DNA of 64,000 nt from Deltaproteobacteria bacterium ADurb.Bin207. GTDB taxonomy: Bacteria; Myxococcota_A; Polyangia; Polyangiales; Polyangiaceae. Position 1 is the first letter of the stretch, and the number at the start of each line of letters is the position of its first letter. The stretch is from NCBI GenBank assembly GCA_002070115.1, contig MWCO01000011.1:1-64000 (forward strand). Direction: 5' to 3'. Position numbers and translations under genes: made by a program. The notes beneath the pieces are model-generated. The model searched no databases and was not told the DNA's origin. It saw only the letters and a list, made by a program, of their open reading frames with translations. Of this stretch, positions 1 to 64,000 are shown piece by piece.

Positions 1-1144
1 GCCATCGCGGCCTGGGCGTACACCGCAGGCAGTTGCGCGAAAGCGACAATGTATACGTTAAAGGACGCCCCCATGGTGACGACAGCAATTCTCGTGACGG
101 AAACGGGGCATGTCTTGGGAGGGGTGGAGATACTATCTGATTTATCGCCGCTCGAGCATTTGCAGCGGCAACTCGATGGTAAGTATTGTTTTGAAGATAT
201 CATCAGCCGAAGTCCGAAGATGCAGGAAATCTTCACGGTACTGCCGATGGTGGCCAATAGCGAGAGCACGGTCATGGTGCTTGGGGAATCGGGGACGGGA
301 AAAGAGCTACTCGCGAAAGCCATTCATCATCACAGCCCTCGGCAGCAGCAACCTTTCGTGGCCGTCAACTGCGCCGCGGTTCCAGAAACCTTAATGGAAT
401 CGGAACTTTTTGGCTATGTGCGGGGTGCGTTTACGGATGCGAAAAGAGATAAGCCGGGAAGGATTGCCCAGGCGGATGGTGGAACGCTCTTTCTCGACGA
501 AGTGGGGGATCTTCCCCTATCCATTCAGGTCAAGCTGCTGCGGTTTTTGCAGGAAAGAAGTTATGAACCGCTCGGGGCCACGTTTTCTACCCGGTCGGAC
601 GTTCGAATCATCTGCGCCACCAATCGTCCTTTGCAGGAGATGGTCGCGATGGGCACCTTTCGGCAAGACCTTTATTTTCGCCTGAATGTCATGCAAATCG
701 AGCTTCCGCCGCTGCGCGAGCGCATCGAGGATGTCCCCTTGTTGGCACAGCATTTTGTGCAACGTTTTCGCTGACTTACCAACAACCGGATCGAGGGGAT
801 TGACAATCAAGCGATGATGATGTTGTCACGATACAACTTCCCGGGGAATATTCGGGAACTTAAAAAGTATCATCGAACGAGCTTTTCTTTTATGCCGAGA
901 CTCCAGGATTGGTGTGCAAGCGCTGCCGGAAAACGTGGTTCGTTCTTGCCCTGGCAGTCTGATGAGTCATGAGTCCCACGACATGGATATATTGGATCCA
1001 ATTCGGGAATCGGAGAAAAATACCATCGTATCTGTGTTGCTGCGCAATGCGGGAAACCGTTCCCGCGCCGCGGCGGAGCTTGGGATTCATCGCTCCACCC
1101 TCATTCGAAAAATAAAGAGGTACGGAATCGATATCCAATCGTAA
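1..1144 (+). pseudogene. sigma-54-dependent transcriptional activator, broken
   Basis: This is the C-terminal part of an NtrC-type activator; the frame is open from base 1, so the PAS-like N-terminus lies outside the window. The AAA+ core is clear: Walker A GESGTGKE, the sigma-54 contact loop as GAFTDA, Walker B GTLFLDEVG, and the R-finger region. An in-frame TGA at 772-774 ends the open frame just after HFVQRFR. The same frame then continues with recognisable family sequence (NFPGNIRELK) until an A-run near 862-866, where the frame must shift by one to give the expected IIERAF. The Fis-type HTH (GNRSRAAAELGIHRSTLIRK) follows in the new frame and ends at 1144. Either the gene is decaying or the read contains two errors. 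It sits just upstream of hdrC and would be the natural regulator of that pair. Confidence 0.85.
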
Positions 1145-1246
1145 TAGCGAGATACTCTGGGGGTAGTCGTCTTCGGCGAAGTCGACGGACCCACTGCAAA
1201 TGCCCGAAGTCCATGCATTATCGAACCCGTTCAGGGAGACGTGTTG

Positions 1247-1753
1247 ATGATCGACCTTGATGTAGCCCAACGAAACCTATGGCAGGACATAGATCCGCAC
1301 GGAAACCTGCTGTATTGTTTTTCTTGCAGCACGTGTGTCGTCGGCTGCCCTGCCTCCAACGCGATTCCTCCTTTGCTCATACGCAACCTGGTTCGCTCGG
1401 TCACCCTGGGGTTGGAAGACGATTTGCTCGACAACGACACTCCGTGGACGTGTGTAACGTGCTCGCGTTGTGAGGAGATGTGCCCGATGGGGGTCGATCC
1501 GTTTGAAATCGTTCTGGCGCTTCGAAGGTGGCAATGCCGCAACGATGAAACCCGCATTCCCATGGCGGCCGCGGAAATCTACAAAAGGGGATATACACAA
1601 CCTGTCGATAAGGCACAGGAAGTTCGGGCCTCTGTCGGCCTGACGGAGCCTTTACCCACGATCAACCGGCTGCCGGAACTTCATCAACAGTTCAAGGACA
1701 TGCTGATGCAGGTCGAGATCATCCATAACGCTGACTATATGTTCGAGGACTGA
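1247..1753 (+). CDS. hdrC: heterodisulfide reductase subunit C-like iron-sulfur protein
   Basis: A 168-residue soluble electron-transfer protein with two [4Fe-4S] motifs of the HdrC type: CysX2CysX2CysX3CysPro at residues 24-35 and again at 69-80. It would pass electrons between a flavin subunit (HdrA) and HdrB. The frame also offers a GTG at 1241, but the Shine-Dalgarno GGGAG at 1234-1238 is correctly spaced only for the ATG at 1247. The stop is 3 bases before hdrB, so the two form an operon. No HdrA or hydrogenase gene is present in the window, so the electron donor is not known. Family assignment is firm; the physiological reaction is inferred. Confidence 0.85.
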   Translation: MIDLDVAQRNLWQDIDPHGNLLYCFSCSTCVVGCPASNAIPPLLIRNLVRSVTLGLEDDLLDNDTPWTCVTCSRCEEMCPMGVDPFEIVLALRRWQCRNDETRIPMAAAEIYKRGYTQPVDKAQEVRASVGLTEPLPTINRLPELHQQFKDMLMQVEIIHNADYMFED

Positions 1754-1756
1754 CCC

Positions 1757-2638
1757 ATGGCCTACGGTTTATTTCTCGGTTGCAACATGCCCGCTATCCG
1801 GCCCGATGTCGAAAAGGCCATTCGTCTGACCATGCCCGCGCTTGGTGTGGAGCTGCTGGACATGGAAGGATATGTATGTTGCCCCGCATTCGGTACGTTC
1901 CCCTCGCTCGACGAAGAGGCGCATTTGGCCGTGAGCGCGTGGAATCTATCCATTGGGGAGAAAAAAGGAGTCGATATCCTCGTGGAATGCGGCTCTTGTT
2001 ATCGCTCCTTGCGCAGTGGGAAACGCTGCCTCGACCAGCATGAGGCGCATCGAAAGCGCGCCAACGAACTGCTTGCCAAAACTGGACGCTCTTATGAAGG
2101 AAAGGCAACCCCGCGGCATATCAGCGATGTTTTGCTCCACGAGGTCGGACTTTCCACCATTCGCGCCGCGGTCAAAAAGCCCCTCGGAGGACTGCGAGCG
2201 GTCGTTCAATACCCCTGCCATACCCTTTTCCCCCACAAAACTGTCGGTTTCGAGGAAAGCTCCGTACGCCCCCACGGCTTGGCTGACCTGGTCGAAGCCC
2301 TCGGCGCTTCGGTCGAACACTTCAGCGCGGAATATCAATGCTGCGGCGGGGCGGGAGGGTTTCACGGTTCTTCCAAAGCCGAAGCCAACGCGTTCGCGAA
2401 AACCAAGCTCGACGCCATCATCGCCGAAACCCGCGCGGACCTCATCGTGGTATCCTGCATCACCTGCTTGATGCATCTGGACAACGTCCAAAAGGAGTTG
2501 AGTCGCGACGGCGCCTCGTATGCGATTCCCGTTTTCGACTACAACCAACTGCTAGCGCTTTGCATGGGGTTCGATGCCCAGCAGGTCGCCTCCCTCTGCA
2601 CGGTGCCTCGTCAGGCGATTGTGAACGCCTTGCGCTAA
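1757..2638 (+). CDS. hdrB: heterodisulfide reductase subunit B-like protein (two CCG domains)
   Basis: A 293-residue protein with two cysteine-rich CCG domains. The first has Cys9, CysCys41-42 and Cys78/Cys81 (CX31CCX35CX2C); the second has YPCHT, QCCGGAGG and SCITC near residues 154, 195 and 233. In HdrB such cysteines hold the noncubane [4Fe-4S] clusters that cleave disulfides. It follows hdrC by 3 bases. Orphan HdrBC pairs occur in many deltaproteobacteria and are thought to link quinone, thiol or ferredoxin pools; the substrate here cannot be told from sequence. Confidence 0.85.
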   Translation: MAYGLFLGCNMPAIRPDVEKAIRLTMPALGVELLDMEGYVCCPAFGTFPSLDEEAHLAVSAWNLSIGEKKGVDILVECGSCYRSLRSGKRCLDQHEAHRKRANELLAKTGRSYEGKATPRHISDVLLHEVGLSTIRAAVKKPLGGLRAVVQYPCHTLFPHKTVGFEESSVRPHGLADLVEALGASVEHFSAEYQCCGGAGGFHGSSKAEANAFAKTKLDAIIAETRADLIVVSCITCLMHLDNVQKELSRDGASYAIPVFDYNQLLALCMGFDAQQVASLCTVPRQAIVNALR

Positions 2639-2659
2639 CAGAAGCCACAGGCCGTTATT

Positions 2660-2675
2660 ACACATAACGTTGTGT
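2660..2675. promoter_or_regulatory. imperfect palindrome centred on AACGTT
   Basis: ACACATAACGTTGTGT lies in the gap between the convergent hdrB and outer-membrane protein genes. A related palindrome lies at 2816-2831. The shared ACA / AACGTTG / GTGT layout suggests a protein-binding site, but placement downstream of both genes is odd for an operator. Confidence 0.3.
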
Positions 2676-2815
2676 CTCGAATATTGGTCGAACCTGCGCT
2701 GGGAACGGAGAAAATCCTTTCGAGGGGGAGCCAACGCATTCGGTGGCCAACGAGGAATACACCAAATGTTGCGCGTACATAGCCATGATCATCCAAGCCA
2801 GGACGGCCACGATTC

Positions 2816-2831
2816 ACACAACGTTGCGTGT
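2816..2831. promoter_or_regulatory. second AACGTT-centred palindrome
   Basis: ACACAACGTTGCGTGT resembles the site at 2660-2675. It lies 12 bases beyond the stop of the reverse-strand gene. It could be part of a transcription end structure or a binding site; nothing else in the gap is recognisable. Confidence 0.3.
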
Positions 2832-2842
2832 TTATTCGGCAA

Positions 2843-3757
2843 TTAGAAGTAGTATAAGGCGCTGACCGTATTTTCGAAAATCGCCCAGGGGGTATCTCGG
2901 ACGGTGGTGGATATTTCCATGGACGAAGCCTGAAACGTCGTACCCGGCTGCGCGTCGGAGACGGTCGTGGAAGAATCCGCGGGGGGGCGAGCCCCACCAT
3001 CGGCTTTGATTTTCTGCATGGATAACATCAACCCCACGCTCGCCTGCAAGGCAAGATTCGGTATCCCCATGAATCCGAAGTGAATTTCCGAACCCACCCG
3101 GGCTCCGATATCCAAACGAAAGCCGCTCAACTTGATATCATCGCGAACGACGGGATCCCGGTCCGCGGAAGGAAGCCGCTGGGCCTGATCCTTCACCGTG
3201 CCGCCGGAAAAGCCGATATTGGCTTCCGGCACAAGTTCGAATACGTAGTGTTTTTCTTTGGCAAAGGCGATGGGAAGCCCCGCGTGCAGAAGGAAGCCCG
3301 TTTGGCTCACACCGTCTTGCTCGAAGGAAAACTCCCGAGGCGCTGCTTCCGGATCCCCGGGAACCCGCTCGTAGCGCTTCCACTTGGCAGACCCAGTCCA
3401 ACGACGAATTCCCAACCCAACGTCGACACCGATGCCGTCGTTGAACCAATAGCGCACCCCCAGCACCGGAGCATCGACTTCTCCGATGGACGCATCCATC
3501 GAAATCACACCTCCCGCTTCCGACACTTGCGGGTTTATAGCTATCGGCACCGACCGTACGCCGAAATATCCCACGGCAAACGAACCCGCAAACAAATCAT
3601 GGTCCGTATTGCCGGTGGCGGTAGCTTTCGAAAACCCAGACGTGCTTACCTCGGCAGAAGCTTCTTGAGCCATCGAAGACCGACTCGAGACCAAGGCCAA
3701 CGCGGCGACCATAACCGCCACGCCGGTTCTACCAAGCCAACGATTCCGCTTCCACAT
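2843..3757 (-). CDS. outer-membrane beta-barrel protein, putative
   Basis: A 304-residue exported protein. It has an N-terminal signal peptide (basic start, hydrophobic core, cleavage near SSMAQ-EA). It alternates short amphipathic stretches and ends in an aromatic residue (YYF), as barrel proteins recognised by the BAM complex usually do. No specific transporter or adhesin family is recognised. It is divergent from the protease gene across a 199-base gap that must hold both promoters. Confidence 0.6.
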   Translation of the reverse strand: MWKRNRWLGRTGVAVMVAALALVSSRSSMAQEASAEVSTSGFSKATATGNTDHDLFAGSFAVGYFGVRSVPIAINPQVSEAGGVISMDASIGEVDAPVLGVRYWFNDGIGVDVGLGIRRWTGSAKWKRYERVPGDPEAAPREFSFEQDGVSQTGFLLHAGLPIAFAKEKHYVFELVPEANIGFSGGTVKDQAQRLPSADRDPVVRDDIKLSGFRLDIGARVGSEIHFGFMGIPNLALQASVGLMLSMQKIKADGGARPPADSSTTVSDAQPGTTFQASSMEISTTVRDTPWAIFENTVSALYYF

Positions 3758-3956
3758 GGTTCATTTCCCGTTGTTCGGCGTATTGACTCCCTACGACCCC
3801 AAGGCCAACGCCTCAGGTCTTCGCCGAGCATCTTGCGGTGTAGGCCGCGCAACGTCAAGAAATCCTTTATCGAAGAATCTCCATCTGCTTCGATCCCTTC
3901 GGCCCGCACGGTGCTATGCTGACACTTGCCTGTCGGTCTTATTCCCGAGGTCGTTC

Positions 3957-5375
3957 ATGCTTCGACGCATTGTCTTGTTCGCCACACCTGCCCTCTTCAC
4001 GCTCCTCGCCTGTCAAGGTCCCACGCAACCGCAATCGGATGCCATCCGATACCTCGGACAAGGCATCATGGGCGGCGCGGATGACCCCGATCATCCCGCC
4101 ATCGTGGGCATCATCAGCATTCAGGGCATGGGGGCGGGATTGTGTTCCGGCACCCTCATCGCTCCAAACCTAGTGCTCACCGCACGACATTGCGTCGCCG
4201 AAACCCAAGAACAAGTCTCCTGTACATCCTCCACGTTCGGAAAAACCTTCGGCGCAAGCAGCTTCTTTATCACCACCGAATGGCAGGGACCGGAGATCGC
4301 CTACCAAACCTACGAACTGAAAGGAAATTGGTTTCAAGCCGCCGAAATCATCGTTTCAGACGACAACCACGTATGCGGTAACGATATCGCGCTCATTCGG
4401 CTCGCCACCAATGTTCCAAACTCCGTCGCCATGCCGGTCGAACCGCGCATCCAGGACAACGCAGCCGCGGGGGAAAAATACGTGGCGATTGGCTTCGGAT
4501 CCGTCAACGACAAGGGTGATCAATGGGGGCGGCGACGTATCCTCGAGGACTTGACCATCGATTGCGTGGGCACGTGTAATTCGTTTTTCGTGAACAACGA
4601 CAACGAATGGGAAGGCGACAAAGGCGTTTGCCAGGGGGATTCGGGAGGGCCAGCGCTCGACGATCAGGGGCGAGTCATCGGTGTGGTGTCTCGCGGTTCG
4701 TTCAATTGCAGCATGCCCATCTACGGCAGTGTATACGCTTGGCGGGACTTCCTGCAGCAACACGCTTTGGAAGCAGCCGCGGCGGGAGGATACGACCCAC
4801 CACCATGGGCCGGTGGTCCACAACCCGACGCTGGCACCGAACCGCCCGATAGCGGAACCGACAGCGCCGCACCCGATGCGCCCATCGAATCGGAACCCGA
4901 GCCGCAACCCACTCCTCTCGCCGACCTTGGACAAAGGTGCGTCAACCATGTCGATTGCGCCACGGGCTTGTGCGTGTACGAAACCAACCTTAATTTGTAC
5001 TGTTCTGTGCCTTGTACGATCGCCTTTCCCAACTGTCCGGATGGGTATACCTGCGACCCAAGTCTCGGCGCGTGTTTCAAAGACGGTGGTTTCGGGGCCA
5101 AATGCACCGTGGGCTCCGACTGTCGAAGCGGGATCTGTGTCGAAGACAGTCATGGGACCTATTGCACGGAGCCCTGCACCAGCAACGACCAATGCCCGTT
5201 TTCTTCCACGTGCGCGCAAGGAGCATGTTTCTTACCCAATCCCAAACCAACCCCTTCGCCCAACAAAAATAGCGGCTGCAACATAAGCCTCAAAGATGAC
5301 CCCACCAAACCCATTCCATGGGCGCTCGGCCTGGGTATCGCTCTCGCTTTGCTCTCTCGGCGACGTCGCTCGTAG
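3957..5375 (+). CDS. trypsin-like serine protease with Cys-rich repeats and MYXO-CTERM-like tail
   Basis: A 472-residue secreted S1-family protease. The start at 3957 is chosen over an upstream in-frame ATG at 3756 because GAGG sits 6 bases before it and it opens a lipoprotein signal (FTLLAC). The catalytic triad is visible: His in LTARHC, Asp in NDIALIRL, Ser in GDSGGP. A Pro/Asp-rich linker follows, then two Cys-rich modules of the kind seen in myxobacterial surface proteins. The C-terminus has a Cys, a hydrophobic helix and an Arg cluster (LLSRRRRS), resembling the MYXO-CTERM sorting tail. Having both a lipobox and such a tail is unusual. Probable role: extracellular or surface proteolysis. 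Confidence 0.85.
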   Translation: MLRRIVLFATPALFTLLACQGPTQPQSDAIRYLGQGIMGGADDPDHPAIVGIISIQGMGAGLCSGTLIAPNLVLTARHCVAETQEQVSCTSSTFGKTFGASSFFITTEWQGPEIAYQTYELKGNWFQAAEIIVSDDNHVCGNDIALIRLATNVPNSVAMPVEPRIQDNAAAGEKYVAIGFGSVNDKGDQWGRRRILEDLTIDCVGTCNSFFVNNDNEWEGDKGVCQGDSGGPALDDQGRVIGVVSRGSFNCSMPIYGSVYAWRDFLQQHALEAAAAGGYDPPPWAGGPQPDAGTEPPDSGTDSAAPDAPIESEPEPQPTPLADLGQRCVNHVDCATGLCVYETNLNLYCSVPCTIAFPNCPDGYTCDPSLGACFKDGGFGAKCTVGSDCRSGICVEDSHGTYCTEPCTSNDQCPFSSTCAQGACFLPNPKPTPSPNKNSGCNISLKDDPTKPIPWALGLGIALALLSRRRRS

Positions 5376-5399
5376 CCTTCCAGCTCCTTTCCCCACGCC

Positions 5400-6260
5400 A
5401 TGAGCCCGACCTTGTCTCGTCGCGCCTGCTTGCTTGCCGCTGCATTCGCTTTGTCTTGCCGTTCTTCCAACCCATCTCGCCCCGGAGACGGCCAACGAAT
5501 CGTATCGCTGACTCCCAACACCACCGAAACGGTCTACGCCCTTGGCGCGGGAAACCGAATGGTCGGTCGCTCCCGTTATTGTGATTACCCCGCCGAAGTC
5601 CATCAGCTCCCATCCGTGGGGGGATATGTCGATCCCTCCCTCGAGGCGATCCTGGCGTTACAACCCACCTTGGTCATCGGTGCGCGCGGTCCCATCGGTA
5701 GAAGTCTCGTCGACAAGCTGGAAGCACGCGAAATTCAATGCTTTTTTCCGCCTACGGAGTCCGTGGAACAGATCCTCGCCATGATCTCCGGCCTTGCGGA
5801 ACACCTCGATACGCCACAAGCAGCGATTCATCTCACGACATCCATTCGTGAGCGGCTTCATCATCTCCAACTCCAGGTCCAACCACTATCGAGTCCGCGG
5901 ACTTTGCTCGTCTTTGGGCAATCACCGATTAGCGTGGCCGGCCCCGGCAGCTTTCCCGATGAAATGCTGCGATTGGCGGGGTGCAAAAACGCGGTCGAAC
6001 GGGGGTCTCATTACCCAACTCTCGGTTTCGAAACGGTTATCGGTCTCGATCCGGATCTGATCATCGACGCAACGATGGCGGCAGAACGATCAACCACACC
6101 CATCCACGCTCAAAAAGCGGGTTGGTCAAGCGTACGGGCGGTTCGCGAAGGAAATGTCGTTCGGTTGGGTGACGATCGGATTTTGCGCCCGGGTCCCCGG
6201 CTTGCCGATGGGGTTGCCTTGCTCGCTCGACATGCTCATAAAGGGGTGTCGATACCATGA
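5400..6260 (+). CDS. periplasmic binding lipoprotein of the BtuF / Fe3+-siderophore type
   Basis: A 286-residue lipoprotein (lipobox FALSC near residue 19) of the helical-backbone binding-protein class. The phrases RIVSLTPNTTETVYALGAG, VGGYVDPSLEAILALQPTLVI and a DPDLIID motif are typical of BtuF-like cobalamin or ferric-siderophore binding proteins. It would deliver ligand to an ABC importer, but no permease or ATPase gene is nearby. The gene begins 24 bases after the protease stop and its end overlaps tlyA by 4 bases. The ligand is undetermined. Confidence 0.8.
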   Translation: MSPTLSRRACLLAAAFALSCRSSNPSRPGDGQRIVSLTPNTTETVYALGAGNRMVGRSRYCDYPAEVHQLPSVGGYVDPSLEAILALQPTLVIGARGPIGRSLVDKLEAREIQCFFPPTESVEQILAMISGLAEHLDTPQAAIHLTTSIRERLHHLQLQVQPLSSPRTLLVFGQSPISVAGPGSFPDEMLRLAGCKNAVERGSHYPTLGFETVIGLDPDLIIDATMAAERSTTPIHAQKAGWSSVRAVREGNVVRLGDDRILRPGPRLADGVALLARHAHKGVSIP

Positions 6261-7015
6261 GTCAGCGACGCGGACCCAAGTCGCGCTTGGATGTACTTCT
6301 CGTGGAACGCGGACTTGCCGAATCGCGCACGCGCGCACAAGCCCTCGTGATGGCGCGGCTCGTGGAAGTCGACGGCGTGACCATTGACAAAGCCGGAACG
6401 ACGGTAGGAGTCGATGCCCAGGTCGTCGTTCGGCCTTCCGGACCAACGTACGTATCTCGTGGGGGGGAAAAACTGGCGGGCGCGCTCGTGGCCTTTGCAC
6501 CGCATGGATTGGTCGTCGCTGATGCCGTAGCCGCGGATTTCGGCGCATCTACCGGTGGTTTCGTCGATTGTCTGCTTCAACATGGAGCGGCGCGTGTTCA
6601 TGCCATCGACGTCGGACATGGATTGCTGCACCAACGGCTTCGACAAGACCCTCGGGTGGTGATGTGGGAGAGAACCAATGCACGCTACGTCACGGCAAAA
6701 ACGCTCGGAGAGAGTGCCGATTTGGTCGTCATCGACGCCTCGTTCATCGGATTGTCGAAATTGTTGCCAGCAGCCCGTGACGTATTGCGTGAGCAGGGGC
6801 AATTGGTTGCCTTGATCAAACCGCAATTCGAGGCGGGACGTCGCCAAGTCACCCAAGGACGCGGTGTGATCCGCGATGAAAACCTACGCATGAGTGTGAT
6901 TGGGCGCATGCTCGAACACATCGCCCACGACGGGTTCACGGTCCTTGCGGATTCGGCCTGTGTGATTGCGGGACCCAAAGGAAACCGCGAGCATTTCGTC
7001 TTCGCGCGAAAATGA
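6257..7015 (+). CDS. tlyA: TlyA-family rRNA 2'-O-methyltransferase
   Basis: A 252-residue protein with an N-terminal S4 RNA-binding domain (SRLDVLLVERGLAESRTRAQ) and an FtsJ/RrmJ-type methyltransferase domain. The SAM loop is DFGASTGGFVDCLLQHG; the later DLVVIDASFIGL and LIKPQFEAGR are family signatures. TlyA enzymes methylate ribose 2'-OH groups in 16S and/or 23S rRNA. It overlaps the binding-protein gene by ATGA, so the two are translationally coupled, although no functional link is obvious. Confidence 0.92.
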   Translation: MSQRRGPKSRLDVLLVERGLAESRTRAQALVMARLVEVDGVTIDKAGTTVGVDAQVVVRPSGPTYVSRGGEKLAGALVAFAPHGLVVADAVAADFGASTGGFVDCLLQHGAARVHAIDVGHGLLHQRLRQDPRVVMWERTNARYVTAKTLGESADLVVIDASFIGLSKLLPAARDVLREQGQLVALIKPQFEAGRRQVTQGRGVIRDENLRMSVIGRMLEHIAHDGFTVLADSACVIAGPKGNREHFVFARK

Positions 7016-7047
7016 TGACCGGCAAACGCCGATGGGTGAGTTGACGT

Positions 7048-9252
7048 TCAAGGCGCCGCGGCATCGACTTTGATCGTCACCTTGTTGATTCGATCTCCTT
7101 CCGTCAACACATCCCATGGTCCAGTCGCGGTTCCCACGACGGCGTATTCACCATTGAGATGGGGTGAATCAGCCAAAGTCACGAAAATCTGGCTCGAACC
7201 GGTATCCCGTCCTCCTAGCGCCATTCCCACGACACCTTGTCGAAACGCGACAGGCGTGTTTTCGCATCGAAGTGCTTCGAGCCCAGCTCCGCCATACCCA
7301 TCGCCCTGTTTGTCTCCGAATTGCACCACGAATCCGGGAACCACGCGATGAACCGCCATATCATCGTAAAACCGATTGCGAGCGAGTTGTACGATTCGGG
7401 TGACCGCGACAGGTGCAAAGGTAGGGTCCAGATGCAACTGCACTTTTCCCACTTCCGTATCGAGTTCGAGGGTGGTTTTGGGGGCCAAACGCGCCAATTC
7501 CGGAGCTGGTGACACCGTGGTCGAGGGGGATGGTTCACAGGTGGGCGGCGCGCCTCCCAACGACTGCAAGGCTTGCTTGGCATGCTGACGCAACGTGGGG
7601 TTGGAATCGCTGCACAAGGATGTGAGCCAAGAGCGTGCTTGCTCGAGATGCAACGCGCCGCAAGCGCGTGCGATCGCACCCTTGGTTTCGATGGCGTCTT
7701 TCGGCCACGACCGCCCCATCGCTTGCAACAGCGCTTCGGCGACCTTGGGATCCGCTTGAAAAGGCTCCGTTTTGACCGAAAATCGCTCGGGACTTGCTGC
7801 AATCAACAAAGCCCCTTCGGTCACCACGCCAAGCGATTCATCCGAAAGCGCCGCAACCACCAGGGGTACGATACCCTTTGCTTCTGGATGTCCTGATAAC
7901 ATCTTGATCGCGGCCTGCCGAACCACCACGGCAACCTTGGGGTCGAGGTAGGATTTCCAAATCGTCGCGCGGGAGCCAACCAACTCATCGCGATCGATCA
8001 CGGACAGTCGTGCGAGCGCGCCCACCGATCCTTTTTGTGAATCACAAGACAACAGGCGTGGAAAGGAAGCATTCGACCCGGCACCGAGGCGAGCTGCCGC
8101 ACATCGAAGCATCGAAATGCGACGCACCACCGAGGCTGGAGCACCAGGGGGCGTGTCGAGATTCGTCAAGGCATCGAGACCCCGAGAGCGAACCGCTTTT
8201 TTTCCCGTCACCCGAATCGACCCCAATGCTGTCATCAACGAGCCGAAACCGGGGCCGACAAGGGAGGTCAACACGACAGGGTCATTGATGGGAGCCAACT
8301 CATCGATGGCGCGTAACAACTCTTTTTGTGCGGCAGGTGAATCGATTTTCCCAAGCGCTCTGGCCGCTTCCGCACGCTCCGCCGGGGAATATCCACTGGT
8401 GGAACGCAACACCGTTCCAAGCAGCTCCACCGCTTCCTCTCCCAGCGTTCCCAGAGAACGAAGGACGAAAACTCGGGCGGAACCGTCGTGGCCAAGCCGC
8501 TTGCGACAAGCTTCGAAAAGCTGTTCATTCACGCGCACTGGCGCACGCTTCAACCGCGTGAAGGGAAATAAAGCATCGGTCAACGGATCGTTCGCGGCAT
8601 CACCACGCGTGGCGCGAAGCAAAGAGGCTGCTGTTTCCTCTTCCAAGCGACGATGCTGGCTCACCACGTCTCCAAGTCCCATGGCGGCTGCTTCCGCGCG
8701 TTGTTTTGGACCCGACAGCCACGACACCAGACTTTGCTCGGCTTGCACCGACGCGCACTTACCGAGGGCCCCAGCAAGAGCAACCCAAGGATCGAGGCGT
8801 CCCGCGGCTACGGGCGGCTCGAGCCCCAGACTCACCGAACGGGCCACCAGGCGTGATGTCGTGCGCTCGCGGTCCCGGGCACAAATTCTTCCAAGACCGT
8901 ATGCCGACCACGCCAGCACCTCCGGATCATGGTCTGAAAGAGATGCCAACAGCTTGTCCCGAACTATTTCACTCTCCGCCCGAGCCAGCACACGCACGGC
9001 CGAACGACGCACCCTCGGATCCGCGTTCGTCAGATCCGTATCCATCACTTGTCCCGCCGCTCGCGTATTCTCCAAGAGAAGCAGTTCATGCACGCGCGCC
9101 GGCTCGTCGGAACGACGATTCGCTTCGGCTGCCATCGCAGGAGCACCTTGTTTTTCAGCGGTTTCATCCGGTCCCTTTCGATCGGCGGGGGTACATCCGG
9201 CGAAAAGGAGCAATCCACTCATCAATCCCATGGTTAGGAAAGCGGGGTTCAT
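7048..9252 (-). CDS. lipoprotein with HEAT repeats and a C-terminal cyclophilin domain
   Basis: A 734-residue protein. The ATG at 9252 is preceded by GGAGG 8 bases upstream and opens a lipoprotein signal (GLLLFAGC). The body is a long series of HEAT-like helical repeats (for example DPRVRRSAVRVLARAES, DHDPEVLAWSAYGLGR). The last 150 or so residues are a cyclophilin-type peptidyl-prolyl isomerase (HRVVPGFVVQFGD, GSSQIFVTLADSPHLNG). It is likely to be a periplasmic folding factor tethered to a membrane, with HEAT repeats acting as a scaffold. The DUF218 gene ends within its start codon region (4-base overlap). Confidence 0.85.
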   Translation of the reverse strand: MNPAFLTMGLMSGLLLFAGCTPADRKGPDETAEKQGAPAMAAEANRRSDEPARVHELLLLENTRAAGQVMDTDLTNADPRVRRSAVRVLARAESEIVRDKLLASLSDHDPEVLAWSAYGLGRICARDRERTTSRLVARSVSLGLEPPVAAGRLDPWVALAGALGKCASVQAEQSLVSWLSGPKQRAEAAAMGLGDVVSQHRRLEEETAASLLRATRGDAANDPLTDALFPFTRLKRAPVRVNEQLFEACRKRLGHDGSARVFVLRSLGTLGEEAVELLGTVLRSTSGYSPAERAEAARALGKIDSPAAQKELLRAIDELAPINDPVVLTSLVGPGFGSLMTALGSIRVTGKKAVRSRGLDALTNLDTPPGAPASVVRRISMLRCAAARLGAGSNASFPRLLSCDSQKGSVGALARLSVIDRDELVGSRATIWKSYLDPKVAVVVRQAAIKMLSGHPEAKGIVPLVVAALSDESLGVVTEGALLIAASPERFSVKTEPFQADPKVAEALLQAMGRSWPKDAIETKGAIARACGALHLEQARSWLTSLCSDSNPTLRQHAKQALQSLGGAPPTCEPSPSTTVSPAPELARLAPKTTLELDTEVGKVQLHLDPTFAPVAVTRIVQLARNRFYDDMAVHRVVPGFVVQFGDKQGDGYGGAGLEALRCENTPVAFRQGVVGMALGGRDTGSSQIFVTLADSPHLNGEYAVVGTATGPWDVLTEGDRINKVTIKVDAAAP

Positions 9253-9842
9253 TGTGAATTCCTCCGCCACAGACGAGCACCATCGAGGCGTGAACACACC
9301 CATTCTCTGACACCGTAGTATGCGCGCTCGGGGAGCCGAGCCGGCGTGATGGCGGGAATCGGCCAAACGTCCATGTGGCACCGGCGAAAGTCGAGGGTGG
9401 CGCGCGGCAGATGCCAGTCGCAGGTAATGATGGCAAGTCTTTTCCATCCTCGATTGTTTGCCAACCGAGTGAGGTAAAAGGCATTTTCTGCTGTATTTTC
9501 GGATAGTTGCTCAAGCTCGATGCAATCGCTCGGGACACCCAATTGCTCGAGCCAGCGTTTCATGCTCACCGCTTCACTATGGCCCCACCAGCGCTTACCT
9601 CCGGCAGCAACCACGACGGGAGCCACACCTTGCTCGAAGGCCAACCGGGCCCGTTCGAGCCGACGTTGCAGGGCCGGACTAGGAAGCCCAGACGGCAACA
9701 CCCGAGCACCCAATACCGCGATGGCATCACAACGAGCAGTCACGGCACGACCGTAGCGGGGGGGAACCGATTGGGGAACCACAATGGTGAGAGAAAGGTT
9801 GACCCGCCCCGGCTTGGGCCTTATCAACGCGAGAGTCTCCAC
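9249..9842 (-). CDS. DUF218 / YdcF-family protein
   Basis: A protein of up to 197 residues with DUF218 features: AIAVLGARV, SPALQRRLERA, VVAAGGK, SENTAENA, and IITCDWHLPRA. The domain occurs in proteins such as YdcF and SanA linked to envelope functions, with no established reaction. The frame opens with GTG at 9842 but no Shine-Dalgarno is visible there; later GTG codons are possible, so the start is uncertain. Its stop overlaps the next gene's ATG by 4 bases. Confidence 0.75.
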   Translation of the reverse strand: METLALIRPKPGRVNLSLTIVVPQSVPPRYGRAVTARCDAIAVLGARVLPSGLPSPALQRRLERARLAFEQGVAPVVVAAGGKRWWGHSEAVSMKRWLEQLGVPSDCIELEQLSENTAENAFYLTRLANNRGWKRLAIITCDWHLPRATLDFRRCHMDVWPIPAITPARLPERAYYGVREWVCSRLDGARLWRRNSQ

Positions 9843-9879
9843 AGGGAACAGTCCGGTCTATTCAGAGGAGTTGACCAGA

Positions 9880-10716
9880 ATGCACATCAAGTTTTGGGGC
9901 GTTCGCGGTAGCATCGCCGTTCCTGGACGGGACACCCTCGAGGTCGGGGGAAATACGAGCTGTGTCGAAGTCCGGTGTGGCGACACGCTCATCGTGCTCG
10001 ATGGTGGCACGGGCATTCGCCTTCTCGGGCAGGAGTTGCTCGGAAAACTACCTGTCGAAGCCTATATTTTTTTCAGCCACGTGCATTGGGATCATATCCA
10101 GGGGTTTCCTTTCTTCACGCCCGCTTTCATCCCTGGAAACCGCTTTCATTTATATGGCGGTAACAACGTTACCCACACCCTCGAAGAGACTCTCGCGGGA
10201 CAGATGGACTACCCCAGTTTCCCGGTCCATCTCACCGACATGGCCGCCCAAATGGACTTTCACGATCTTCGGGAAGGTCAGGTGGTCACCATCGGGGAAG
10301 GTTCGGATCTCATCCGAATCAGCAATGCCCGAGGCAATCACCCCAACGGCGTTTTCGCCTACCGAATCGACTATCACCATCGATCCGTCGTCTATTGTAC
10401 CGACACGGAACACTACGATGTCGTGGATGTGAAGCTTGCAGGCCTCTCGAAAAACGCCGATGTCCTCATTTACGACACGATGTACCTTCCTGAGGAGTAT
10501 TCCGGAGAAAAGGGAGGCGGTCCCAAAACGGGATGGGGGCATAGCACCTACGAACAAGGCATCAAGCTGGCCCAAGAGGCAAACGTCCAACAACTCGTCT
10601 TGTTTCACCATGATCCATTGCACACCGATGCCATGGTCGCCGACAAGGAACGACGCGCTCGCGAGTCTTTCCCCGCAAGCATCGCGGCTCGCGAAGGCCT
10701 GGTGATCAACCTTTAA
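9880..10716 (+). CDS. metallo-beta-lactamase-fold hydrolase
   Basis: A 278-residue protein starting with MHIKFWGVRGSIAVPG, a typical opening of a family of MBL-fold phosphodiesterase-like proteins. The metal-binding motif is SHVHWDHIQG, followed by a later DTMYLPEEY and LFHHDP segment. AGAGGAG at 9864-9870 sits 9 bases before the ATG. The substrate is unknown; cyclic nucleotide or phosphate diesters are possible by analogy. It is divergent from the DUF218 gene. Confidence 0.8.
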   Translation: MHIKFWGVRGSIAVPGRDTLEVGGNTSCVEVRCGDTLIVLDGGTGIRLLGQELLGKLPVEAYIFFSHVHWDHIQGFPFFTPAFIPGNRFHLYGGNNVTHTLEETLAGQMDYPSFPVHLTDMAAQMDFHDLREGQVVTIGEGSDLIRISNARGNHPNGVFAYRIDYHHRSVVYCTDTEHYDVVDVKLAGLSKNADVLIYDTMYLPEEYSGEKGGGPKTGWGHSTYEQGIKLAQEANVQQLVLFHHDPLHTDAMVADKERRARESFPASIAAREGLVINL

Positions 10717-10824
10717 GCCGAACAATCTGCTCGGTATCGTCGTTTCAAGCTGTGCCTTGCCCCGGCAATCTTATCCGCAAACTCCTGGTTATTTTTTCCG
10801 TGATGCTACGATTTCACCAGCCAC

Positions 10825-12714
10825 ATGGACGCACGGCTTTCCACCTTTCCGCCATTTGCAACCTTGCTCCTTGCCGCTTTTTCTCTGTCCATCCCCTCGA
10901 ATTTACGCATTTTACCTCCTCCTTCCTCCAGCGACCGCGTTGCGTCCTGCCCACCAGAAGCGTCGACACACGCCCCCGCGCCATCGTCTCCACCGTACCT
11001 TTCTCGCAACCTCCCCCCGCCTTCAGACCTGCCCGTCCGGCTCACCTGCGAGCAGGCCATGAGAATCGCGGCCCAGGCGCGGACCCAACTCGCCCAGCCT
11101 CCACATCCCGTGGACCCAATACAGTTCGCAACCTATACCGCCGATTGGCTCGATCCCCACGGATTGTGGTCCGCCGCCCCAGATTCACCCATCGGCTCAG
11201 CCCTCCAACAAAGCGCAAGCCTGCTGCTTTCAAGCTTGCAGAACCCCAATGACCCCCGGGGCTGCCCTACGGCCGTCGCGCTCGGAAGCGAACTCGCTCG
11301 CTGGGTCCAAAACCTGCGAACCGTTTTCGACGAAAACCTTCGTGTACCCTCGACACCGTCAGACCCACACCGGGCCGCCACCTCCGCTCTATTCGAAAAC
11401 GACAGCACCCCCGCGCTTGGCCTCGCTGCCGAACTCGGACAACGATTGGCTGCCCTCCAACCCATCGGCCCGTTTGCCTCCCACATCCAAAACGCTATCC
11501 GAATACGGATGTTCCCCCATCTTTCCGCTAACGATTGGGGTGACGTCATCTTGGCCGCTGCCCTGCGCGCTTATATCCTCGTCATCGACACCCATGGCGC
11601 TTGGGCCCCGTTCGACGAAGAAACATCACTGTATGAAGTCGAACTCGAAGCCTCCGGACGCCGCCACCTTTGGGGAAATATGACCCGTACTGCCGCGGGA
11701 ATTCGAATCGATGCGCAACCCGTGGCCCCCTTGCAAATCGACGATGTGGTGGTGGCCATCGACGGAATTGTCACCTCAGGTCTGAGTGTCGAACAGGCAG
11801 AACAGGTAGGAATCCTCGATCCAAACGACCCGAACCCTATCCGCCTCGTATCCGTCCTGCGCGAAAATCGCCCCTTTCCCACTCAGCTTCGCGTGCAACC
11901 CCCAACCCCTTCTTTCGTTCCCAACGACGCCTACAGTTCGATACGCATCCACAAGGTTCCTTATCGTCAGGGCCACGTCACCGTCATAGCGGTCTTCGAC
12001 GTTCCGGACGATCTGGGGGACGAATTGATGAGCGCGTTGGCGCAAGCTCGTCTCGAGCAAGAGCCAGAAGGCATCTTGCTTGACCTTCGGGGCAATGGCG
12101 GTGGTTCCATCGAGGGAGCGAAAGAAGCATTGGGTCCGTTTTTGTCCGGCGCAAACCTGTTTCCCATGCGCAGACGAAGTGGTCTCATCGAGTTCGAACA
12201 AGCGCCCGTTCTTGCGCCCACCGATCTTTGGAAGGGACCGGTGGCTGTGCTCGTCGACGCGGATACTGCCAGTGCCGCGGAAATGATTGCTGGAGCCATC
12301 GACGCTTATCACCGCGGCATCGTCATCGGGTCACGGACATTCGGAAAAGGATGCGTACAAGAATATCTCGAAGACGACACGGGAATGGGTGTGCTGCGCC
12401 TGAGCACTCTTGTCTACGCCCTTCCCAATGGGCAACCCGTGCAACGGATTGGCATTCGACCCGTGGTGGCTCTCGATATCGATCGGGATGTCGATCGGGA
12501 TGTCGAGCGTGAAGACACGCTGCCCAACGCCATGGCTCCTTGGAAAGGACCTGATATCCGCACGGCTCAACGGACTCGGCCCGTACCGTGGCCTACCCAT
12601 GACGGAAAGGTGGGACCCTGCGACGACGAGGTGGTTTGTCAGGGGCTTCGCGCTTTGGGCGCACGCCCCGCGTCCGTGGTCGGCCGCAATCCGGGCCGCA
12701 TTCGTAACCGATAG
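10825..12714 (+). CDS. S41-family C-terminal processing protease
   Basis: A 629-residue exported protease. It has an N-terminal signal-like helix and a Pro/Ser-rich stretch, then a helical region, a PDZ-like domain (GIRIDAQPVAPLQIDDVVVAIDG) and the S41 catalytic core. The nucleophile Ser is in DADTASAAEM and the general-base Lys in GSRTFGKGCVQ. Such proteases degrade or mature periplasmic proteins. The C-terminus has a short Asp/Arg repeat (see 12475-12510). It is convergent with the LysM gene, with only 3 bases between stops. Confidence 0.88.
   Translation: MDARLSTFPPFATLLLAAFSLSIPSNLRILPPPSSSDRVASCPPEASTHAPAPSSPPYLSRNLPPPSDLPVRLTCEQAMRIAAQARTQLAQPPHPVDPIQFATYTADWLDPHGLWSAAPDSPIGSALQQSASLLLSSLQNPNDPRGCPTAVALGSELARWVQNLRTVFDENLRVPSTPSDPHRAATSALFENDSTPALGLAAELGQRLAALQPIGPFASHIQNAIRIRMFPHLSANDWGDVILAAALRAYILVIDTHGAWAPFDEETSLYEVELEASGRRHLWGNMTRTAAGIRIDAQPVAPLQIDDVVVAIDGIVTSGLSVEQAEQVGILDPNDPNPIRLVSVLRENRPFPTQLRVQPPTPSFVPNDAYSSIRIHKVPYRQGHVTVIAVFDVPDDLGDELMSALAQARLEQEPEGILLDLRGNGGGSIEGAKEALGPFLSGANLFPMRRRSGLIEFEQAPVLAPTDLWKGPVAVLVDADTASAAEMIAGAIDAYHRGIVIGSRTFGKGCVQEYLEDDTGMGVLRLSTLVYALPNGQPVQRIGIRPVVALDIDRDVDRDVEREDTLPNAMAPWKGPDIRTAQRTRPVPWPTHDGKVGPCDDEVVCQGLRALGARPASVVGRNPGRIRNR
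12475..12510 (+). repeat. 12-base tandem repeat, three copies
   Basis: Three near-identical 12-base units (GATRTC GATCGG type) encode an alternating Asp/Arg segment near the C-terminus of the S41 protease. It is a local slippage repeat within a coding region. Confidence 0.6.
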
Positions 12715-12717
12715 AAT

Positions 12718-13629
12718 TCAATCTGTTTTCGAGCAGGCCGCGATGATTTTGGGGCTCATCGAAACCTCATCGAGCGTCACCGAAGGGTCTGCCGCGCGCC
12801 ACTTTTGACAGGACGCGGCCGCCAATCCCACCGCATCGAGCGCCACATACGCTTCGGTGAGCACACGGTGGATATCGGCGAGTTGAGGAATTGTCAGTTC
12901 GCCCAAAGCCAGCAGCCGATTCGCACGAACCGACGCGGCGAGATAATGGCCGCCCCGCAGTTCTGCGAGAAGTTGGGGCAGCTCGGCGGTAACCACACGC
13001 TGTGCCTCTCGTGCAGCCCCCCCTCCCTCCGAGCGAACGACCGCTTCCGAGGCCTTGGCTGCCCTCTTTCCCTCTTCCGTCAACGGCAAGTCCGTCAAAG
13101 GAACCAATACCACATCGCCGCGCTGCAACGCCTTGCCATCGATGCCGTTATATCGATCCATCATCCAAGCGCTTTCCTGATCCGAAAAAAATCGCTTGGC
13201 AATCGATGGCGCGGTTTCTCTTTGTTGCACCACGAAACGAAGATTGTACGGAATGATGATATCCGCACCTTCCGCCGGTGGCACCCAGGACTTCGCGCCA
13301 TTCGCCTTTGCCAGCACTTCGCCACGACGCGCATCGCCCAATCGATCCCGGGCCAATGTCTGCCAACTCTCCCCAGCCTCCACCCGATGATGAGATACCG
13401 CCGGGATTTCCAAACGCATTCCTGCCACCACCGGCACTCCCCCACAGGCATCCAATGCGTTGGCGTGAACGAGGATTCGCTCGTAATGAATCCTGCCGTA
13501 GTAACGCTCCGCAATCCCCGCAAGCGTCTCGCCTTGCATCACCACGTGCGTGAATGCCTGACCTTGCGAGGCCAAAGTCGCCACAACGACACCCAAGGAC
13601 ATGGCTAACCATCGTGCTCTCGTTCCCAT
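12718..13629 (-). CDS. LysM-domain periplasmic protein
   Basis: A 303-residue protein with a signal peptide (cleavage near QGQA-FT) and a first LysM-like domain (HVVMQGETLAGIAERYYGR), followed by weaker LysM-like units (HRVEAGESWQTLARDRLGD and FVVQQRETAPSIAKRFF). The C-terminal 100 residues are helical and of unknown function. LysM domains bind peptidoglycan, so the protein probably sits in the periplasm. Confidence 0.8.
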   Translation of the reverse strand: MGTRARWLAMSLGVVVATLASQGQAFTHVVMQGETLAGIAERYYGRIHYERILVHANALDACGGVPVVAGMRLEIPAVSHHRVEAGESWQTLARDRLGDARRGEVLAKANGAKSWVPPAEGADIIIPYNLRFVVQQRETAPSIAKRFFSDQESAWMMDRYNGIDGKALQRGDVVLVPLTDLPLTEEGKRAAKASEAVVRSEGGGAAREAQRVVTAELPQLLAELRGGHYLAASVRANRLLALGELTIPQLADIHRVLTEAYVALDAVGLAAASCQKWRAADPSVTLDEVSMSPKIIAACSKTD

Positions 13630-13747
13630 GGCGAAAAAAAGGGTAGTCGCGAATCGTCACCACCGCACGCCCGACCTCGATCTCGCACCATTTTCCAAAG
13701 GAATCGACAGCAAACCCGGCCCGAAACCACCACGATATTTGGGTCTC

Positions 13748-15169
13748 TTATGCCTTTGCCTCGGCTGTTGGACTTCGCGACAGCGAATCCTCATCGACGT
13801 TTCGTGAAGGTCGGAAACAAGCCGCCGCCAACAAACACATCATCGGAATGAGCCGAACGTGATATCGGTCCTCTCCAAAAAAAATCACGTGGGTCACAAC
13901 AAACAGAAGAAACGAGATGGTGAGGGCCATCCCCGCGGTTCCCAATGCCGGCGCACTTTTTCTCGGAATCAATCCAGTCGCTACGATACATAACGCAAGG
14001 GGCCAAAACGAAGGTTGATCCGCACTCCAGGCATACGCCACGAAACCGGCAACGATCATTCGTAGCCCTGTTTCCACGACAAAACCTTTCGCATCGCGAA
14101 CCCGAAAAGCCACGAACCCAAACGCTGCCGCACTCAACAGCAGTCGATGGGCCGTCGTAAGCCAGTCTCGCCATCGTTGCCGCACCGGTTCTGACCAAAG
14201 CTGCGGGTCTGCCTGGCCAAGATATTCCACGGCAAACGAAGCATGATCGAAACAGTGCCCCAACTTGAGGGGAGCCAATCGCAACCAACGCGAGAAATCC
14301 TGCTTGATCCAGCTCATCCCCAACGATGCCCAACACCGATCTTGTTGCACCTGCCCGGTGACCACAGCACAACCATCCGAAGCTTTGAGCGTCTCGAATC
14401 GACCCGTCGCCCGAGGAAATGCTCCTATGGCCAAGTTCCAGCCCCCATTGGTCGACACCCACGCACAACCGTCCATCACACGACAGTTTCGTATCGTCCA
14501 GGGAGAAACCACACATAACGCCACGGCCGTCGTGAGAAAGGACATCCACAAAATTTTTCGAATGCCAAGGGACCAACCTCCCATCACCGCCCCAAGCAAC
14601 GGAGCCAGCAAGATCGTCTGCGGCTGGACCAAGGTTCCGAACCCCAACACGGCTCCCGTTGCCACCGCTGCCGAAAGTCGTTTTCCCCACACGACCGCTA
14701 TCCATATCGCCGTCATCGGAAGCGTCATCGCAAGCACTTCGGTCATCACCACCGGGCTATATAGAATCAACTCCAGACTCGTTCCACAGAGCAACGCCGC
14801 CACGATTGCCCTTCGTGGCGATAGCCAATGTATCCCAATACGGTGTGTGATCATAACCGCCCACGCCCCCAGCAAGGCATTCGCAACGGGAGCAATAAAT
14901 TGACCATTTCCAAATATGGAATACAAAAATGCCAAAAATCCACTATACCCAACGGGATAGTGACACCATGGACGCCATAGTGTGGCAGCCCCCATCATGA
15001 GATCATCCGAATACCCCAACCCCTGTGCGATTCGACGGGCTCCGTAATCATAATAATGACCGTCCCAAACGGGTTCCCGACTAAAGGCAAGCGCCGCGTA
15101 TAAGCGTGGCAGCAGGGAAATCACTCCCACGACGAGCGTTGTCGTCCAGCTTGCTCGACTCTCATTCAT
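13748..15169 (-). CDS. polytopic membrane glycosyltransferase, PMT/ArnT-like
   Basis: A 473-residue membrane protein with about ten hydrophobic segments. The first periplasmic loop has the expected acidic/aromatic pattern (EPVWDGHYYDYGARRIAQGLGY), as in GT-C enzymes of the GT39/GT83 type, which use polyprenyl-phosphate sugars. The acceptor is unknown. Its ATG overlaps the stop of the upstream ParA-type fusion gene by 4 bases, so the two are co-translated. Confidence 0.78.
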   Translation of the reverse strand: MNESRASWTTTLVVGVISLLPRLYAALAFSREPVWDGHYYDYGARRIAQGLGYSDDLMMGAATLWRPWCHYPVGYSGFLAFLYSIFGNGQFIAPVANALLGAWAVMITHRIGIHWLSPRRAIVAALLCGTSLELILYSPVVMTEVLAMTLPMTAIWIAVVWGKRLSAAVATGAVLGFGTLVQPQTILLAPLLGAVMGGWSLGIRKILWMSFLTTAVALCVVSPWTIRNCRVMDGCAWVSTNGGWNLAIGAFPRATGRFETLKASDGCAVVTGQVQQDRCWASLGMSWIKQDFSRWLRLAPLKLGHCFDHASFAVEYLGQADPQLWSEPVRQRWRDWLTTAHRLLLSAAAFGFVAFRVRDAKGFVVETGLRMIVAGFVAYAWSADQPSFWPLALCIVATGLIPRKSAPALGTAGMALTISFLLFVVTHVIFFGEDRYHVRLIPMMCLLAAACFRPSRNVDEDSLSRSPTAEAKA

Positions 15170-16722
15170 CGCTGCCCACGCGCTGCCAGTGTCTCGCGCA
15201 TCCGACGAAGATACGTTTTTGCGACCTGAGAGGCATCCAGCTTCAAATAGCGAGCGAGTTGCTGCACGAACCCTCGCACATACACATGCGCCGGAAGATC
15301 GTCATACCGTTCTTCCTCGACCGCCAACAAATGGGCCATCGAGATCTTCGTGCTGTTCGCAATCTCCTCCAATCCAATCCCTTGGGATTCACGCACCTTG
15401 CGCAACAACTCTCCCGAATACATCGTCTCAGCGTGAATCTCCCGTGCCAATTCAGCCTGCAACATAAGCTGATCTTGCGTGATGGGAGAACGTGACGGCG
15501 CGGGCTCTTCCTCCTCACTCATCTCCGGAAATGCCGATAAGTTGTAGGCACGTCGACGCACCGGATCGAGAATCGTGTCATACGCTTCTTGGATCCTCCC
15601 CAGTTCTGCTCGCACTTGCGCTTCGTCCAACAAGGACACCAACGGCAAGCTTCCGTACGAAAACAACTCCCGCTGACGCTTGAAAGCGCGTCGAACCTCC
15701 TCATCCGATGCGCCACGGGGAACCCCAAGCGTGTCGTAGAGCGTCGTACGCTGCTCATGCGTGGGCAAAGGCTCCACCAAACGCTGCTCGAGAGAGGAGG
15801 CTAGCGCGGCCACACGACGAACGATCCGCTCCAGGTTCCGCGCGCTCTTCGCAGTCGGACTGTCCACGAGCAATGGGCGTCGACGACGCGCCGTCAACCA
15901 AGCTTGATCGTCCTGCTCGATGTGACCAAGGTAATCGATCGTAAGACCAAGATACCGATGCACCATCGTTTGCATGGTGGGGCCAAGCTCCAGGTCGGTG
16001 CGAAGGCGGGTTTGATTGACGATCAACCGCGCACGAATGCGATGCATCTCGCGAGTTGCCAGATCCGCAAGCCCCTTGTCATGTCGCGAAAGACCGTCGA
16101 TGACTCCCCACGGTGATGGCAATGGCTCGAGCGTTTGCATCACACGCTCGACCAATCGCAGCTTGAAGCGCTCCTTCATCAAGACTCGTCGCAGCCGGCG
16201 TAAATACAACGAACGAAGAAAGCGATAGGTTGATTCCACGGCCGCAGGGTCGGGCACCGTCACACACAACCCGACGTCAGAAGCCAAAAACAAATCCAAG
16301 GTGGCTGGCGAAGTGCCCGCTCCCAAGTGCAACAGCACATAATCCGCAGGCAACGCGCGGAGTCGGCTCATCCAACGAGCCTTGCGACCCGGCCGAAATG
16401 GAGAGGAAACCGTCGGATCATACGGCGAAGGTAGCAACCGCAAACCCGGAACGGACGTGGATACCGGCTCGACCGTCAAATGCTCCACGGCATCCCGATC
16501 CGCCATCGGCGCACGGTCCAGCCCAAGCTGGATATGCAAACTCGACCCGGATAAATCCGCATCGATGATCAATACTTCGCGCCCCAATTGCGCCAAGTAC
16601 ACACCAAGATTCACCGTCAACAAGCTTTTTCCAACACCACCTCGCCCCCCCCCAACCGCGATGATGTGACGGACTTCCGGTGTACCGACTGTCCGCGTGG
16701 ATGATTCATGGTTTTCACGCAT
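15166..16722 (-). CDS. ParA/MinD-type ATPase fused to a J-like domain and a RodZ-type HTH
   Basis: A 518-residue three-part protein. Residues 19-45 hold the deviant Walker A GRGGVGKS; the ATPase runs to about residue 310 and includes VLIIDADLSGSS. About residues 325-395 form a J-like domain (LYDTLGVPRGASDEEVRRAF, AYDTILDPVRRRAYN) in which the HPD tripeptide is missing. The C-terminal 80 residues are an HTH_25 domain as in RodZ (LRKVRESQGIGLEEIA, ARYLKLDAS). The ATG at 16722 has GAGG 6 bases upstream; an in-frame TTG at 16752 is less likely. The combination suggests a positioning ATPase with partner-binding modules. It is coupled to the glycosyltransferase downstream. Confidence 0.85.
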   Translation of the reverse strand: MRENHESSTRTVGTPEVRHIIAVGGGRGGVGKSLLTVNLGVYLAQLGREVLIIDADLSGSSLHIQLGLDRAPMADRDAVEHLTVEPVSTSVPGLRLLPSPYDPTVSSPFRPGRKARWMSRLRALPADYVLLHLGAGTSPATLDLFLASDVGLCVTVPDPAAVESTYRFLRSLYLRRLRRVLMKERFKLRLVERVMQTLEPLPSPWGVIDGLSRHDKGLADLATREMHRIRARLIVNQTRLRTDLELGPTMQTMVHRYLGLTIDYLGHIEQDDQAWLTARRRRPLLVDSPTAKSARNLERIVRRVAALASSLEQRLVEPLPTHEQRTTLYDTLGVPRGASDEEVRRAFKRQRELFSYGSLPLVSLLDEAQVRAELGRIQEAYDTILDPVRRRAYNLSAFPEMSEEEEPAPSRSPITQDQLMLQAELAREIHAETMYSGELLRKVRESQGIGLEEIANSTKISMAHLLAVEEERYDDLPAHVYVRGFVQQLARYLKLDASQVAKTYLRRMRETLAARGQR

Positions 16723-16770
16723 CGTCCGCCTCGGCTTTGCCGCCTTTAGCAAAGGATAACGGAACTGCCA

Positions 16771-17334
16771 TCACGGAAGTGAACAGCAACGAAAACCAAT
16801 GCCGACATTTCGACTGGCACGCTCGTTTTCATAACCAAAATCACACCGAAGGTCCTCTTGCCCACTGCCGTATACCCCCCTCGCAACCGACACCCATCGG
16901 AAAAGCCATCCCCACGACAGGAGTTCTCCCACTCCCATACGTTGCCGCTCAGATTACATACCCAACCCGTTTTCATGCACTCCGGCAACGACCGATCATC
17001 ATCATTTCAATCACAAATCCGCCCCTGCTCAGCCGTTATTGGATTCATCGCAAACCAAGAGACGTACTGCAGTCGGGTTACTTCCGTCGCGTCAATCGAC
17101 CACCCCCCCAGGCATCGCCACTTGTTTCGGCGCACAAAACCCTTCGAAACGTGCTTCCCACCATCCACATTCGTCGGCCGACCCTGAATTGTCTACCATC
17201 CCCTTCGAATCATCCGAGAGCGATTCATCAAGACGGCACGACGCGGTCACAAGCACGGCCACTGCGCACAACGCGCGAACAACAACCACTTCGGGATCGT
17301 TCAACGCCTGATTAACCCAATCAAGCAAGGCCAT
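16771..17334 (-). pseudogene. FGE-sulfatase-like lipoprotein, decayed
   Basis: Pieces of a formylglycine-generating-enzyme-family protein lie in successive frames. From ATG 17334 a signal with lipobox VTASC is followed by VAMPGG; there the frame breaks at a run of seven G (17103-17109 on the forward strand as C). Removing one base restores WSIDATEVTRLQY, a family hallmark. An in-frame TGA at 17007-17009 replaces the Trp expected after CD. The frame then reads NLSGNVWEWENSC, but about 100 residues of the normal core between them are absent. A second break at a six-G run (16875-16880) must be corrected to reach the conserved end RNVGIGFRCCS. Two indels, one stop and an internal deletion together argue for real decay. 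Confidence 0.82.
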
Positions 17335-17470
17335 TGGCTCGCTTGAACTGGTGAACCCAAGGGCAATTCGATGAAGATGCCATGTGTTTTTGTCTCGCTT
17401 GCCGCACGATCGACATCCACAGGGCGAATGCGCAAGGCTTGATGCTCCTCCGATGGTATATGATGCGGCC

Positions 17471-19420
17471 ATGCGAACACTCGCCTCTACCTATGCATTG
17501 GTCGGCTTGGCGCTCTTTCCTTTGGCCTGTGGTGGCGCATCGTCGACAACTCCCCAAACCCCCTCTTCCGTCGCGGTCGGCTCCGAACCCGCAACAGCAA
17601 GCCCGCCGCCCAACCTCACAACCGTAGAAGAACCCCAAAATATCGTTGTCATTGCGCGCTGGAAAAACCCCAAACGCGTTTTCGATACGTTGCAACAATG
17701 GGTCGGCATCCCTCTTCCCGCCGAATCGGGCGTGGAGGACCTGCTCCGTGCTCCGGGAGTCGGCGCCGTCATCGATATGACCACACCCGTGGATGTGGTC
17801 GTGGCATTGGATGAGAGTTCTTCCCAAACACCCAAAGCTTTCGTGAGCTTTTCGATGGGACTTCGGTCCGTGCAAGAGGCTCGAGAAGCTTTTTCCCGCA
17901 AGCGAGAGGTCAAAGATGCCGCCGATGGCGCCTTCCGGGTCGAACTCGGACCCGAATGGGATACCCTTCCTTGTATCGTCTCGCCTGCCCTCGGCTCCGC
18001 TCCCGCCAGATTGGTTTGCGGTCCACGAAACAAAGACGTCGAAATCCTGCAACCATTCATGGCTCGAGGTCTGCCCGTCATGAATCTGCCCGACCGGGAT
18101 CTGGTCGGCGAGGTGCGGCTCGCCCCCCTCCAAAATAAATACGGAAAGATGCTCCCTCAGCTCATCCAAATGGGTTCTTCCGTCGCCAGCCACGAACTGG
18201 GAACAGGGGATCGCAACCTGGACCGTGCCATCTCCGATACGGTAGGTGAGCTGGGCAAAGAATTGCTCGCCCTGTCGACGGACCTCGATTCACTGCGGTT
18301 CGAAACGCAACTCGAACCAGATGCCAAAACTCTCACCGGGGAAATGAGCCTGGCCTTCCAATCCCGCACGTCATGGCTCGCCCAACGATTCTTCGATAAC
18401 GCGGAAAAAGCAGGCCCGCCTCCCGCCTTGTTCTGGAATGCTCCCATCGACAGCACGAGCGTTGCCTTCGATCGCGGCTCCAGCCCCAGTCACTTTGCAA
18501 GCTTTCGTCGTCACGGTGGAAACCTTCTCGATGCGGCCTTGGCCCGTGAAAACCTTCCTTTGGCCGATCGAAAAGAAGTCGTCGCCCTTTTTGAAAAAAT
18601 GTTCGAAGGCTTTCCCACCACCATAACGGCCCAAGGACCCGTGCTATCGTCGAAAACAGCCACGACAAAAGCCGGCGAACTCCGAGAGGCCGCCACCGCT
18701 GCCCTCGGATGGTATGTGCTGGGCCTCGATGAAAACTCCACGCGCATCGACGCCTGGTTGCAGGACGTGAGCCGCGTGTATGCCCGCCCGACCATCCAAC
18801 GTTGGCTGCGAACTACGTCGGGCCTCGACGCCAATCATCTTCCTCAAGTGCGCTACGGAGCCATGGCAACCGCCGGCTTGCCAGGACTCAAAGCCCTACA
18901 GGTTTCCATTCCCGCAACCCTTATGGACGCGAGCAGCAAAAACGAAAAGCCCCTGATTTATTACATCATGATGTTGCCCGATGGCAATCGCACTTGGCTC
19001 GCCACCGGCGCCGATCAAGCCTCGTTGATCAATCAACTCAAGGCAGCCAAAACAGGAGGAGCCAGCACCATCAACTCCCGAAAAGACCTCGAAGCCTTGC
19101 GTTCCGCGCGTGCCGTGGGAGGCGGATTCTTCACCATGACAGGAATCGTTCACCAAGCCTCCAACGACATCATGGACGTCTTTCAAGGCTACAACTCTAG
19201 AAACAGCGAGCTTCAACAGTTCCTGGCCGCCATACCCAAACTACCCCATCGCGGTAATGCACCCATGTTCATCACGACGAGAGTCGATGACGGCTCTCCC
19301 GCTCGCGTCACCGTCCAGTTCAAAGTCACCCGGGAAACCGTCGAAGACCTTCGAGCCCTCATCCTGACGATGGGTGGGCTCACCGGACCTGTCCCGACTA
19401 CCCCCCGCACGAATCCCTGA
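17471..19420 (+). CDS. large lipoprotein of unknown function
   Basis: A 649-residue protein. The start at 17471 gives a clean lipoprotein signal (LALFPLACGG); two earlier in-frame ATGs at 17384 and 17453 would bury it. After a Ser/Pro/Thr linker the body alternates beta-rich and helical segments without a motif I recognise. The overall look (DVVVALDESSSQTPKAF, LTGEMSLAFQSRTSWLAQ) resembles large myxobacterial lipoproteins that are described only as hypothetical. No function is proposed. A 137-base gap separates it from the decayed FGE gene on the other strand. Confidence 0.75.
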   Translation: MRTLASTYALVGLALFPLACGGASSTTPQTPSSVAVGSEPATASPPPNLTTVEEPQNIVVIARWKNPKRVFDTLQQWVGIPLPAESGVEDLLRAPGVGAVIDMTTPVDVVVALDESSSQTPKAFVSFSMGLRSVQEAREAFSRKREVKDAADGAFRVELGPEWDTLPCIVSPALGSAPARLVCGPRNKDVEILQPFMARGLPVMNLPDRDLVGEVRLAPLQNKYGKMLPQLIQMGSSVASHELGTGDRNLDRAISDTVGELGKELLALSTDLDSLRFETQLEPDAKTLTGEMSLAFQSRTSWLAQRFFDNAEKAGPPPALFWNAPIDSTSVAFDRGSSPSHFASFRRHGGNLLDAALARENLPLADRKEVVALFEKMFEGFPTTITAQGPVLSSKTATTKAGELREAATAALGWYVLGLDENSTRIDAWLQDVSRVYARPTIQRWLRTTSGLDANHLPQVRYGAMATAGLPGLKALQVSIPATLMDASSKNEKPLIYYIMMLPDGNRTWLATGADQASLINQLKAAKTGGASTINSRKDLEALRSARAVGGGFFTMTGIVHQASNDIMDVFQGYNSRNSELQQFLAAIPKLPHRGNAPMFITTRVDDGSPARVTVQFKVTRETVEDLRALILTMGGLTGPVPTTPRTNP

Positions 19421-19698
19421 CACTTCCTCGCGTAAAAAGCGGCAGTCCCCCATCCGCCGAGTTGACTGCAACTAATTGAAATTACTAGTTTTTCTCTCGC
19501 TTCCCAAGACTCCCCGGGCTCCCAATCGCTTCATGACCACTTGCCGTCGCGGGGTGGTGATTTCCCATCAATTCAACCCCAGCGCGATCGTGAAACGATA
19601 GGCCCATCCCTAGACCGGATGCGCTTCAGCCCTGCCATCAAGGGCCGTCTCGGCGTCGAATAGGATCATCCGTCGACAGCGCGCTCGGCCATCAACGA
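19421..19698. other. non-coding gap between convergent genes
   Basis: No convincing gene is seen in these 278 bases. They contain an AT-rich patch with the 17-base repeat at 19468-19484. On the reverse strand near 19575-19610 the phrase WAYRFTIALGLN followed by a stop resembles an outer-membrane barrel terminus, but stops occur just upstream, so it is at most a remnant. Confidence 0.4.
19468..19484 (+). repeat. 17-base repeat, copy 1
   Basis: GCAACTAATTGAAATTA is found again, in reverse complement, at 25783-25799. Both copies lie a short way after a forward-strand gene. The element is AT-rich in a GC-rich background. It may be a shared binding site or transcription-end element. Confidence 0.5.
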
Positions 19699-20028
19699 CT
19701 ATTGTGAAAACAGCCGCTCATCGAAGTCCGGATCGGAGTCACGCACGCCGTGTGGCTCGATGAGAAGATCCTCATCGCAATACAGGATGATGCACTTGCC
19801 ACGGCTGGCCTCATGAAGGCGCCCGCACAATTCCGCAAGATCCTCATCACTATCCACCACGTCCCCTTCCACGGGCTGGTGGCTACCATCATATCGACAA
19901 TTGTCGAGCGCAACCCAACATCCCCGGTATCGGGATGCATCGTTGGCCTTCGGCGGCCAACTCATGTGCCTGCGACTCATGGCCTTGACCTGGTCTTCCG
20001 TCGACACGTTTCGAAGATAGTATGGCAT
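19699..20028 (-). CDS. small conserved-looking hypothetical protein
   Basis: A 109-residue acidic protein with balanced composition and no signal peptide. The central part (WVALDNCRYDGSH, GDVVDSDEDLAELCGRL, CIILYCDEDL) looks like a folded alpha/beta domain of the type found in short myxobacterial proteins of unknown function. I do not recognise a named family. The ATG at 20028 has only a weak GGA upstream. Confidence 0.55.
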   Translation of the reverse strand: MPYYLRNVSTEDQVKAMSRRHMSWPPKANDASRYRGCWVALDNCRYDGSHQPVEGDVVDSDEDLAELCGRLHEASRGKCIILYCDEDLLIEPHGVRDSDPDFDERLFSQ

Positions 20029-20111
20029 TGTCGTGATTCCGCGCCACCGCCTAACACCATTACCGGCATGCCGTCAAGTTCGCTCGATGTGGGCTCATGG
20101 AAACAAATGGA

Positions 20112-21842
20112 CTACTTGCAACTTGCTGCCACAGCACTTGAGCCGCCATCGGCTCCAATCGACTTGGCAGCATTGGCGATGCTTCGCGCCCGGTTGCAAT
20201 CACCCCGTCGTTTCGCAAACTCGGCAGCAGGCTTGGCATTGGATTGAATTCGCTGCTTAGCCAATCCAACACTCGAACCACCTTTCTGACACGAGCGGTA
20301 CATCGCGACCGCAGCCTCGATCGCTTGCTGGCTCGCAAGCTGAATGGCTCGTTGACACGCGGGCTCCCCTTCCAATTGCTTGGCCGGTGCCGTCGTCGTC
20401 GAAGGCGGTGCTGTCTTGGTCGGTTGCGTCGTCGCCACCGCGGCGCTTTGCTCTGTCGTGGGCTCCGGTGTCGCAGACGAAGGTGTCGTCGGGTCGAGCG
20501 GAGCGATCTGCGTCATTGTCGTCGCCGAGGGTAGCCCCAAGTTGAGCGAATCAGGTCCGTCATCATTGTTGGCCGACAAGCTTCGAACAATCAGAACGGC
20601 ACCAATGATACCACCCACGAAGAGCAATCCGACTACGGCAAGGAGGATACCTTTGACGCCACCACCACCGGATTTCGCGGTAGGAGCTGGCGAATATGCC
20701 GGAGCTGGCACGGGCATGACCATCTCGTTGGCCGTCGGTGGCGGATGTACGTAATTCGGAGCCATGGCGACGGGCGCAACCGCCACAGGAGCTTGCAAAA
20801 TCCCCGGCGGCGGTGCCGCCATGGCCGCGGTTCCCGAGGTACCGATCGAGGCATCCCCCGGGGTCACGAAAGACTGCTGCGCCCCACCGCCCGACAATTC
20901 CTCGAAAAACGCCATCACATCCGATTGTCTCTCGTCGCGATTTTTCGATAGCGCACGCATGATGGCGCGTTTCATCGCATCTGGAATCAGAGTGGCCCTC
21001 GGCGCGGTCACCTCGAAGGGATAAGGACGCTCCGTCAGATGCTTCGTGGCCCATTCCCATGGTGTATCGGCTTCGAACGGCAGCTTGCCCGTGAGCATCT
21101 CGTAAGCCATCACCCCAAGCGAATACACATCGCTACGCCCATCGAGTTCCTTGCCCGTGAACTGCTCCGGACTCATATAAGGCGGCGTGCCCAACACCAT
21201 CCCTTGTTGCGTAAGCTTCTGCTCTTTTTTGGCATCCGAAGCTTCCGTACGGGCGGCGATTCCGAAGTCGAGCACCTTGGCGAAATCCTTTTCACCCGCT
21301 CGTGTGGTGAGCACCACGTTGTCGGGCTTAAGATCCCTGTGAACGATTCCCTTTTTGTGGGCTTCCGCCAACGAACCGCATACTTGACGGAAAATATGCT
21401 CGACGCGAGCGGGCGGCATGGGTCCCTCTTTCTCCACGATGTCGCAGATCGATTGGCCATCGATAAACTCCATCGCGATGAACAAGGAACCGTCCGGCGC
21501 TCGACCAAAGTCGAAAAACTGAATGGTATTGGGATGCTCCAGTTCCGCCACCGTCCCGCACTCGCGGTTGAACCGCTCGACAATCTGTGGGTCCTGCGAA
21601 AGATGCGGATGCAATGTCTTGATCGCTACCTTCCGCGTCGTGGTCCCCATCTGCTGCTCACCCTCGTAGACTCGACCCATCCCCCCTTCCCCCAGCAACC
21701 GAACCACACGAAACGTGTTTTTGATCACCATCCCAAGCATGGGATCGTCTTCGGAAGGCCGCTCCGCAGGCAGAAGCGTCCCACATTTTGCACAAAATCG
21801 AGCATTGTCAATGTTCGGATGCTGACAAGAAGGGCATTCCAT
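20112..21842 (-). CDS. Hanks-type Ser/Thr protein kinase with N-terminal zinc ribbon
   Basis: A 576-residue transmembrane kinase. Residues 3-20 form a zinc ribbon (CPSC / CAKC). The kinase domain runs from about 40 to 320 with GEGGMGRVYEG, AIKTL, HRDLKPDN, DFG and GTPPYMSPEQ all intact. A Pro/Ala-rich linker leads to one membrane helix around residues 405-427 (GILLAVVGLLFVGGIIGAVL). The extracytoplasmic tail is Thr/Pro-rich with a small helical domain holding conserved Cys residues. It probably senses an external signal and phosphorylates cytosolic targets; substrates are unknown. Confidence 0.93.
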   Translation of the reverse strand: MECPSCQHPNIDNARFCAKCGTLLPAERPSEDDPMLGMVIKNTFRVVRLLGEGGMGRVYEGEQQMGTTTRKVAIKTLHPHLSQDPQIVERFNRECGTVAELEHPNTIQFFDFGRAPDGSLFIAMEFIDGQSICDIVEKEGPMPPARVEHIFRQVCGSLAEAHKKGIVHRDLKPDNVVLTTRAGEKDFAKVLDFGIAARTEASDAKKEQKLTQQGMVLGTPPYMSPEQFTGKELDGRSDVYSLGVMAYEMLTGKLPFEADTPWEWATKHLTERPYPFEVTAPRATLIPDAMKRAIMRALSKNRDERQSDVMAFFEELSGGGAQQSFVTPGDASIGTSGTAAMAAPPPGILQAPVAVAPVAMAPNYVHPPPTANEMVMPVPAPAYSPAPTAKSGGGGVKGILLAVVGLLFVGGIIGAVLIVRSLSANNDDGPDSLNLGLPSATTMTQIAPLDPTTPSSATPEPTTEQSAAVATTQPTKTAPPSTTTAPAKQLEGEPACQRAIQLASQQAIEAAVAMYRSCQKGGSSVGLAKQRIQSNAKPAAEFAKRRGDCNRARSIANAAKSIGADGGSSAVAASCK

Positions 21843-21956
21843 TCGCGTACCACCTTCACGTTCTACAAGATCGGATGAGCCTCGCTACAATGCTTGATCG
21901 AGCGACGCCTGTCGACTAGGTTTCTTGCTCCTTTCAATTGCCCTAAGGAGCGCATC

Positions 21957-22076
21957 ATGTTCCTCATGCTTTCGAAAAAATCACGTCGCACCAACCGTAA
22001 CCGCACCGCTCGATTCAAGGCCAAACTCGCCGCCAAAAATCGGCGCCGCCGTGCTAAAATCTATCAGCTCACCTGA
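21957..22076 (+). CDS. 39-residue very basic protein
   Basis: A short gene with a strong Shine-Dalgarno, AAGGAG at 21945-21950, 6 bases before the ATG. About 40 percent of residues are Lys or Arg (KKSRRTNRNRTARFKAKLAAK). The composition resembles small ribosomal or RNA-binding proteins, but I do not recognise the family. An upstream in-frame ATG at 21894 lacks a Shine-Dalgarno. The gene stands alone, divergent from the kinase. Confidence 0.65.
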   Translation: MFLMLSKKSRRTNRNRTARFKAKLAAKNRRRRAKIYQLT

Positions 22077-22152
22077 AAAGACACCATACACAAGACGTCC
22101 TTTGGCCTATCGTTTCCCTTCTTGGCCTCATAATGCCTGCTAACACCCACGG

Positions 22153-22962
22153 ATGAGGACTACCGTGCAGCGGATCCGTTTCACAACTACCGGATGGATG
22201 GAAACACCAGGCTTCATGCTCGGACTCCCCCATCGACACAACGTCCCCATCCCCGCCGTCGTCGCTATATGTGAAAAAAGCAATGGCACGATTGTACTCG
22301 TGGATGCCGGATGGAGCGCCGAAGAATGCCGACGCCCCTCGTCCATCGGCCTGGCTCACCAACACATTCTCGGCGTGCGTGTGCAGCCCCAACAAGACGT
22401 TGCCTCTCAAATGAGACGCGCCGGACTCGACCCCCATCGCGTCACCACCATCATCGCTACCCACTTGCACCTCGACCATATCGGAGGGGCCGTCGACTTC
22501 CCCAATGCGGAAATCATCGCCGCCCACAACGAAGTCACCGAAGCCTATCGCTCGTCGTGGATGAAAGGATATCGACGCAAGGACCTCGAATGCCTTCGAC
22601 GTCTTCGGCCCGTACGCCTAAGTCCAATGCCCCTCCTCGGCTTTTCTCACTCCTTCGAGCTGGATGAAGAAATCACGTTGTTGGATACACATGGGCACAC
22701 TTCCGGTCATCTAGCGGTTGCTATCCGACAAGGCTCGACATTGTGGATCCATGGTGGCGACGTGGCCTATCAACACCGGGAGCTTAGCAGTGGATCGCTA
22801 TGCCCCTTGTCTCAATTCTTGGCGCACGACCGGGCATGCGCACGAGTGGCACAACGAAGACTGTATCGATGCGGCCAAGAGCATCCACACGTTCGTGTGG
22901 TGCTCTCGCACGATGCCCAGGGCTTTGCGACGCTCCCTGCGCTCGATGAGCAAATGCCATGA
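22153..22962 (+). CDS. MBL-fold hydrolase, N-acyl-homoserine-lactonase-like
   Basis: A 269-residue protein with the HxHxDH motif THLHLDHIGG, an upstream VLVDAGW strand, and DTHGHTSGH as the third metal ligand region. This layout is that of AHL lactonases and related MBL hydrolases, which open lactone rings or cleave similar esters. Quorum quenching is only one possibility; the substrate cannot be read from sequence. The start is the ATG at 22153, with no strong Shine-Dalgarno. Confidence 0.78.
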   Translation: MRTTVQRIRFTTTGWMETPGFMLGLPHRHNVPIPAVVAICEKSNGTIVLVDAGWSAEECRRPSSIGLAHQHILGVRVQPQQDVASQMRRAGLDPHRVTTIIATHLHLDHIGGAVDFPNAEIIAAHNEVTEAYRSSWMKGYRRKDLECLRRLRPVRLSPMPLLGFSHSFELDEEITLLDTHGHTSGHLAVAIRQGSTLWIHGGDVAYQHRELSSGSLCPLSQFLAHDRACARVAQRRLYRCGQEHPHVRVVLSHDAQGFATLPALDEQMP

Positions 22963-23015
22963 AATGAGGGACGAGAGCGGCGCACCGAGAATGGTTCACC
23001 GCTCCTCAACCCTGA

Positions 23016-25298
23016 TCAAAATGTTCCTTTGATAGAATGCAGCGCGGTCAACGCGGCCATTTGCACGATGCGATTGACCGGCGCGCGCGGCGAAATGACC
23101 GTCACCGGACGCCTGAGGCCAAGCAGTACCGGACCGATTTCATCAAATCCACCTAGCCGACTGAGGAACTGGTAGACGCTATTGGCGGCGCCAAGACTCT
23201 GAAGCACGAATACGTTCGGCATCCCCTGGAGCTTGGCATGAGGCCAATAGCGCCGCAGAAGCTCTTCATCCAACGCCACTTGCGCCTGAAGCTCGCCCTC
23301 ACACATCAGCGTGGGTTCGCGCTGCTGAACGAGACGCGCCGCCTCATTGACCTTACGCGCATACCGATGGGGTGAACCTCCCATATTCGAAAACGAAATC
23401 ATCGCTACCTTCGGCTCGATACCCAGCTCGCGAACGAATCGTGCGGTAACGATCGCAATATCCGCCAGCAACGGAGCATCGGGCGCGATGTTCACGCTCG
23501 TGTCCGCAAAAAAGAGCGGACCATGCTTGTTGCCCACCAGAATGTGAACACCCGTGGGCGTGTTCACTCCCTCCGCAAGACCCACGAGTTTGAGGGCCAT
23601 TCGGATCGTCTCGGGATACCCGTGATGGATTCCCGCAATCGCACCATCCACCTCACCACGACGAACCATCAGCATGGCAACCGTAGTGGGATCGCGCAGC
23701 GCAAGCTGTCGGGCTCGCGGTTCCGTAAGCCCACGACGGCCGCGGGCTTCGAGCAAATCCGCCACTGCCGCATCGATCCGGTCCTGCTTCTCCAGGTCCA
23801 CGATCTCCATGCCGCGAAGCGATACCCCTTCATGCGCCGCACGCAATTGAATGGCTTCCGTATCCCCCACGAGCACCGGCTTGGCAATATCCTCCTCCAC
23901 CAACACCCGGCACGCTCGCAAAATCCGCGGATCGTCGCTTTCGGGAAACGCGATCGTTTTGTTGGTTTTCTTCACCTTCCCCATGAATTGGCGAATGAAA
24001 GAACGCGACGGTCCAAGCCGACGTTCGAGCGATGCACGGTATTCGTCAATATCGACCTTGATGCGTGCGACCCCACAATCCATGGCGGCCTGCGCCACGG
24101 CCGGCGCCTCCCATAGCAACACACGCTCGTCCAGAGGCTTGGGGATGATGTAGTCGGGCCCGAACTCGATCTTCGTGTTCCCATAAGCCGCTTGCACGGA
24201 TTCCGGCACGTCTTCCCGCGCAAGACGCGCCAATGCGTTAGAAGCCGCCAGCTTCATCTCCTCGGTGATCGCTCGCGCCCGAACGTCGAGAGCCCCGCGG
24301 AAAATAAAGGGAAATCCAAGAACGTTGTTGACCTGATTCGGATAGTCGCTCCGCCCTGTCGCAACAATCGCATCCGGCAATACTTCCTTCGCCACGTTGT
24401 ACGGAACCTCCGGATCCGGATTGGCCAAAGCAAAAATGATCGCTTTGGGGGCCATCGTCCGAAGCGTGTCCGGCGTAAGCAAATTCCCCTTCGAAAGACC
24501 AAGAAATACGTCCGCTCCGCGAAGCGCTTCCTCCACGGTCCTCGCCTTCGTGTCCACGATATAGGCTTCTTTCGTCACGTCCACTGTCCCACGACGCCCT
24601 TCGTGAAGCACACCCCGCGAGTCGCACATGGTGATGTTCTCTCGCCGAATGCCGAGCTTGACCCAAAGGTTGCAACACGCGATGGCGGAAGCGCCCGCGC
24701 CTGACACAACCACCCGAACATCTTCGATTTTCTTTCCCTGCAGCTCGAGGGCATTGATGAGCCCCGCGGCACTGATAATCGCCGTGCCATGCTGATCATC
24801 ATGAAACACCGGAATCTGCATCCGCTCCTTGAGACGCTTTTCGATTTCGAAACACTCCGGTGCCTTGATGTCCTCGAGATTGATCCCACCGAAGGTCGGC
24901 TCCAACGCCGCAACACACTCGATGATTTTTTCGGGATCCTTGAGATTGAGTTCAATATCGAATACGTCGATGTCGGCAAATCGCTTGAACAAAACGCCTT
25001 TGCCTTCCATCACCGGCTTGCCCGCCAATGCGCCAATGTCGCCAAGACCAAGCACCGCCGTGCCGTTCGAAATCACCGCCACAAGATTGCCGCGCGCGGT
25101 GTAATCAAATGCCTTGTTCGGATCTTTGGCTATCTCCAAACAAGGTTCGGCAACACCTGGACTGTAGGCCAACGACAAGTCGCGCTGCGATGAGCACGGC
25201 TTGGTCAGTGCAATCTCAATCTTTCCTGCTCTGCCCTGGGAATGGTACCGAAGCGCGTCTTCCCGAAGGCTGCTCGAAGGGGGTCGAATACTTGTCAT
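23016..25298 (-). CDS. maeB: NADP-dependent malic enzyme with phosphotransacetylase-like C-terminus
   Basis: A 760-residue MaeB-type enzyme that decarboxylates malate to pyruvate with NADP reduction. The N-terminal 430 residues are the malic enzyme ([53 protein letters not shown]). The C-terminal 320 residues are a phosphotransacetylase-like domain ([30 protein letters not shown]), which in this family is usually regulatory, binding acetyl-CoA. Full length for the family. Confidence 0.95.
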
Positions 25299-25316
25299 GG
25301 CCGTCGGTTAGCAAGG

Positions 25317-25346
25317 TTGGTTACGCGACGCAAGCCACTGTATAAT
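25317..25346 (+). promoter_or_regulatory. sigma-70-type promoter candidate
   Basis: TTGGTT at 25317-25322 and a perfect TATAAT at 25341-25346 are separated by 18 bases. Transcription would begin at about 25353, only a few bases before the GTG start at 25356, so this would give a nearly leaderless transcript. Confidence 0.45.
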
Positions 25347-25355
25347 GAGGTCTTC

Positions 25356-25781
25356 GTGCAAAATCGCTCGCAATTCGCCATCGGTTGTCTCGCCATCACG
25401 ATTGGCCTGGGAGTCGTCTCGGCCGCTTCCGCCTGCAAACACTCGACGGACAAAACCGAAGCCACCGATATCCTTCGCGTCATCAACAACTTGCGCATGG
25501 CCGACAACGACCAGAAACGCGCTCCCCTCGAACACCTCAAATCCCTTCCCTGTTCCACCACCGAAACATGCCAGGCCCAAAAAAACTGTATCGTCGCTTT
25601 CGAACACCACGTCCGTGGCACCGAGTTGGGTCAACGACTCAAAGCTCGTCTCCAGCAGCAACCTACCGACGACCAAGCCGCGATGCTGCTTGAAATGAAC
25701 ATCGAAATCGAAGAGGGAAAACGCGCCATGCCCGCTTGTGAACAGCAGGTCACCACCCTCCGGAAGCGTTATAAAATCTAA
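25356..25781 (+). CDS. small lipoprotein of unknown function
   Basis: A 141-residue exported protein. The GTG at 25356 has GAGG 5 bases upstream and opens a signal peptide with a lipobox-like SAASAC. The mature part is helical and has four Cys residues (PCSTTETC, KNC, PAC) that could form two disulfides. Family not recognised. It reads toward ffh and ends 121 bases before it, just ahead of an AT-rich repeat. Confidence 0.6.
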   Translation: MQNRSQFAIGCLAITIGLGVVSAASACKHSTDKTEATDILRVINNLRMADNDQKRAPLEHLKSLPCSTTETCQAQKNCIVAFEHHVRGTELGQRLKARLQQQPTDDQAAMLLEMNIEIEEGKRAMPACEQQVTTLRKRYKI

Positions 25782-25782
25782 T

Positions 25783-25799
25783 AATTTCAATTAGTTGCG
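25783..25799 (-). repeat. 17-base repeat, copy 2
   Basis: Exact reverse complement of 19468-19484. It begins right after the stop of the small lipoprotein gene and 100 bases before ffh. Each copy can fold weakly through CTAA / TTAG arms. Confidence 0.5.
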
Positions 25800-25902
25800 A
25801 TCATGCCGCCAGGAATCTTCCTCCCGAGGTTCCGAACAACCTCCCACACCCCTCCCCCACCCCGTCGCGACGTGCTACAAGCGCCAGACTCCAGGACAAG
25901 CC

Positions 25903-27522
25903 ATGTTTGAAGCACTCACGAAAGGCTTTCGTCAAGCTCGGAACCGTTTGGCCGGCTTGACCGAACTCACAGAAGCCAACATCGAACCCGCTCTGCGTGA
26001 AGTCCGACTCAGCCTTCTCGAGGCCGATGTCGACCTTAGCGTGGTCAAACGGTTCCTCGCCCATATCAAACAACAGGCCCTCGGCCAAACCCTGCGCACC
26101 AAAGTCAAAGTCGATGGCGTAACACGCGAAGTATCCGCCGGTGACCAGTTCATCAAACTATGCCACGACGAACTCGTCCGCATGATGTCCTCGGACTCCG
26201 AGCCCATTACTTGGGCGGAAAACGGACCCACCGGCATCATGATGGTGGGCCTACAAGGCTCCGGCAAAACCACCACCGCCGCAAAACTCGCTCGTCTGCT
26301 CGAACGCGACGGGAAAAAACCGCTTCTCGTGGCCGCAGACATGCAGCGACCCGCCGCCGTGGATCAACTCCAAGTCCTCGGAAAACAAATCGGTATCCCC
26401 GTGTTCAACATCAAGCAGACCCCCGTCGAGATCTGCACCGCCGCCATCGACTTCGCCAAACGACACAAACACGACGTCATCATCTATGACACCGCGGGAC
26501 GCCTCGCCATCGACGAAGTTCTGATGAACGAACTCGATGACATCAAAGCCAACGTTTGGCCCGAAAATATCCTGCTCGTGGTCGACGCCATGATCGGTCA
26601 GGATGCCGTAAAAACAGCCAAGGCTTTCCACGAAAAACTGCAAATCACCGGCGTTGTCCTTACCAAACTCGACGGCGATGCCAGAGGCGGCTCCGCGCTT
26701 TCCATCAAAGAAGTCACCGGCGCTCCCGTCGTGTTCACCGGCGTCGGAGAAGGCACCAGTCAATTCGAACCTTTCCGCGCCGACGGCATGGCTAGCCGAA
26801 TCCTTGGCTTCGGTGATGTCGTCGGACTCATGCAAGACTTCGAAGACGCCATCGATAAAAAGCAAGCTACCGAAAAAGCTCTCAAAATGCTCGAAGGGGA
26901 GTTCACCTTCGACGACTTCCTCGACCAAGTTCGAACCATCCAAAAGATGGGCTCCCTTCGCGACCTCGTCGACAAAATGCCCTTCTTTCCCCAAGGGCTC
27001 CCCGAAGGCGTCAACCTCGATGACAAGGAACTCGTACGCATCGAAGCCATCATCCAGTCCATGACCTTTGCGGAAAAACGCGATCCGTACGTGCTCATTC
27101 GGGAACCTTCCCGCGTCAAACGCATCGCCAAAGGGTCCGGACAGCCCGAAATCGGCGTGCAAGAACTCGTTCAAAAATTCCTGTTCATGCGACAAATGAT
27201 GACCGGCATGAAACAGAACATGGGCTTGATGGGGAAAATTCCAGGCCTGAAACAAATTGCTTCCGCCCGACAGATGCGAAAAGCCATGGCCGGCGGTGCC
27301 ATGCCTCCCGGATTCCCGGGATTCGATGGCATGGGTATGCCCGGATTCGATGGCATGTTCGGTGGACTGGGCGGTATGCCATCCATGCCGGGCTTCGGCT
27401 TGCCTCAACCCCAATTCGATAGCCCGACCAAAATGAAACCTCTTTCCAAGTCCGAAAAAAATCAGCGCAAAGCGCAGCGACGACGAGAGCGGGACGCACG
27501 AAAAAAATCCCGACAAAAATAA
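25903..27522 (+). CDS. ffh: signal recognition particle GTPase Ffh
   Basis: A 539-residue Ffh. The start at 25903 (MFEALTKGF) matches the family; the frame is open further upstream but without support. Domains in order: N (1-80), G with GLQGSGKTTTAAKLA, DTAGR and TKLDGDARGG, and the Met-rich M domain with QKMGSLRDLV and LFMRQMMTGMKQNMGLMGKI. A long C-terminal extension rich in Gly, Met, Phe and Pro (GMPGFDGM repeats) and a Lys/Arg tail follow. It binds signal sequences and 4.5S RNA and docks with FtsY. Confidence 0.97.
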   Translation: MFEALTKGFRQARNRLAGLTELTEANIEPALREVRLSLLEADVDLSVVKRFLAHIKQQALGQTLRTKVKVDGVTREVSAGDQFIKLCHDELVRMMSSDSEPITWAENGPTGIMMVGLQGSGKTTTAAKLARLLERDGKKPLLVAADMQRPAAVDQLQVLGKQIGIPVFNIKQTPVEICTAAIDFAKRHKHDVIIYDTAGRLAIDEVLMNELDDIKANVWPENILLVVDAMIGQDAVKTAKAFHEKLQITGVVLTKLDGDARGGSALSIKEVTGAPVVFTGVGEGTSQFEPFRADGMASRILGFGDVVGLMQDFEDAIDKKQATEKALKMLEGEFTFDDFLDQVRTIQKMGSLRDLVDKMPFFPQGLPEGVNLDDKELVRIEAIIQSMTFAEKRDPYVLIREPSRVKRIAKGSGQPEIGVQELVQKFLFMRQMMTGMKQNMGLMGKIPGLKQIASARQMRKAMAGGAMPPGFPGFDGMGMPGFDGMFGGLGGMPSMPGFGLPQPQFDSPTKMKPLSKSEKNQRKAQRRRERDARKKSRQK

Positions 27523-27591
27523 AAACCCGCTCGGCTCATGCAGCCGAACCTTTCACGCCCCAAAGGGGGCACCGCAAGGCAGGCGAGTACC

Positions 27592-29241
27592 ATGAAGCGA
27601 TTTCATCGATTAACGACTATCGCGTTCCTCACGATCGCATCCGTCGGATTCGGTTGCGTTGGCGGCTCCAAATCCAGCCAAGCAAACCCCGAAGCCCTCA
27701 AACAATATATCCTCGAAGCACCCCCCTCCGACATTCCCCACAAACTCAACGCCGTCTTCGAAGGAAAAGCGAAACTCATCGGATACCGCGTCTCCCCTGA
27801 AAAAGAAGCCAAACCCGGTTCCGAAATCAAACTCACCATGTATTGGGAATGCCTCGACAATATCGAAAGTGGGTGGAACCTCTTCACCCACGTCTTCGAC
27901 GCCAACGATAACCGCATCCTCAATATCGATAACGTCGGCCCCCTGCGCCAATGGGTCGACAACAAACAAGTCCTCGCCCCATCCTCCTGGAAAAAAGGCA
28001 AAGTCTATGTCGATGAGCAGGTCTTCTCGCTCCCAGACAAACTCGATACCCACGAAATCGTCATCACCACCGGCATCTGGAAAGAAGAAGCACGCCTGAA
28101 AATTACCTCCGGACCCCACGACCGCGAAAACCGCGCCATCGTCGCCAGACTCTCCACCGGAATCAGCCGCAAACCCAAACCTTTCACCGGAATCAAATCC
28201 CTGCGCGTCGACAAACTCGCCAAAGGCGACACCATCACCATCGATGGAAAACTCGACGAAGAAGCCTGGAAGAAAGCGGCATCCACCGGCCCTTTTGTCG
28301 ATGTGGGAACCGGCGAACCCAATGCGTCGTTTCCCGTCCAAGGCTCCGCTCGTCTCACCTGGGATGACTCCTTTCTTTACGTCGCTTTCGAAGTACAAAG
28401 CGCAACCATCGTCGGCGGATTCCCCAACGACGCCAAAGACCCCCACCTATGGGAAAAAGACACCGTCGAAATCATGATCGATCCCGACGGCGATGGCGAT
28501 AACAAGGACTACTACGAAATCCAAATCAATCCCCAAAACCTCGTCTTCGATACACAATACGATTCGTACAACCAGCCCAAAGACGACTCGAAAGGCATGT
28601 TCGGCAATATGGACTGGTCCGCAAAACTCAAATCCGCTGTCGTCGTCGAAGGCGAAATGGATGCCCCCGACAAAGGAAAAGGCTACGTGGTGGAAGCCAA
28701 AATCCCATGGGCCTCCTTCTCGAAAGCCAACCAATCCCCCCCAAAACCTGGAAATACGTGGCGAATGAACTTCTACGCCATGAAAAATAATTCAGGGGTC
28801 GCCTGGTCCCCCATCCTCGGTCAAGGCAACTTCCATCGAGCCGCTCGCTTCGGACGAATTGTCTGGGCCGTGCCAGGAGAACCCCTCCCCGCCTCCTCCA
28901 CAACCCCAACTTCCTTCATCTCCGCCCCATTTCCAACCGCTCCACCACACGCGCATACACATCGCGACGGCTTCGCCCACTCCACGCCGCTACTTTCGCC
29001 GCCACCGTCCGCGTATGCACACCACGCCCAAGTTCATCATCAATCCGCGCATCCACTTGCGTATCACTCACCGCCTCCTCGATTCGCCCAGCCCATGGCC
29101 CCAACACCACCGTCACTTCTCCCACCCACTCTCGCTCCAGCAGGGCCACGTCTCGCACAACACCTCGAATCACCTCCTCATGCAGCTTCGTCAATTCCCG
29201 AGCGATCACAATCGGACGCTCCGGCATCGCATCCGCCATAG
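27592..29241 (+). CDS. lipoprotein with a CBM9-like domain and an antisense-read tail
   Basis: A 549-residue lipoprotein (lipobox near SVGFGC). Residues 50-190 form a beta-rich domain; residues 215-440 match the CBM9-like (carbohydrate-binding family 9) fold seen in many exported proteins (ITIDGKLDEEAW, LTWDDSFLYVAFEV, DTVEIMIDPDGDGD, YVVEAKIPWASF, WRMNFYAM, ARFGRIVWA). The domain ends near base 28870. The last 110 residues are His/Pro-rich and lie antisense to rsmI, which suggests that the original stop was lost or mutated. Ligand unknown. Confidence 0.78.
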   Translation: MKRFHRLTTIAFLTIASVGFGCVGGSKSSQANPEALKQYILEAPPSDIPHKLNAVFEGKAKLIGYRVSPEKEAKPGSEIKLTMYWECLDNIESGWNLFTHVFDANDNRILNIDNVGPLRQWVDNKQVLAPSSWKKGKVYVDEQVFSLPDKLDTHEIVITTGIWKEEARLKITSGPHDRENRAIVARLSTGISRKPKPFTGIKSLRVDKLAKGDTITIDGKLDEEAWKKAASTGPFVDVGTGEPNASFPVQGSARLTWDDSFLYVAFEVQSATIVGGFPNDAKDPHLWEKDTVEIMIDPDGDGDNKDYYEIQINPQNLVFDTQYDSYNQPKDDSKGMFGNMDWSAKLKSAVVVEGEMDAPDKGKGYVVEAKIPWASFSKANQSPPKPGNTWRMNFYAMKNNSGVAWSPILGQGNFHRAARFGRIVWAVPGEPLPASSTTPTSFISAPFPTAPPHAHTHRDGFAHSTPLLSPPPSAYAHHAQVHHQSAHPLAYHSPPPRFAQPMAPTPPSLLPPTLAPAGPRLAQHLESPPHAASSIPERSQSDAPASHPP

Positions 29242-29797
29242 CCCTGAGCGTCTCCGCCAACCGATTCGGTGACTCGAAGCATACACAAGGCTCCGCCATA
29301 CACGATAATTTCTCAATAAAATCCATACGTTCGGTCTGACCCCGCGGAACGAATCCCACAAACGAAAACCCTCCCTGCACCAACCCCGATAACGCCACCG
29401 CCGCCGTCACCGCCGATGCCCCCGGCAACGCCGTCACCTGTACCCCAGCATCCACCGCTCGACAAACCAACGCATGCCCGGGATCGCTCACACAAGGAGT
29501 CCCCGCATCGGTCACCACAGCCAACACATCACCTGCCAGCAACCACCGCAGCGCACGCTCCAAATCTCGCTCCGTCGCGTTGGCATCCAATCGATGAAGC
29601 TTGCTCCTGTCGATGCCCAGATGCGACAGCAATACACCTGTTCGTCGCGTGTCCTCCGCTAGGATGCGATCCGCCCCTCGAAGCACCTCGACCGCCCGCA
29701 ACGTGATATCGCCCAAATTTCCAATGGGTGTCGGCACCAGAATCAGTCTTGCCGCGCCAATCCCAAGATCGACTTCACGCCGCGATTCAGCGCACAC
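28916..29797 (-). CDS. rsmI: 16S rRNA (cytidine(1402)-2'-O)-methyltransferase
   Basis: A 293-residue RsmI of the tetrapyrrole-methylase fold. Signatures are [63 protein letters not shown] and FVPRGQTER. The start is a GTG at 29797, overlapping the end of rpoH by 11 bases, so the two genes are coupled. The enzyme methylates C1402 in the decoding centre. Its 3' 326 bases are overlapped by the CBM9-like gene on the other strand. Confidence 0.95.
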
Positions 29798-30860
29798 TCA
29801 CCGCATCTCCCAACTCTTGCTCGAGATAGACACGCAGCTTGCTCATCAACCGCGCTTCGATTTGACGAACACGTTCCCGCGTCACACCAAAACGAAGACC
29901 CAACTCCTGAAGCGTCAAAGGCTCGTCGGTCAACCATCGCTCATCGAAAATCGCAATGTCCTTCGGATTGTGAAGCGTCTTTCGAAACTCCTGCATCCGC
30001 TCGCGTACCAACGAATGAAATTGGCCATCCGCAAGCTGCATATCGGGCCCAGTGGTCGAGGACGGCAACATCTCCACCCGAGAGACGGGACGACCATCGG
30101 TATCTCCGATGGGTGCATCCAACGATGCTTCCCGTGCGGCGAGACGACGATCCATTTCCACCACTTCGCTCTCTTCGACTTGAAGACGTTTGGCGATTTC
30201 CGCGGAAGTTGGCTCGATACCCATCGATGCAAGCCGCGCCTTTTCCTTGTTCAAGTTGAAAAACAGCTTTCGCTGAGCTTGTGTCGTTCCAAGCTTCACC
30301 AAACGCCAATTGTTCAACACAAAGCGCAAAATATACGCTCGAATCCACCAGGCCGCGTACGAGGAAAGCTTCACGCCCCGGTAGGGATCGAAGCGCTTCA
30401 CCGCTTGCATCAATCCGATGTTCCCCTCCTGGATCAAGTCCATGATGTTGCGATAAGCCCGACGATACTCGTAAGCGATTTTCACCACCAGCCGAAGGTT
30501 GGCAGAGACGAGCCTTGCCGCGGCATCGACGTCACCCGTTTGCGAATACCGAACGGCTAACGCATGCTCTTCCTCGGGCGATAGCAAAGGGTGACGCTGC
30601 ACTTCGCGCAAGTACGCTTGCAGCGGATCGAAATGCGTAATCGCGGAAGACTTATCCTCTTTGGGCTCGGAGAATCGACCGATGGTCCTATCCTCCTCTT
30701 CCCCGACCAATTCCGCCGAAGCTTCGATGACAGCGTCGTCGTCTTCTTCCGATTCCTCGGAGGAATCAACCTCGCGAGGTTCCTCCGTTACCTTCCCGGG
30801 TATCGATTTTTTTCCTTGTTCTGCGCGAGATCCGCGTTTGCTCTTCATTCGCGATGACAC
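29787..30860 (-). CDS. rpoH: RNA polymerase sigma-32 type factor
   Basis: A 357-residue group 3/heat-shock sigma factor. An acidic N-terminal 75 residues is followed by region 1.2/2 ([64 protein letters not shown]). The RpoH box QRKLFFNL is present, which separates it from RpoD. Region 4 ends with [22 protein letters not shown] at 30860 is chosen because AAGGAG (30867-30872) is 6 bases upstream; ATG 30848 would be 18 away. It probably controls chaperone genes such as dnaK, 7 kb away. Confidence 0.9.
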
Positions 30861-30971
30861 ATGACTCTCCTTATCGCCCGGCTCGCTGAAAATGGATCCA
30901 GTACCCAGACCCTCCGCAATCACCTTACCTCGTCCCCTGTCTGCCACAATGCTTACAAACATACGAAAGCA

Positions 30972-31385
30972 TCAAGATTCCTCAGGCTTTCGGCCCAATC
31001 CTCGCTTCTCATGATGACACGCCCGGCAATACACCTCTTGGAACTTGCTAGGCTGAAAAGGAAGATACGCCGTCGAACCACACTTGGCGCATACCGCGGT
31101 AAACATTGGTTTTCTAACATGAATGTTATCGTGCGACCGCTTGCGCCCCCCCGCCCGGAACGACGATCCACGTTGGGGCGCCTCCGGATACTCACAGGCC
31201 ATCGGACTCCGATACTCATTCCGATCACCCGTGTACTTCGGTGTTTGCTGATGCGCTTGGGACTGAACCCTACGGGTTCGACACATGCTACACCGCGTCG
31301 GCATGGCGTCCATCCGCTCCTCATGCAGCACAACCACGAATGTCACACCACAGTCCTCGCACACAATATCGACTTCGTTTTCCAT
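30972..31385 (-). CDS. zinc-ribbon protein with two CxxC pairs
   Basis: A 137-residue protein with four CxxC pairs: CEDC and CSMC near the N-terminus, CAKC and CRAC near the C-terminus. This suggests two zinc ribbons joined by a basic linker. The second (TAVCAKCGSTAYLPFQPSKFQEVYCRAC) is the form found in short myxobacterial regulators or RNA-binding proteins. No precise function. It is upstream of rpoH in the same direction, 111 bases away. Confidence 0.7.
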   Translation of the reverse strand: MENEVDIVCEDCGVTFVVVLHEERMDAMPTRCSMCRTRRVQSQAHQQTPKYTGDRNEYRSPMACEYPEAPQRGSSFRAGGRKRSHDNIHVRKPMFTAVCAKCGSTAYLPFQPSKFQEVYCRACHHEKRGLGRKPEES

Positions 31386-31570
31386 TGAATAATACTCTCA
31401 AAACCCTTGAACCCGAATTACAGCACCATCGCCGCTCGCCAGCCTGCCACGGACAACGCGTCGGTCAAGCCGCTGTTTCATCTTTCCCAAACCATAACCC
31501 GTTGACATCCAGGCCAACCGCCATTGACATAGACCATACGAAGCGTCTAGTGCAGGGGCACCGAGCCGAA

Positions 31571-32908
31571 ATGTCACCCCTATTCCTCGAGTTGAACGAA
31601 GGCGACTTCGACGCCTACCTCCCCGAACGGGCAAGCTCCAATGCTTTTTCCCGTCCACGCCTCGAGTTCAAGCAACGCGCCTTGGGCTGGGCCAAATCCG
31701 TCGCCGATAGACTTCATTCCATCGGGATCCCCGTGGATATGGAAGCTTCCGACGAACACCCCAGCGTCCGAAACAACCACCGCGTCGATGAGCAGTGGAT
31801 CATCTTCTGGCGTCCCGCCGAACAACGACAATACCTCGACCCGCTGCTCGACCAACACGCCGGTATCGCTCAGTCCCTTCGCAATGCCTCGCCCTGGTTC
31901 CGCCATGCCTTCCTCGCCCTTCGCCTCGACTCGGAGCATGTCGAAGTCTGCGCCTGCCTTCATCCGGATGCTTGGATCGATCTTCAAGCTTTCCACGCAA
32001 AACTCAACGACGACGACCGCGCGCAATCCATCATCGACACGATCCTCGCACTGCCCGAAGAGTTTCAATTCGGTGTGTCCGGCCAGAGCCCCTTGCCCAT
32101 CGCTTCCGCCTCCATTCCTGCGCTGCGCGAACTCGCCCAATCCCTTGACGAGCATCGCGCCGCTCTGTGGTTCGGATGGTGGATTTCACGCGCAACGGCT
32201 CTGCAACATGCCCAACTCCTTGGCGAACAACTCGAAGATGCCTTGATCGCCCTCGGCCCCCTGTATCAAATTCTGGCTTGGCAACAGCAAGACGACGTAT
32301 CCGAACTCGGACGGTCGCTGGAAGCCATGCATATCCAACGCTCACAAGCCGCGGCGCAACGGGCGGAAGCCGAACGGATGCAACAGCAAGAATCGGAACG
32401 CCTCCGACAAGTCCGTATCGAACAATCCCGCGAAATAACACGTGAACGCGTCGAATACGACTCCAACCGCTCTCGCCCAACCCTGGCAACCCTGTTCAAA
32501 TCCACATCTTCCACCGCTGCGACTCCCCCCTCCCCTGCCACACCTCGAACCGCCACACCAACGCCACCAGCCGCGATCCCCCATAACCGACCCGTCCCTC
32601 GGGCCCGCGAATTCACACCGAAACCCAAAACCGCGGATCGTCCCCCGCCGCCACAACCCCAACCTGCATTCACCGCTGGCGGGACTCTCGACAAAGGCGC
32701 GCAAGTGCGCGTTCTTTCAGGGCCTTTTGTCGGGAAGATCGGCATCGTCGCTGAACTCGATACCCGCGGCAACGCCCGCGTGATGCTCGGACTCCTTTCC
32801 ACACGATTGCTCGCCGAACAACTCGAAGCCGTCGTCGATTCCAATGAACGCCCCTCCCTGCAATCCTCCCACCGAAAAAACAGCTTGCTCACTCGCTCCG
32901 GCAAGTAA
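31571..32908 (+). CDS. hypothetical protein with C-terminal KOW-like segment
   Basis: A 445-residue protein. The ATG at 31571 begins the conserved-looking part (RPRLEFKQRALGWAKSVADRL, ASDEHPSVRNNHRVDEQWIIFWR). A helical middle is followed by a charged coiled-coil stretch (QAAAQRAEAERMQQQESERL) and a Pro/Thr-rich linker. The last 60 residues (GAQVRVLSGPFVGKIGIVAELD) look like a KOW motif as in transcription factor NusG. It may act in transcription or RNA binding, but that is inference. It ends 2 bases before the ABC gene. Confidence 0.65.
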   Translation: MSPLFLELNEGDFDAYLPERASSNAFSRPRLEFKQRALGWAKSVADRLHSIGIPVDMEASDEHPSVRNNHRVDEQWIIFWRPAEQRQYLDPLLDQHAGIAQSLRNASPWFRHAFLALRLDSEHVEVCACLHPDAWIDLQAFHAKLNDDDRAQSIIDTILALPEEFQFGVSGQSPLPIASASIPALRELAQSLDEHRAALWFGWWISRATALQHAQLLGEQLEDALIALGPLYQILAWQQQDDVSELGRSLEAMHIQRSQAAAQRAEAERMQQQESERLRQVRIEQSREITRERVEYDSNRSRPTLATLFKSTSSTAATPPSPATPRTATPTPPAAIPHNRPVPRAREFTPKPKTADRPPPPQPQPAFTAGGTLDKGAQVRVLSGPFVGKIGIVAELDTRGNARVMLGLLSTRLLAEQLEAVVDSNERPSLQSSHRKNSLLTRSGK

Positions 32909-32910
32909 AT

Positions 32911-34722
32911 GTGCAATACGGTAACCAGACCCAAGCCCCCATGCCCGAGACCGTGAGCCACCACCACTCCCTCGGCGCCCAACTCCGAAAACAGCTCCCT
33001 TCCTACCTGGCAGGAACGGTTTTGCTCGCCATCCTGCAAACACTCATGAGCCTGCGCGATCGCCTGTTCAAAACAGGTGTCGATGCCGCTATCGCCGCCA
33101 ACGAATCGCTCACAATTCGTACTGTCGTCTTCATTCTCGTTCTCGTGGCCATCGCCGCCGCTGTTCGCGTCTTGTCCCGAATCACCATCTTTCATGCCGG
33201 CCGAAACGCCGAATACCAAATTCGCGCCGACCTCATCGACCACCTGCATCGCCTGGGATTCAGCTTCTTTCAAAAAATCCCCACCGGCGAAATCATGAGC
33301 CGCGCCACCAATGACCTCGGACAAGTGCGCCTGCTGCTCGGCTTCGGTGTTCTCAATGTCATCAATACCCTCTTCGCTCTCGTCAGCGCCTTGTCCGTCA
33401 TGATCGAGATCTCCCCGCGACTCACCCTCGCCGCACTCGCTCCCTTCCCCCTGCTCATCCTCGTCACCAGACTGTACGGACGCGTCGTCTTCTCTCGTAC
33501 CACCGCCAACCAACAAGCCCTCGGCCAACTCGCCAACCGCGTGCAGGAAAGCCTCGTCGGCGTCCGCATCGTTCGCGCTTTCTCCCTCGAAAAAGCCGAA
33601 CTCCGCGACTTCGATACCGCTAGCCAACACTACCTCGACAAAGCTCTAGCCCTCGCACGCGCTCGCGGAATGCTCGTCCCCATGATGGGAGTCATCGGCG
33701 CCGTCGGCATGATCGTCGTCTTCTGGTACGGCGGATGGCTCGTTCTCCAACACACCATCACAGAAGGTGATTTCATCGCTTTCTGGTCCGCCCTCGCACG
33801 CCTCACGTGGCCAATCATGGCCTTCGGTTTCGTCATCTCCATCGTCCAACGCGGACGAGCCGGCTACGCTCGTATCAAAGAAATCCTCGATACCATTCCG
33901 GACATTACCGACGGTCCGCTGAACGCTCCAACCTCGATTCACGGTGACCTGCGTGTCGAAAACCTTCATTTCTCTTTCGGTGATTCCAACGTCCTCACTG
34001 GTGTGTCTTTTCACGTACCCGCGGCACACTCCCTCGCGATCGTAGGAAAAGTCGGCTCCGGTAAGTCCACCCTCGCCGCGCTTCTCGCTCGCCTGCTGCC
34101 AACCCCAAAAGGAACCGTCTTTCTCGATGAACATGACGTTTGCGACCTGCCCCTGTCCACCGTTCGACGCGCCATCGGCTATGCCCAACAAGACGCCTTC
34201 CTGTATAGCACCACCGTGGGAAGAAATATCGCCTTCACCCTCGATGATCCCGAATCCCCCGACGGCCAGGAGCGAATTCGATTCGCTGCCTCGGAGGCGC
34301 AAATTCTTGAGGAAATACAATTACTTCCAGACGGAATGGACAGCGTCGTGGGCGAGCGGGGCCTCCAACTCTCCGGCGGACAAAAACAACGCGTCGCCCT
34401 CGCCCGCGCCCTTCTGTATGAACCCACCATCCTCCTTCTCGATGACCCCCTCTCCGCCGTCGATACCCAAACCGAACAGGCCATCCTAAAAGCCATCGAT
34501 CGACAAGCCCAACGAAGAACCGTCCTTCTCATCACCAGTCGCGTCACCGCCGCCGCCCGCTGCAATCATATCGTCGTCCTCGACCAAGGCCGCATCGCAG
34601 AACAAGGAACCCACGAACAACTCATCCGTAAGCCGGGCATCTACGCCCGCTTCGCCGAAGAACAACGACTGCAAGGGGAAATCGATTCCATCGATGCCCA
34701 CGGCTTGGGAGATACACCGTGA
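32911..34722 (+). CDS. ABC exporter subunit with degenerate ATP site
   Basis: A 603-residue half-transporter: six membrane helices then one nucleotide-binding domain. Walker A is GKVGSGKST and the signature is LSGGQKQR. Walker B ends in LLLDDP, with Asp where the catalytic Glu normally stands, and the H-loop His is replaced (LITSRVTAA). These changes are typical of the degenerate subunit of heterodimeric exporters such as TM287/288 or BmrCD. It overlaps the next gene by GTGA, so both are made together. The start may be GTG 32911 or ATG 32941. Substrate unknown (lipid or drug). Confidence 0.9.
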   Translation: MQYGNQTQAPMPETVSHHHSLGAQLRKQLPSYLAGTVLLAILQTLMSLRDRLFKTGVDAAIAANESLTIRTVVFILVLVAIAAAVRVLSRITIFHAGRNAEYQIRADLIDHLHRLGFSFFQKIPTGEIMSRATNDLGQVRLLLGFGVLNVINTLFALVSALSVMIEISPRLTLAALAPFPLLILVTRLYGRVVFSRTTANQQALGQLANRVQESLVGVRIVRAFSLEKAELRDFDTASQHYLDKALALARARGMLVPMMGVIGAVGMIVVFWYGGWLVLQHTITEGDFIAFWSALARLTWPIMAFGFVISIVQRGRAGYARIKEILDTIPDITDGPLNAPTSIHGDLRVENLHFSFGDSNVLTGVSFHVPAAHSLAIVGKVGSGKSTLAALLARLLPTPKGTVFLDEHDVCDLPLSTVRRAIGYAQQDAFLYSTTVGRNIAFTLDDPESPDGQERIRFAASEAQILEEIQLLPDGMDSVVGERGLQLSGGQKQRVALARALLYEPTILLLDDPLSAVDTQTEQAILKAIDRQAQRRTVLLITSRVTAAARCNHIVVLDQGRIAEQGTHEQLIRKPGIYARFAEEQRLQGEIDSIDAHGLGDTP

Positions 34723-36560
34723 GTGCGAATTCTTCGTCCCGCACCGAACGGGTGCTCCGTGACTTCCATGAAGAATCAGAAGTCGTCGGCGCTTTCGACA
34801 GAAGACTCGCAGCCCGCCTGTGGCCCTTCATTCGCCCTCAATCCAAAGGCCTCGCCCTCACCATGGGGATGCTCGCCCTCATCTCCGCTCTCGCCCTGCT
34901 TCGACCCCTCATCATGCGAAGCGCCTTCGAAGGCGCAACGACACAAACCCTCACACGCGCGGGATTCCTACTCCTCGTCGTCATCGTCGGAGAACAAATC
35001 CTCACCTTCGCGCAAATGTACTCCATGCAAGTCGTTGGCGCTCGCGCCATGCATGATCTGCGACGCGGTGTCTTCGAATTCCTTCATACACAACGCCTCC
35101 AGTTTTTCGATCGACGCCCCATCGGACGGCTTGTCACACGCGTGACCAATGATACCGATTCCGTCGGCGAACTTTTCGCTTCGGGTGCCCTCAATGCCTT
35201 CGGCGATGTGCTTCGCCTCTTCGGTATCGTCATCCTCATGCTCGCCCTCGATTGGCGCATGTCCCTCATAGCCTTCGCTCTCGTGCCCCTCATCGGCATT
35301 TTCGTCGAAATCATACGAAGAAAAGCACGCACCGCTTATCGAAGCATCCGAACCAAACTCGCTCGCCTCAACGCCTTTCTCAACGAACAAGTCCAAGGCA
35401 TCGCCGTCGTGCAAAGCTTCTGCCGCGAAAAAGAAAATGCCATTGAATTCGATGACATCAACCTCGCCTACAGAAATGCCCACTTTCGCGCCATCTCCCT
35501 GGAAGCTTCGCTGGATGCCACCATCGAAATGGTCTCCAGCATCTGCATCGCTTCGATCCTCTGGTACGCGGGAGTCAAAACCTTCCACGCCGATGTTTCC
35601 TTCGGTACCCTCGTTGCCTTCGTCGCCTACATCGAACAATTCTTTGTCCCCATCCGCGACTTGAGTTCTCGCTACACCATCTTTCAATCCGCCATGGCGG
35701 GTGCCGAACGTGTCTTCGAACTGCTCGATCACCCCGAACCCGATGCCGTCGTCTCAACCCATGGCTCGCACGCAACCCCCACCTTTGCCTTCGAATTCGA
35801 CCACGTCAGCTTCGGATACCACCCCAACACACCTGTTTTGCACGACATCTGCCTGCAAGCACGCCATGGCGAAAAAATCGCCATCGTCGGACCCACCGGC
35901 TCCGGAAAATCCACCATCGCTTCCCTTCTGTTGCGCCTTTATGACCCACAACAAGGCGTCATCCGAATCGAAGGCCGCGACGTTCACTGTATCGATCGCC
36001 AGGAGTTGCGGCAGCACTTCTCCGTGGTGCCACAAGAACTTTACCTTTTCTCCGGCACCCTCGCTTCCAATGTCGCCGTGGGCCAGCACATCCCCGACCG
36101 TAAACGCGTGGAAGAAGGATTGCGACGCGTCGGCGCCGGTGACCTCATCGATGATCGCCCCGGAGGCATCGATACACGCATCGACGAGCGCGGCACCAAT
36201 CTTTCCGTAGGACAACGACAGCTCGTGGCTTTCGCGCGGGCACTATACCGCGATGCCCCCATCGTGCTTCTCGATGAAGCCACCGCAAGCGTGGACAGCA
36301 CCACCGAAGCCAAATTGCAAGGGGCGCTCGCGGAACTCATGAAAGGAAGGACGGCACTCATCATCGCCCATCGATTGTCCACCATTCGCTCGGCAGACCG
36401 AATCATCGTGCTGCACCATGGCAGAATCGTCGAGCAAGGCTCCCACGACGAACTCATGCATCGTCGCGGTCTGTACGCCAAACTTCACGCGCTTCAGCTA
36501 TCGAGAGAAAGCGCTCCGACAGCGCTTACGGCTTCGCATCCTTCAGAATCGTATTCTTGA
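34719..36560 (+). CDS. ABC exporter subunit with canonical ATP site
   Basis: A 613-residue half-transporter, the partner of the preceding gene. It has six membrane helices, Walker A GPTGSGKST, signature LSVGQRQLVAFARAL, Walker B IVLLDEATASVDS with the catalytic Glu, and H-loop AHRLSTI. In the pair, the catalytic residues of this subunit should drive hydrolysis, while the partner supplies the degenerate site. Starts with GTG overlapping the previous stop. Its end overlaps the reverse-strand lipoprotein gene by 35 bases. Confidence 0.92.
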   Translation: MSANSSSRTERVLRDFHEESEVVGAFDRRLAARLWPFIRPQSKGLALTMGMLALISALALLRPLIMRSAFEGATTQTLTRAGFLLLVVIVGEQILTFAQMYSMQVVGARAMHDLRRGVFEFLHTQRLQFFDRRPIGRLVTRVTNDTDSVGELFASGALNAFGDVLRLFGIVILMLALDWRMSLIAFALVPLIGIFVEIIRRKARTAYRSIRTKLARLNAFLNEQVQGIAVVQSFCREKENAIEFDDINLAYRNAHFRAISLEASLDATIEMVSSICIASILWYAGVKTFHADVSFGTLVAFVAYIEQFFVPIRDLSSRYTIFQSAMAGAERVFELLDHPEPDAVVSTHGSHATPTFAFEFDHVSFGYHPNTPVLHDICLQARHGEKIAIVGPTGSGKSTIASLLLRLYDPQQGVIRIEGRDVHCIDRQELRQHFSVVPQELYLFSGTLASNVAVGQHIPDRKRVEEGLRRVGAGDLIDDRPGGIDTRIDERGTNLSVGQRQLVAFARALYRDAPIVLLDEATASVDSTTEAKLQGALAELMKGRTALIIAHRLSTIRSADRIIVLHHGRIVEQGSHDELMHRRGLYAKLHALQLSRESAPTALTASHPSESYS

Positions 36561-37769
36561 TCGTGGCCCAAGTTCCCCCCGTTCCGTAGTTCAACACTTT
36601 CAGAGAAGGATCCGCGACGACCCACGAGGGATAACCCAATTTATCATTATAGATAGGCAAAAACATCGTTATCCCCCAGCCTCGATCCGCAACGATGGGC
36701 GTGGGAATCGAATACTTGTCCCCCCAATACGTAAGCTGAGCCTTCGTCGTATCTCCAAACGGATCGTTCAAACTCGGAGCCATCAAGGTGATCGTCCGTG
36801 CTTCAATCCCCTCTGCCTTCAAGTCCGCCAAAAACGAGGACTCCCCCGATGCCAGGGTGCGACAAGCCGGACAGTCCATCGCAGACATGAACACGACAAG
36901 ATACGCACCCTTCGCATCATGAAGCCGATAAGGCTCATCACACGCATCCCGAAACACACCGTCCGGAAGCGTGGACCCAACCTTCAAGGAATAGGGGCCA
37001 CTGTACTCGGCCGGGTCCGCCTTGTCCCATCCACAGGCATACTGAGCCGGCGCCACCCAACCATGCATCGGATCCCCATCCTCCTGTGAGGTCGTGAACG
37101 CCCCCTCCACCAAAAAATCCATCTTGCCAGCACCGACGATATCCGCCTCTAAGTCTTTGACTTCATTGGTATATGTCAGACTTTGGCCGGTGATTTCGAC
37201 GTCCCCTTGCCCGCTCGCGCCAATCCCATAACTTCGATACCACGTGCCATTGCCATACCCTACCCACTCCTCATCCATCGGGTCGACATCGGATACCTGC
37301 TTGTAACAATCATTGAGACCCACAGGCATCGTCACCGTCGTGCGAAATATCACATCGCATTGCTCGCAAACCCACGGGCGCGATTGATCCTGAACGCCCT
37401 CGTAATGGCGCGTGTACTGGCAATCCGTAGCCCCCTTCGCCTTCGCTTGCGCATCAAACGTCACCGTCCACGTGGCATCCCCCGATATCGTCATCCGTGT
37501 GAGAGCCGCGCCTCCACCGGAACCGCCCGATGTAGAATCCCCGGCTCATCTCCACCTTGACCGGCGTTGCCCCCAGTTCCACCCATTCCACCCACGCTCG
37601 TGGCCCCGCTTCCTCCCTCCCCGCCCACTCCCGCAGCACCGGTTCCCCCCTGTCCAGCACTTCCGCCCGAACTTGCGGAAGGTCCCGGTTGCGTGTCGTC
37701 ACTGCCACAACCAACCACAGCAGCCAGAACCATTGCCCCACCAACCATCGCGCGAGTGAATATGCTCAT
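36526..37769 (-). pseudogene. thioredoxin-like lipoprotein, frameshifted
   Basis: Two open frames make one protein. The upstream part (start ATG 37769) is a lipoprotein signal (AAVVGCGS) and a Gly-rich linker that ends at 37491 in a shifted frame. The downstream frame, with its apparent ATG at 37494, begins inside the same linker and continues through a beta-rich domain to a thioredoxin-like fold (FMSAMDCPACRTLA, with a CPAC active-site pair). Because the downstream frame has a stop near 37550, the shift must lie between 37491 and 37551; a four-base C run at 37539-37542 is the likely point. One added base gives a continuous Gly-rich joint. It could be a sequencing error or a true break. Confidence 0.75.
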
Positions 37770-37890
37770 GGATGGGAAAGCATAATCTCTCATCCCGTCG
37801 CCGTCGAAACAGAAATGACCATGCAGTCTATCTCGCTCCACAGCGGAATCGTAAGAATCAGCCGTCGATGAACAGGAAACACGAAAGAGG

Positions 37891-37916
37891 AAAATGGGTG
37901 ACCAGAACGGTCACCC
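37891..37916 (-). terminator. rho-independent terminator of dnaK
   Basis: An 8-base-pair stem GGGTGACC / GGTCACCC with a 5-base loop lies 9 bases after the dnaK stop and is followed on the reverse strand by ATTTT. The U-run is short, so the call is moderate. Confidence 0.65.
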
Positions 37917-37924
37917 CAAAGGGG

Positions 37925-39850
37925 TCAATTGGACTCTTCGAACTCAGCATCAATGACATCCTGACGCTTCTTGGAGCCGTTGCTGTCGTCCGAAGAACCG
38001 TCAGACGCCGCACCCGCCGGGGCACCAGGGCCTTCCGCCCCCGCTTGTGGACCCGCCTGCTGGTACATCACCGAAGCAATGCGATGGGCCTCCTTCTCGA
38101 GTTTCTCGAGCGCTTCCTGCACCAACGCATCGTCCTGCTTCTCCACCGCTTGCTTCCCTTCCATGATGATGCCTTGAAGCGTCGCTACATCGCTGGACGG
38201 AAGCTTGTCCTTGTTTTCGTTCAGTGTTTTTTCGAGCTGGTAGCACATATTGTCGAGACGATTTCGGCGCTCGATTTCATCGCGACGACGTTTGTCGTCC
38301 GCTTCGTTGGCCGCGGCTTCGCTGACCATGTTTTGGATCTGGTCATCGCTGAGACCCGAGTTGGCCGTGATGGTGATGCGCTGGTCTTTGCCTGTCGCCA
38401 GGTCTTTCGCGGCGACGGACAGAATCCCGTTGGCGTCGATATCGAAGGTCACTTCGATCTTGGGAACACCACGAGGCGCGGGCATGATCCCCTCTAGATG
38501 GAAGCGCCCAAGCGTTCTATTGTAACGTGCTTCGGTCCGCTCACCCTGCAATACATGGATCTCCACGGAGGGCTGGTTGTCCGCGGCCGTCGAGAAAATC
38601 TCCTTCTTTTGCGTGGGGATCGTGGTGTTGCGCGGAATCATCACCGTCATCACCGCCCCAAGGGTCTCCACACCAAGCGAAAGAGGCGTCACATCGAGCA
38701 ACACCATGTCCTTGACGTCGCCCGATAGAACGCCAGCCTGGACAGCCGCGCCAATCGATACCACTTCGTCGGCGTTGACACCCTTATGCGGCTCTTTGCC
38801 GAAAAACTGCTTGACGGAGTCGTATACGAGAGGAACGCGCGTCGAACCACCCACGAGCACCACCTCGTCGATATCTTCTGCGCGTTTTTTGGCGTCCTCG
38901 AGCGCTTTGCGCACGGGCGTGAGCGTACGGTCCACCAAAGGACGAATCATTTGCTCGAATTTGGAGCGGGACAGCGTCGTCTGAAGATGCTTCGGACCCG
39001 ACGCATCCGCGGTCAAAAACGGCAGATTGATGGAAGTTTCCATCTTGGAAGACAGCTCGATCTTGGCCGTCTCCGCGGCGTCCTTCAGCCGTTGAATCAC
39101 CATCTTGTCTTTCGATACATCAATACCCGTTTCTTTTTTGAACTCATTGATGAGCCAATCCATCACCAGATTGTCGAGATCGTCACCACCAAGATGCGTG
39201 TCACCGTTGGTCGAAATGACCTGCACCACGTTATCACCCACCTCGAGGATCGAAATATCGAACGTGCCGCCACCAAAGTCGTACACCGCAATGATTTCGT
39301 CGGCTTTTCGATCGAGGCCATACGCCAAGGCAGCCGCCGTAGGCTCGTTGATGATGCGTTTGACCTCAAGCCCAGCTATCTTTCCCGCATCCTTGGTCGC
39401 TTGTCGCTGCGAGTCGTTGAAGTAAGCAGGCACCGTGATCACGGCTTCCGTCACGGGCTGCCCAAGGTAATCCTCAGCGGCTTTCTTCAGTTTTTGCAAC
39501 ACCTTGGCCGATACCTCGGGCGGCGCGAGCTTCTTGCCCCGCACCTCGAACCACGCATCCCCATTGGGACCTTGCGTGACTTTGAAGGGAACTCGCGAAC
39601 GCTCCTGCTCAACCTCCACATAGCGACGACCCACGAACCGCTTCGATGAATACACCGTGTTTTCCGGGTTGGTCACCGATTGACGTTTCGCAATCTGACC
39701 GACGAGAATCTCGCCCTTGTCGTCCCAGGCAACGACCGAAGGGGTCAGCCGTGAGCCTTCTTCGTTAACGATGACTTTCGCGTCTTTGCCTTCCATGACA
39801 GCAACGACGCTATTGGTGGTTCCCAGATCGATTCCGATGATCTTGCCCAT
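37925..39850 (-). CDS. dnaK: molecular chaperone DnaK (Hsp70)
   Basis: A 641-residue DnaK of standard length. N-terminal [41 protein letters not shown] and the linker [15 protein letters not shown] are all intact, followed by the substrate-binding domain and an acidic tail ([11 protein letters not shown]). It has GGAGG 8 bases before the ATG. No grpE or dnaJ is adjacent. RpoH is encoded 7 kb away. No CIRCE element or clear sigma-32 promoter was found in the 300 bases upstream. Confidence 0.97.
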
Positions 39851-40155
39851 GAATACTACCTCCCACGGATAATGAAGTTCGGACGGGACGGCCCCAAACG
39901 AAGTGGGAGTCGTTCGTTCCGTTGAGGAATGTGTATGTTTTTTCTTTGATTGCGCGGTGCCCTCGGGACTCGTGGCAGCCGCTGGACGAAAGTAACCACG
40001 GGCAAGCGAGCGTCAACCGCACAATGGTCCGAAGTGTGCAGGAGGCGAGAAAGCCTCTAGCCAAAGACTTGCACCTTGGTTTGGGAAAGCCTTGACAATT
40101 GAATCGCTATGGCTAAGGTCAGCGCCGCTTCGTTTCGCCACGAACATACCCCCTC
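39851..40155. other. intergenic region between dnaK and tRNA-Ala
   Basis: A 305-base gap with divergent promoters. It holds the dnaK leader and Shine-Dalgarno, and the tRNA promoter at 40093-40120. No gene is seen. Confidence 0.6.
40093..40120 (+). promoter_or_regulatory. promoter of tRNA-Ala
   Basis: TTGACA at 40093-40098 and TAAGGT at 40115-40120, spaced by 16 bases, lie about 35 bases upstream of the tRNA. This is a strong -35 with an acceptable -10. Confidence 0.7.
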
Positions 40156-40228
<73 letters not shown>

Positions 40229-40401
40229 CTGTTCATCGCCACCCGCCCGTGGCGATGTTCGTTTTGTGGTAACGCATCCCAGAAATAACCCTGCCCCCTT
40301 GACCCTGATCGAGCGTCAGACCACTTTTCCACACGCTCATGGTCAAACCCACGAAACCCATCCGAGAAAGCCGTCGTATCATTTCGACCGCCACCTTTCC
40401 C

Positions 40402-41061
40402 ATGCGGTTTGGAACCTCAGCCGCACTGTGGCTCGGATGCCTGCTGCTGCCCCTTGCCGCCATCGGGGAAGAAACCAGTAGCAGCAGCACCATCGAGGCC
40501 GTCGACTTGCCCGCATCCACCGAGGTTCGAGGCGGATTCACCCTCGGAGTCACCGCCGGACCCGCTCTCGGTGCAGCCTCCGGAAACCCAAGCGGCAAGT
40601 CAGAGCGCGATGACCCTTCCCTCGAACGAACGACCGATCTCGGATTCGGCTATCGAGTGACCCCGTTTCTCGCAGGAACACTGACCGATTGGTTCAGCGT
40701 CGGACTCGGTGTCTCTTTTGGAAACCTGTCCGACGGAGAATACCAAAGCCCGCTGACGACATTCGTGTTTCGCCTCGAAGCATTTCCACTGTTCGGGTGG
40801 GGCGGCATCTACCGCAACTTCGGGATGTCCGCGGAATTCGGTGCCGGCCGTTCGACCCTGCAAGACAAAAATGAAAACCGACAAGTCGCTGATTCAGGAG
40901 CGCTTTCCGCCTTGGGACTCGGTGTTTTTTGGGAGGTTTTTCACACTCCTCCGATGGCTGTCGCGCCTTATGTCGGTGTGCAGCACAACGTGAGCCGATG
41001 GTACGATCGAAATGATGTCGTGGGAGGACTGCGAATCGTGCTTTATGGCAGTCAGCTCTGA
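40402..41061 (+). CDS. small outer-membrane barrel-like protein
   Basis: A 219-residue exported protein (an earlier in-frame ATG at 40339 is possible but gives an overlong N-terminus). The signal peptide ends near LAAIG-EE. The body has alternating beta segments (GFTLGVTAGPALGAAS, FSVGLGVSFGNLSD, GLGVFWEVFH) ending near a Leu. It looks like an eight-stranded barrel of unknown role. It is convergent with rex, 8 bases between stops. Confidence 0.6.
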   Translation: MRFGTSAALWLGCLLLPLAAIGEETSSSSTIEAVDLPASTEVRGGFTLGVTAGPALGAASGNPSGKSERDDPSLERTTDLGFGYRVTPFLAGTLTDWFSVGLGVSFGNLSDGEYQSPLTTFVFRLEAFPLFGWGGIYRNFGMSAEFGAGRSTLQDKNENRQVADSGALSALGLGVFWEVFHTPPMAVAPYVGVQHNVSRWYDRNDVVGGLRIVLYGSQL

Positions 41062-41069
41062 AAACCCAT

Positions 41070-41765
41070 TCAGACGAATTTCATTTCTGACTCATCGAGA
41101 TAGCGGGAAAGACGACCGACACTCTCGGCCAAGTGCTCGTTGAGCACACGAACCCCCGTGGGAATCTGAGGCCGAATCGGCGCGAAGTTCCAAATCACAC
41201 GGATGCCCGCTGCCGCCATCCGGTCGATGACCGCCTGCGCCGCATCCGCGGGAACCGTCACCACACCGAGCTTGGCACCACATTGCTGGATGCGGTCCTC
41301 GAGCGCATGCATCGGATCCACCGAATGTCTGCCAATCGTTCCACCCACTTTCTGTTGATCCGTATCGAATACCGCTTCGAGATGGACACCATGGCGCTCG
41401 AGAGTGCCCGAACGCACGAGAGCCGAACCCATGTTGCCCACGCCGACAAGGACAGCGGCGCGCTGAGTCTGCTCGTGAACGTGTCGCTCGAGAGCGGCAA
41501 GGACTTCGGCAACAGGGTAGCCGACATGAGGTTTTCCAATGATACCAAGGCTGGCCATATCCTTTCGGACCAGGGTGCCATCGACGTGGAGTTCACGTCC
41601 GCACGAATCTGATGAAACGTAGGATTTCCCGTTTTTCTGAGCGTTATCGAGAATTTCCCGATAACGGGCTAGCCGTCCGGCCAACGCACGAGATAGTTTT
41701 CGTGCTGGTCGAGTCGGCGATTCAGGGGTTGTGGGGTGCTGTGTGTCATGGAGCGTCTCAGTCAT
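41070..41765 (-). CDS. rex: redox-sensing transcriptional repressor Rex
   Basis: A 231-residue Rex. The N-terminal winged helix (SRALAGRLARYREILDNA, SSDSCGRELHVDGTLVRKDM) is followed by the NADH-binding Rossmann fold (AAVLVGVGNMGSALV). Rex senses the NADH/NAD+ ratio and leaves DNA when NADH is high. ATG 41765 has GGAGG 5 bases upstream; an in-frame TTG just before it is less likely. A long upstream region with repeated inverted motifs (41798-42095) is the probable control region. Confidence 0.93.
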   Translation of the reverse strand: MTETLHDTQHPTTPESPTRPARKLSRALAGRLARYREILDNAQKNGKSYVSSDSCGRELHVDGTLVRKDMASLGIIGKPHVGYPVAEVLAALERHVHEQTQRAAVLVGVGNMGSALVRSGTLERHGVHLEAVFDTDQQKVGGTIGRHSVDPMHALEDRIQQCGAKLGVVTVPADAAQAVIDRMAAAGIRVIWNFAPIRPQIPTGVRVLNEHLAESVGRLSRYLDESEMKFV

Positions 41766-41797
41766 CAAGGCCTCCGGTTCCGCGGTTCATTATCCCC

Positions 41798-42095
41798 TCG
41801 TCACGAATCCGCTTTCCAAGGAACCTTAGTGCCGTTTCGAGACGGATCAAGCAATTGCGACATGCCCCCCGCGTTCGTCACGAAATACTCCCGCACCATA
41901 GGCAAGTTATTGAATTTACACGATATTTCGTGTAGCAAAAACCATCACGAACCCGCTTCACGATTTCGTGAACCTGACCCCACCGCGCATCAATTGGATG
42001 GATTCGCACTTCGACAACAACGGATCAATGCAGGCAAAGCGCTCGATACAAGCTTCGATACAAGGGTTTTGTCACGAAAAAAAGTGGCGTGAACG
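41798..42095. promoter_or_regulatory. cluster of CACGA/TCGTG inverted motifs upstream of rex
   Basis: In the 378-base gap before rex, TCACGAA-type elements occur at 41801-41807, 41874-41884 (TTCGTCACGAA), 41917-41934 (TACACGATATTTCGTGTA), 41945-41951, 41957-41972 (TTCACGATTTCGTGAA) and 42072-42078, plus a near match GCGTGAA at 42088-42094. Two are perfect inverted repeats with 4- and 2-base centres. No gene is present in the gap. The Rex consensus in other bacteria is TTGTGAA-N-TTCACAA; one half-site here differs from it by one base, but the arm order is reversed. The binding protein could be Rex itself or another regulator. Confidence 0.55.
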
Positions 42096-42143
42096 TCGCG
42101 AATTGCAGTTCCTCATTCGCACCCGCGAACACTGAATCCCGCT

Positions 42144-42980
42144 TCACTTACACACGTTCGACACACAATCCTTCCCACCAGGACAGTCTTGCTTCTTCGT
42201 ACATTCAGGCGCTGCCTCCGCCTGGCTCATGCATATCTTATCCTTACAAACCGGAATCCGAGCATCAATGAGCTTACACGACATATCATCCGTACACGGA
42301 TAGCGGCAATATCCCTCCACGCAAGCTTGATTCTCACCGCAAACCGAAGGGTCCTTCGCACATGGCCTGACAGGTTGCGGGTCCGCAATGCAGGTGCCCG
42401 TAGGCGCATGGCAAACCTCGCCCGATGCGCATTCCGCAGTAGTTTCGCAGGTTCCTCGACATACCCCCTCCACACATACGAGCCCCCCGGGGCACGGACT
42501 TGCACCACCACATCCTGCCGTACTCGAGTCGATCTCGCATACACCAATGGCGTTACAACTATACCCATCCGGACATGGCACTAACGTGTCGCACCCAACC
42601 ACGCATCTTCCGTTGACACAGATGCGCGACGCTCCACATTCGGAGCTGAACTCACACGGCACCAAACACACACCGTCGAGACAAGTATATCCTTCGTCGC
42701 AATCGCTCTGCCCACCACAGGGACAAAGGGCCGTCGAAGGATCGCAGAAGGGGGGGGACTGGACATCCGGCTCAGGACTCCCCGAATCCACCGCTCCCCC
42801 CGCCGTCCCTCCGGAACCCGTCACCGACGGTGACGCGGGACGACAGCCATAAGCATCGCAAATGCGACACCCTGCCTCATCACAAATCATCTCCTCGTGA
42901 TTGCTTCCACAGCCTCCCAGGCCTCCACCAAGGAAAGCACTCACAACCATTACCGAACCAATCACTATCCACCGAGGCAT
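42144..42980 (-). CDS. Cys-rich lipoprotein with repeated Cys modules
   Basis: A 278-residue surface protein. ATG 42980 has AAGGAGG 5 bases upstream and opens a lipobox GGLGGCGS. After a Gly/Pro linker come at least five Cys-rich modules (CDEGYTCLDGVC, CVNGRCVVGC, CPGGLVCVEGVC, CGENQACVEGYC, CPGGKDCVSNVC). Such modules are shared with the secreted protease above and are common in myxobacterial surface proteins. They may form disulfide-stabilised stalks. Function unknown. Confidence 0.8.
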   Translation of the reverse strand: MPRWIVIGSVMVVSAFLGGGLGGCGSNHEEMICDEAGCRICDAYGCRPASPSVTGSGGTAGGAVDSGSPEPDVQSPPFCDPSTALCPCGGQSDCDEGYTCLDGVCLVPCEFSSECGASRICVNGRCVVGCDTLVPCPDGYSCNAIGVCEIDSSTAGCGGASPCPGGLVCVEGVCRGTCETTAECASGEVCHAPTGTCIADPQPVRPCAKDPSVCGENQACVEGYCRYPCTDDMSCKLIDARIPVCKDKICMSQAEAAPECTKKQDCPGGKDCVSNVCK

Positions 42981-43205
42981 TCGAACCTCCTTGGGGCACG
43001 CCCGTCCACCACTCTCCAAAGGACATGCCAAATAGGCGGTTTCCATTTCCTGACAGATTCTATCGTGCAGCGCCACTCCCCCCACCCCCACCTGTGAACA
43101 TCCCTGCTCATAGATTGTAATCTCTCATTCACACCGAGCGCCAACCTCCAAAACAGACCTTGCCGTCGCTTGACCGGTAGCCCCACGAAGGCTAGGGGTC
43201 CGAGC

Positions 43206-43790
43206 ATGATCTGCAAACGCCTACGCCTCACCCTCAGCCTCGCCGCTTTCTCCATCTTGCTGCTGACAGCTCCCTTGGCCGCCGCACAAATGAAGATCGC
43301 CGTCGTCGACATGCAACGCGCCGTCATGGAAACCGAAGACGGCCTGCGCGCCCAAGCAACCCTCAAAAAGCTCTTCGACCGACGACAACAAGAACTCGAT
43401 GCTCGACAAGATGAACTGAAACGGTCCCGCGACGATATCGAAAAACAAGCCAAAGTCCTGTCGAAAGAAGCCCTCGAACGTCGCATGGCCGAGTGGCAGC
43501 AGAGCATGGCGGAACTGCAAAACGTATTCATGGAGTTCAACAAGGAGCTTCAAAAAGAGCAGAATAAGATGACGCAACCCATCCTCAACCGGGTGGTCAG
43601 CGTGTTGCGCCAGCTCGCCGCTCAAGATGGCTACGATGCCATCCTCGAACGCAATGCCGTCCCTTACGTTCGAACGGATCTCGATATCACCGACCGAGTC
43701 ATCCAACGATACAATACCGGGGGAGCCGCCCCTGCCACCTCCACACCGTCAACCCCCACGCCAGCCCCAGCTCCCACTGGCTCTCACTGA
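43206..43790 (+). CDS. skp: periplasmic chaperone Skp/OmpH-like
   Basis: A 194-residue OmpH-family protein with signal peptide (LAAAQ-MK), a beta start KIAVVDMQRAV, a long coiled-coil (about 60-130) and a conserved end ILERNAVPYV. The Ala/Pro/Thr tail is extra. It escorts outer-membrane proteins. It is the first gene of the run skp-lpxD-fabZ-lpxA. BamA, often just upstream, is not present. Confidence 0.88.
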   Translation: MICKRLRLTLSLAAFSILLLTAPLAAAQMKIAVVDMQRAVMETEDGLRAQATLKKLFDRRQQELDARQDELKRSRDDIEKQAKVLSKEALERRMAEWQQSMAELQNVFMEFNKELQKEQNKMTQPILNRVVSVLRQLAAQDGYDAILERNAVPYVRTDLDITDRVIQRYNTGGAAPATSTPSTPTPAPAPTGSH

Positions 43791-43800
43791 CCGCCAGGTC

Positions 43801-44757
43801 ATGACACCCCCACGCGATCCGCATGGGATCGGAGTCAGCTTTCCCTGCGCGCGGTCCCTGGCTCAATTGGCATGCGATTTTGGAGGCGACACCACACAAC
43901 CGCATGTCCTCGTGGATAATGTCGCCGCACCGAAATACGCCAACCATCGCTCGCTCGTTCCCATCTTCCGCGCAAGCGCCCTAAAAAATCTGCGCGATGC
44001 CGCCGCGGTACTCGTGTCCCCTGAACTTGTCGACAAAGCCCACGGCTACGCTCCTTGGAGACACCCGTTTGCCCAATTCGCCCTGGCCCACCTGCTCACG
44101 ACACTGGCCCCGCAGCGCCATCCGCCCACGCGTAGCCCCCATGCCATCATCGAAAATGGCGTCGCTTTGGGAAAGGACGTCACCATCGGCCACGGGGCCG
44201 TCATCCTCGCTGGCGCCGTGCTCGGCGACGCCTGCATCATCGAACCCAGAGCCGTAATTTATGGCTCCGTTCGTCTCGGACAACGCGTGCTCATCGGCGC
44301 TGGTGCCGTCATCGGAAGACCTGGATTCGGCTGGGCCTCAGGCCCAGATAGGCAACGAATCCGTATGCCACAACTCGGGGGCGTCGAAATCGAAGACGAT
44401 GTCGAGGTCGGACCTCTGGCTACCGTCGATGCGGGCACCCTCAAACCCACACGCCTCCGCAAAGGATGCAAGCTCGACGCCCACGTTCACGTCGGCCATA
44501 ATGTGGAGGTTGGACAATACACCTTGGTGGCAGCACAAAGCGGTTTCGCGGGCTCCGCGACCATTGGAAACCATGTGCTCATCGGCGGGCAAGTGGGTGT
44601 CGCCGATCATGTCACGGTTGGTGATTGCACAAAAATTGCCGGGAAATCGGGTGTCATTGGTCCCATCCCCGCCCAAAGCGTCGTGGCTGGATACCCGGCT
44701 GTCAGTCGTTTACGCTGGCTCCGCGCTGTCGCAACATTGATGCGAGGTCGTTCATGA
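43801..44757 (+). CDS. lpxD: UDP-3-O-acyl-glucosamine N-acyltransferase
   Basis: A 318-residue LpxD of lipid A synthesis. It adds the second acyl chain to UDP-3-O-acylglucosamine. The left-handed beta-helix shows hexapeptide repeats (ENGVALGKDVTIGHGAVILAG) and the active-site His region HVHVGHNVEVG; the C-terminus has GYPAVSRLRWLR. It begins 10 bases after skp and overlaps fabZ by 4. Confidence 0.93.
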   Translation: MTPPRDPHGIGVSFPCARSLAQLACDFGGDTTQPHVLVDNVAAPKYANHRSLVPIFRASALKNLRDAAAVLVSPELVDKAHGYAPWRHPFAQFALAHLLTTLAPQRHPPTRSPHAIIENGVALGKDVTIGHGAVILAGAVLGDACIIEPRAVIYGSVRLGQRVLIGAGAVIGRPGFGWASGPDRQRIRMPQLGGVEIEDDVEVGPLATVDAGTLKPTRLRKGCKLDAHVHVGHNVEVGQYTLVAAQSGFAGSATIGNHVLIGGQVGVADHVTVGDCTKIAGKSGVIGPIPAQSVVAGYPAVSRLRWLRAVATLMRGRS

Positions 44758-45218
44758 AAACCAAAGCCCCGTCGGCGCAACTCGACATCCATCAAATCCT
44801 TCAGCTATTGCCGCACCGCTTCCCGTTCGTCATGGTCGACCGCGTCGATGAGGTCATTGCCGGCAAAAGCATCCGCGGCCACAAATGCATTGCCTATAAT
44901 GAACCCTGGTTTCAAGGACACTTTCCTCAGCGTCCCATCATGCCGGGCGTGCTCATTCTCGAATGCCTCGCCCAAATCGGTGCCATCCTCGCTTACGCTT
45001 CCGCACCCTTCGACCCAACCACCAACTTGATGTTCTTCCTCGGGATCGACAAAGTAAAATTCCGCCATACCGTCGTCCCAGGCGACCGCCTCGACCTGTC
45101 TTGCCACGTGCTGCACCAACGCTCCAATGCCTGGAAGCTCAACGGCGAAGCCAGCGTCGATGGCACCCTTTGCGCCCAAGGAGAACTACTCGCAACCATC
45201 GTCGACCGCGCGCCCTGA
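44754..45218 (+). CDS. fabZ: (3R)-hydroxyacyl-ACP dehydratase FabZ
   Basis: A 154-residue hot-dog-fold dehydratase. Catalytic His lies in LLPHRFPFVMVDRV and Glu in FQGHFPQRPIMPGVLILE. It provides unsaturated intermediates for fatty acid chains and competes with LpxA/LpxD for hydroxyacyl-ACP. It overlaps lpxD by ATGA and lpxA by one base. Confidence 0.95.
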   Translation: MKTKAPSAQLDIHQILQLLPHRFPFVMVDRVDEVIAGKSIRGHKCIAYNEPWFQGHFPQRPIMPGVLILECLAQIGAILAYASAPFDPTTNLMFFLGIDKVKFRHTVVPGDRLDLSCHVLHQRSNAWKLNGEASVDGTLCAQGELLATIVDRAP

Positions 45219-46063
45219 TGCCCGATATCCACCCCACCGCTGTCATTCACCCCTCCGCAAGACTCCACCCAGGCGTCTCCATCGGACCCCTATGCGTCGT
45301 CGGTCCCCACGTCGAAATCGGCCCCGACTCGAAACTCATCGCACATGTCGTCATCCAAGGACCCACACGCATGGGCGCCCGCAATACCATCCACCCCTTC
45401 GCCGCCCTGGGGGGAGACCCGCAACATCGCGATTTTGCAGGTGAATTTACGTTTTTAGAGATCGGTGACGATAACACCATCCGAGAACACGTCACCATGC
45501 ATCGAGGCACCAAAGTCGGAGGAGGAACCACGCGCGTGGGGTCTCGATGCCTGTTCATGGCTGGAGTTCATATCGCTCATGATGCCCAGGTGGGCGATCA
45601 TGTCACGCTCACCAATGCAACACTTCTTGGAGGCCATGTGCGTATCGACCCTTGGGCCGTTTCGGCAGGTCATGTCGCCGTAGCACCCTTCACTCGCATC
45701 GGACAATCCGCATTTCTCGCGGGCAACGCGATGGTAGAAAAAGATGTTCCCCCCTTTGTCATCGCCGCGGGAGATCGAGCAACACTCCGCGCGATCAATC
45801 GTGTGGGACTTCGACGCCGTGAGCTACCGGAGGCATCGATTCGTGCCATCGATCACGCTTTTCGCAAGTTTTTCCCACGGGAAGGCAAAAGAATGGACCC
45901 AAACGATCCACAAGCCTTATCGATGGGCCACGATCCCCTCGTTCAACTCTTCATCGAGTTTTTACGCACACCAAGCCGTCAGGGCATCGCAACTCGCCAT
46001 CGTAACAAAACGCGATCGCAACAAGCACGCATCGATACCCAAAAACCGATCACTCACGATTAG
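45218..46063 (+). CDS. lpxA: UDP-N-acetylglucosamine acyltransferase
   Basis: A 281-residue LpxA, first step of lipid A synthesis. It has hexapeptide repeats (HPTAVIHPSARLHPGVSIG), GGDPQHRDF, REHVTMHRGT and catalytic His in FMAGVHIAHDA, plus the C-terminal RAINRVGLRRRELPEASI. It is about 20 residues longer than usual, with a charged C-terminal tail. It is convergent with a lipoprotein gene, with a 14-base overlap. lpxB is not adjacent. Confidence 0.93.
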   Translation: MPDIHPTAVIHPSARLHPGVSIGPLCVVGPHVEIGPDSKLIAHVVIQGPTRMGARNTIHPFAALGGDPQHRDFAGEFTFLEIGDDNTIREHVTMHRGTKVGGGTTRVGSRCLFMAGVHIAHDAQVGDHVTLTNATLLGGHVRIDPWAVSAGHVAVAPFTRIGQSAFLAGNAMVEKDVPPFVIAAGDRATLRAINRVGLRRRELPEASIRAIDHAFRKFFPREGKRMDPNDPQALSMGHDPLVQLFIEFLRTPSRQGIATRHRNKTRSQQARIDTQKPITHD

Positions 46064-46691
46064 GAACTTGCACTCTTTCCAAGGGACCTTTGCCAGGCAA
46101 CCGCGACAAGACAATCGTACTTTCCGCAATCTTCGTCCCCAGATTCAGTCTATCGCCAAGCTCAGGACCCGCTCCGGTCGCCGTGAAGACCATCGCAAGG
46201 CAACGTTTGGCTTCCACGCCAAAGACAAGCACATACCCTTCTGCCGTCCCACGACTACGGTCAGCTTCCTTGATGCCAACCACGACACGAGAGACAAACC
46301 CCGGAGCAAACCATTCCGAAGACTCGAAAGTATCGATGACCGATCCTTGCACGACAGCGGGCAAATCGGGAGCATAGGAGCGAGCTTCTTGTTCACATCG
46401 ATCCAGACTCATCGCTTTCGCCGCCACCCACGTCCGGGCACGAACACGACATTGGGTGGGTGTATGCACGGCATCGAGCCACTGTGACGAATGATCGTCG
46501 ATTCGCCAAAGCTTGCCTTGAGGCAAAGGAATCGAAAGGCTTTGTCGCTCGGAACGGAATCGACCCCAATCCGTATCCGAAAGGCTTGGAGGCTGTGGCG
46601 ACGGGGCCGGAGTGACAGCAGGCGGCGTCTGCGAAGAACAAGCGATGGAGGCAAAAACGAAAACAAAGGATCGAAGCGGGGTGAGCTTCAT
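46050..46691 (-). CDS. lipoprotein of unknown function
   Basis: A 213-residue lipoprotein (lipobox FASIAC). ATG 46691 has GAGG 6 bases upstream. After a Pro-rich linker comes an alpha/beta domain (FRSERQSLSIPLPQGKLW, SQWLDAVHTPTQCRVRART, VVVGIKEADRSRGTAEGYVLVFG) that I do not recognise beyond a general look of small myxobacterial lipoproteins. It overlaps the end of the Smr-like gene by 4 bases. Confidence 0.65.
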   Translation of the reverse strand: MKLTPLRSFVFVFASIACSSQTPPAVTPAPSPQPPSLSDTDWGRFRSERQSLSIPLPQGKLWRIDDHSSQWLDAVHTPTQCRVRARTWVAAKAMSLDRCEQEARSYAPDLPAVVQGSVIDTFESSEWFAPGFVSRVVVGIKEADRSRGTAEGYVLVFGVEAKRCLAMVFTATGAGPELGDRLNLGTKIAESTIVLSRLPGKGPLERVQVPNRE

Positions 46692-47443
46692 CTCATACCT
46701 CGATGGGATTCCGCGCCGTTGGCGAGAAGGACACATAAGGCGTTCTCCCCACCCCATTCGGGAGGTGCAGAAAGAAAGGCGGCCACGTGTTTGGCGGCAT
46801 CACCTTCACTCAACCATGCGGCAATCTCACCACGCAACACGGAGTGACCGCTACGACCGAAGTGAATGATCACCACGGTATCTCCTCGAATACGACGTTC
46901 ACGAACGAAGTTCTCGAGGCTCGATCGAGCTTGTTGCGCCGCTACGTCCCCCAAGTCCAACGAGGCATCCACCGGAAGACTACCTTCCCGCATGCGACGG
47001 ATCATGCCACCGTCAGTTCCTCGTCGTCGGCCCTCGACCCGTCGCCCGTCATCGATGACTTCGAAACGGCTGCCATCCTGCACGAGGGCATGGAGTTGTC
47101 GAAGCGCTTGTTGATCGGCAAGCTCGCGTTCTTTGGCGAAAGATTGAGCGCGTTTCGCAAAACTCGATTCGACGTCCGTCTGGGTTTTGGAGACGCGCGA
47201 GGCTTTTGTCGCATCGAGAGGTTGCACGCCAGCCATGAATCGCTCGAAGGTCATGACATCTTCCGGTTCCGGAGATGGCATGACCCGTTGCGATTTTTTT
47301 GCGGCTTGTACGGGTGCGGTCGGCTCGATTTCGCTTCGCGGGCCGCCAGACGAAAGGCCGGAAAATGGACGGAAGAACGGTGGCTCGACCTTTGCGGATG
47401 GCTTGGCCTCGGATTTTTTCTTGCGCTTGTTTTTTGCGCCCAT
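46688..47443 (-). CDS. Smr-domain-like protein with altered motifs
   Basis: A 251-residue protein. The basic N-terminus (KNKRKKKSE) is followed by a charged linker and a C-terminal Smr-like domain: SLDLGDVAAQQARSSLENFV, VVIIHFGRSGHSVLRGEIAAWL, and PPEWGGENALCVLL. In Smr nucleases the first motif reads LDLHG and the second HGxG; here the LDLHG His is replaced and the second is HFGRSG. It may therefore have lost nuclease activity. Its end couples to the downstream lipoprotein gene. Confidence 0.72.
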   Translation of the reverse strand: MGAKNKRKKKSEAKPSAKVEPPFFRPFSGLSSGGPRSEIEPTAPVQAAKKSQRVMPSPEPEDVMTFERFMAGVQPLDATKASRVSKTQTDVESSFAKRAQSFAKERELADQQALRQLHALVQDGSRFEVIDDGRRVEGRRRGTDGGMIRRMREGSLPVDASLDLGDVAAQQARSSLENFVRERRIRGDTVVIIHFGRSGHSVLRGEIAAWLSEGDAAKHVAAFLSAPPEWGGENALCVLLANGAESHRGMR

Positions 47444-47493
47444 CGTTCCTCTTGCAATCGCGACAAGACAGGGAAATCAACGAAGGTATGGGC

Positions 47494-47964
47494 TCATTCT
47501 TTGGGTTGGGAAACGGGTAGGATAGGGGCCCAAATCAAGCGATCGAGCAGTCCATCATCGACGATCATGCCTCGGTCGGAAAATAGGAGGACGTTGCGCT
47601 CTTCGTTGTCATGAAGTTCACCGACGAAGATGATCCCTTGACCTTCGCGGTTATATCCAAGCTGAACAATGGCGTTTTTGATCCACCTTCCGCCATCACC
47701 GGTATCGATGTCCTGAGGGAGCGTATAGAAACCTTCGGCACGAAGCGGGATCAAGGTTTGCGCCCACACCGTGGATCGAAGCGGGATGGTAGGTTCTCCC
47801 CAATACCAGCGATTGCGACGGTTGGAGCCGGGTCGAACGACGAAGGTGACGCCCGTGTCGGGATTTTTGCCGACATAGACCAGAGCGCCTTCTGGGATCT
47901 CCTGTTCGTAGCCTGGATAGGGTTTGGTGGTGCGATACAGGCCAGGGTCGGGAAGGTTGATCAT
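47494..47964 (-). CDS. conserved hypothetical protein
   Basis: A 156-residue cytosolic-looking protein with a mixed alpha/beta pattern (GVTFVVRPGSNRRNRWYWGEPT, IKNAIVQLGYNREGQGIIFVGELH, NVLLFSDRGMIVDDGLLDRLIW). I do not recognise a family. It lies in the same strand run as the Smr-like gene, 50 bases upstream of it. Confidence 0.6.
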   Translation of the reverse strand: MINLPDPGLYRTTKPYPGYEQEIPEGALVYVGKNPDTGVTFVVRPGSNRRNRWYWGEPTIPLRSTVWAQTLIPLRAEGFYTLPQDIDTGDGGRWIKNAIVQLGYNREGQGIIFVGELHDNEERNVLLFSDRGMIVDDGLLDRLIWAPILPVSQPKE

Positions 47965-48128
47965 GCGTGGTTCATTCCTTATTGGAAAGTTCGTTGTGGG
48001 TTGCGGGAAACACCGGGGCCGAGGGTCGACCCATGGTTAGCGGAAGTTAACCTTCCGGCACGAGCGCGCAAGCGCCCAGCGTTCGATCACAAAAAAGGCT
48101 AACATATTTCAAAGGTTTCGGGTTCCTC

Positions 48129-49268
48129 TCAGGGCGCGGCCCCTGCCCGTTCGATCTCGTCGAGTTCTTGAAGATTGGCACGGGGCCTGGGATCGGTCGG
48201 GTCAAGAGCCACCGCACGTTCAAACGCCTGACGCGCTTGTTGCCGCTTTCCCGTTCGCGCCAGAGCCGTGCCGAGATTGATCCATGCACTTCCTAGCTTC
48301 GCATCGAGTTCAAGGGCCTTTCGACACTGTTCGATCGCACCGGTCGTATCGCCCAACGACAGCAGACCATAGCCAAGATTGGAGCGGAAAGTTGCGCGAT
48401 TCGGGTCGATTTCGACCGCGCGACGAAGATGACGCATGGCTTTTTGCAGGTCGTTGAGCGCAAGATAAGCGGTTCCCAGATCCGTGTGAATCCTTCCGTC
48501 ATCCGGGGCTAGCAAAACAGCTCTTTCGTACACCTCGACAGCCCGCGACGTTTCCCCTTGAAGAAGCCATGCGGTCGCCAAGTTGGTCAGGCGAGGGATG
48601 GAGCCAGGATCGAGTTCGACGGCTTTTTGCAAGGCATTGACCGCTTCCTGGCTGCGGCCGTTGGCGAGCAACGCGACGCCGAGAGCCGAAAGGGCATCCG
48701 GGTTCGAGGGAAGCTGCTGAACGGCAGCTTGCAAAACGGATAGCGCTTCCTCGGATTCATCGAGCACGAGCAGGGCCTGACCAAGTTCGACGAGGGCAGG
48801 GCCATACGATGGGTCGAGTCGTCGTGCTTGTCTGAGTTTCGCCACGCTTTGGCGCACCAAGGGTTGTTGTGGATCCGCGGCATGGGCGGTAGGCGCATCG
48901 GCTTTGGCGAGGGCGACGCGAACTTGACCTACAAGGGGAGCCGGATCGGTCGGGGCAAGACGCTGCGCCTGAAGATATGCCTCGCTTGCGGCATCCCATT
49001 GTTCGTTTCGATAAGCATCATCGCCTCGCGCCAGAGCTTGATCCGCGGGTGTTCCCGTACCACGAGCCAAGCCCACGACCGCGAGCGGCGGAAGCGGGTC
49101 AGGCGAGCGAGCCGAAGCGACATCATTGCCAGGCGGCGAGTCGCCCTGATCGTTGCTCTCGACAGGTTGTAACCCTGGCATGGCCACGGTTCGAACGGGC
49201 TCCTTCGTCGATGGAGGCGACGCACAAGACGAAAAGACAAAAGCGCCGACAACCAACAACCCACGCAT
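48129..49268 (-). CDS. TPR-repeat lipoprotein
   Basis: A 379-residue protein with a lipobox (FVFSSC) near residue 15 and at least seven TPR repeats (ALVELGQALLVLDESEEAL, PRLTNLATAWLLQGETSRAV, GRIHTDLGTAYLALNDLQKAM). TPRs mediate protein-protein contacts, so it is likely an envelope scaffold. It follows spoVR by 7 bases. Confidence 0.82.
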   Translation of the reverse strand: MRGLLVVGAFVFSSCASPPSTKEPVRTVAMPGLQPVESNDQGDSPPGNDVASARSPDPLPPLAVVGLARGTGTPADQALARGDDAYRNEQWDAASEAYLQAQRLAPTDPAPLVGQVRVALAKADAPTAHAADPQQPLVRQSVAKLRQARRLDPSYGPALVELGQALLVLDESEEALSVLQAAVQQLPSNPDALSALGVALLANGRSQEAVNALQKAVELDPGSIPRLTNLATAWLLQGETSRAVEVYERAVLLAPDDGRIHTDLGTAYLALNDLQKAMRHLRRAVEIDPNRATFRSNLGYGLLSLGDTTGAIEQCRKALELDAKLGSAWINLGTALARTGKRQQARQAFERAVALDPTDPRPRANLQELDEIERAGAAP

Positions 49269-49275
49269 GACGTCA

Positions 49276-50835
49276 TCACTCGGAAAGGGAGACATTCTCG
49301 GAACTATGCTCCTTGCCATCGAAATGGAGTTCGACGGGACGTTCATCCACAATGGTGGAGATGGTTACCGGTCGCTTCCACACGCGATGCAGAGCCCGAA
49401 GCGTCTCCCTGGCGTAATCCGCTCGAAGATCGACACCTTCATGTCGATGCAGCAACAGCAGTTCACTTCGATTTTTGTAATTGGCGTCTTTCACGAAAAT
49501 GTACGGGTTGCCGAAGTTGGTCAATTGAAACAGGAGCCTGTTTTTCACTTTGGCGAATTCGCGGGAATCGATTTCGAACCGTCCATTTCGTTCGGACCAA
49601 GAGAAAGAGAACAATTTATGTTCGATGGCGAATTCGGGGGTGAGAAACTCATCGATGAACGTGACGTCGTTGTAGATCTGGCGAACCTCGAAAATTTTTT
49701 TCTGTCCCAATCCCAGACGCATGTTCCAATGTCGTTTGACATCGAGGTCGTCGCACTCTTCCCAGTCTTTTCCGAACTGGCCTTTGTCCCACCGCTCGGC
49801 GATGTTGCGAAACAGCTCGACCCCGAGTTTGTAAGGATTGAGTTGTTTTCCCGAGGTCGCGGTGACACCGGAAGCATTGTCGGCGTAATCGATGATCTCA
49901 GAGGCTTCGAGGACTTTTTCGGTCATCATGCGCGAGTGCCAGTAGGTTGCCCATCCTTCATTCATGATCTTGGTCTGCATCTGGGGAATGAAGTAATAGG
50001 CTTCATCATGAATGACCTCGAGCACATCGCGCTCCCAGGTTTCGAGCGGAGCGTGTTGCACGAGGAATCCAAGCACGTCACGACTTGGTGATTCGGGAAA
50101 GATGCGTTTCTTGACTTGTGCTTGCTCGAGCTTTTTTTTCTGTTCTTCGAGGTATTCGGAGGGATTGATGAACGGCTCCATATAGTCTTTGGCACGCAAA
50201 CGCGGCACTTCAATCGCCCGATCTTCGTCGTCTCGTGGTGCCGGTTTGCCGGAAAAAGGTCGCCAGGGATCGACCAAATTATCGAGGGACAAACAGGTAT
50301 CGATGAACTGCTCGACCGTCGTGACGCCATGTCGTTCCATGTGCTTTCGAATGCGCGCCCCATGGTTTGCCATCTTGTCGATCCAACGACGATTGGGCGC
50401 GAAGGGTTCGGGTCGGGCTATCGGATCGGTGAGGTTTCCGGATGAATCGAGGTCTGTCGCTCGAAAAGCGAAGTTGTTCTTGAAAAAGTCGACGTGGGCA
50501 TACACATGCGCCATGACCAATTTTTGATCGGTGATGGAGTTGCCTTCGAGCAGGTACGCATACGCGGGCGTGTTGTTGATCACCATCTCATAGATTTTCG
50601 ACAGCCCATATTCACTGCTTTTGGACAGTTGCTCGTAGTCCATGCCGAAGCGCCAATGCGGATAACGCGTGGGAAAACCGCCATAAGCAGCGATTTCATT
50701 CATCTGATCGTAAGCGAGGATCTCGAAGATGGTGTCAAACGGATCCAAGCCGTAGTCTCGTGCGATCTTTTCGATACGCTCCCGCTCCTGAACCAAATAC
50801 GTCGGTAGCTGCGTACGGAGAGCAAACTGACTCAT
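49276..50835 (-). CDS. spoVR: SpoVR-family protein
   Basis: A 519-residue SpoVR with family phrases ([51 protein letters not shown]). SpoVR is needed for cortex formation in Bacillus and is broadly conserved, often with DUF444 and PrkA genes; its biochemical role is unclear. Here it follows DUF444 by 2 bases. PrkA is not seen in the window. Confidence 0.93.
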
Positions 50836-50837
50836 GG

Positions 50838-51947
50838 CTACTTTCCCTTCCCCAAAAAGTCTTTGATGCTCGCCATGATGCCATCGCGATCCGGAATCTC
50901 GCTGGTCACGAGTCGGTCGTCAGACGAAAACGCGTTTTTGAGATCTTTGATGAATTGTCCCGAACCGTACGGACTTTCCACCTGACCATAGGCGAACATA
51001 TTCACCCTCGGCAGCAAAGAATTCCTCAACAATTCGAGGCATACGTTGGTGTCATCCATCGACCAATTGTCGCCATCGGAAAAGTGGAAAGGATAAATGT
51101 TCCACTCATCGATGGGATAACTGGTGTCGATGATCTCGGAACAGAGTTTGTACGCGCTAGAGATCATGGTCCCACCGGACTCGCGGGTGCGAAAGAACGT
51201 GTTTTCATCGACTTCCCGCGCCGCGGCATCGTGAATGATGTATCGCGTCTCGAGCCCTTTGTATTGGCTCTTGAGCCAGGTATCGATCCAAAAACTCTCC
51301 GTGCGAACGATCTCCTTTTGCTCGTCGCCCATCGATCCGGATACATCCATCATGTAAATGATGACGGCGTTGGCCACGGGCTCATGGTGTGTTTTCCAGG
51401 AGCGGTAACGCTTGTCATCGGGAATGGGCACGACCACGGGTCGAGAGGGATTGAAAGTACCGCTTGCAACCATTCGTTTGAGAGCCTCGCGATACGTGCG
51501 CTTGAAGTGGCGCAAAGATTCGGGCCCTACTCGTCGGATACCGGTATATCGGTCTTTGGCGCTGATGATCTTGCTTTTGCCACGGTTCTCGATGGCGGGA
51601 AGTTCCAACTCTTCCCCCAAAATCGCTGCCAGTTCGTCGAGAGAAATCTCCACTTCGAGCGAGTGATCACCAGGGTCCTTTCCGGCCTTGCCCGTGCCCT
51701 CGCCCTCTTGTTGCTCCGCGCCCACCGGATCGCCAGGCTCACCATCACCTTGACCCGTTCCCCCTGTTTGCTTTTCCCCAAAACGAAAGCGCGGTATGTC
51801 GATCTGGGGGATGGGAATGGTCACCAGGTCTTTGCCCTTGCGGCCAATCATCTCGCCGTGAGACACGTATTTCTTGAGATTTTCGCGAATTTTGCCACGT
51901 ACGATGGCACGAAAACGCGAGTGGTCCTGGTCGATTCTCAGGGACAT
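50838..51947 (-). CDS. DUF444 / YeaH-YhbH-family protein
   Basis: A 369-residue protein. The C-terminal half carries a vWA-like MIDAS motif ([16 protein letters not shown]) and a conserved [13 protein letters not shown]; the N-terminal half is acidic and Gly-rich. The family is usually co-encoded with spoVR and the kinase-like prkA in a stress or sporulation module. ATG 51947 has GAGGAG a few bases upstream. Confidence 0.92.
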
Positions 51948-52020
51948 GGGCTCCTCGCCGCAAGTGTAGGGTCATCCCCCCAAAAAAGCACGCCGCAGCA
52001 CGCAACGATGGTTGGTTCTC

Positions 52021-52980
52021 ATGCCGAAACACCCCTGCCTATCCTCATTCATCACACTCACCGCCGTAACCATGGCTATCGCAGCTTGCACGGAACCATC
52101 CAAAACCCTGCCAGAAGCCGCGATGTCAGACACCGCCCCCAGCGCTTCTTCGGCACCTTCGCCCCCAACCGCCCAACCCGTTCCACCGACGTCGAGCGCT
52201 GCTGCGGAACCTTCCACGCCATGCCCAAAGGATATGGTCCTTGTCCCCGCCCAAAAGCCCTATTGCATCGATCGATGGGAAGCCGTGGTCGTGGACAAAA
52301 AATCGGGACGGCGTTTTTCGCCGTATTACTCTCCGTTACCCAAAAGCGCTCGTTCGATACGCGATATCTGGCAGAAGAAACGCCTTGAAGTCGGGGATGC
52401 GACGGCCCGGGCCATGCCGTTACCACCTTTGCCAGAATGGCAACTCAGCGACGATACCATTCCGATGGCCGTGTCGCTCCCCGGCCAAACTCCGCAGGGT
52501 TACCTTTCCGGAAAAGTCGCGCGCATGGTCTGCGAAAACGCCGGCAAGCGCCTTTGCTCCCCTTCGGAATGGGTGCATGCCTGCCGCGGAGTTGCCAACC
52601 GACCCTTCCCCTACGGCGACACCTATCAACAAGGCGCATGCAATATTTTTCGTTTCACTCACCCCGCCGGCGCGCTGCACGATGATGTCACCACAGGCCA
52701 TCTCGACCCCCGACTCAACCAAGTCAAAGACAAACAGGGCCTGTTGCTACGCCCCACCGGAGAAACGAAAACTTGCGCAAGCCAGTGGGGAAATGACGCC
52801 GTCTACGACATGGTCGGCAATCTCGATGAATGGGTCGAAGATGAAAAAGGCATGTTTTTAGGCGGATTTTTCTCAAGATCAAAAAAAGACGGCTGCGCGT
52901 CCGTCGTCAAAAACCACCCCAATGAGTATTGGGATTACTCCTTGGGAGTGCGATGCTGCCGCGCAATGCAAGAACAATAG
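52021..52980 (+). CDS. FGE-sulfatase-like lipoprotein
   Basis: A 319-residue lipoprotein (lipobox AIAAC). After a Ser/Pro linker, the formylglycine-generating-enzyme-like domain reads CIDRWEAV, CENAGKRLCSPSEWVHACRG, FPYGDTYQQGACN, MVGNLDEWVED and LGVRCCRA. Bacterial FGE-like lipoproteins are often not formylglycine enzymes but bind other ligands; the role is unknown. Starts TTG 52012 and ATG 52021 are both possible; ATG is preferred. It is intact, in contrast to the decayed copy at 16771-17334. Confidence 0.82.
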   Translation: MPKHPCLSSFITLTAVTMAIAACTEPSKTLPEAAMSDTAPSASSAPSPPTAQPVPPTSSAAAEPSTPCPKDMVLVPAQKPYCIDRWEAVVVDKKSGRRFSPYYSPLPKSARSIRDIWQKKRLEVGDATARAMPLPPLPEWQLSDDTIPMAVSLPGQTPQGYLSGKVARMVCENAGKRLCSPSEWVHACRGVANRPFPYGDTYQQGACNIFRFTHPAGALHDDVTTGHLDPRLNQVKDKQGLLLRPTGETKTCASQWGNDAVYDMVGNLDEWVEDEKGMFLGGFFSRSKKDGCASVVKNHPNEYWDYSLGVRCCRAMQEQ

Positions 52981-53035
52981 ACAGCCATGACGATGGCCCA
53001 TGATACAATGCTGCACCTTTCCAAAGAGCTGACCC

Positions 53036-53416
53036 ATGTCACACGACTCCGTTCCTCCTCCCGTCGATCGACGAACGTCCATTCGACAAGCCGCGAATAC
53101 TCCGGTCGCCTTGCTATGTGAATCGTGGGCCATGCTGGCGCTGATCGAAGACGTCAGTGAGTCTGGCCTGTTGCTGCTTACCCAAGAACCCATCGAAGTC
53201 GGTACGACGGTTCAGGTTCATTTGCTACTCGGTTCTCATGTGCATCCCCCGTTGAAAGCAACAGCTTCGATCGTCCGATCGGAGCGCCGGGAAATCAGCA
53301 CATCGTATTGGACCCACCAAGTCGCGCTGCAGACGGACCATCGCGAAGGTCCGTGGAAACAAGCGCTAGATGAGATCGTGCAACGTCAGGCAAGTTTGCG
53401 AAATACCGATATATGA
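53036..53416 (+). CDS. PilZ-domain protein
   Basis: A 126-residue PilZ protein. The cyclic-di-GMP binding elements are an RRxxxR-type start (DRRTSIRQ) and a DVSESGL turn. It is likely to be a small cyclic-di-GMP receptor. It stands alone, 55 bases after the FGE-like gene. Confidence 0.85.
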   Translation: MSHDSVPPPVDRRTSIRQAANTPVALLCESWAMLALIEDVSESGLLLLTQEPIEVGTTVQVHLLLGSHVHPPLKATASIVRSERREISTSYWTHQVALQTDHREGPWKQALDEIVQRQASLRNTDI

Positions 53417-53450
53417 TGGTGTGTCCACAAGGTCGATCCATCACCAGGAT

Positions 53451-54326
53451 CTACAGCCCTCGTGACCATTCCGGCCTGAGCACACTATCGTCTCCTTTGT
53501 CGATGACCGCACGCAGCGCGGACAACACGGACTGCCGATCCCTCGGAAGCATGCATCGAACGGGAAGATAGTTGGATGCATGATTGGACGAAAACCGGCA
53601 CTTCGAAAACCGTGCGTTTTCAATAAGATAGAGCAATTCTCGAAGCATGTCGAATTTGCTCGGCAACACGAAAGAGCCTGCGTGCTCGGCTTGGGCAAGG
53701 GGTGTGCCCGGCACCACGGTCGTGGTCAACACCCCCACGAAAGGTGGATCGATTTCAGACAACAACGAAGCGGTGGCTTTGATGTGCTGCTCGGATCGTT
53801 GCACACCTCCAAGACCGAGCATGATGATGACAGAATGTGCCATTGCCGCTTCTCGCAAACACTTCGCCGTCTGCACGACCTCGCTTCTCGTGCCGCCTTT
53901 TTCCACCGCGCGCAGGACTTCATCGTCACCGGACTCCACACCGTGATACACCATCGTCAGACCTAGTTGACGTAATTGGCTCAGTTCGGAAACGGACTTT
54001 CGAAGCACGCTCCGAGTGTCCCCATACAAGCTGATTCGCTCAACCCAGGGAAGATGTTGACGAAGGGCCGTCAAGATCTCGACCAATCGGCCCATGGGAA
54101 GAATGAGCGCATCGCCGTCGCAAAGAAACACTTTCCGAAAGCGCGGTCCGATGGACGCAGCCTCGAGAATGTCCTTTTCGATAACGTTCCATGGCTTGGG
54201 GCGAAACCGTTTTTCACGGTACATCGCGCAATAGCTGCACTTGTTGTGACTGCAACCGACAGTCACTTGCAAAAGCATACTGTCGGCCTCACTGGGAGGA
54301 CGAAAAATGGCGCCCACGTAGTCCAT
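53451..54326 (-). CDS. radical SAM protein
   Basis: A 291-residue radical SAM enzyme. Cys25, Cys30 and Cys33 form CX4CX2C rather than the usual CX3CX2C, a spacing also seen in a subset of this superfamily (TVGCSHNKCSYCAMYR). Downstream are the GD and LGLGG elements that bind SAM. The reaction is unknown. It follows the adenosine-specific kinase gene by 4 bases. Confidence 0.82.
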   Translation of the reverse strand: MDYVGAIFRPPSEADSMLLQVTVGCSHNKCSYCAMYREKRFRPKPWNVIEKDILEAASIGPRFRKVFLCDGDALILPMGRLVEILTALRQHLPWVERISLYGDTRSVLRKSVSELSQLRQLGLTMVYHGVESGDDEVLRAVEKGGTRSEVVQTAKCLREAAMAHSVIIMLGLGGVQRSEQHIKATASLLSEIDPPFVGVLTTTVVPGTPLAQAEHAGSFVLPSKFDMLRELLYLIENARFSKCRFSSNHASNYLPVRCMLPRDRQSVLSALRAVIDKGDDSVLRPEWSRGL

Positions 54327-54330
54327 GCGC

Positions 54331-54813
54331 CTAAAGCTTATACCCGATAGTCCGCAAAAAACCTTTCCGCTTGGCGATCTGCTCGTCGTCTTCCACGCCA
54401 ACCGTCGGCGAACCATCGATGACTCCCATCACACCACGCCCTTGTTCCGTTTGGGCAACGATGACTTCGACGGGATTCGCGGTGGCGCAATAGATTCTGC
54501 AGATTTCGGGGACACTGCGAATGGCACGCATCACATGGATAGGGAAAACGCCAGAAAGCATGATGAGAAATGAGTGACCCGCGTTGACTTTTTCGAGGTT
54601 GTCGATGGCGAGCTTTCTCATGGCGTCATCGTTTCCACTGTGGCGGAGCAGCCGCGGTCCGGAAGCTTCACAGAAAGCGATGCCGAACTTGATTCCAGGC
54701 GCGGCGGTCGCCAAAGCCTCATGCAAGTCTTCCACGGTTTTTATGAAGTGAGACATGCCGAAGACGAGATTGACTTCTTCCGGTTTGTCGAGCTTGACGA
54801 CATGAAGTTCCAT
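54331..54813 (-). CDS. adenosine-specific kinase family protein
   Basis: A 160-residue protein of the PF04008 type (adenosine-specific kinase), with family-like stretches VFGMSHFIKTVEDLHEAL, KFGIAFCEASGPRLLRHSGND and IYCATANPVEVIVAQTEQGRG. Activity toward adenosine is reported for an archaeal member, so the role here is by inference. AGGAGG lies 5 bases before the ATG. It is in an operon with the radical SAM gene. Confidence 0.85.
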   Translation of the reverse strand: MELHVVKLDKPEEVNLVFGMSHFIKTVEDLHEALATAAPGIKFGIAFCEASGPRLLRHSGNDDAMRKLAIDNLEKVNAGHSFLIMLSGVFPIHVMRAIRSVPEICRIYCATANPVEVIVAQTEQGRGVMGVIDGSPTVGVEDDEQIAKRKGFLRTIGYKL

Positions 54814-55018
54814 GGAATCCTCCTGAAATATTGCGATCGTACGAGGGTAGACGCGGGGTTCAAGCCTTGGAGACCAGACAACCAGTTTGCCCGGTAATCA
54901 ATGACTATTTTCTCATCGATACGGCGCTTTTTACGAGTCCACCATAACGGACCTCGAACTGGACCGGCAATTCGAGTTACAACAAGGTCTTCGGCATACC
55001 ACGTGGAGGTCATTCTCA

Positions 55019-56437
55019 ATGATGGCAAAGGACGATCGGTTTCGAATCACGTTCCTGGGCGCCACACGAACCGTCACCGGATCCATGCACAGGCTCGATG
55101 TCCGACAGCACGGTTTTCTCATCGATTGCGGTATGTTCCAAGGACGTCGGCATGAGTCCATGCATCGCAATCGGAATCTTCCGCTCAAAGCCGTGCAAGC
55201 CGATGCGCTTTTGCTCACGCACGCTCATATCGACCACTGCGGCAACATTCCTACCCTCGTCAAACGAGGATTCGTCGGCAATGTCCATTGCACAAGCGCT
55301 ACCGCGGACCTGTGCGGCGCCATGCTCAAAGACTCGGCGCGATTGCAACTAGCCGATGCGCGTTGGCTCAACGAGAAATACGCCGACGATCCAAACTGGG
55401 AACCCATCGAGCCCCTGTACGACGAAGACGACGTGAAGCGGGCCATGGAACGCTTCATCCCTCATGATTATGAAGAGGTCTTCGAACTATCGCCCGTCGC
55501 CCACGCCCACTTCATCGATGCGGGCCATGTACTCGGATCTGCATCCGCCATCATTGATGTCAAACTCAACGGCCATCGACGTCGCGTTGCGTTCTCCGGC
55601 GATATTGGTCGAAGAAATATGCCGATTTTACGCGATCCGATTCCGCCGCAGAATCCGGACTACGTCGTCATGGAAACAACCTACGGCAATCGGATGCATG
55701 CCCCATCCGAACTCATGCAAGACCAGTTGTATGACGTTATCAAAACGGCCTTGTCACGAGGAGGCAAGATCATCATTCCGAGCTTCGCCCTCGAACGAAC
55801 CCAAGAGATCGTCTTTGCTCTCAACCAATTGCGAAAAGCCAAACGTTTGGCCGCCATACCGGTCTACGTCGACTCACCTCTCGCCCATAACCTCACCCAA
55901 GTTTTTCGAAGGCATGGCGAGTGTTTCGATTCTGAAACCATCGCCTTCGACGACGAACACGGAGACCCTTTTGGTTTCGACATGCTCACGTTCGTGAATT
56001 CGGTCGATGAATCCAAACAACTCAACGAAAAACCCGGCCCCATGATCATCATCAGCGCCTCCGGGATGTGCGAAGGCGGTCGAATCGTCCACCATCTTCG
56101 CAATAGCATCGAAGATGATAAAAATACGATCGTCATCGTAGGCTACCAGGCACAGCATACGTTGGGGCGACGCATCGTGGAACGCCATCCGCGCGTGAGA
56201 ATCTTTGGAGTCGACCGCGACCTTTTCGCGCAGGTGCGCGTACTCAATGCTTTCTCGGCTCACGCGGACCGCGACGAACTCCTATGGTGGACAGATGCTT
56301 GTGGAAGCCAAGTTCGGCAGCACTTCTTGGTGCATGGGGATGAGGATCAGAGCCAAGCCTTCCAAGGTCATCTCGAACAGCGCCATAAAAGAGCCGTCGT
56401 TCCTCGGGAAAACGAAGTCATCGACCTGGTGTATTGA
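55019..56437 (+). CDS. beta-CASP MBL-fold RNA nuclease-like protein
   Basis: A 472-residue metallo-beta-lactamase with beta-CASP insert. Metal motif HAHIDHCG, the later GHVLGSASAII and FSGDIGRR elements, and the motif ISASGMCEGGRIVHHL in the beta-CASP domain are all clear, ending with VHGDEDQSQAF. Relatives are RNA-processing exonucleases or Int11/CPSF-like proteins. It is divergent from the adenosine kinase gene. Confidence 0.92.
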   Translation: MMAKDDRFRITFLGATRTVTGSMHRLDVRQHGFLIDCGMFQGRRHESMHRNRNLPLKAVQADALLLTHAHIDHCGNIPTLVKRGFVGNVHCTSATADLCGAMLKDSARLQLADARWLNEKYADDPNWEPIEPLYDEDDVKRAMERFIPHDYEEVFELSPVAHAHFIDAGHVLGSASAIIDVKLNGHRRRVAFSGDIGRRNMPILRDPIPPQNPDYVVMETTYGNRMHAPSELMQDQLYDVIKTALSRGGKIIIPSFALERTQEIVFALNQLRKAKRLAAIPVYVDSPLAHNLTQVFRRHGECFDSETIAFDDEHGDPFGFDMLTFVNSVDESKQLNEKPGPMIIISASGMCEGGRIVHHLRNSIEDDKNTIVIVGYQAQHTLGRRIVERHPRVRIFGVDRDLFAQVRVLNAFSAHADRDELLWWTDACGSQVRQHFLVHGDEDQSQAFQGHLEQRHKRAVVPRENEVIDLVY

Positions 56438-56562
56438 CAACCCAAACGCGGCTACCCAACCGCTTCGTCCTCCACGACCATCGGAATCCCCATCGACTTG
56501 CCTACGGCCAACTCCCATTCGCCCCAAACCCCAAGCTCGACTTCAGCGTTTCCGTCCCCCGC

Positions 56563-59433
56563 TCAAGAAGCATTGGGCTTGCGCTTGCTTTTCGACGAAC
56601 GACGCGCCTCGTCATCCCACCAGGTTCGATACGCTTGAATGGCACGCTCTTGCGCGGACTCCGAGGCCATCGGATCGAATCCTAAATTTTCACCAACAAT
56701 ATCAATGAGTTCCAGATTAGCTTCCTCCCGTTGACGCTCGTCGCTCGCGCAAAGGGCATCGACGAGCCAATCGTATCGGGCTCGCTGACTATTGTCTTTC
56801 CACCACGTCTTCCAAGCTTCTGGGTGGTCATCGAACGATTGCCGGGTGATGGAGCGCAACCCATCGACCGCAGCTTCTCGGATCGCGGCAACGTCAGAGT
56901 CCAAGGCTCCCAATAGGATCGGTACCGATGAGCCTTCTCGAATCTCGCCGAGCGCTTGAATGGCGAGCAGCCGACGGTCGGAAGCGGTGTCTTCCGTCGC
57001 GATTTTTCGCACCCTGGAGCGAACACCGTTGGCCCACGCACGCAAACCGACCACGGACCGCAGCACTCGCCGAGCCGCACTCCGCACGCGTTCGTGAGAA
57101 TCGAAAAGGGCTAAATTCATCGCTTCCCGTGCTTCTTTCCCTCCGATCTCCGCAAGCGTCAAAACCAACCATACACGAGTCTCCGGACCTGATTCAGCCA
57201 TGCGATCCAATAGCCGTTGCGCCACCATGCTGCCTTGTTCCACCACGAAACGCAGCAAGCCCCCTCGCTCCGAAACCATCAACGATTCATCGGTGAACAA
57301 CTCGGGAATTTTGACGGCACGCCCGGGAAATCGACTCAACACCGGCTCAATCCACCCTTGCCCATAGGACCGCAGCTCCGCCCGGATAGATTCGGCTTGC
57401 GATTCAGGAATATCCGTAGATTCTAACTTGTCTACTAATTCTTCAACCTCGTCTTCCAAATTCAAAATGACCTGCGGTAGCCCTAAATCGGCGGGAGACT
57501 GGCTTTTCGGAACTTCCAAAGGCCCCCGAACCACCGCTTGGGTGGATTCCTCCACCGCCTCTGGGGTCGGTGAACGCTGAAGCTCCGCAAGAACGACATT
57601 CATCAAGTCGCCCCCGTCATACTCATCCATTTCGGAATACGATATGCTTGGGGCATCGTCCTCGTTTACCGTTTTTTCCGCGGCAGCATCCTCTCGAATC
57701 CCTTCTTCCACCGTGGGGGGTTCTGCAAGCGGCTCGTCCGGCTCCGCCCCTTCTTGCTCCAACGTATCGACTTCTAACGCTTTTTCGGGTTCTTGGACTG
57801 CGGCGGGGGAGGGCTCCGACGCGGCGACGGGTTCATCTTCGTCCGGCGCCGCCCCTTCTTGCTCCAACGTATCGGCTTCTAACGCTTTTTCGGGTTCTTG
57901 GACTGCGGCGGGGGAGGGTTCGCTTTCTAAGTCCGACAGTTCTCGAACGACGGCATCCGACGAATCCCCTCCCAGGCCGAGCAGCGTACTTGGACTGCGC
58001 AAGCCTACCTCTGGCTCCGCGACAGCGGGGTGGTCAGCCATGGGGTCCGGAGGCAAAACATCTTCGATATTGGGTACCGGGGGGGCCTTTGGAGGCTCGA
58101 CCACCGGAACAAAAGGCGATGTCGTAGAGCTTTTGGGCCCTGGAGAAGCGGAAGGAACGACGACCGGGGGAATGGTCTGGGGGCGGGTATCTTGAACAGG
58201 CAGTCCCCTCAAGGTCGTGCGTTTACGTTTTTCAACCGGTTTTTCTGGAGTCTTTGCTCCTTGGGATGGCTTGGACCGCTGCTGAAGTTTCTTTTGGAGG
58301 ATCAGTGTTTCGAGGGCCGAACTTACCAGAGGCACCAAAGCGAGCACATCGCCGACAAGATTCAAATCGACATCCGAACGACCATCATCGCCATACAACA
58401 AGGCGATGACACGGGAGCGAACGGCCAGAGGGGCAACGAGCACGCGAGCGCGCATCGGGCGTTGTAGGTCTTGTCGAAAAACGGCATCGATCCCATCGTT
58501 CGCGGGGATATCGAGCACATGGGCTTTTTCATCGCGAGCACGGGAAAGGATACCTGGCAGTTCGAGGGGAACGCCGATGCTCCGAATGCGGTCTCGGCTC
58601 ACGCCTGGTCCCGCGGCGGCCAATCCTTCCGCCAGGTCGTCGCGCACCATGAACAATGCGACATATTCGAAGAATTGTTTCGCAAAGTCGAAGAAGATGG
58701 CGACGATCTCGGTGTTGGTGCCGGCGGATTCAAGGGCTTCCCGGGCGGCAATCAGTTCAAAGGGGCCACGCCGTGCTTTGGTAGACGCATTTGCCGCAAG
58801 CGCACGGGACAAGGCGGCCGATGATTGAACCGTGACAGGAGGTCGAACCCACGGCTCATGCGATGGCTCTTCGGAACTGGCGGCAGGTCCGTGGGAAAGC
58901 CGAGACGGAACGAGGGAGCTTAGCACGGGCGACGGGGGAGCCACGCTTGGATAGGGATCATCGGTGCCATCGAGACGAGCCACCACACGGGCATGTCGTC
59001 GGTGCAGCGGGACGCGATAGGCAGCGGCCAGGCCTTGAAGAACGCGAGAGAGACAAGAGAGGGATTGCTCGAACTGGATTCCAAGAGAAAAAGAGAGTTC
59101 TTGCTCCATGCTCCGCGGGATCGGTTCAGCGACGACCACGGACAGACAATCACCGTGCAACCGCTGAGGGAGCATGGGAATTTTCGAGGCGACGGTGATC
59201 GGTACGACGGATAAGGCGTCGGGTTCCGGTCGTGGGAGCGGGCCTGTGGGTGCCGCGGGCAATCCTTCAAAATCAGCAATGGTTTCAATAAGTTTGGCTT
59301 CGTCGACCCGAGCCACTTCCAACAGGTTGGTGACGAGATCACCACCCTGTACCGACTGTCTAGCGAGGGCAGTCTCCACCTCGGCGAGGGTGGCAACACC
59401 TCGCTGCAGGAGCAGGGAACTCAAAGGCAACAT
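56563..59433 (-). CDS. large protein with MshEN-like N-terminus and C-terminal HEAT repeats
   Basis: A 956-residue protein. The first 150 residues match the GspE N-terminal (MshEN) type (LPLSSLLLQRGVATLAEVETAL, GLPAAPTGPLPRPEPDALSVVPI), which binds cyclic-di-GMP in some type II/IV secretion ATPases. A GAF-like middle is followed by a long acidic, Pro/Glu-rich linker with a 35-residue duplication (57744-57918), and the last 260 residues are HEAT-like repeats. No ATPase domain is present, so it is not GspE itself. It may be a cyclic-di-GMP-sensing scaffold. Confidence 0.72.
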   Translation of the reverse strand: MLPLSSLLLQRGVATLAEVETALARQSVQGGDLVTNLLEVARVDEAKLIETIADFEGLPAAPTGPLPRPEPDALSVVPITVASKIPMLPQRLHGDCLSVVVAEPIPRSMEQELSFSLGIQFEQSLSCLSRVLQGLAAAYRVPLHRRHARVVARLDGTDDPYPSVAPPSPVLSSLVPSRLSHGPAASSEEPSHEPWVRPPVTVQSSAALSRALAANASTKARRGPFELIAAREALESAGTNTEIVAIFFDFAKQFFEYVALFMVRDDLAEGLAAAGPGVSRDRIRSIGVPLELPGILSRARDEKAHVLDIPANDGIDAVFRQDLQRPMRARVLVAPLAVRSRVIALLYGDDGRSDVDLNLVGDVLALVPLVSSALETLILQKKLQQRSKPSQGAKTPEKPVEKRKRTTLRGLPVQDTRPQTIPPVVVPSASPGPKSSTTSPFVPVVEPPKAPPVPNIEDVLPPDPMADHPAVAEPEVGLRSPSTLLGLGGDSSDAVVRELSDLESEPSPAAVQEPEKALEADTLEQEGAAPDEDEPVAASEPSPAAVQEPEKALEVDTLEQEGAEPDEPLAEPPTVEEGIREDAAAEKTVNEDDAPSISYSEMDEYDGGDLMNVVLAELQRSPTPEAVEESTQAVVRGPLEVPKSQSPADLGLPQVILNLEDEVEELVDKLESTDIPESQAESIRAELRSYGQGWIEPVLSRFPGRAVKIPELFTDESLMVSERGGLLRFVVEQGSMVAQRLLDRMAESGPETRVWLVLTLAEIGGKEAREAMNLALFDSHERVRSAARRVLRSVVGLRAWANGVRSRVRKIATEDTASDRRLLAIQALGEIREGSSVPILLGALDSDVAAIREAAVDGLRSITRQSFDDHPEAWKTWWKDNSQRARYDWLVDALCASDERQREEANLELIDIVGENLGFDPMASESAQERAIQAYRTWWDDEARRSSKSKRKPNAS
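57744..57918 (-). repeat. 105-base-spaced direct duplication within a coding region
   Basis: Bases 57744-57813 and 57849-57918 agree at 69 of 70 positions, offset 105 bases, encoding a Glu/Pro-rich unit of the linker in the MshEN-HEAT protein. It is an internal duplication that keeps the frame. Confidence 0.85.
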
Positions 59434-59600
59434 CGACGAACGACCTTCTCTCGCTTCGTGACTTATCAGCTTGTCGCGTATTCACATACATTGTCAAATT
59501 CTGGGTGAAGCGGCGCGATAGTTTGGGTTTTGGAGTATATTTCGTCCGTTCTCTGGGCAGATTCATTCAATTGCGTCTACCCTATCTCGCAAGGAATGCC

Positions 59601-60950
59601 GTGAAACGCGGTGACATCGTAGCAGGCAAGTACCGTCTCAAACGGGTCTTGGGCAAAGGCGCCCAGGGACACGTGTGGGAAGGGGTCCACGAGCAGATGG
59701 GCACGCCCCTTGCCATCAAAATGCTCGACCCGAACTTGGCGGGCCGAGCGGATTATGTGAGCCGTTTCAAAAGGGAAGCGCGGGCGGCAGCGGCCCTACG
59801 ATCTCCGCACGTGGTACAAATCTTCGATTTCGGTATCTGGCAGGAGGTTCCTTATATCGCCATGGAGCTTCTCGACGGCGAAGATCTCGGGGAACGCCTG
59901 GATCGAGTACGCCGTTTGGCACCCGCTACCGTCTCGTCCATCGTGGCGCAGGTAGCACGAGCTTTGTTACGCGCCCATCGCCACGGGATCGTTCATCGAG
60001 ACATGAAGCCCGACAATATCTTTTTGTGCAGGGACGACGAGGGCGAGGGCGAGTTGGTCAAGATATTGGACTTCGGTGTTGCCAAGGCGGTCGGAGGCAC
60101 CAGCCTTGCACGCACCGGAACGGGCATTGTCCTAGGGACGCCGTACTATATGAGTCCCGAGCAAGCCCAGGGAGACCGTCAGATCGATCACCGTACGGAC
60201 TTATGGGCTCTGGGTGTCATCACGTACGAGGCCATGGTGGGCCGCAGACCCTTCGAAGCCACGAATCTCGGTGACTTATTGGTGAAGATCTGCGCCACGG
60301 ACCCGCCTCGTCCGTCCAGCGTTTACGCCGGCGTTCCCGATGGGTTCGACGCTTGGTTTTCACGCGCTTGCGCGCATCATCCCCAGGACCGTTTCGGCAC
60401 CGCCAAAGAGATGGCCGTCACGTTGTCGATTCTCTGCGGAACAGTTCCCCAAGGCCTTTCCGATTCGTCCTATGTGAATGTATTTCCATCGAATTCCGTG
60501 AAGGTGGACGTCGCACGACCGGATGAACCATCAGGCATGATTGCCGAAAACGATCCTACCCAGGTCATGACGGAATTCCCAGACAGCGTCCGGCGCGTGA
60601 TGGATCAACATGCTCAGGAAAACGCCAAAGACTCCATCGTCATCAAGGAAACGAATGGCGAATCCAAAAAAGAAGCCGGTTTGAGTTCTTGGTCCCCCAT
60701 CGCTTCGGCGAGCCCAGTGCATGTGGCCGCTGGCATCCTCCCTCAAGTCGATGACGAAGACGATCCCGTATTGCTATTCAATTCGGCAGACATCGCCGCG
60801 GACATGGAAAGGCTCAAACGTGTCCAACAACAGCAATCCGCCCGAACGCGCCGACAACAATTGTGGAACCAATACCACTGGCACGTCGTATCAGGTTTGG
60901 TGCTGCTGGTCGGCATCCTCGTCGCACTGATCGTCGTGTTTCACAAATAG
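59601..60950 (+). CDS. Hanks-type Ser/Thr protein kinase, tail-anchored
   Basis: A 449-residue kinase. GTG 59601 is chosen because AAGGA sits 5 bases before it and the domain begins directly (VKRGDIVAGKYRLKRVLGKGAQG). AIKML, HRDMKPDN, DFG, GTPYYMSPEQ and DLWALGV are intact. A 120-residue linker leads to a single C-terminal membrane helix (VVSGLVLLVGILVALIVVF). No extracellular sensor is present, so it is probably activated by cytosolic cues. Confidence 0.92.
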   Translation: MKRGDIVAGKYRLKRVLGKGAQGHVWEGVHEQMGTPLAIKMLDPNLAGRADYVSRFKREARAAAALRSPHVVQIFDFGIWQEVPYIAMELLDGEDLGERLDRVRRLAPATVSSIVAQVARALLRAHRHGIVHRDMKPDNIFLCRDDEGEGELVKILDFGVAKAVGGTSLARTGTGIVLGTPYYMSPEQAQGDRQIDHRTDLWALGVITYEAMVGRRPFEATNLGDLLVKICATDPPRPSSVYAGVPDGFDAWFSRACAHHPQDRFGTAKEMAVTLSILCGTVPQGLSDSSYVNVFPSNSVKVDVARPDEPSGMIAENDPTQVMTEFPDSVRRVMDQHAQENAKDSIVIKETNGESKKEAGLSSWSPIASASPVHVAAGILPQVDDEDDPVLLFNSADIAADMERLKRVQQQQSARTRRQQLWNQYHWHVVSGLVLLVGILVALIVVFHK

Positions 60951-61113
60951 GGTGAAAGGCAGACTTAGCGGCTTGGGGAAGCTTGCCTTAGGGGTGGCTG
61001 TCCGCTCGCCACCAAGGGCGATGCGTCGACTGGGGCCGAGAGGTATTTGTGACCACCGCGTGTTGCAATTTTAATCAATAATTTTGACAGGTTACAACTA
61101 AACCCTTCGATGA

Positions 61114-63330
61114 TCAGGGCAGTGGTTTGGGCGGGGGGCCCCACGTTTGGGGTTGCGTCAGTTCACGCGCGAGGTGCGTTTCGACCAGGTCGATCGCGGG
61201 GCCACCGGCGAGGTTTCGAAGCTCCTCATCGCCCGTGGATTCGCCAGCAACGCGTTTTCGCATGGCGATATAAAACTCGGCTTCCGCGCGTTCCACGAGG
61301 TTTTTCGCTTTTTTCCGAAGCGCGTCATCGCCGATTTCCTCTAGTCCGTAGCGTGCGAGGTGATACACCCACCCATGGCTCGCGTCGATGGCGCTCAAGG
61401 CCCGTTTCACGGCATCGTCGTGATTGTCTCCCACGGCTCGCTCCGCAAGCAGAACCCACAGGGAGGCGTAAACGACATCTTGGGGGTCTGCGGCGGCGAT
61501 GGTTTCATCCAGCACGCGGTGAACGGTGCGCAGATCATGATTGAGGAGGCCCATGGAAGTAGCTTCGATGAGCGTCATGGACAAGACACGAGCATCGAGG
61601 TTGACGCGTTCGAGCATGCGATCGACGGCGCGTTGCCAAGCTTTGAGATCGCCATAATGGTAGGCGAGGCGAGCGAGAATACGGTCAGCGGAGGCGTGGC
61701 CGAGATCCCCACGCGCCTGGGCGCGAGCGTCGAGGGCATCTTGAAGCGCATGGGCGAGATCTTGTTGTGCTTCGTGCCGTGCCCCTTGGGCGCGATGAGC
61801 TTGAAAAGCAAGCAGATGAGCTTCCGCCCGGGCTGTCGGCAACTCCCGAGCATTCGGGGCGCGGAGCCCTTGGTGGACGGCTTCGAGGGCGCCTGCGGTA
61901 TCTCCAGTTTGGAGCAGAACAGCCGCAAGGGACGAGTAACCCACGAGCGAAGGTTCTTCGCGCAGCGATTGCTCGAACATGGGTCGAGCCGCGGCCAAAG
62001 CGCCATTTCTCACGTGTAAGGAAGCCATCATGCTACGAAGGCGGGCGGGGGATGGATCGAGTTGGGTCGAGGAATGAACCGCGTCGGCCAAGGCAAGCAA
62101 TTCGTGGGAAGCGGCGAAAACACGTTGTACCGATGGATAATCCCGGGATTCATCCTCTTGCATCATCACGCCTGCGACGACCCGCAGCACGGTATTGAGG
62201 ATCTCGGGTTTTGGGTTATCTCGCGCGACGGGCGCAAGCACGAGGGGGACGGCTTCTGGCATACCGTAGGCGGCGAGGAGCATGGACAAGGGTCCTGCGG
62301 TTTCGAGCTGGGTGGGTGCGAAGCGGTAGGCGGCCAGCGCTGCTCCCCAGGTGGCACCTTCCGCGATTTCGGGGGGTACGGTGAGTTCTTCTTCATCTGC
62401 TTCGGAAGCTGCTTTGGAATAAAGTGCGGCCAGGTCTCGCCAGGCGCCGGGATCATTCAACGACGCGGCGGTTTGAAGGCGTTCGAATAATTCGGGGGAG
62501 GTGATTTTTCGGGCTTCGGTGCGCTCGAGAGCCGCGGTCGCACTCTTCGCATCGCCGTGACGCAGATACAATCCTGCCATGATGATGGCGCCGGCGCGAA
62601 AGGCGCGAGAGGCTTCCACCATCTGGTCACGATTGAGTCGTCCCATTCCGGGTCGGAAGGAAGCGTTGAAATCCAGGCTTGCGGAGATCCACCGATCGGT
62701 CATGGCGCGCGCTTGTTCGAGCGCTTCCAAGGAAGGTTCGAGAACGGCCAGTTCACCGAAGGCCCGTGCATCCGCGGAGGCATTTTCCACGGCGCTTTTC
62801 TGCCGAGTATCCTTCATCCACGCTTCAAGGGCTTCGATATGCGCACGGATACGCGCCTGCTGCGGGTCCGTCGCGGGAAGGGATTGAGCGCGAAGACGCA
62901 AAAAAGCGAGAGTCGCGCCTTCGATCCCCCGTTGGGCCACCGCATCGTGGGCACCTGCCAAAGCCTTGGCCGCGCTCGGATCGAGCATCTCTAAACGCAG
63001 TTCTCCGACGCGCACGAGATAAAGGGCTCCTTTGACGGCCGCAAGCGCTCGATCCGGTTGCCCAGCCGCAAAGCGCTCTTCAGCTCGTGCAAATTGACGT
63101 CGCACCACCCCAGCCAACAAGGCATGCCGCTCCGCGGAAGTGCTTCCGTCAGACAACACCTGGACGAGGGCAGCTCCAAAGTGATCGTTGCTTACCGGCG
63201 TTGCCACGATTGACGGTGTGGAGGCGGCGGTCGGCTGTGGACGGGGTGTCGAGCCACATGCGGCCCCTGCCAACAAAGCGGCACCAACGGTTATGGGCAA
63301 CAAGATTCTGGTCACGATGCGCATTGCCAT
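61114..63330 (-). CDS. large TPR-like lipoprotein
   Basis: A 738-residue lipoprotein (LLAGAACGS). Most of the sequence is made of helical pairs with a TPR-like look (RQFARAEERFAAGQPDRALAAVKGA, SSLAAVLLQTGDTAGALEAV). It is probably a periplasmic scaffold; no catalytic motif is seen. The start at ATG 63330 gives the best signal peptide. Confidence 0.7.
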   Translation of the reverse strand: MAMRIVTRILLPITVGAALLAGAACGSTPRPQPTAASTPSIVATPVSNDHFGAALVQVLSDGSTSAERHALLAGVVRRQFARAEERFAAGQPDRALAAVKGALYLVRVGELRLEMLDPSAAKALAGAHDAVAQRGIEGATLAFLRLRAQSLPATDPQQARIRAHIEALEAWMKDTRQKSAVENASADARAFGELAVLEPSLEALEQARAMTDRWISASLDFNASFRPGMGRLNRDQMVEASRAFRAGAIIMAGLYLRHGDAKSATAALERTEARKITSPELFERLQTAASLNDPGAWRDLAALYSKAASEADEEELTVPPEIAEGATWGAALAAYRFAPTQLETAGPLSMLLAAYGMPEAVPLVLAPVARDNPKPEILNTVLRVVAGVMMQEDESRDYPSVQRVFAASHELLALADAVHSSTQLDPSPARLRSMMASLHVRNGALAAARPMFEQSLREEPSLVGYSSLAAVLLQTGDTAGALEAVHQGLRAPNARELPTARAEAHLLAFQAHRAQGARHEAQQDLAHALQDALDARAQARGDLGHASADRILARLAYHYGDLKAWQRAVDRMLERVNLDARVLSMTLIEATSMGLLNHDLRTVHRVLDETIAAADPQDVVYASLWVLLAERAVGDNHDDAVKRALSAIDASHGWVYHLARYGLEEIGDDALRKKAKNLVERAEAEFYIAMRKRVAGESTGDEELRNLAGGPAIDLVETHLARELTQPQTWGPPPKPLP

Positions 63331-63506
63331 CTCGTTCGAGTCTATACGGCAATCAGCCCGAGAGAGCACGTCTCGAGCGCGAAGGATCGATTTTGGCACC
63401 GAATCGCTACCAGGACGGGAGTGCCGCTTGATGAAAGGGACACCATGATGGCAAGATGGGCCGCCACCCCGCAGAGGCCCAGATCCTCTGCTCAGTCGGA
63501 GGAAAT

Positions 63507-64000
63507 ATGCCCCTCGAGTTTCGTTGTGCTACGACCGATTTTTCCAAAGAATCGGTGGATTTGCTTGCGGTTGGTGTGTTTGCGGGAGAAGCGGTCACCA
63601 CGACCTACCCTGTGGATACCTTGGACAAAGCCATGGGCGGCGTGCTGGCCGAATTCATTGCGCAGCAGGAATTCACAGGGAAAAAAGATCAAACCTTGGA
63701 GGTCGATACCCTAGGCCGGCTTGCCGCGCGACGGCTTTTGTTGGTGGGTCTCGGGGAGCCCAAGGAGATATCGAGTGCGGTTTATCGCACGTTTGCCGCA
63801 CGCGCCGGACGCAATGCCAATGGCGCCAAAGCCAAGTCCCTCGCTCTGGTGCTGCCATCGAAAATCCAAGCTGACGATGCCCGCGCGCTCGCCGAGGGCG
63901 TCGTGCTCGGAGCCTATCGATTCACCAAGTACCTCACGGGGGACCGTTTACCCAAAGCCGAGTTGGCCCACGCTACCGTATTCACATCCGGCAAGACCGA
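63507..64000 (+). CDS. pepA: leucyl aminopeptidase, N-terminal part (runs off the window)
   Basis: The first 164 residues of a PepA. The start ATG 63507 follows GGAGGA. The N-terminal domain reads DFSKESVDLLAVGVF, RRLLLVGLG and EGVVLGAYRFTKYLT, as in the M17 N-terminal domain. The catalytic half lies beyond the window's end. PepA hydrolyses N-terminal residues and in E. coli also binds DNA. Confidence 0.85.
   Translation, partial: MPLEFRCATTDFSKESVDLLAVGVFAGEAVTTTYPVDTLDKAMGGVLAEFIAQQEFTGKKDQTLEVDTLGRLAARRLLLVGLGEPKEISSAVYRTFAARAGRNANGAKAKSLALVLPSKIQADDARALAEGVVLGAYRFTKYLTGDRLPKAELAHATVFTSGKT

Follow-up and report, generated by a model that had tools for sequence, protein, structure and literature searches.

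The locus described here raises the question of whether a cluster of short inverted repeats with the cores CACGA and TCGTG, located directly upstream of a redox-sensor repressor gene of a myxobacterium, acts as an operator, and for which regulator. The window, meaning the whole analysed stretch of 64,000 nucleotides, comprises bases 1-64000 of contig C11 in a draft genome of 6.55 Mb (G000), whose relatives are Myxococcota metagenome-assembled genomes. The repressor gene, rex1, lies on the minus strand at 41070-41768, with a likely ATG start codon at 41765. Its product possesses a winged-helix N-terminus and a NAD-binding Rossmann domain (PF06971, 7e-10, and PF02629, 9e-18, both above the cut-off), contains the motif GVGNMG, falls into the Rex equivalog NF003994 of NCBIfam (1e-54) and matches Rex structures of the PDB at 4e-28 by phmmer. 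It is one of three paralogues in this genome, the others being rex2 (C28:32642) and rex3 (C17:16026). The upstream neighbour is a Cys-rich secreted or lipoprotein-like gene on the minus strand (42144-43091), which adjoins rex1 in the same way in G015 and G022. Orthologues of rex1, 78-80% identical, are found in G015, G022 and G048, i.e. with the window genome in 4/317 genomes of the class, and in the tree a long stem separates rex1 from rex2. This rarity, together with the long stem, suggests rapid divergence, many losses or transfer.

The gap between the two genes (41769-42143, 375 bases) contains no convincing gene and directly precedes rex1, as the sequence-only reading had stated. That reading had counted six TCACGAA/TTCGTGA elements and one near match; the array itself is real, but the exact copies are five (at 41801, 41878, 41945, 42072 and 41965), and the CACGA/TCGTG cores number eight when TACACGA/TCGTGTA and TTCACGA are included. 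Both palindromes are present as described, TACACGA-TATT-TCGTGTA at 41917-41934 and TTCACGA-TT-TCGTGAA at 41957-41972, each with perfect 7-bp arms and an unmatched centre, and the order of their arms is indeed reversed relative to a Rex operator. The same gap also contains TCGATACAAG in two exact copies, 12 bases apart (42043-42064).

For the comparison with relatives, the 260 bases preceding the start codon were aligned for G000, G022, G048 and G015, and blocks of at least four invariant bases were collected. Six such blocks were identified on the minus strand: TCGTGA at -198 (41958-41963, inside the second palindrome), GTTTT (within a GTTTTT block at 41937-41942), CGTGAC at -118 (TCGTGA box at 41878-41883), CTTGATC, ACTA and GGAGGCC. 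The last three are read as a predicted -35 element TTGATC (41845-41850), a predicted -10 element of the form TA...T (TAAGGT at 41823-41828, assigned from its conservation and the 16-bp spacing) and a predicted ribosome binding site GGAGGCC (41769-41775), whereas a scan with the sigma-70 consensus missed this conserved promoter. The distal TCGTGA box is located at -198, -198, -197 and -203 in G000, G022, G048 and G015, respectively, and the proximal conserved box at -118, -119 and -118 in the first three, with CCGTGA at -124 in G015; random placing of boxes gave equal coincidences in 0.1% of trials (p ~0.001). The lack of conservation that the sequence-only reading had named as the finding against it was thus not observed. 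In the gaps of the three relatives TCGTGA occurs 5, 3 and 2 times against 0.2-0.5 expected. All three share a TCACGA in inverted orientation (-58 to -64) that lies over the predicted transcription start (near 41816 in the window); the window genome instead carries a TCGTGA box at -41 (41801-41806, minus strand), downstream of that start. The minus-strand boxes at -185 (41945-41950) and -312 (42072-42077) are confined to the window genome. The palindrome at 41917-41934 is not kept in relatives, whose TCGTGA boxes form no everted palindromes apart from one degenerate copy in G015, and the spacing and orientation of the non-conserved boxes differ between genomes. Judged by this alignment, the ancestral set consists of two or three boxes, the window genome has added the dense array and both palindromes, and its extra, non-conserved TCGTGA copies may be due to chance. 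Since two TCGTGA boxes are among the invariant blocks in all four genomes, the motif is regarded as a conserved control element of rex1, and the gap is very probably a conserved cis-regulatory region of this gene.

Rex operators consist of the inverted half-sites TTGTGA and TCACAA, separated by six bases, or of documented variants, of which TCGTGA is one; they are located at promoters of rex itself or of genes with a redox function, and here a conserved promoter and boxes precede rex1. No N6-spaced inverted pair of TCGTGA and TCACGA is present in the gap 41769-42143, however, where the best candidate reaches 9/12 matches, and for this reason the array is not filed as a standard Rex operator. 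The Rex operator (ROP) of Gram-positive bacteria, TTGTGAANNNNTTCACAA (PMC2883068, PMC5355995), has the GTGA core and the position upstream of rex in common with the array, whose half-site TCGTGA(A) is among known Rex sites; in contrast to the ROP, the array possesses no inward N6 pair, its half-sites are spread over ~270 bases and two of its pairs are everted. In Streptomyces avermitilis, Rex targets include TCGTGA/TCACGA half-sites, e.g. TCGTGAATCAATTCACGA, and Rex protects DNA having half-sites only, with TCGTGAA at one footprint (PMC5355995). Single half-sites, including TCGTGAA, which in the streptomycete lie in or beside Rex-protected DNA (cydA1, wblE, aveR; PMC5355995), are common to both systems; the streptomycete, however, has no more than one or two of them per site, as a rule next to a complete operator, while the array has eight cores and lacks a complete operator. 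The deviation by one base from the classic Rex half-site, pointed out beforehand from the window alone, is therefore not new, because TCGTGA and TCACGA half-sites are documented for this Streptomyces Rex (PMC5355995). The rex3-type operators of other Myxococcota, CTGTGA-N6-TCACAG, belong to the same layout family and the same gene class as the array, but differ in the outer base (T instead of C) and in the helix of the protein (AQLRRD instead of TLVRKD).

Within the clade, sites of the form TCGTGA/TGGTGA-N6-TCACGA have been identified at the promoters of rex2/[FeFe]-hydrogenase and [NiFe]-hydrogenase operons. The operons composed of a response regulator, rex2 and [FeFe]-hydrogenase carry TCGTGAAAAATATCACGA in G048 and TGGTGAGCAACATCACGA in G000, each just downstream of a TTGACA-type promoter; TGGTGAAAAACATCACGA is located upstream of a further [FeFe]-hydrogenase gene of G048, and TGGTGAGTTTTCTCACGA upstream of the [NiFe]-hydrogenase operon of G022. 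All four match the exact Rex layout, GTGA-N6-TCAC, and a near-standard site of this geometry, CTGTGAGGAACTTCACGA, is found upstream of rex1 in G022. The AQ(L/V)RRD-type rex genes of other Myxococcota, as well as rex3 of the window genome, are mostly preceded by (Y)TGTGA-N6-TCACA(R). As the rex2/hydrogenase sites have TCGTGA where the AQ(L/V)RRD type has (Y)TGTGA, the outer operator letter differs between Rex groups, and the half-site of the array is that of the Rex2 group.

Scans of the window genome for larger regulons were also carried out. The everted motif TTCACGA-N2..4-TCGTGAA, for which a genome scan had been proposed, has a single match in the whole 6.55 Mb, the window's own copy, and an everted-motif regulon was rejected. 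The related pattern ACACGA-N4-TCGTGT yields 17 sites at up to one mismatch against 7 for the control. With one mismatch, TCGTGA-N6-TCACGA gives 39 sites against 6 for the reversed-pattern control, and exact TSGTGA-N6-TCACSA gives 7 against 1, mostly intragenic; a large regulon of the former type was likewise rejected, since nearly all of its sites are intragenic, and the excess is read as an effect of codon composition. The rex2 promoter site is the only convincing promoter site of the TCGTGA-N6-TCACGA type in this genome.

The use of TCGTGA in operators of Rex geometry at rex2/hydrogenase promoters is among the reasons for reading the boxes upstream of rex1 as half-sites for a Rex-family repressor, Rex1 and/or its sister Rex2, through which rex1 would be autoregulated. 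We consider this the most likely explanation, at about even odds, and we infer from sequence comparison that a Rex binds here at all, which Rex it is and in which direction it regulates. At a low NADH/NAD+ ratio, a Rex dimer would occupy the weak half-sites around the transcription start (-41 here, -58 to -64 in the relatives) as well as the two conserved boxes farther upstream (-118 and -198), and transcription of rex1 would be damped; NADH would release Rex, which would result in autoregulation, and the extra half-sites of the window genome might raise local occupancy. The rex1 array would then most likely represent a well-known type of redox switch in an atypical arrangement. Several points count against a Rex: the window gap has no N6-spaced pair, operators of proper Rex geometry number only four or five, most motif hits in the genome are intragenic, the other boxes vary in spacing and orientation, the orthologues are only four, CRP/FNR-family proteins recognize the same GTGA core, and activators bind at distal positions such as -118 and -198 more commonly than repressors do.

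The last two points lead to a second regulator, e.g. a CRP/FNR-family protein or another dimer, which would activate rex1 from the TCGTGA boxes at -118 and -198. The sequence-only reading had proposed either such a protein or an uncharacterised variant of the Rex operator; TCGTGA in the rex2/hydrogenase operators and the two boxes kept in four genomes speak for this pair of proposals, while the non-conserved palindromes, the uniqueness of the everted motif and the missing N6 pair speak against it. We regard a second regulator as the main rival, possible but rather unlikely. The two conserved boxes have the same orientation, 79-80 bases apart, and their distances from the predicted transcription start, ~70 and ~150 bases on its upstream side, are typical of activators; the gap of the window genome is without a pair of Rex geometry, and inverted GTGA half-sites at N6 spacing, as in CRP/FNR-type sites, are not found in it either. 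Against such a regulator, no candidate gene for it adjoins rex1, nowhere else in the 1.24 Mb scanned (~19% of the genome) does TCACGAA occur more than three times per 300 bases, and the very same half-site serves in Rex geometry at the hydrogenase promoters.

That the palindromes act as RNA hairpins of a terminator or leader, and not as protein sites, is improbable. A 76-nt fold of the two reaches -20.1 kcal/mol (z -1.8), and a TTCACGA...TCGTGAA stem occupies the corresponding position in G022, but the z-scores are weak (-1.8, -1.4), the palindromes lie upstream of the conserved predicted promoter, conservation concerns the one-strand TCGTGA sequence and not the stems, and the -118 box is conserved even though it has no stem partner. 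A resemblance of the palindrome 41917-41934 to an NrdR box was considered and dropped as well, the internal spacing of the palindromes being different and no nrd gene being seen nearby.

With regard to random frequencies, the outcome depends on how the question is put: in Markov-1 simulations of the gap, five exact copies of TCACGAA/TTCGTGA were reached in 0/20,000, but ~1% of the simulated gaps contain five copies of one 7-mer or another, and in 1.24 Mb a 300-base stretch with five copies of some 7-mer turns up at 58 places (~one per 21 kb). Taken by itself, the clustering is modest evidence, and it is conservation in the relatives that makes the case solid. A chance cluster devoid of function, which such figures would allow, is highly improbable in view of the two boxes held in position in four genomes and the enrichment found independently in each relative.

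The proteins were compared in addition to their sites. Rex1 and Rex2 group together in the tree with moderate support (86/80) and have the recognition helix TLVRKDMA, in contrast to AQLRRD of the Rex3 type. In T. maritima Rex, we take R48, K49, R60 and G61 to be the conserved DNA-contact residues. In this numbering, the base-contacting R48 and K49 are kept in Rex1 and Rex2 (K49 is R in one Rex2), and the changes common to the contact positions of both are Q46L, R60P and G61H/K, with P60 and H61 in Rex1 itself. The wing residue R60 as the sole determinant of the T-to-C change was rejected, as Rex3-type proteins are also without it.

Most work on Rex concerns Gram-positive bacteria, as a rule with a single Rex that reads a single operator. 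It is tentatively proposed, and on balance unlikely, that paralogues split the operator alphabet in this one genome (TCGTGA for Rex1 and Rex2 with the TLVRKD helix, TTGTGA/CTGTGA for Rex3) and that a multi-half-site array, with no standard operator, serves Rex1 in its own control. Three Rex paralogues, two of them linked to separate [FeFe]-hydrogenase operons whose operator letters differ, would offer a natural test of how cross-talk is avoided, and a promoter of rex that relies on scattered half-sites would test Rex function without a full palindrome.

The surroundings of the other rex genes are as follows. At G000:C17:16026 (L086, 5959-11412), the gene order is rex3, a response regulator, nuoE/nuoF-like genes and an [FeFe]-hydrogenase; CTGTGAATATTATCACAG immediately precedes rex3, and the arrangement is a classic Rex/hydrogenase operon in a myxobacterium. 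At G000:C28:31907-33307 (L085, 9908-13391), rex2 is located between a response regulator and a gene in which an [FeFe]-hydrogenase domain is fused to a histidine kinase. In addition to the operator at the promoter, a perfect TCGTGAGATTTCTCACGA is present 188 bases upstream, within the preceding gene. In a further genome, a Rex with the wing GKPRVGY (G378:C4:10962, L154) has TCGTGGAGGGGATCACGA upstream, possibly another instance of the C-type half-site in a Rex that does not belong to the Rex1/Rex2 group.
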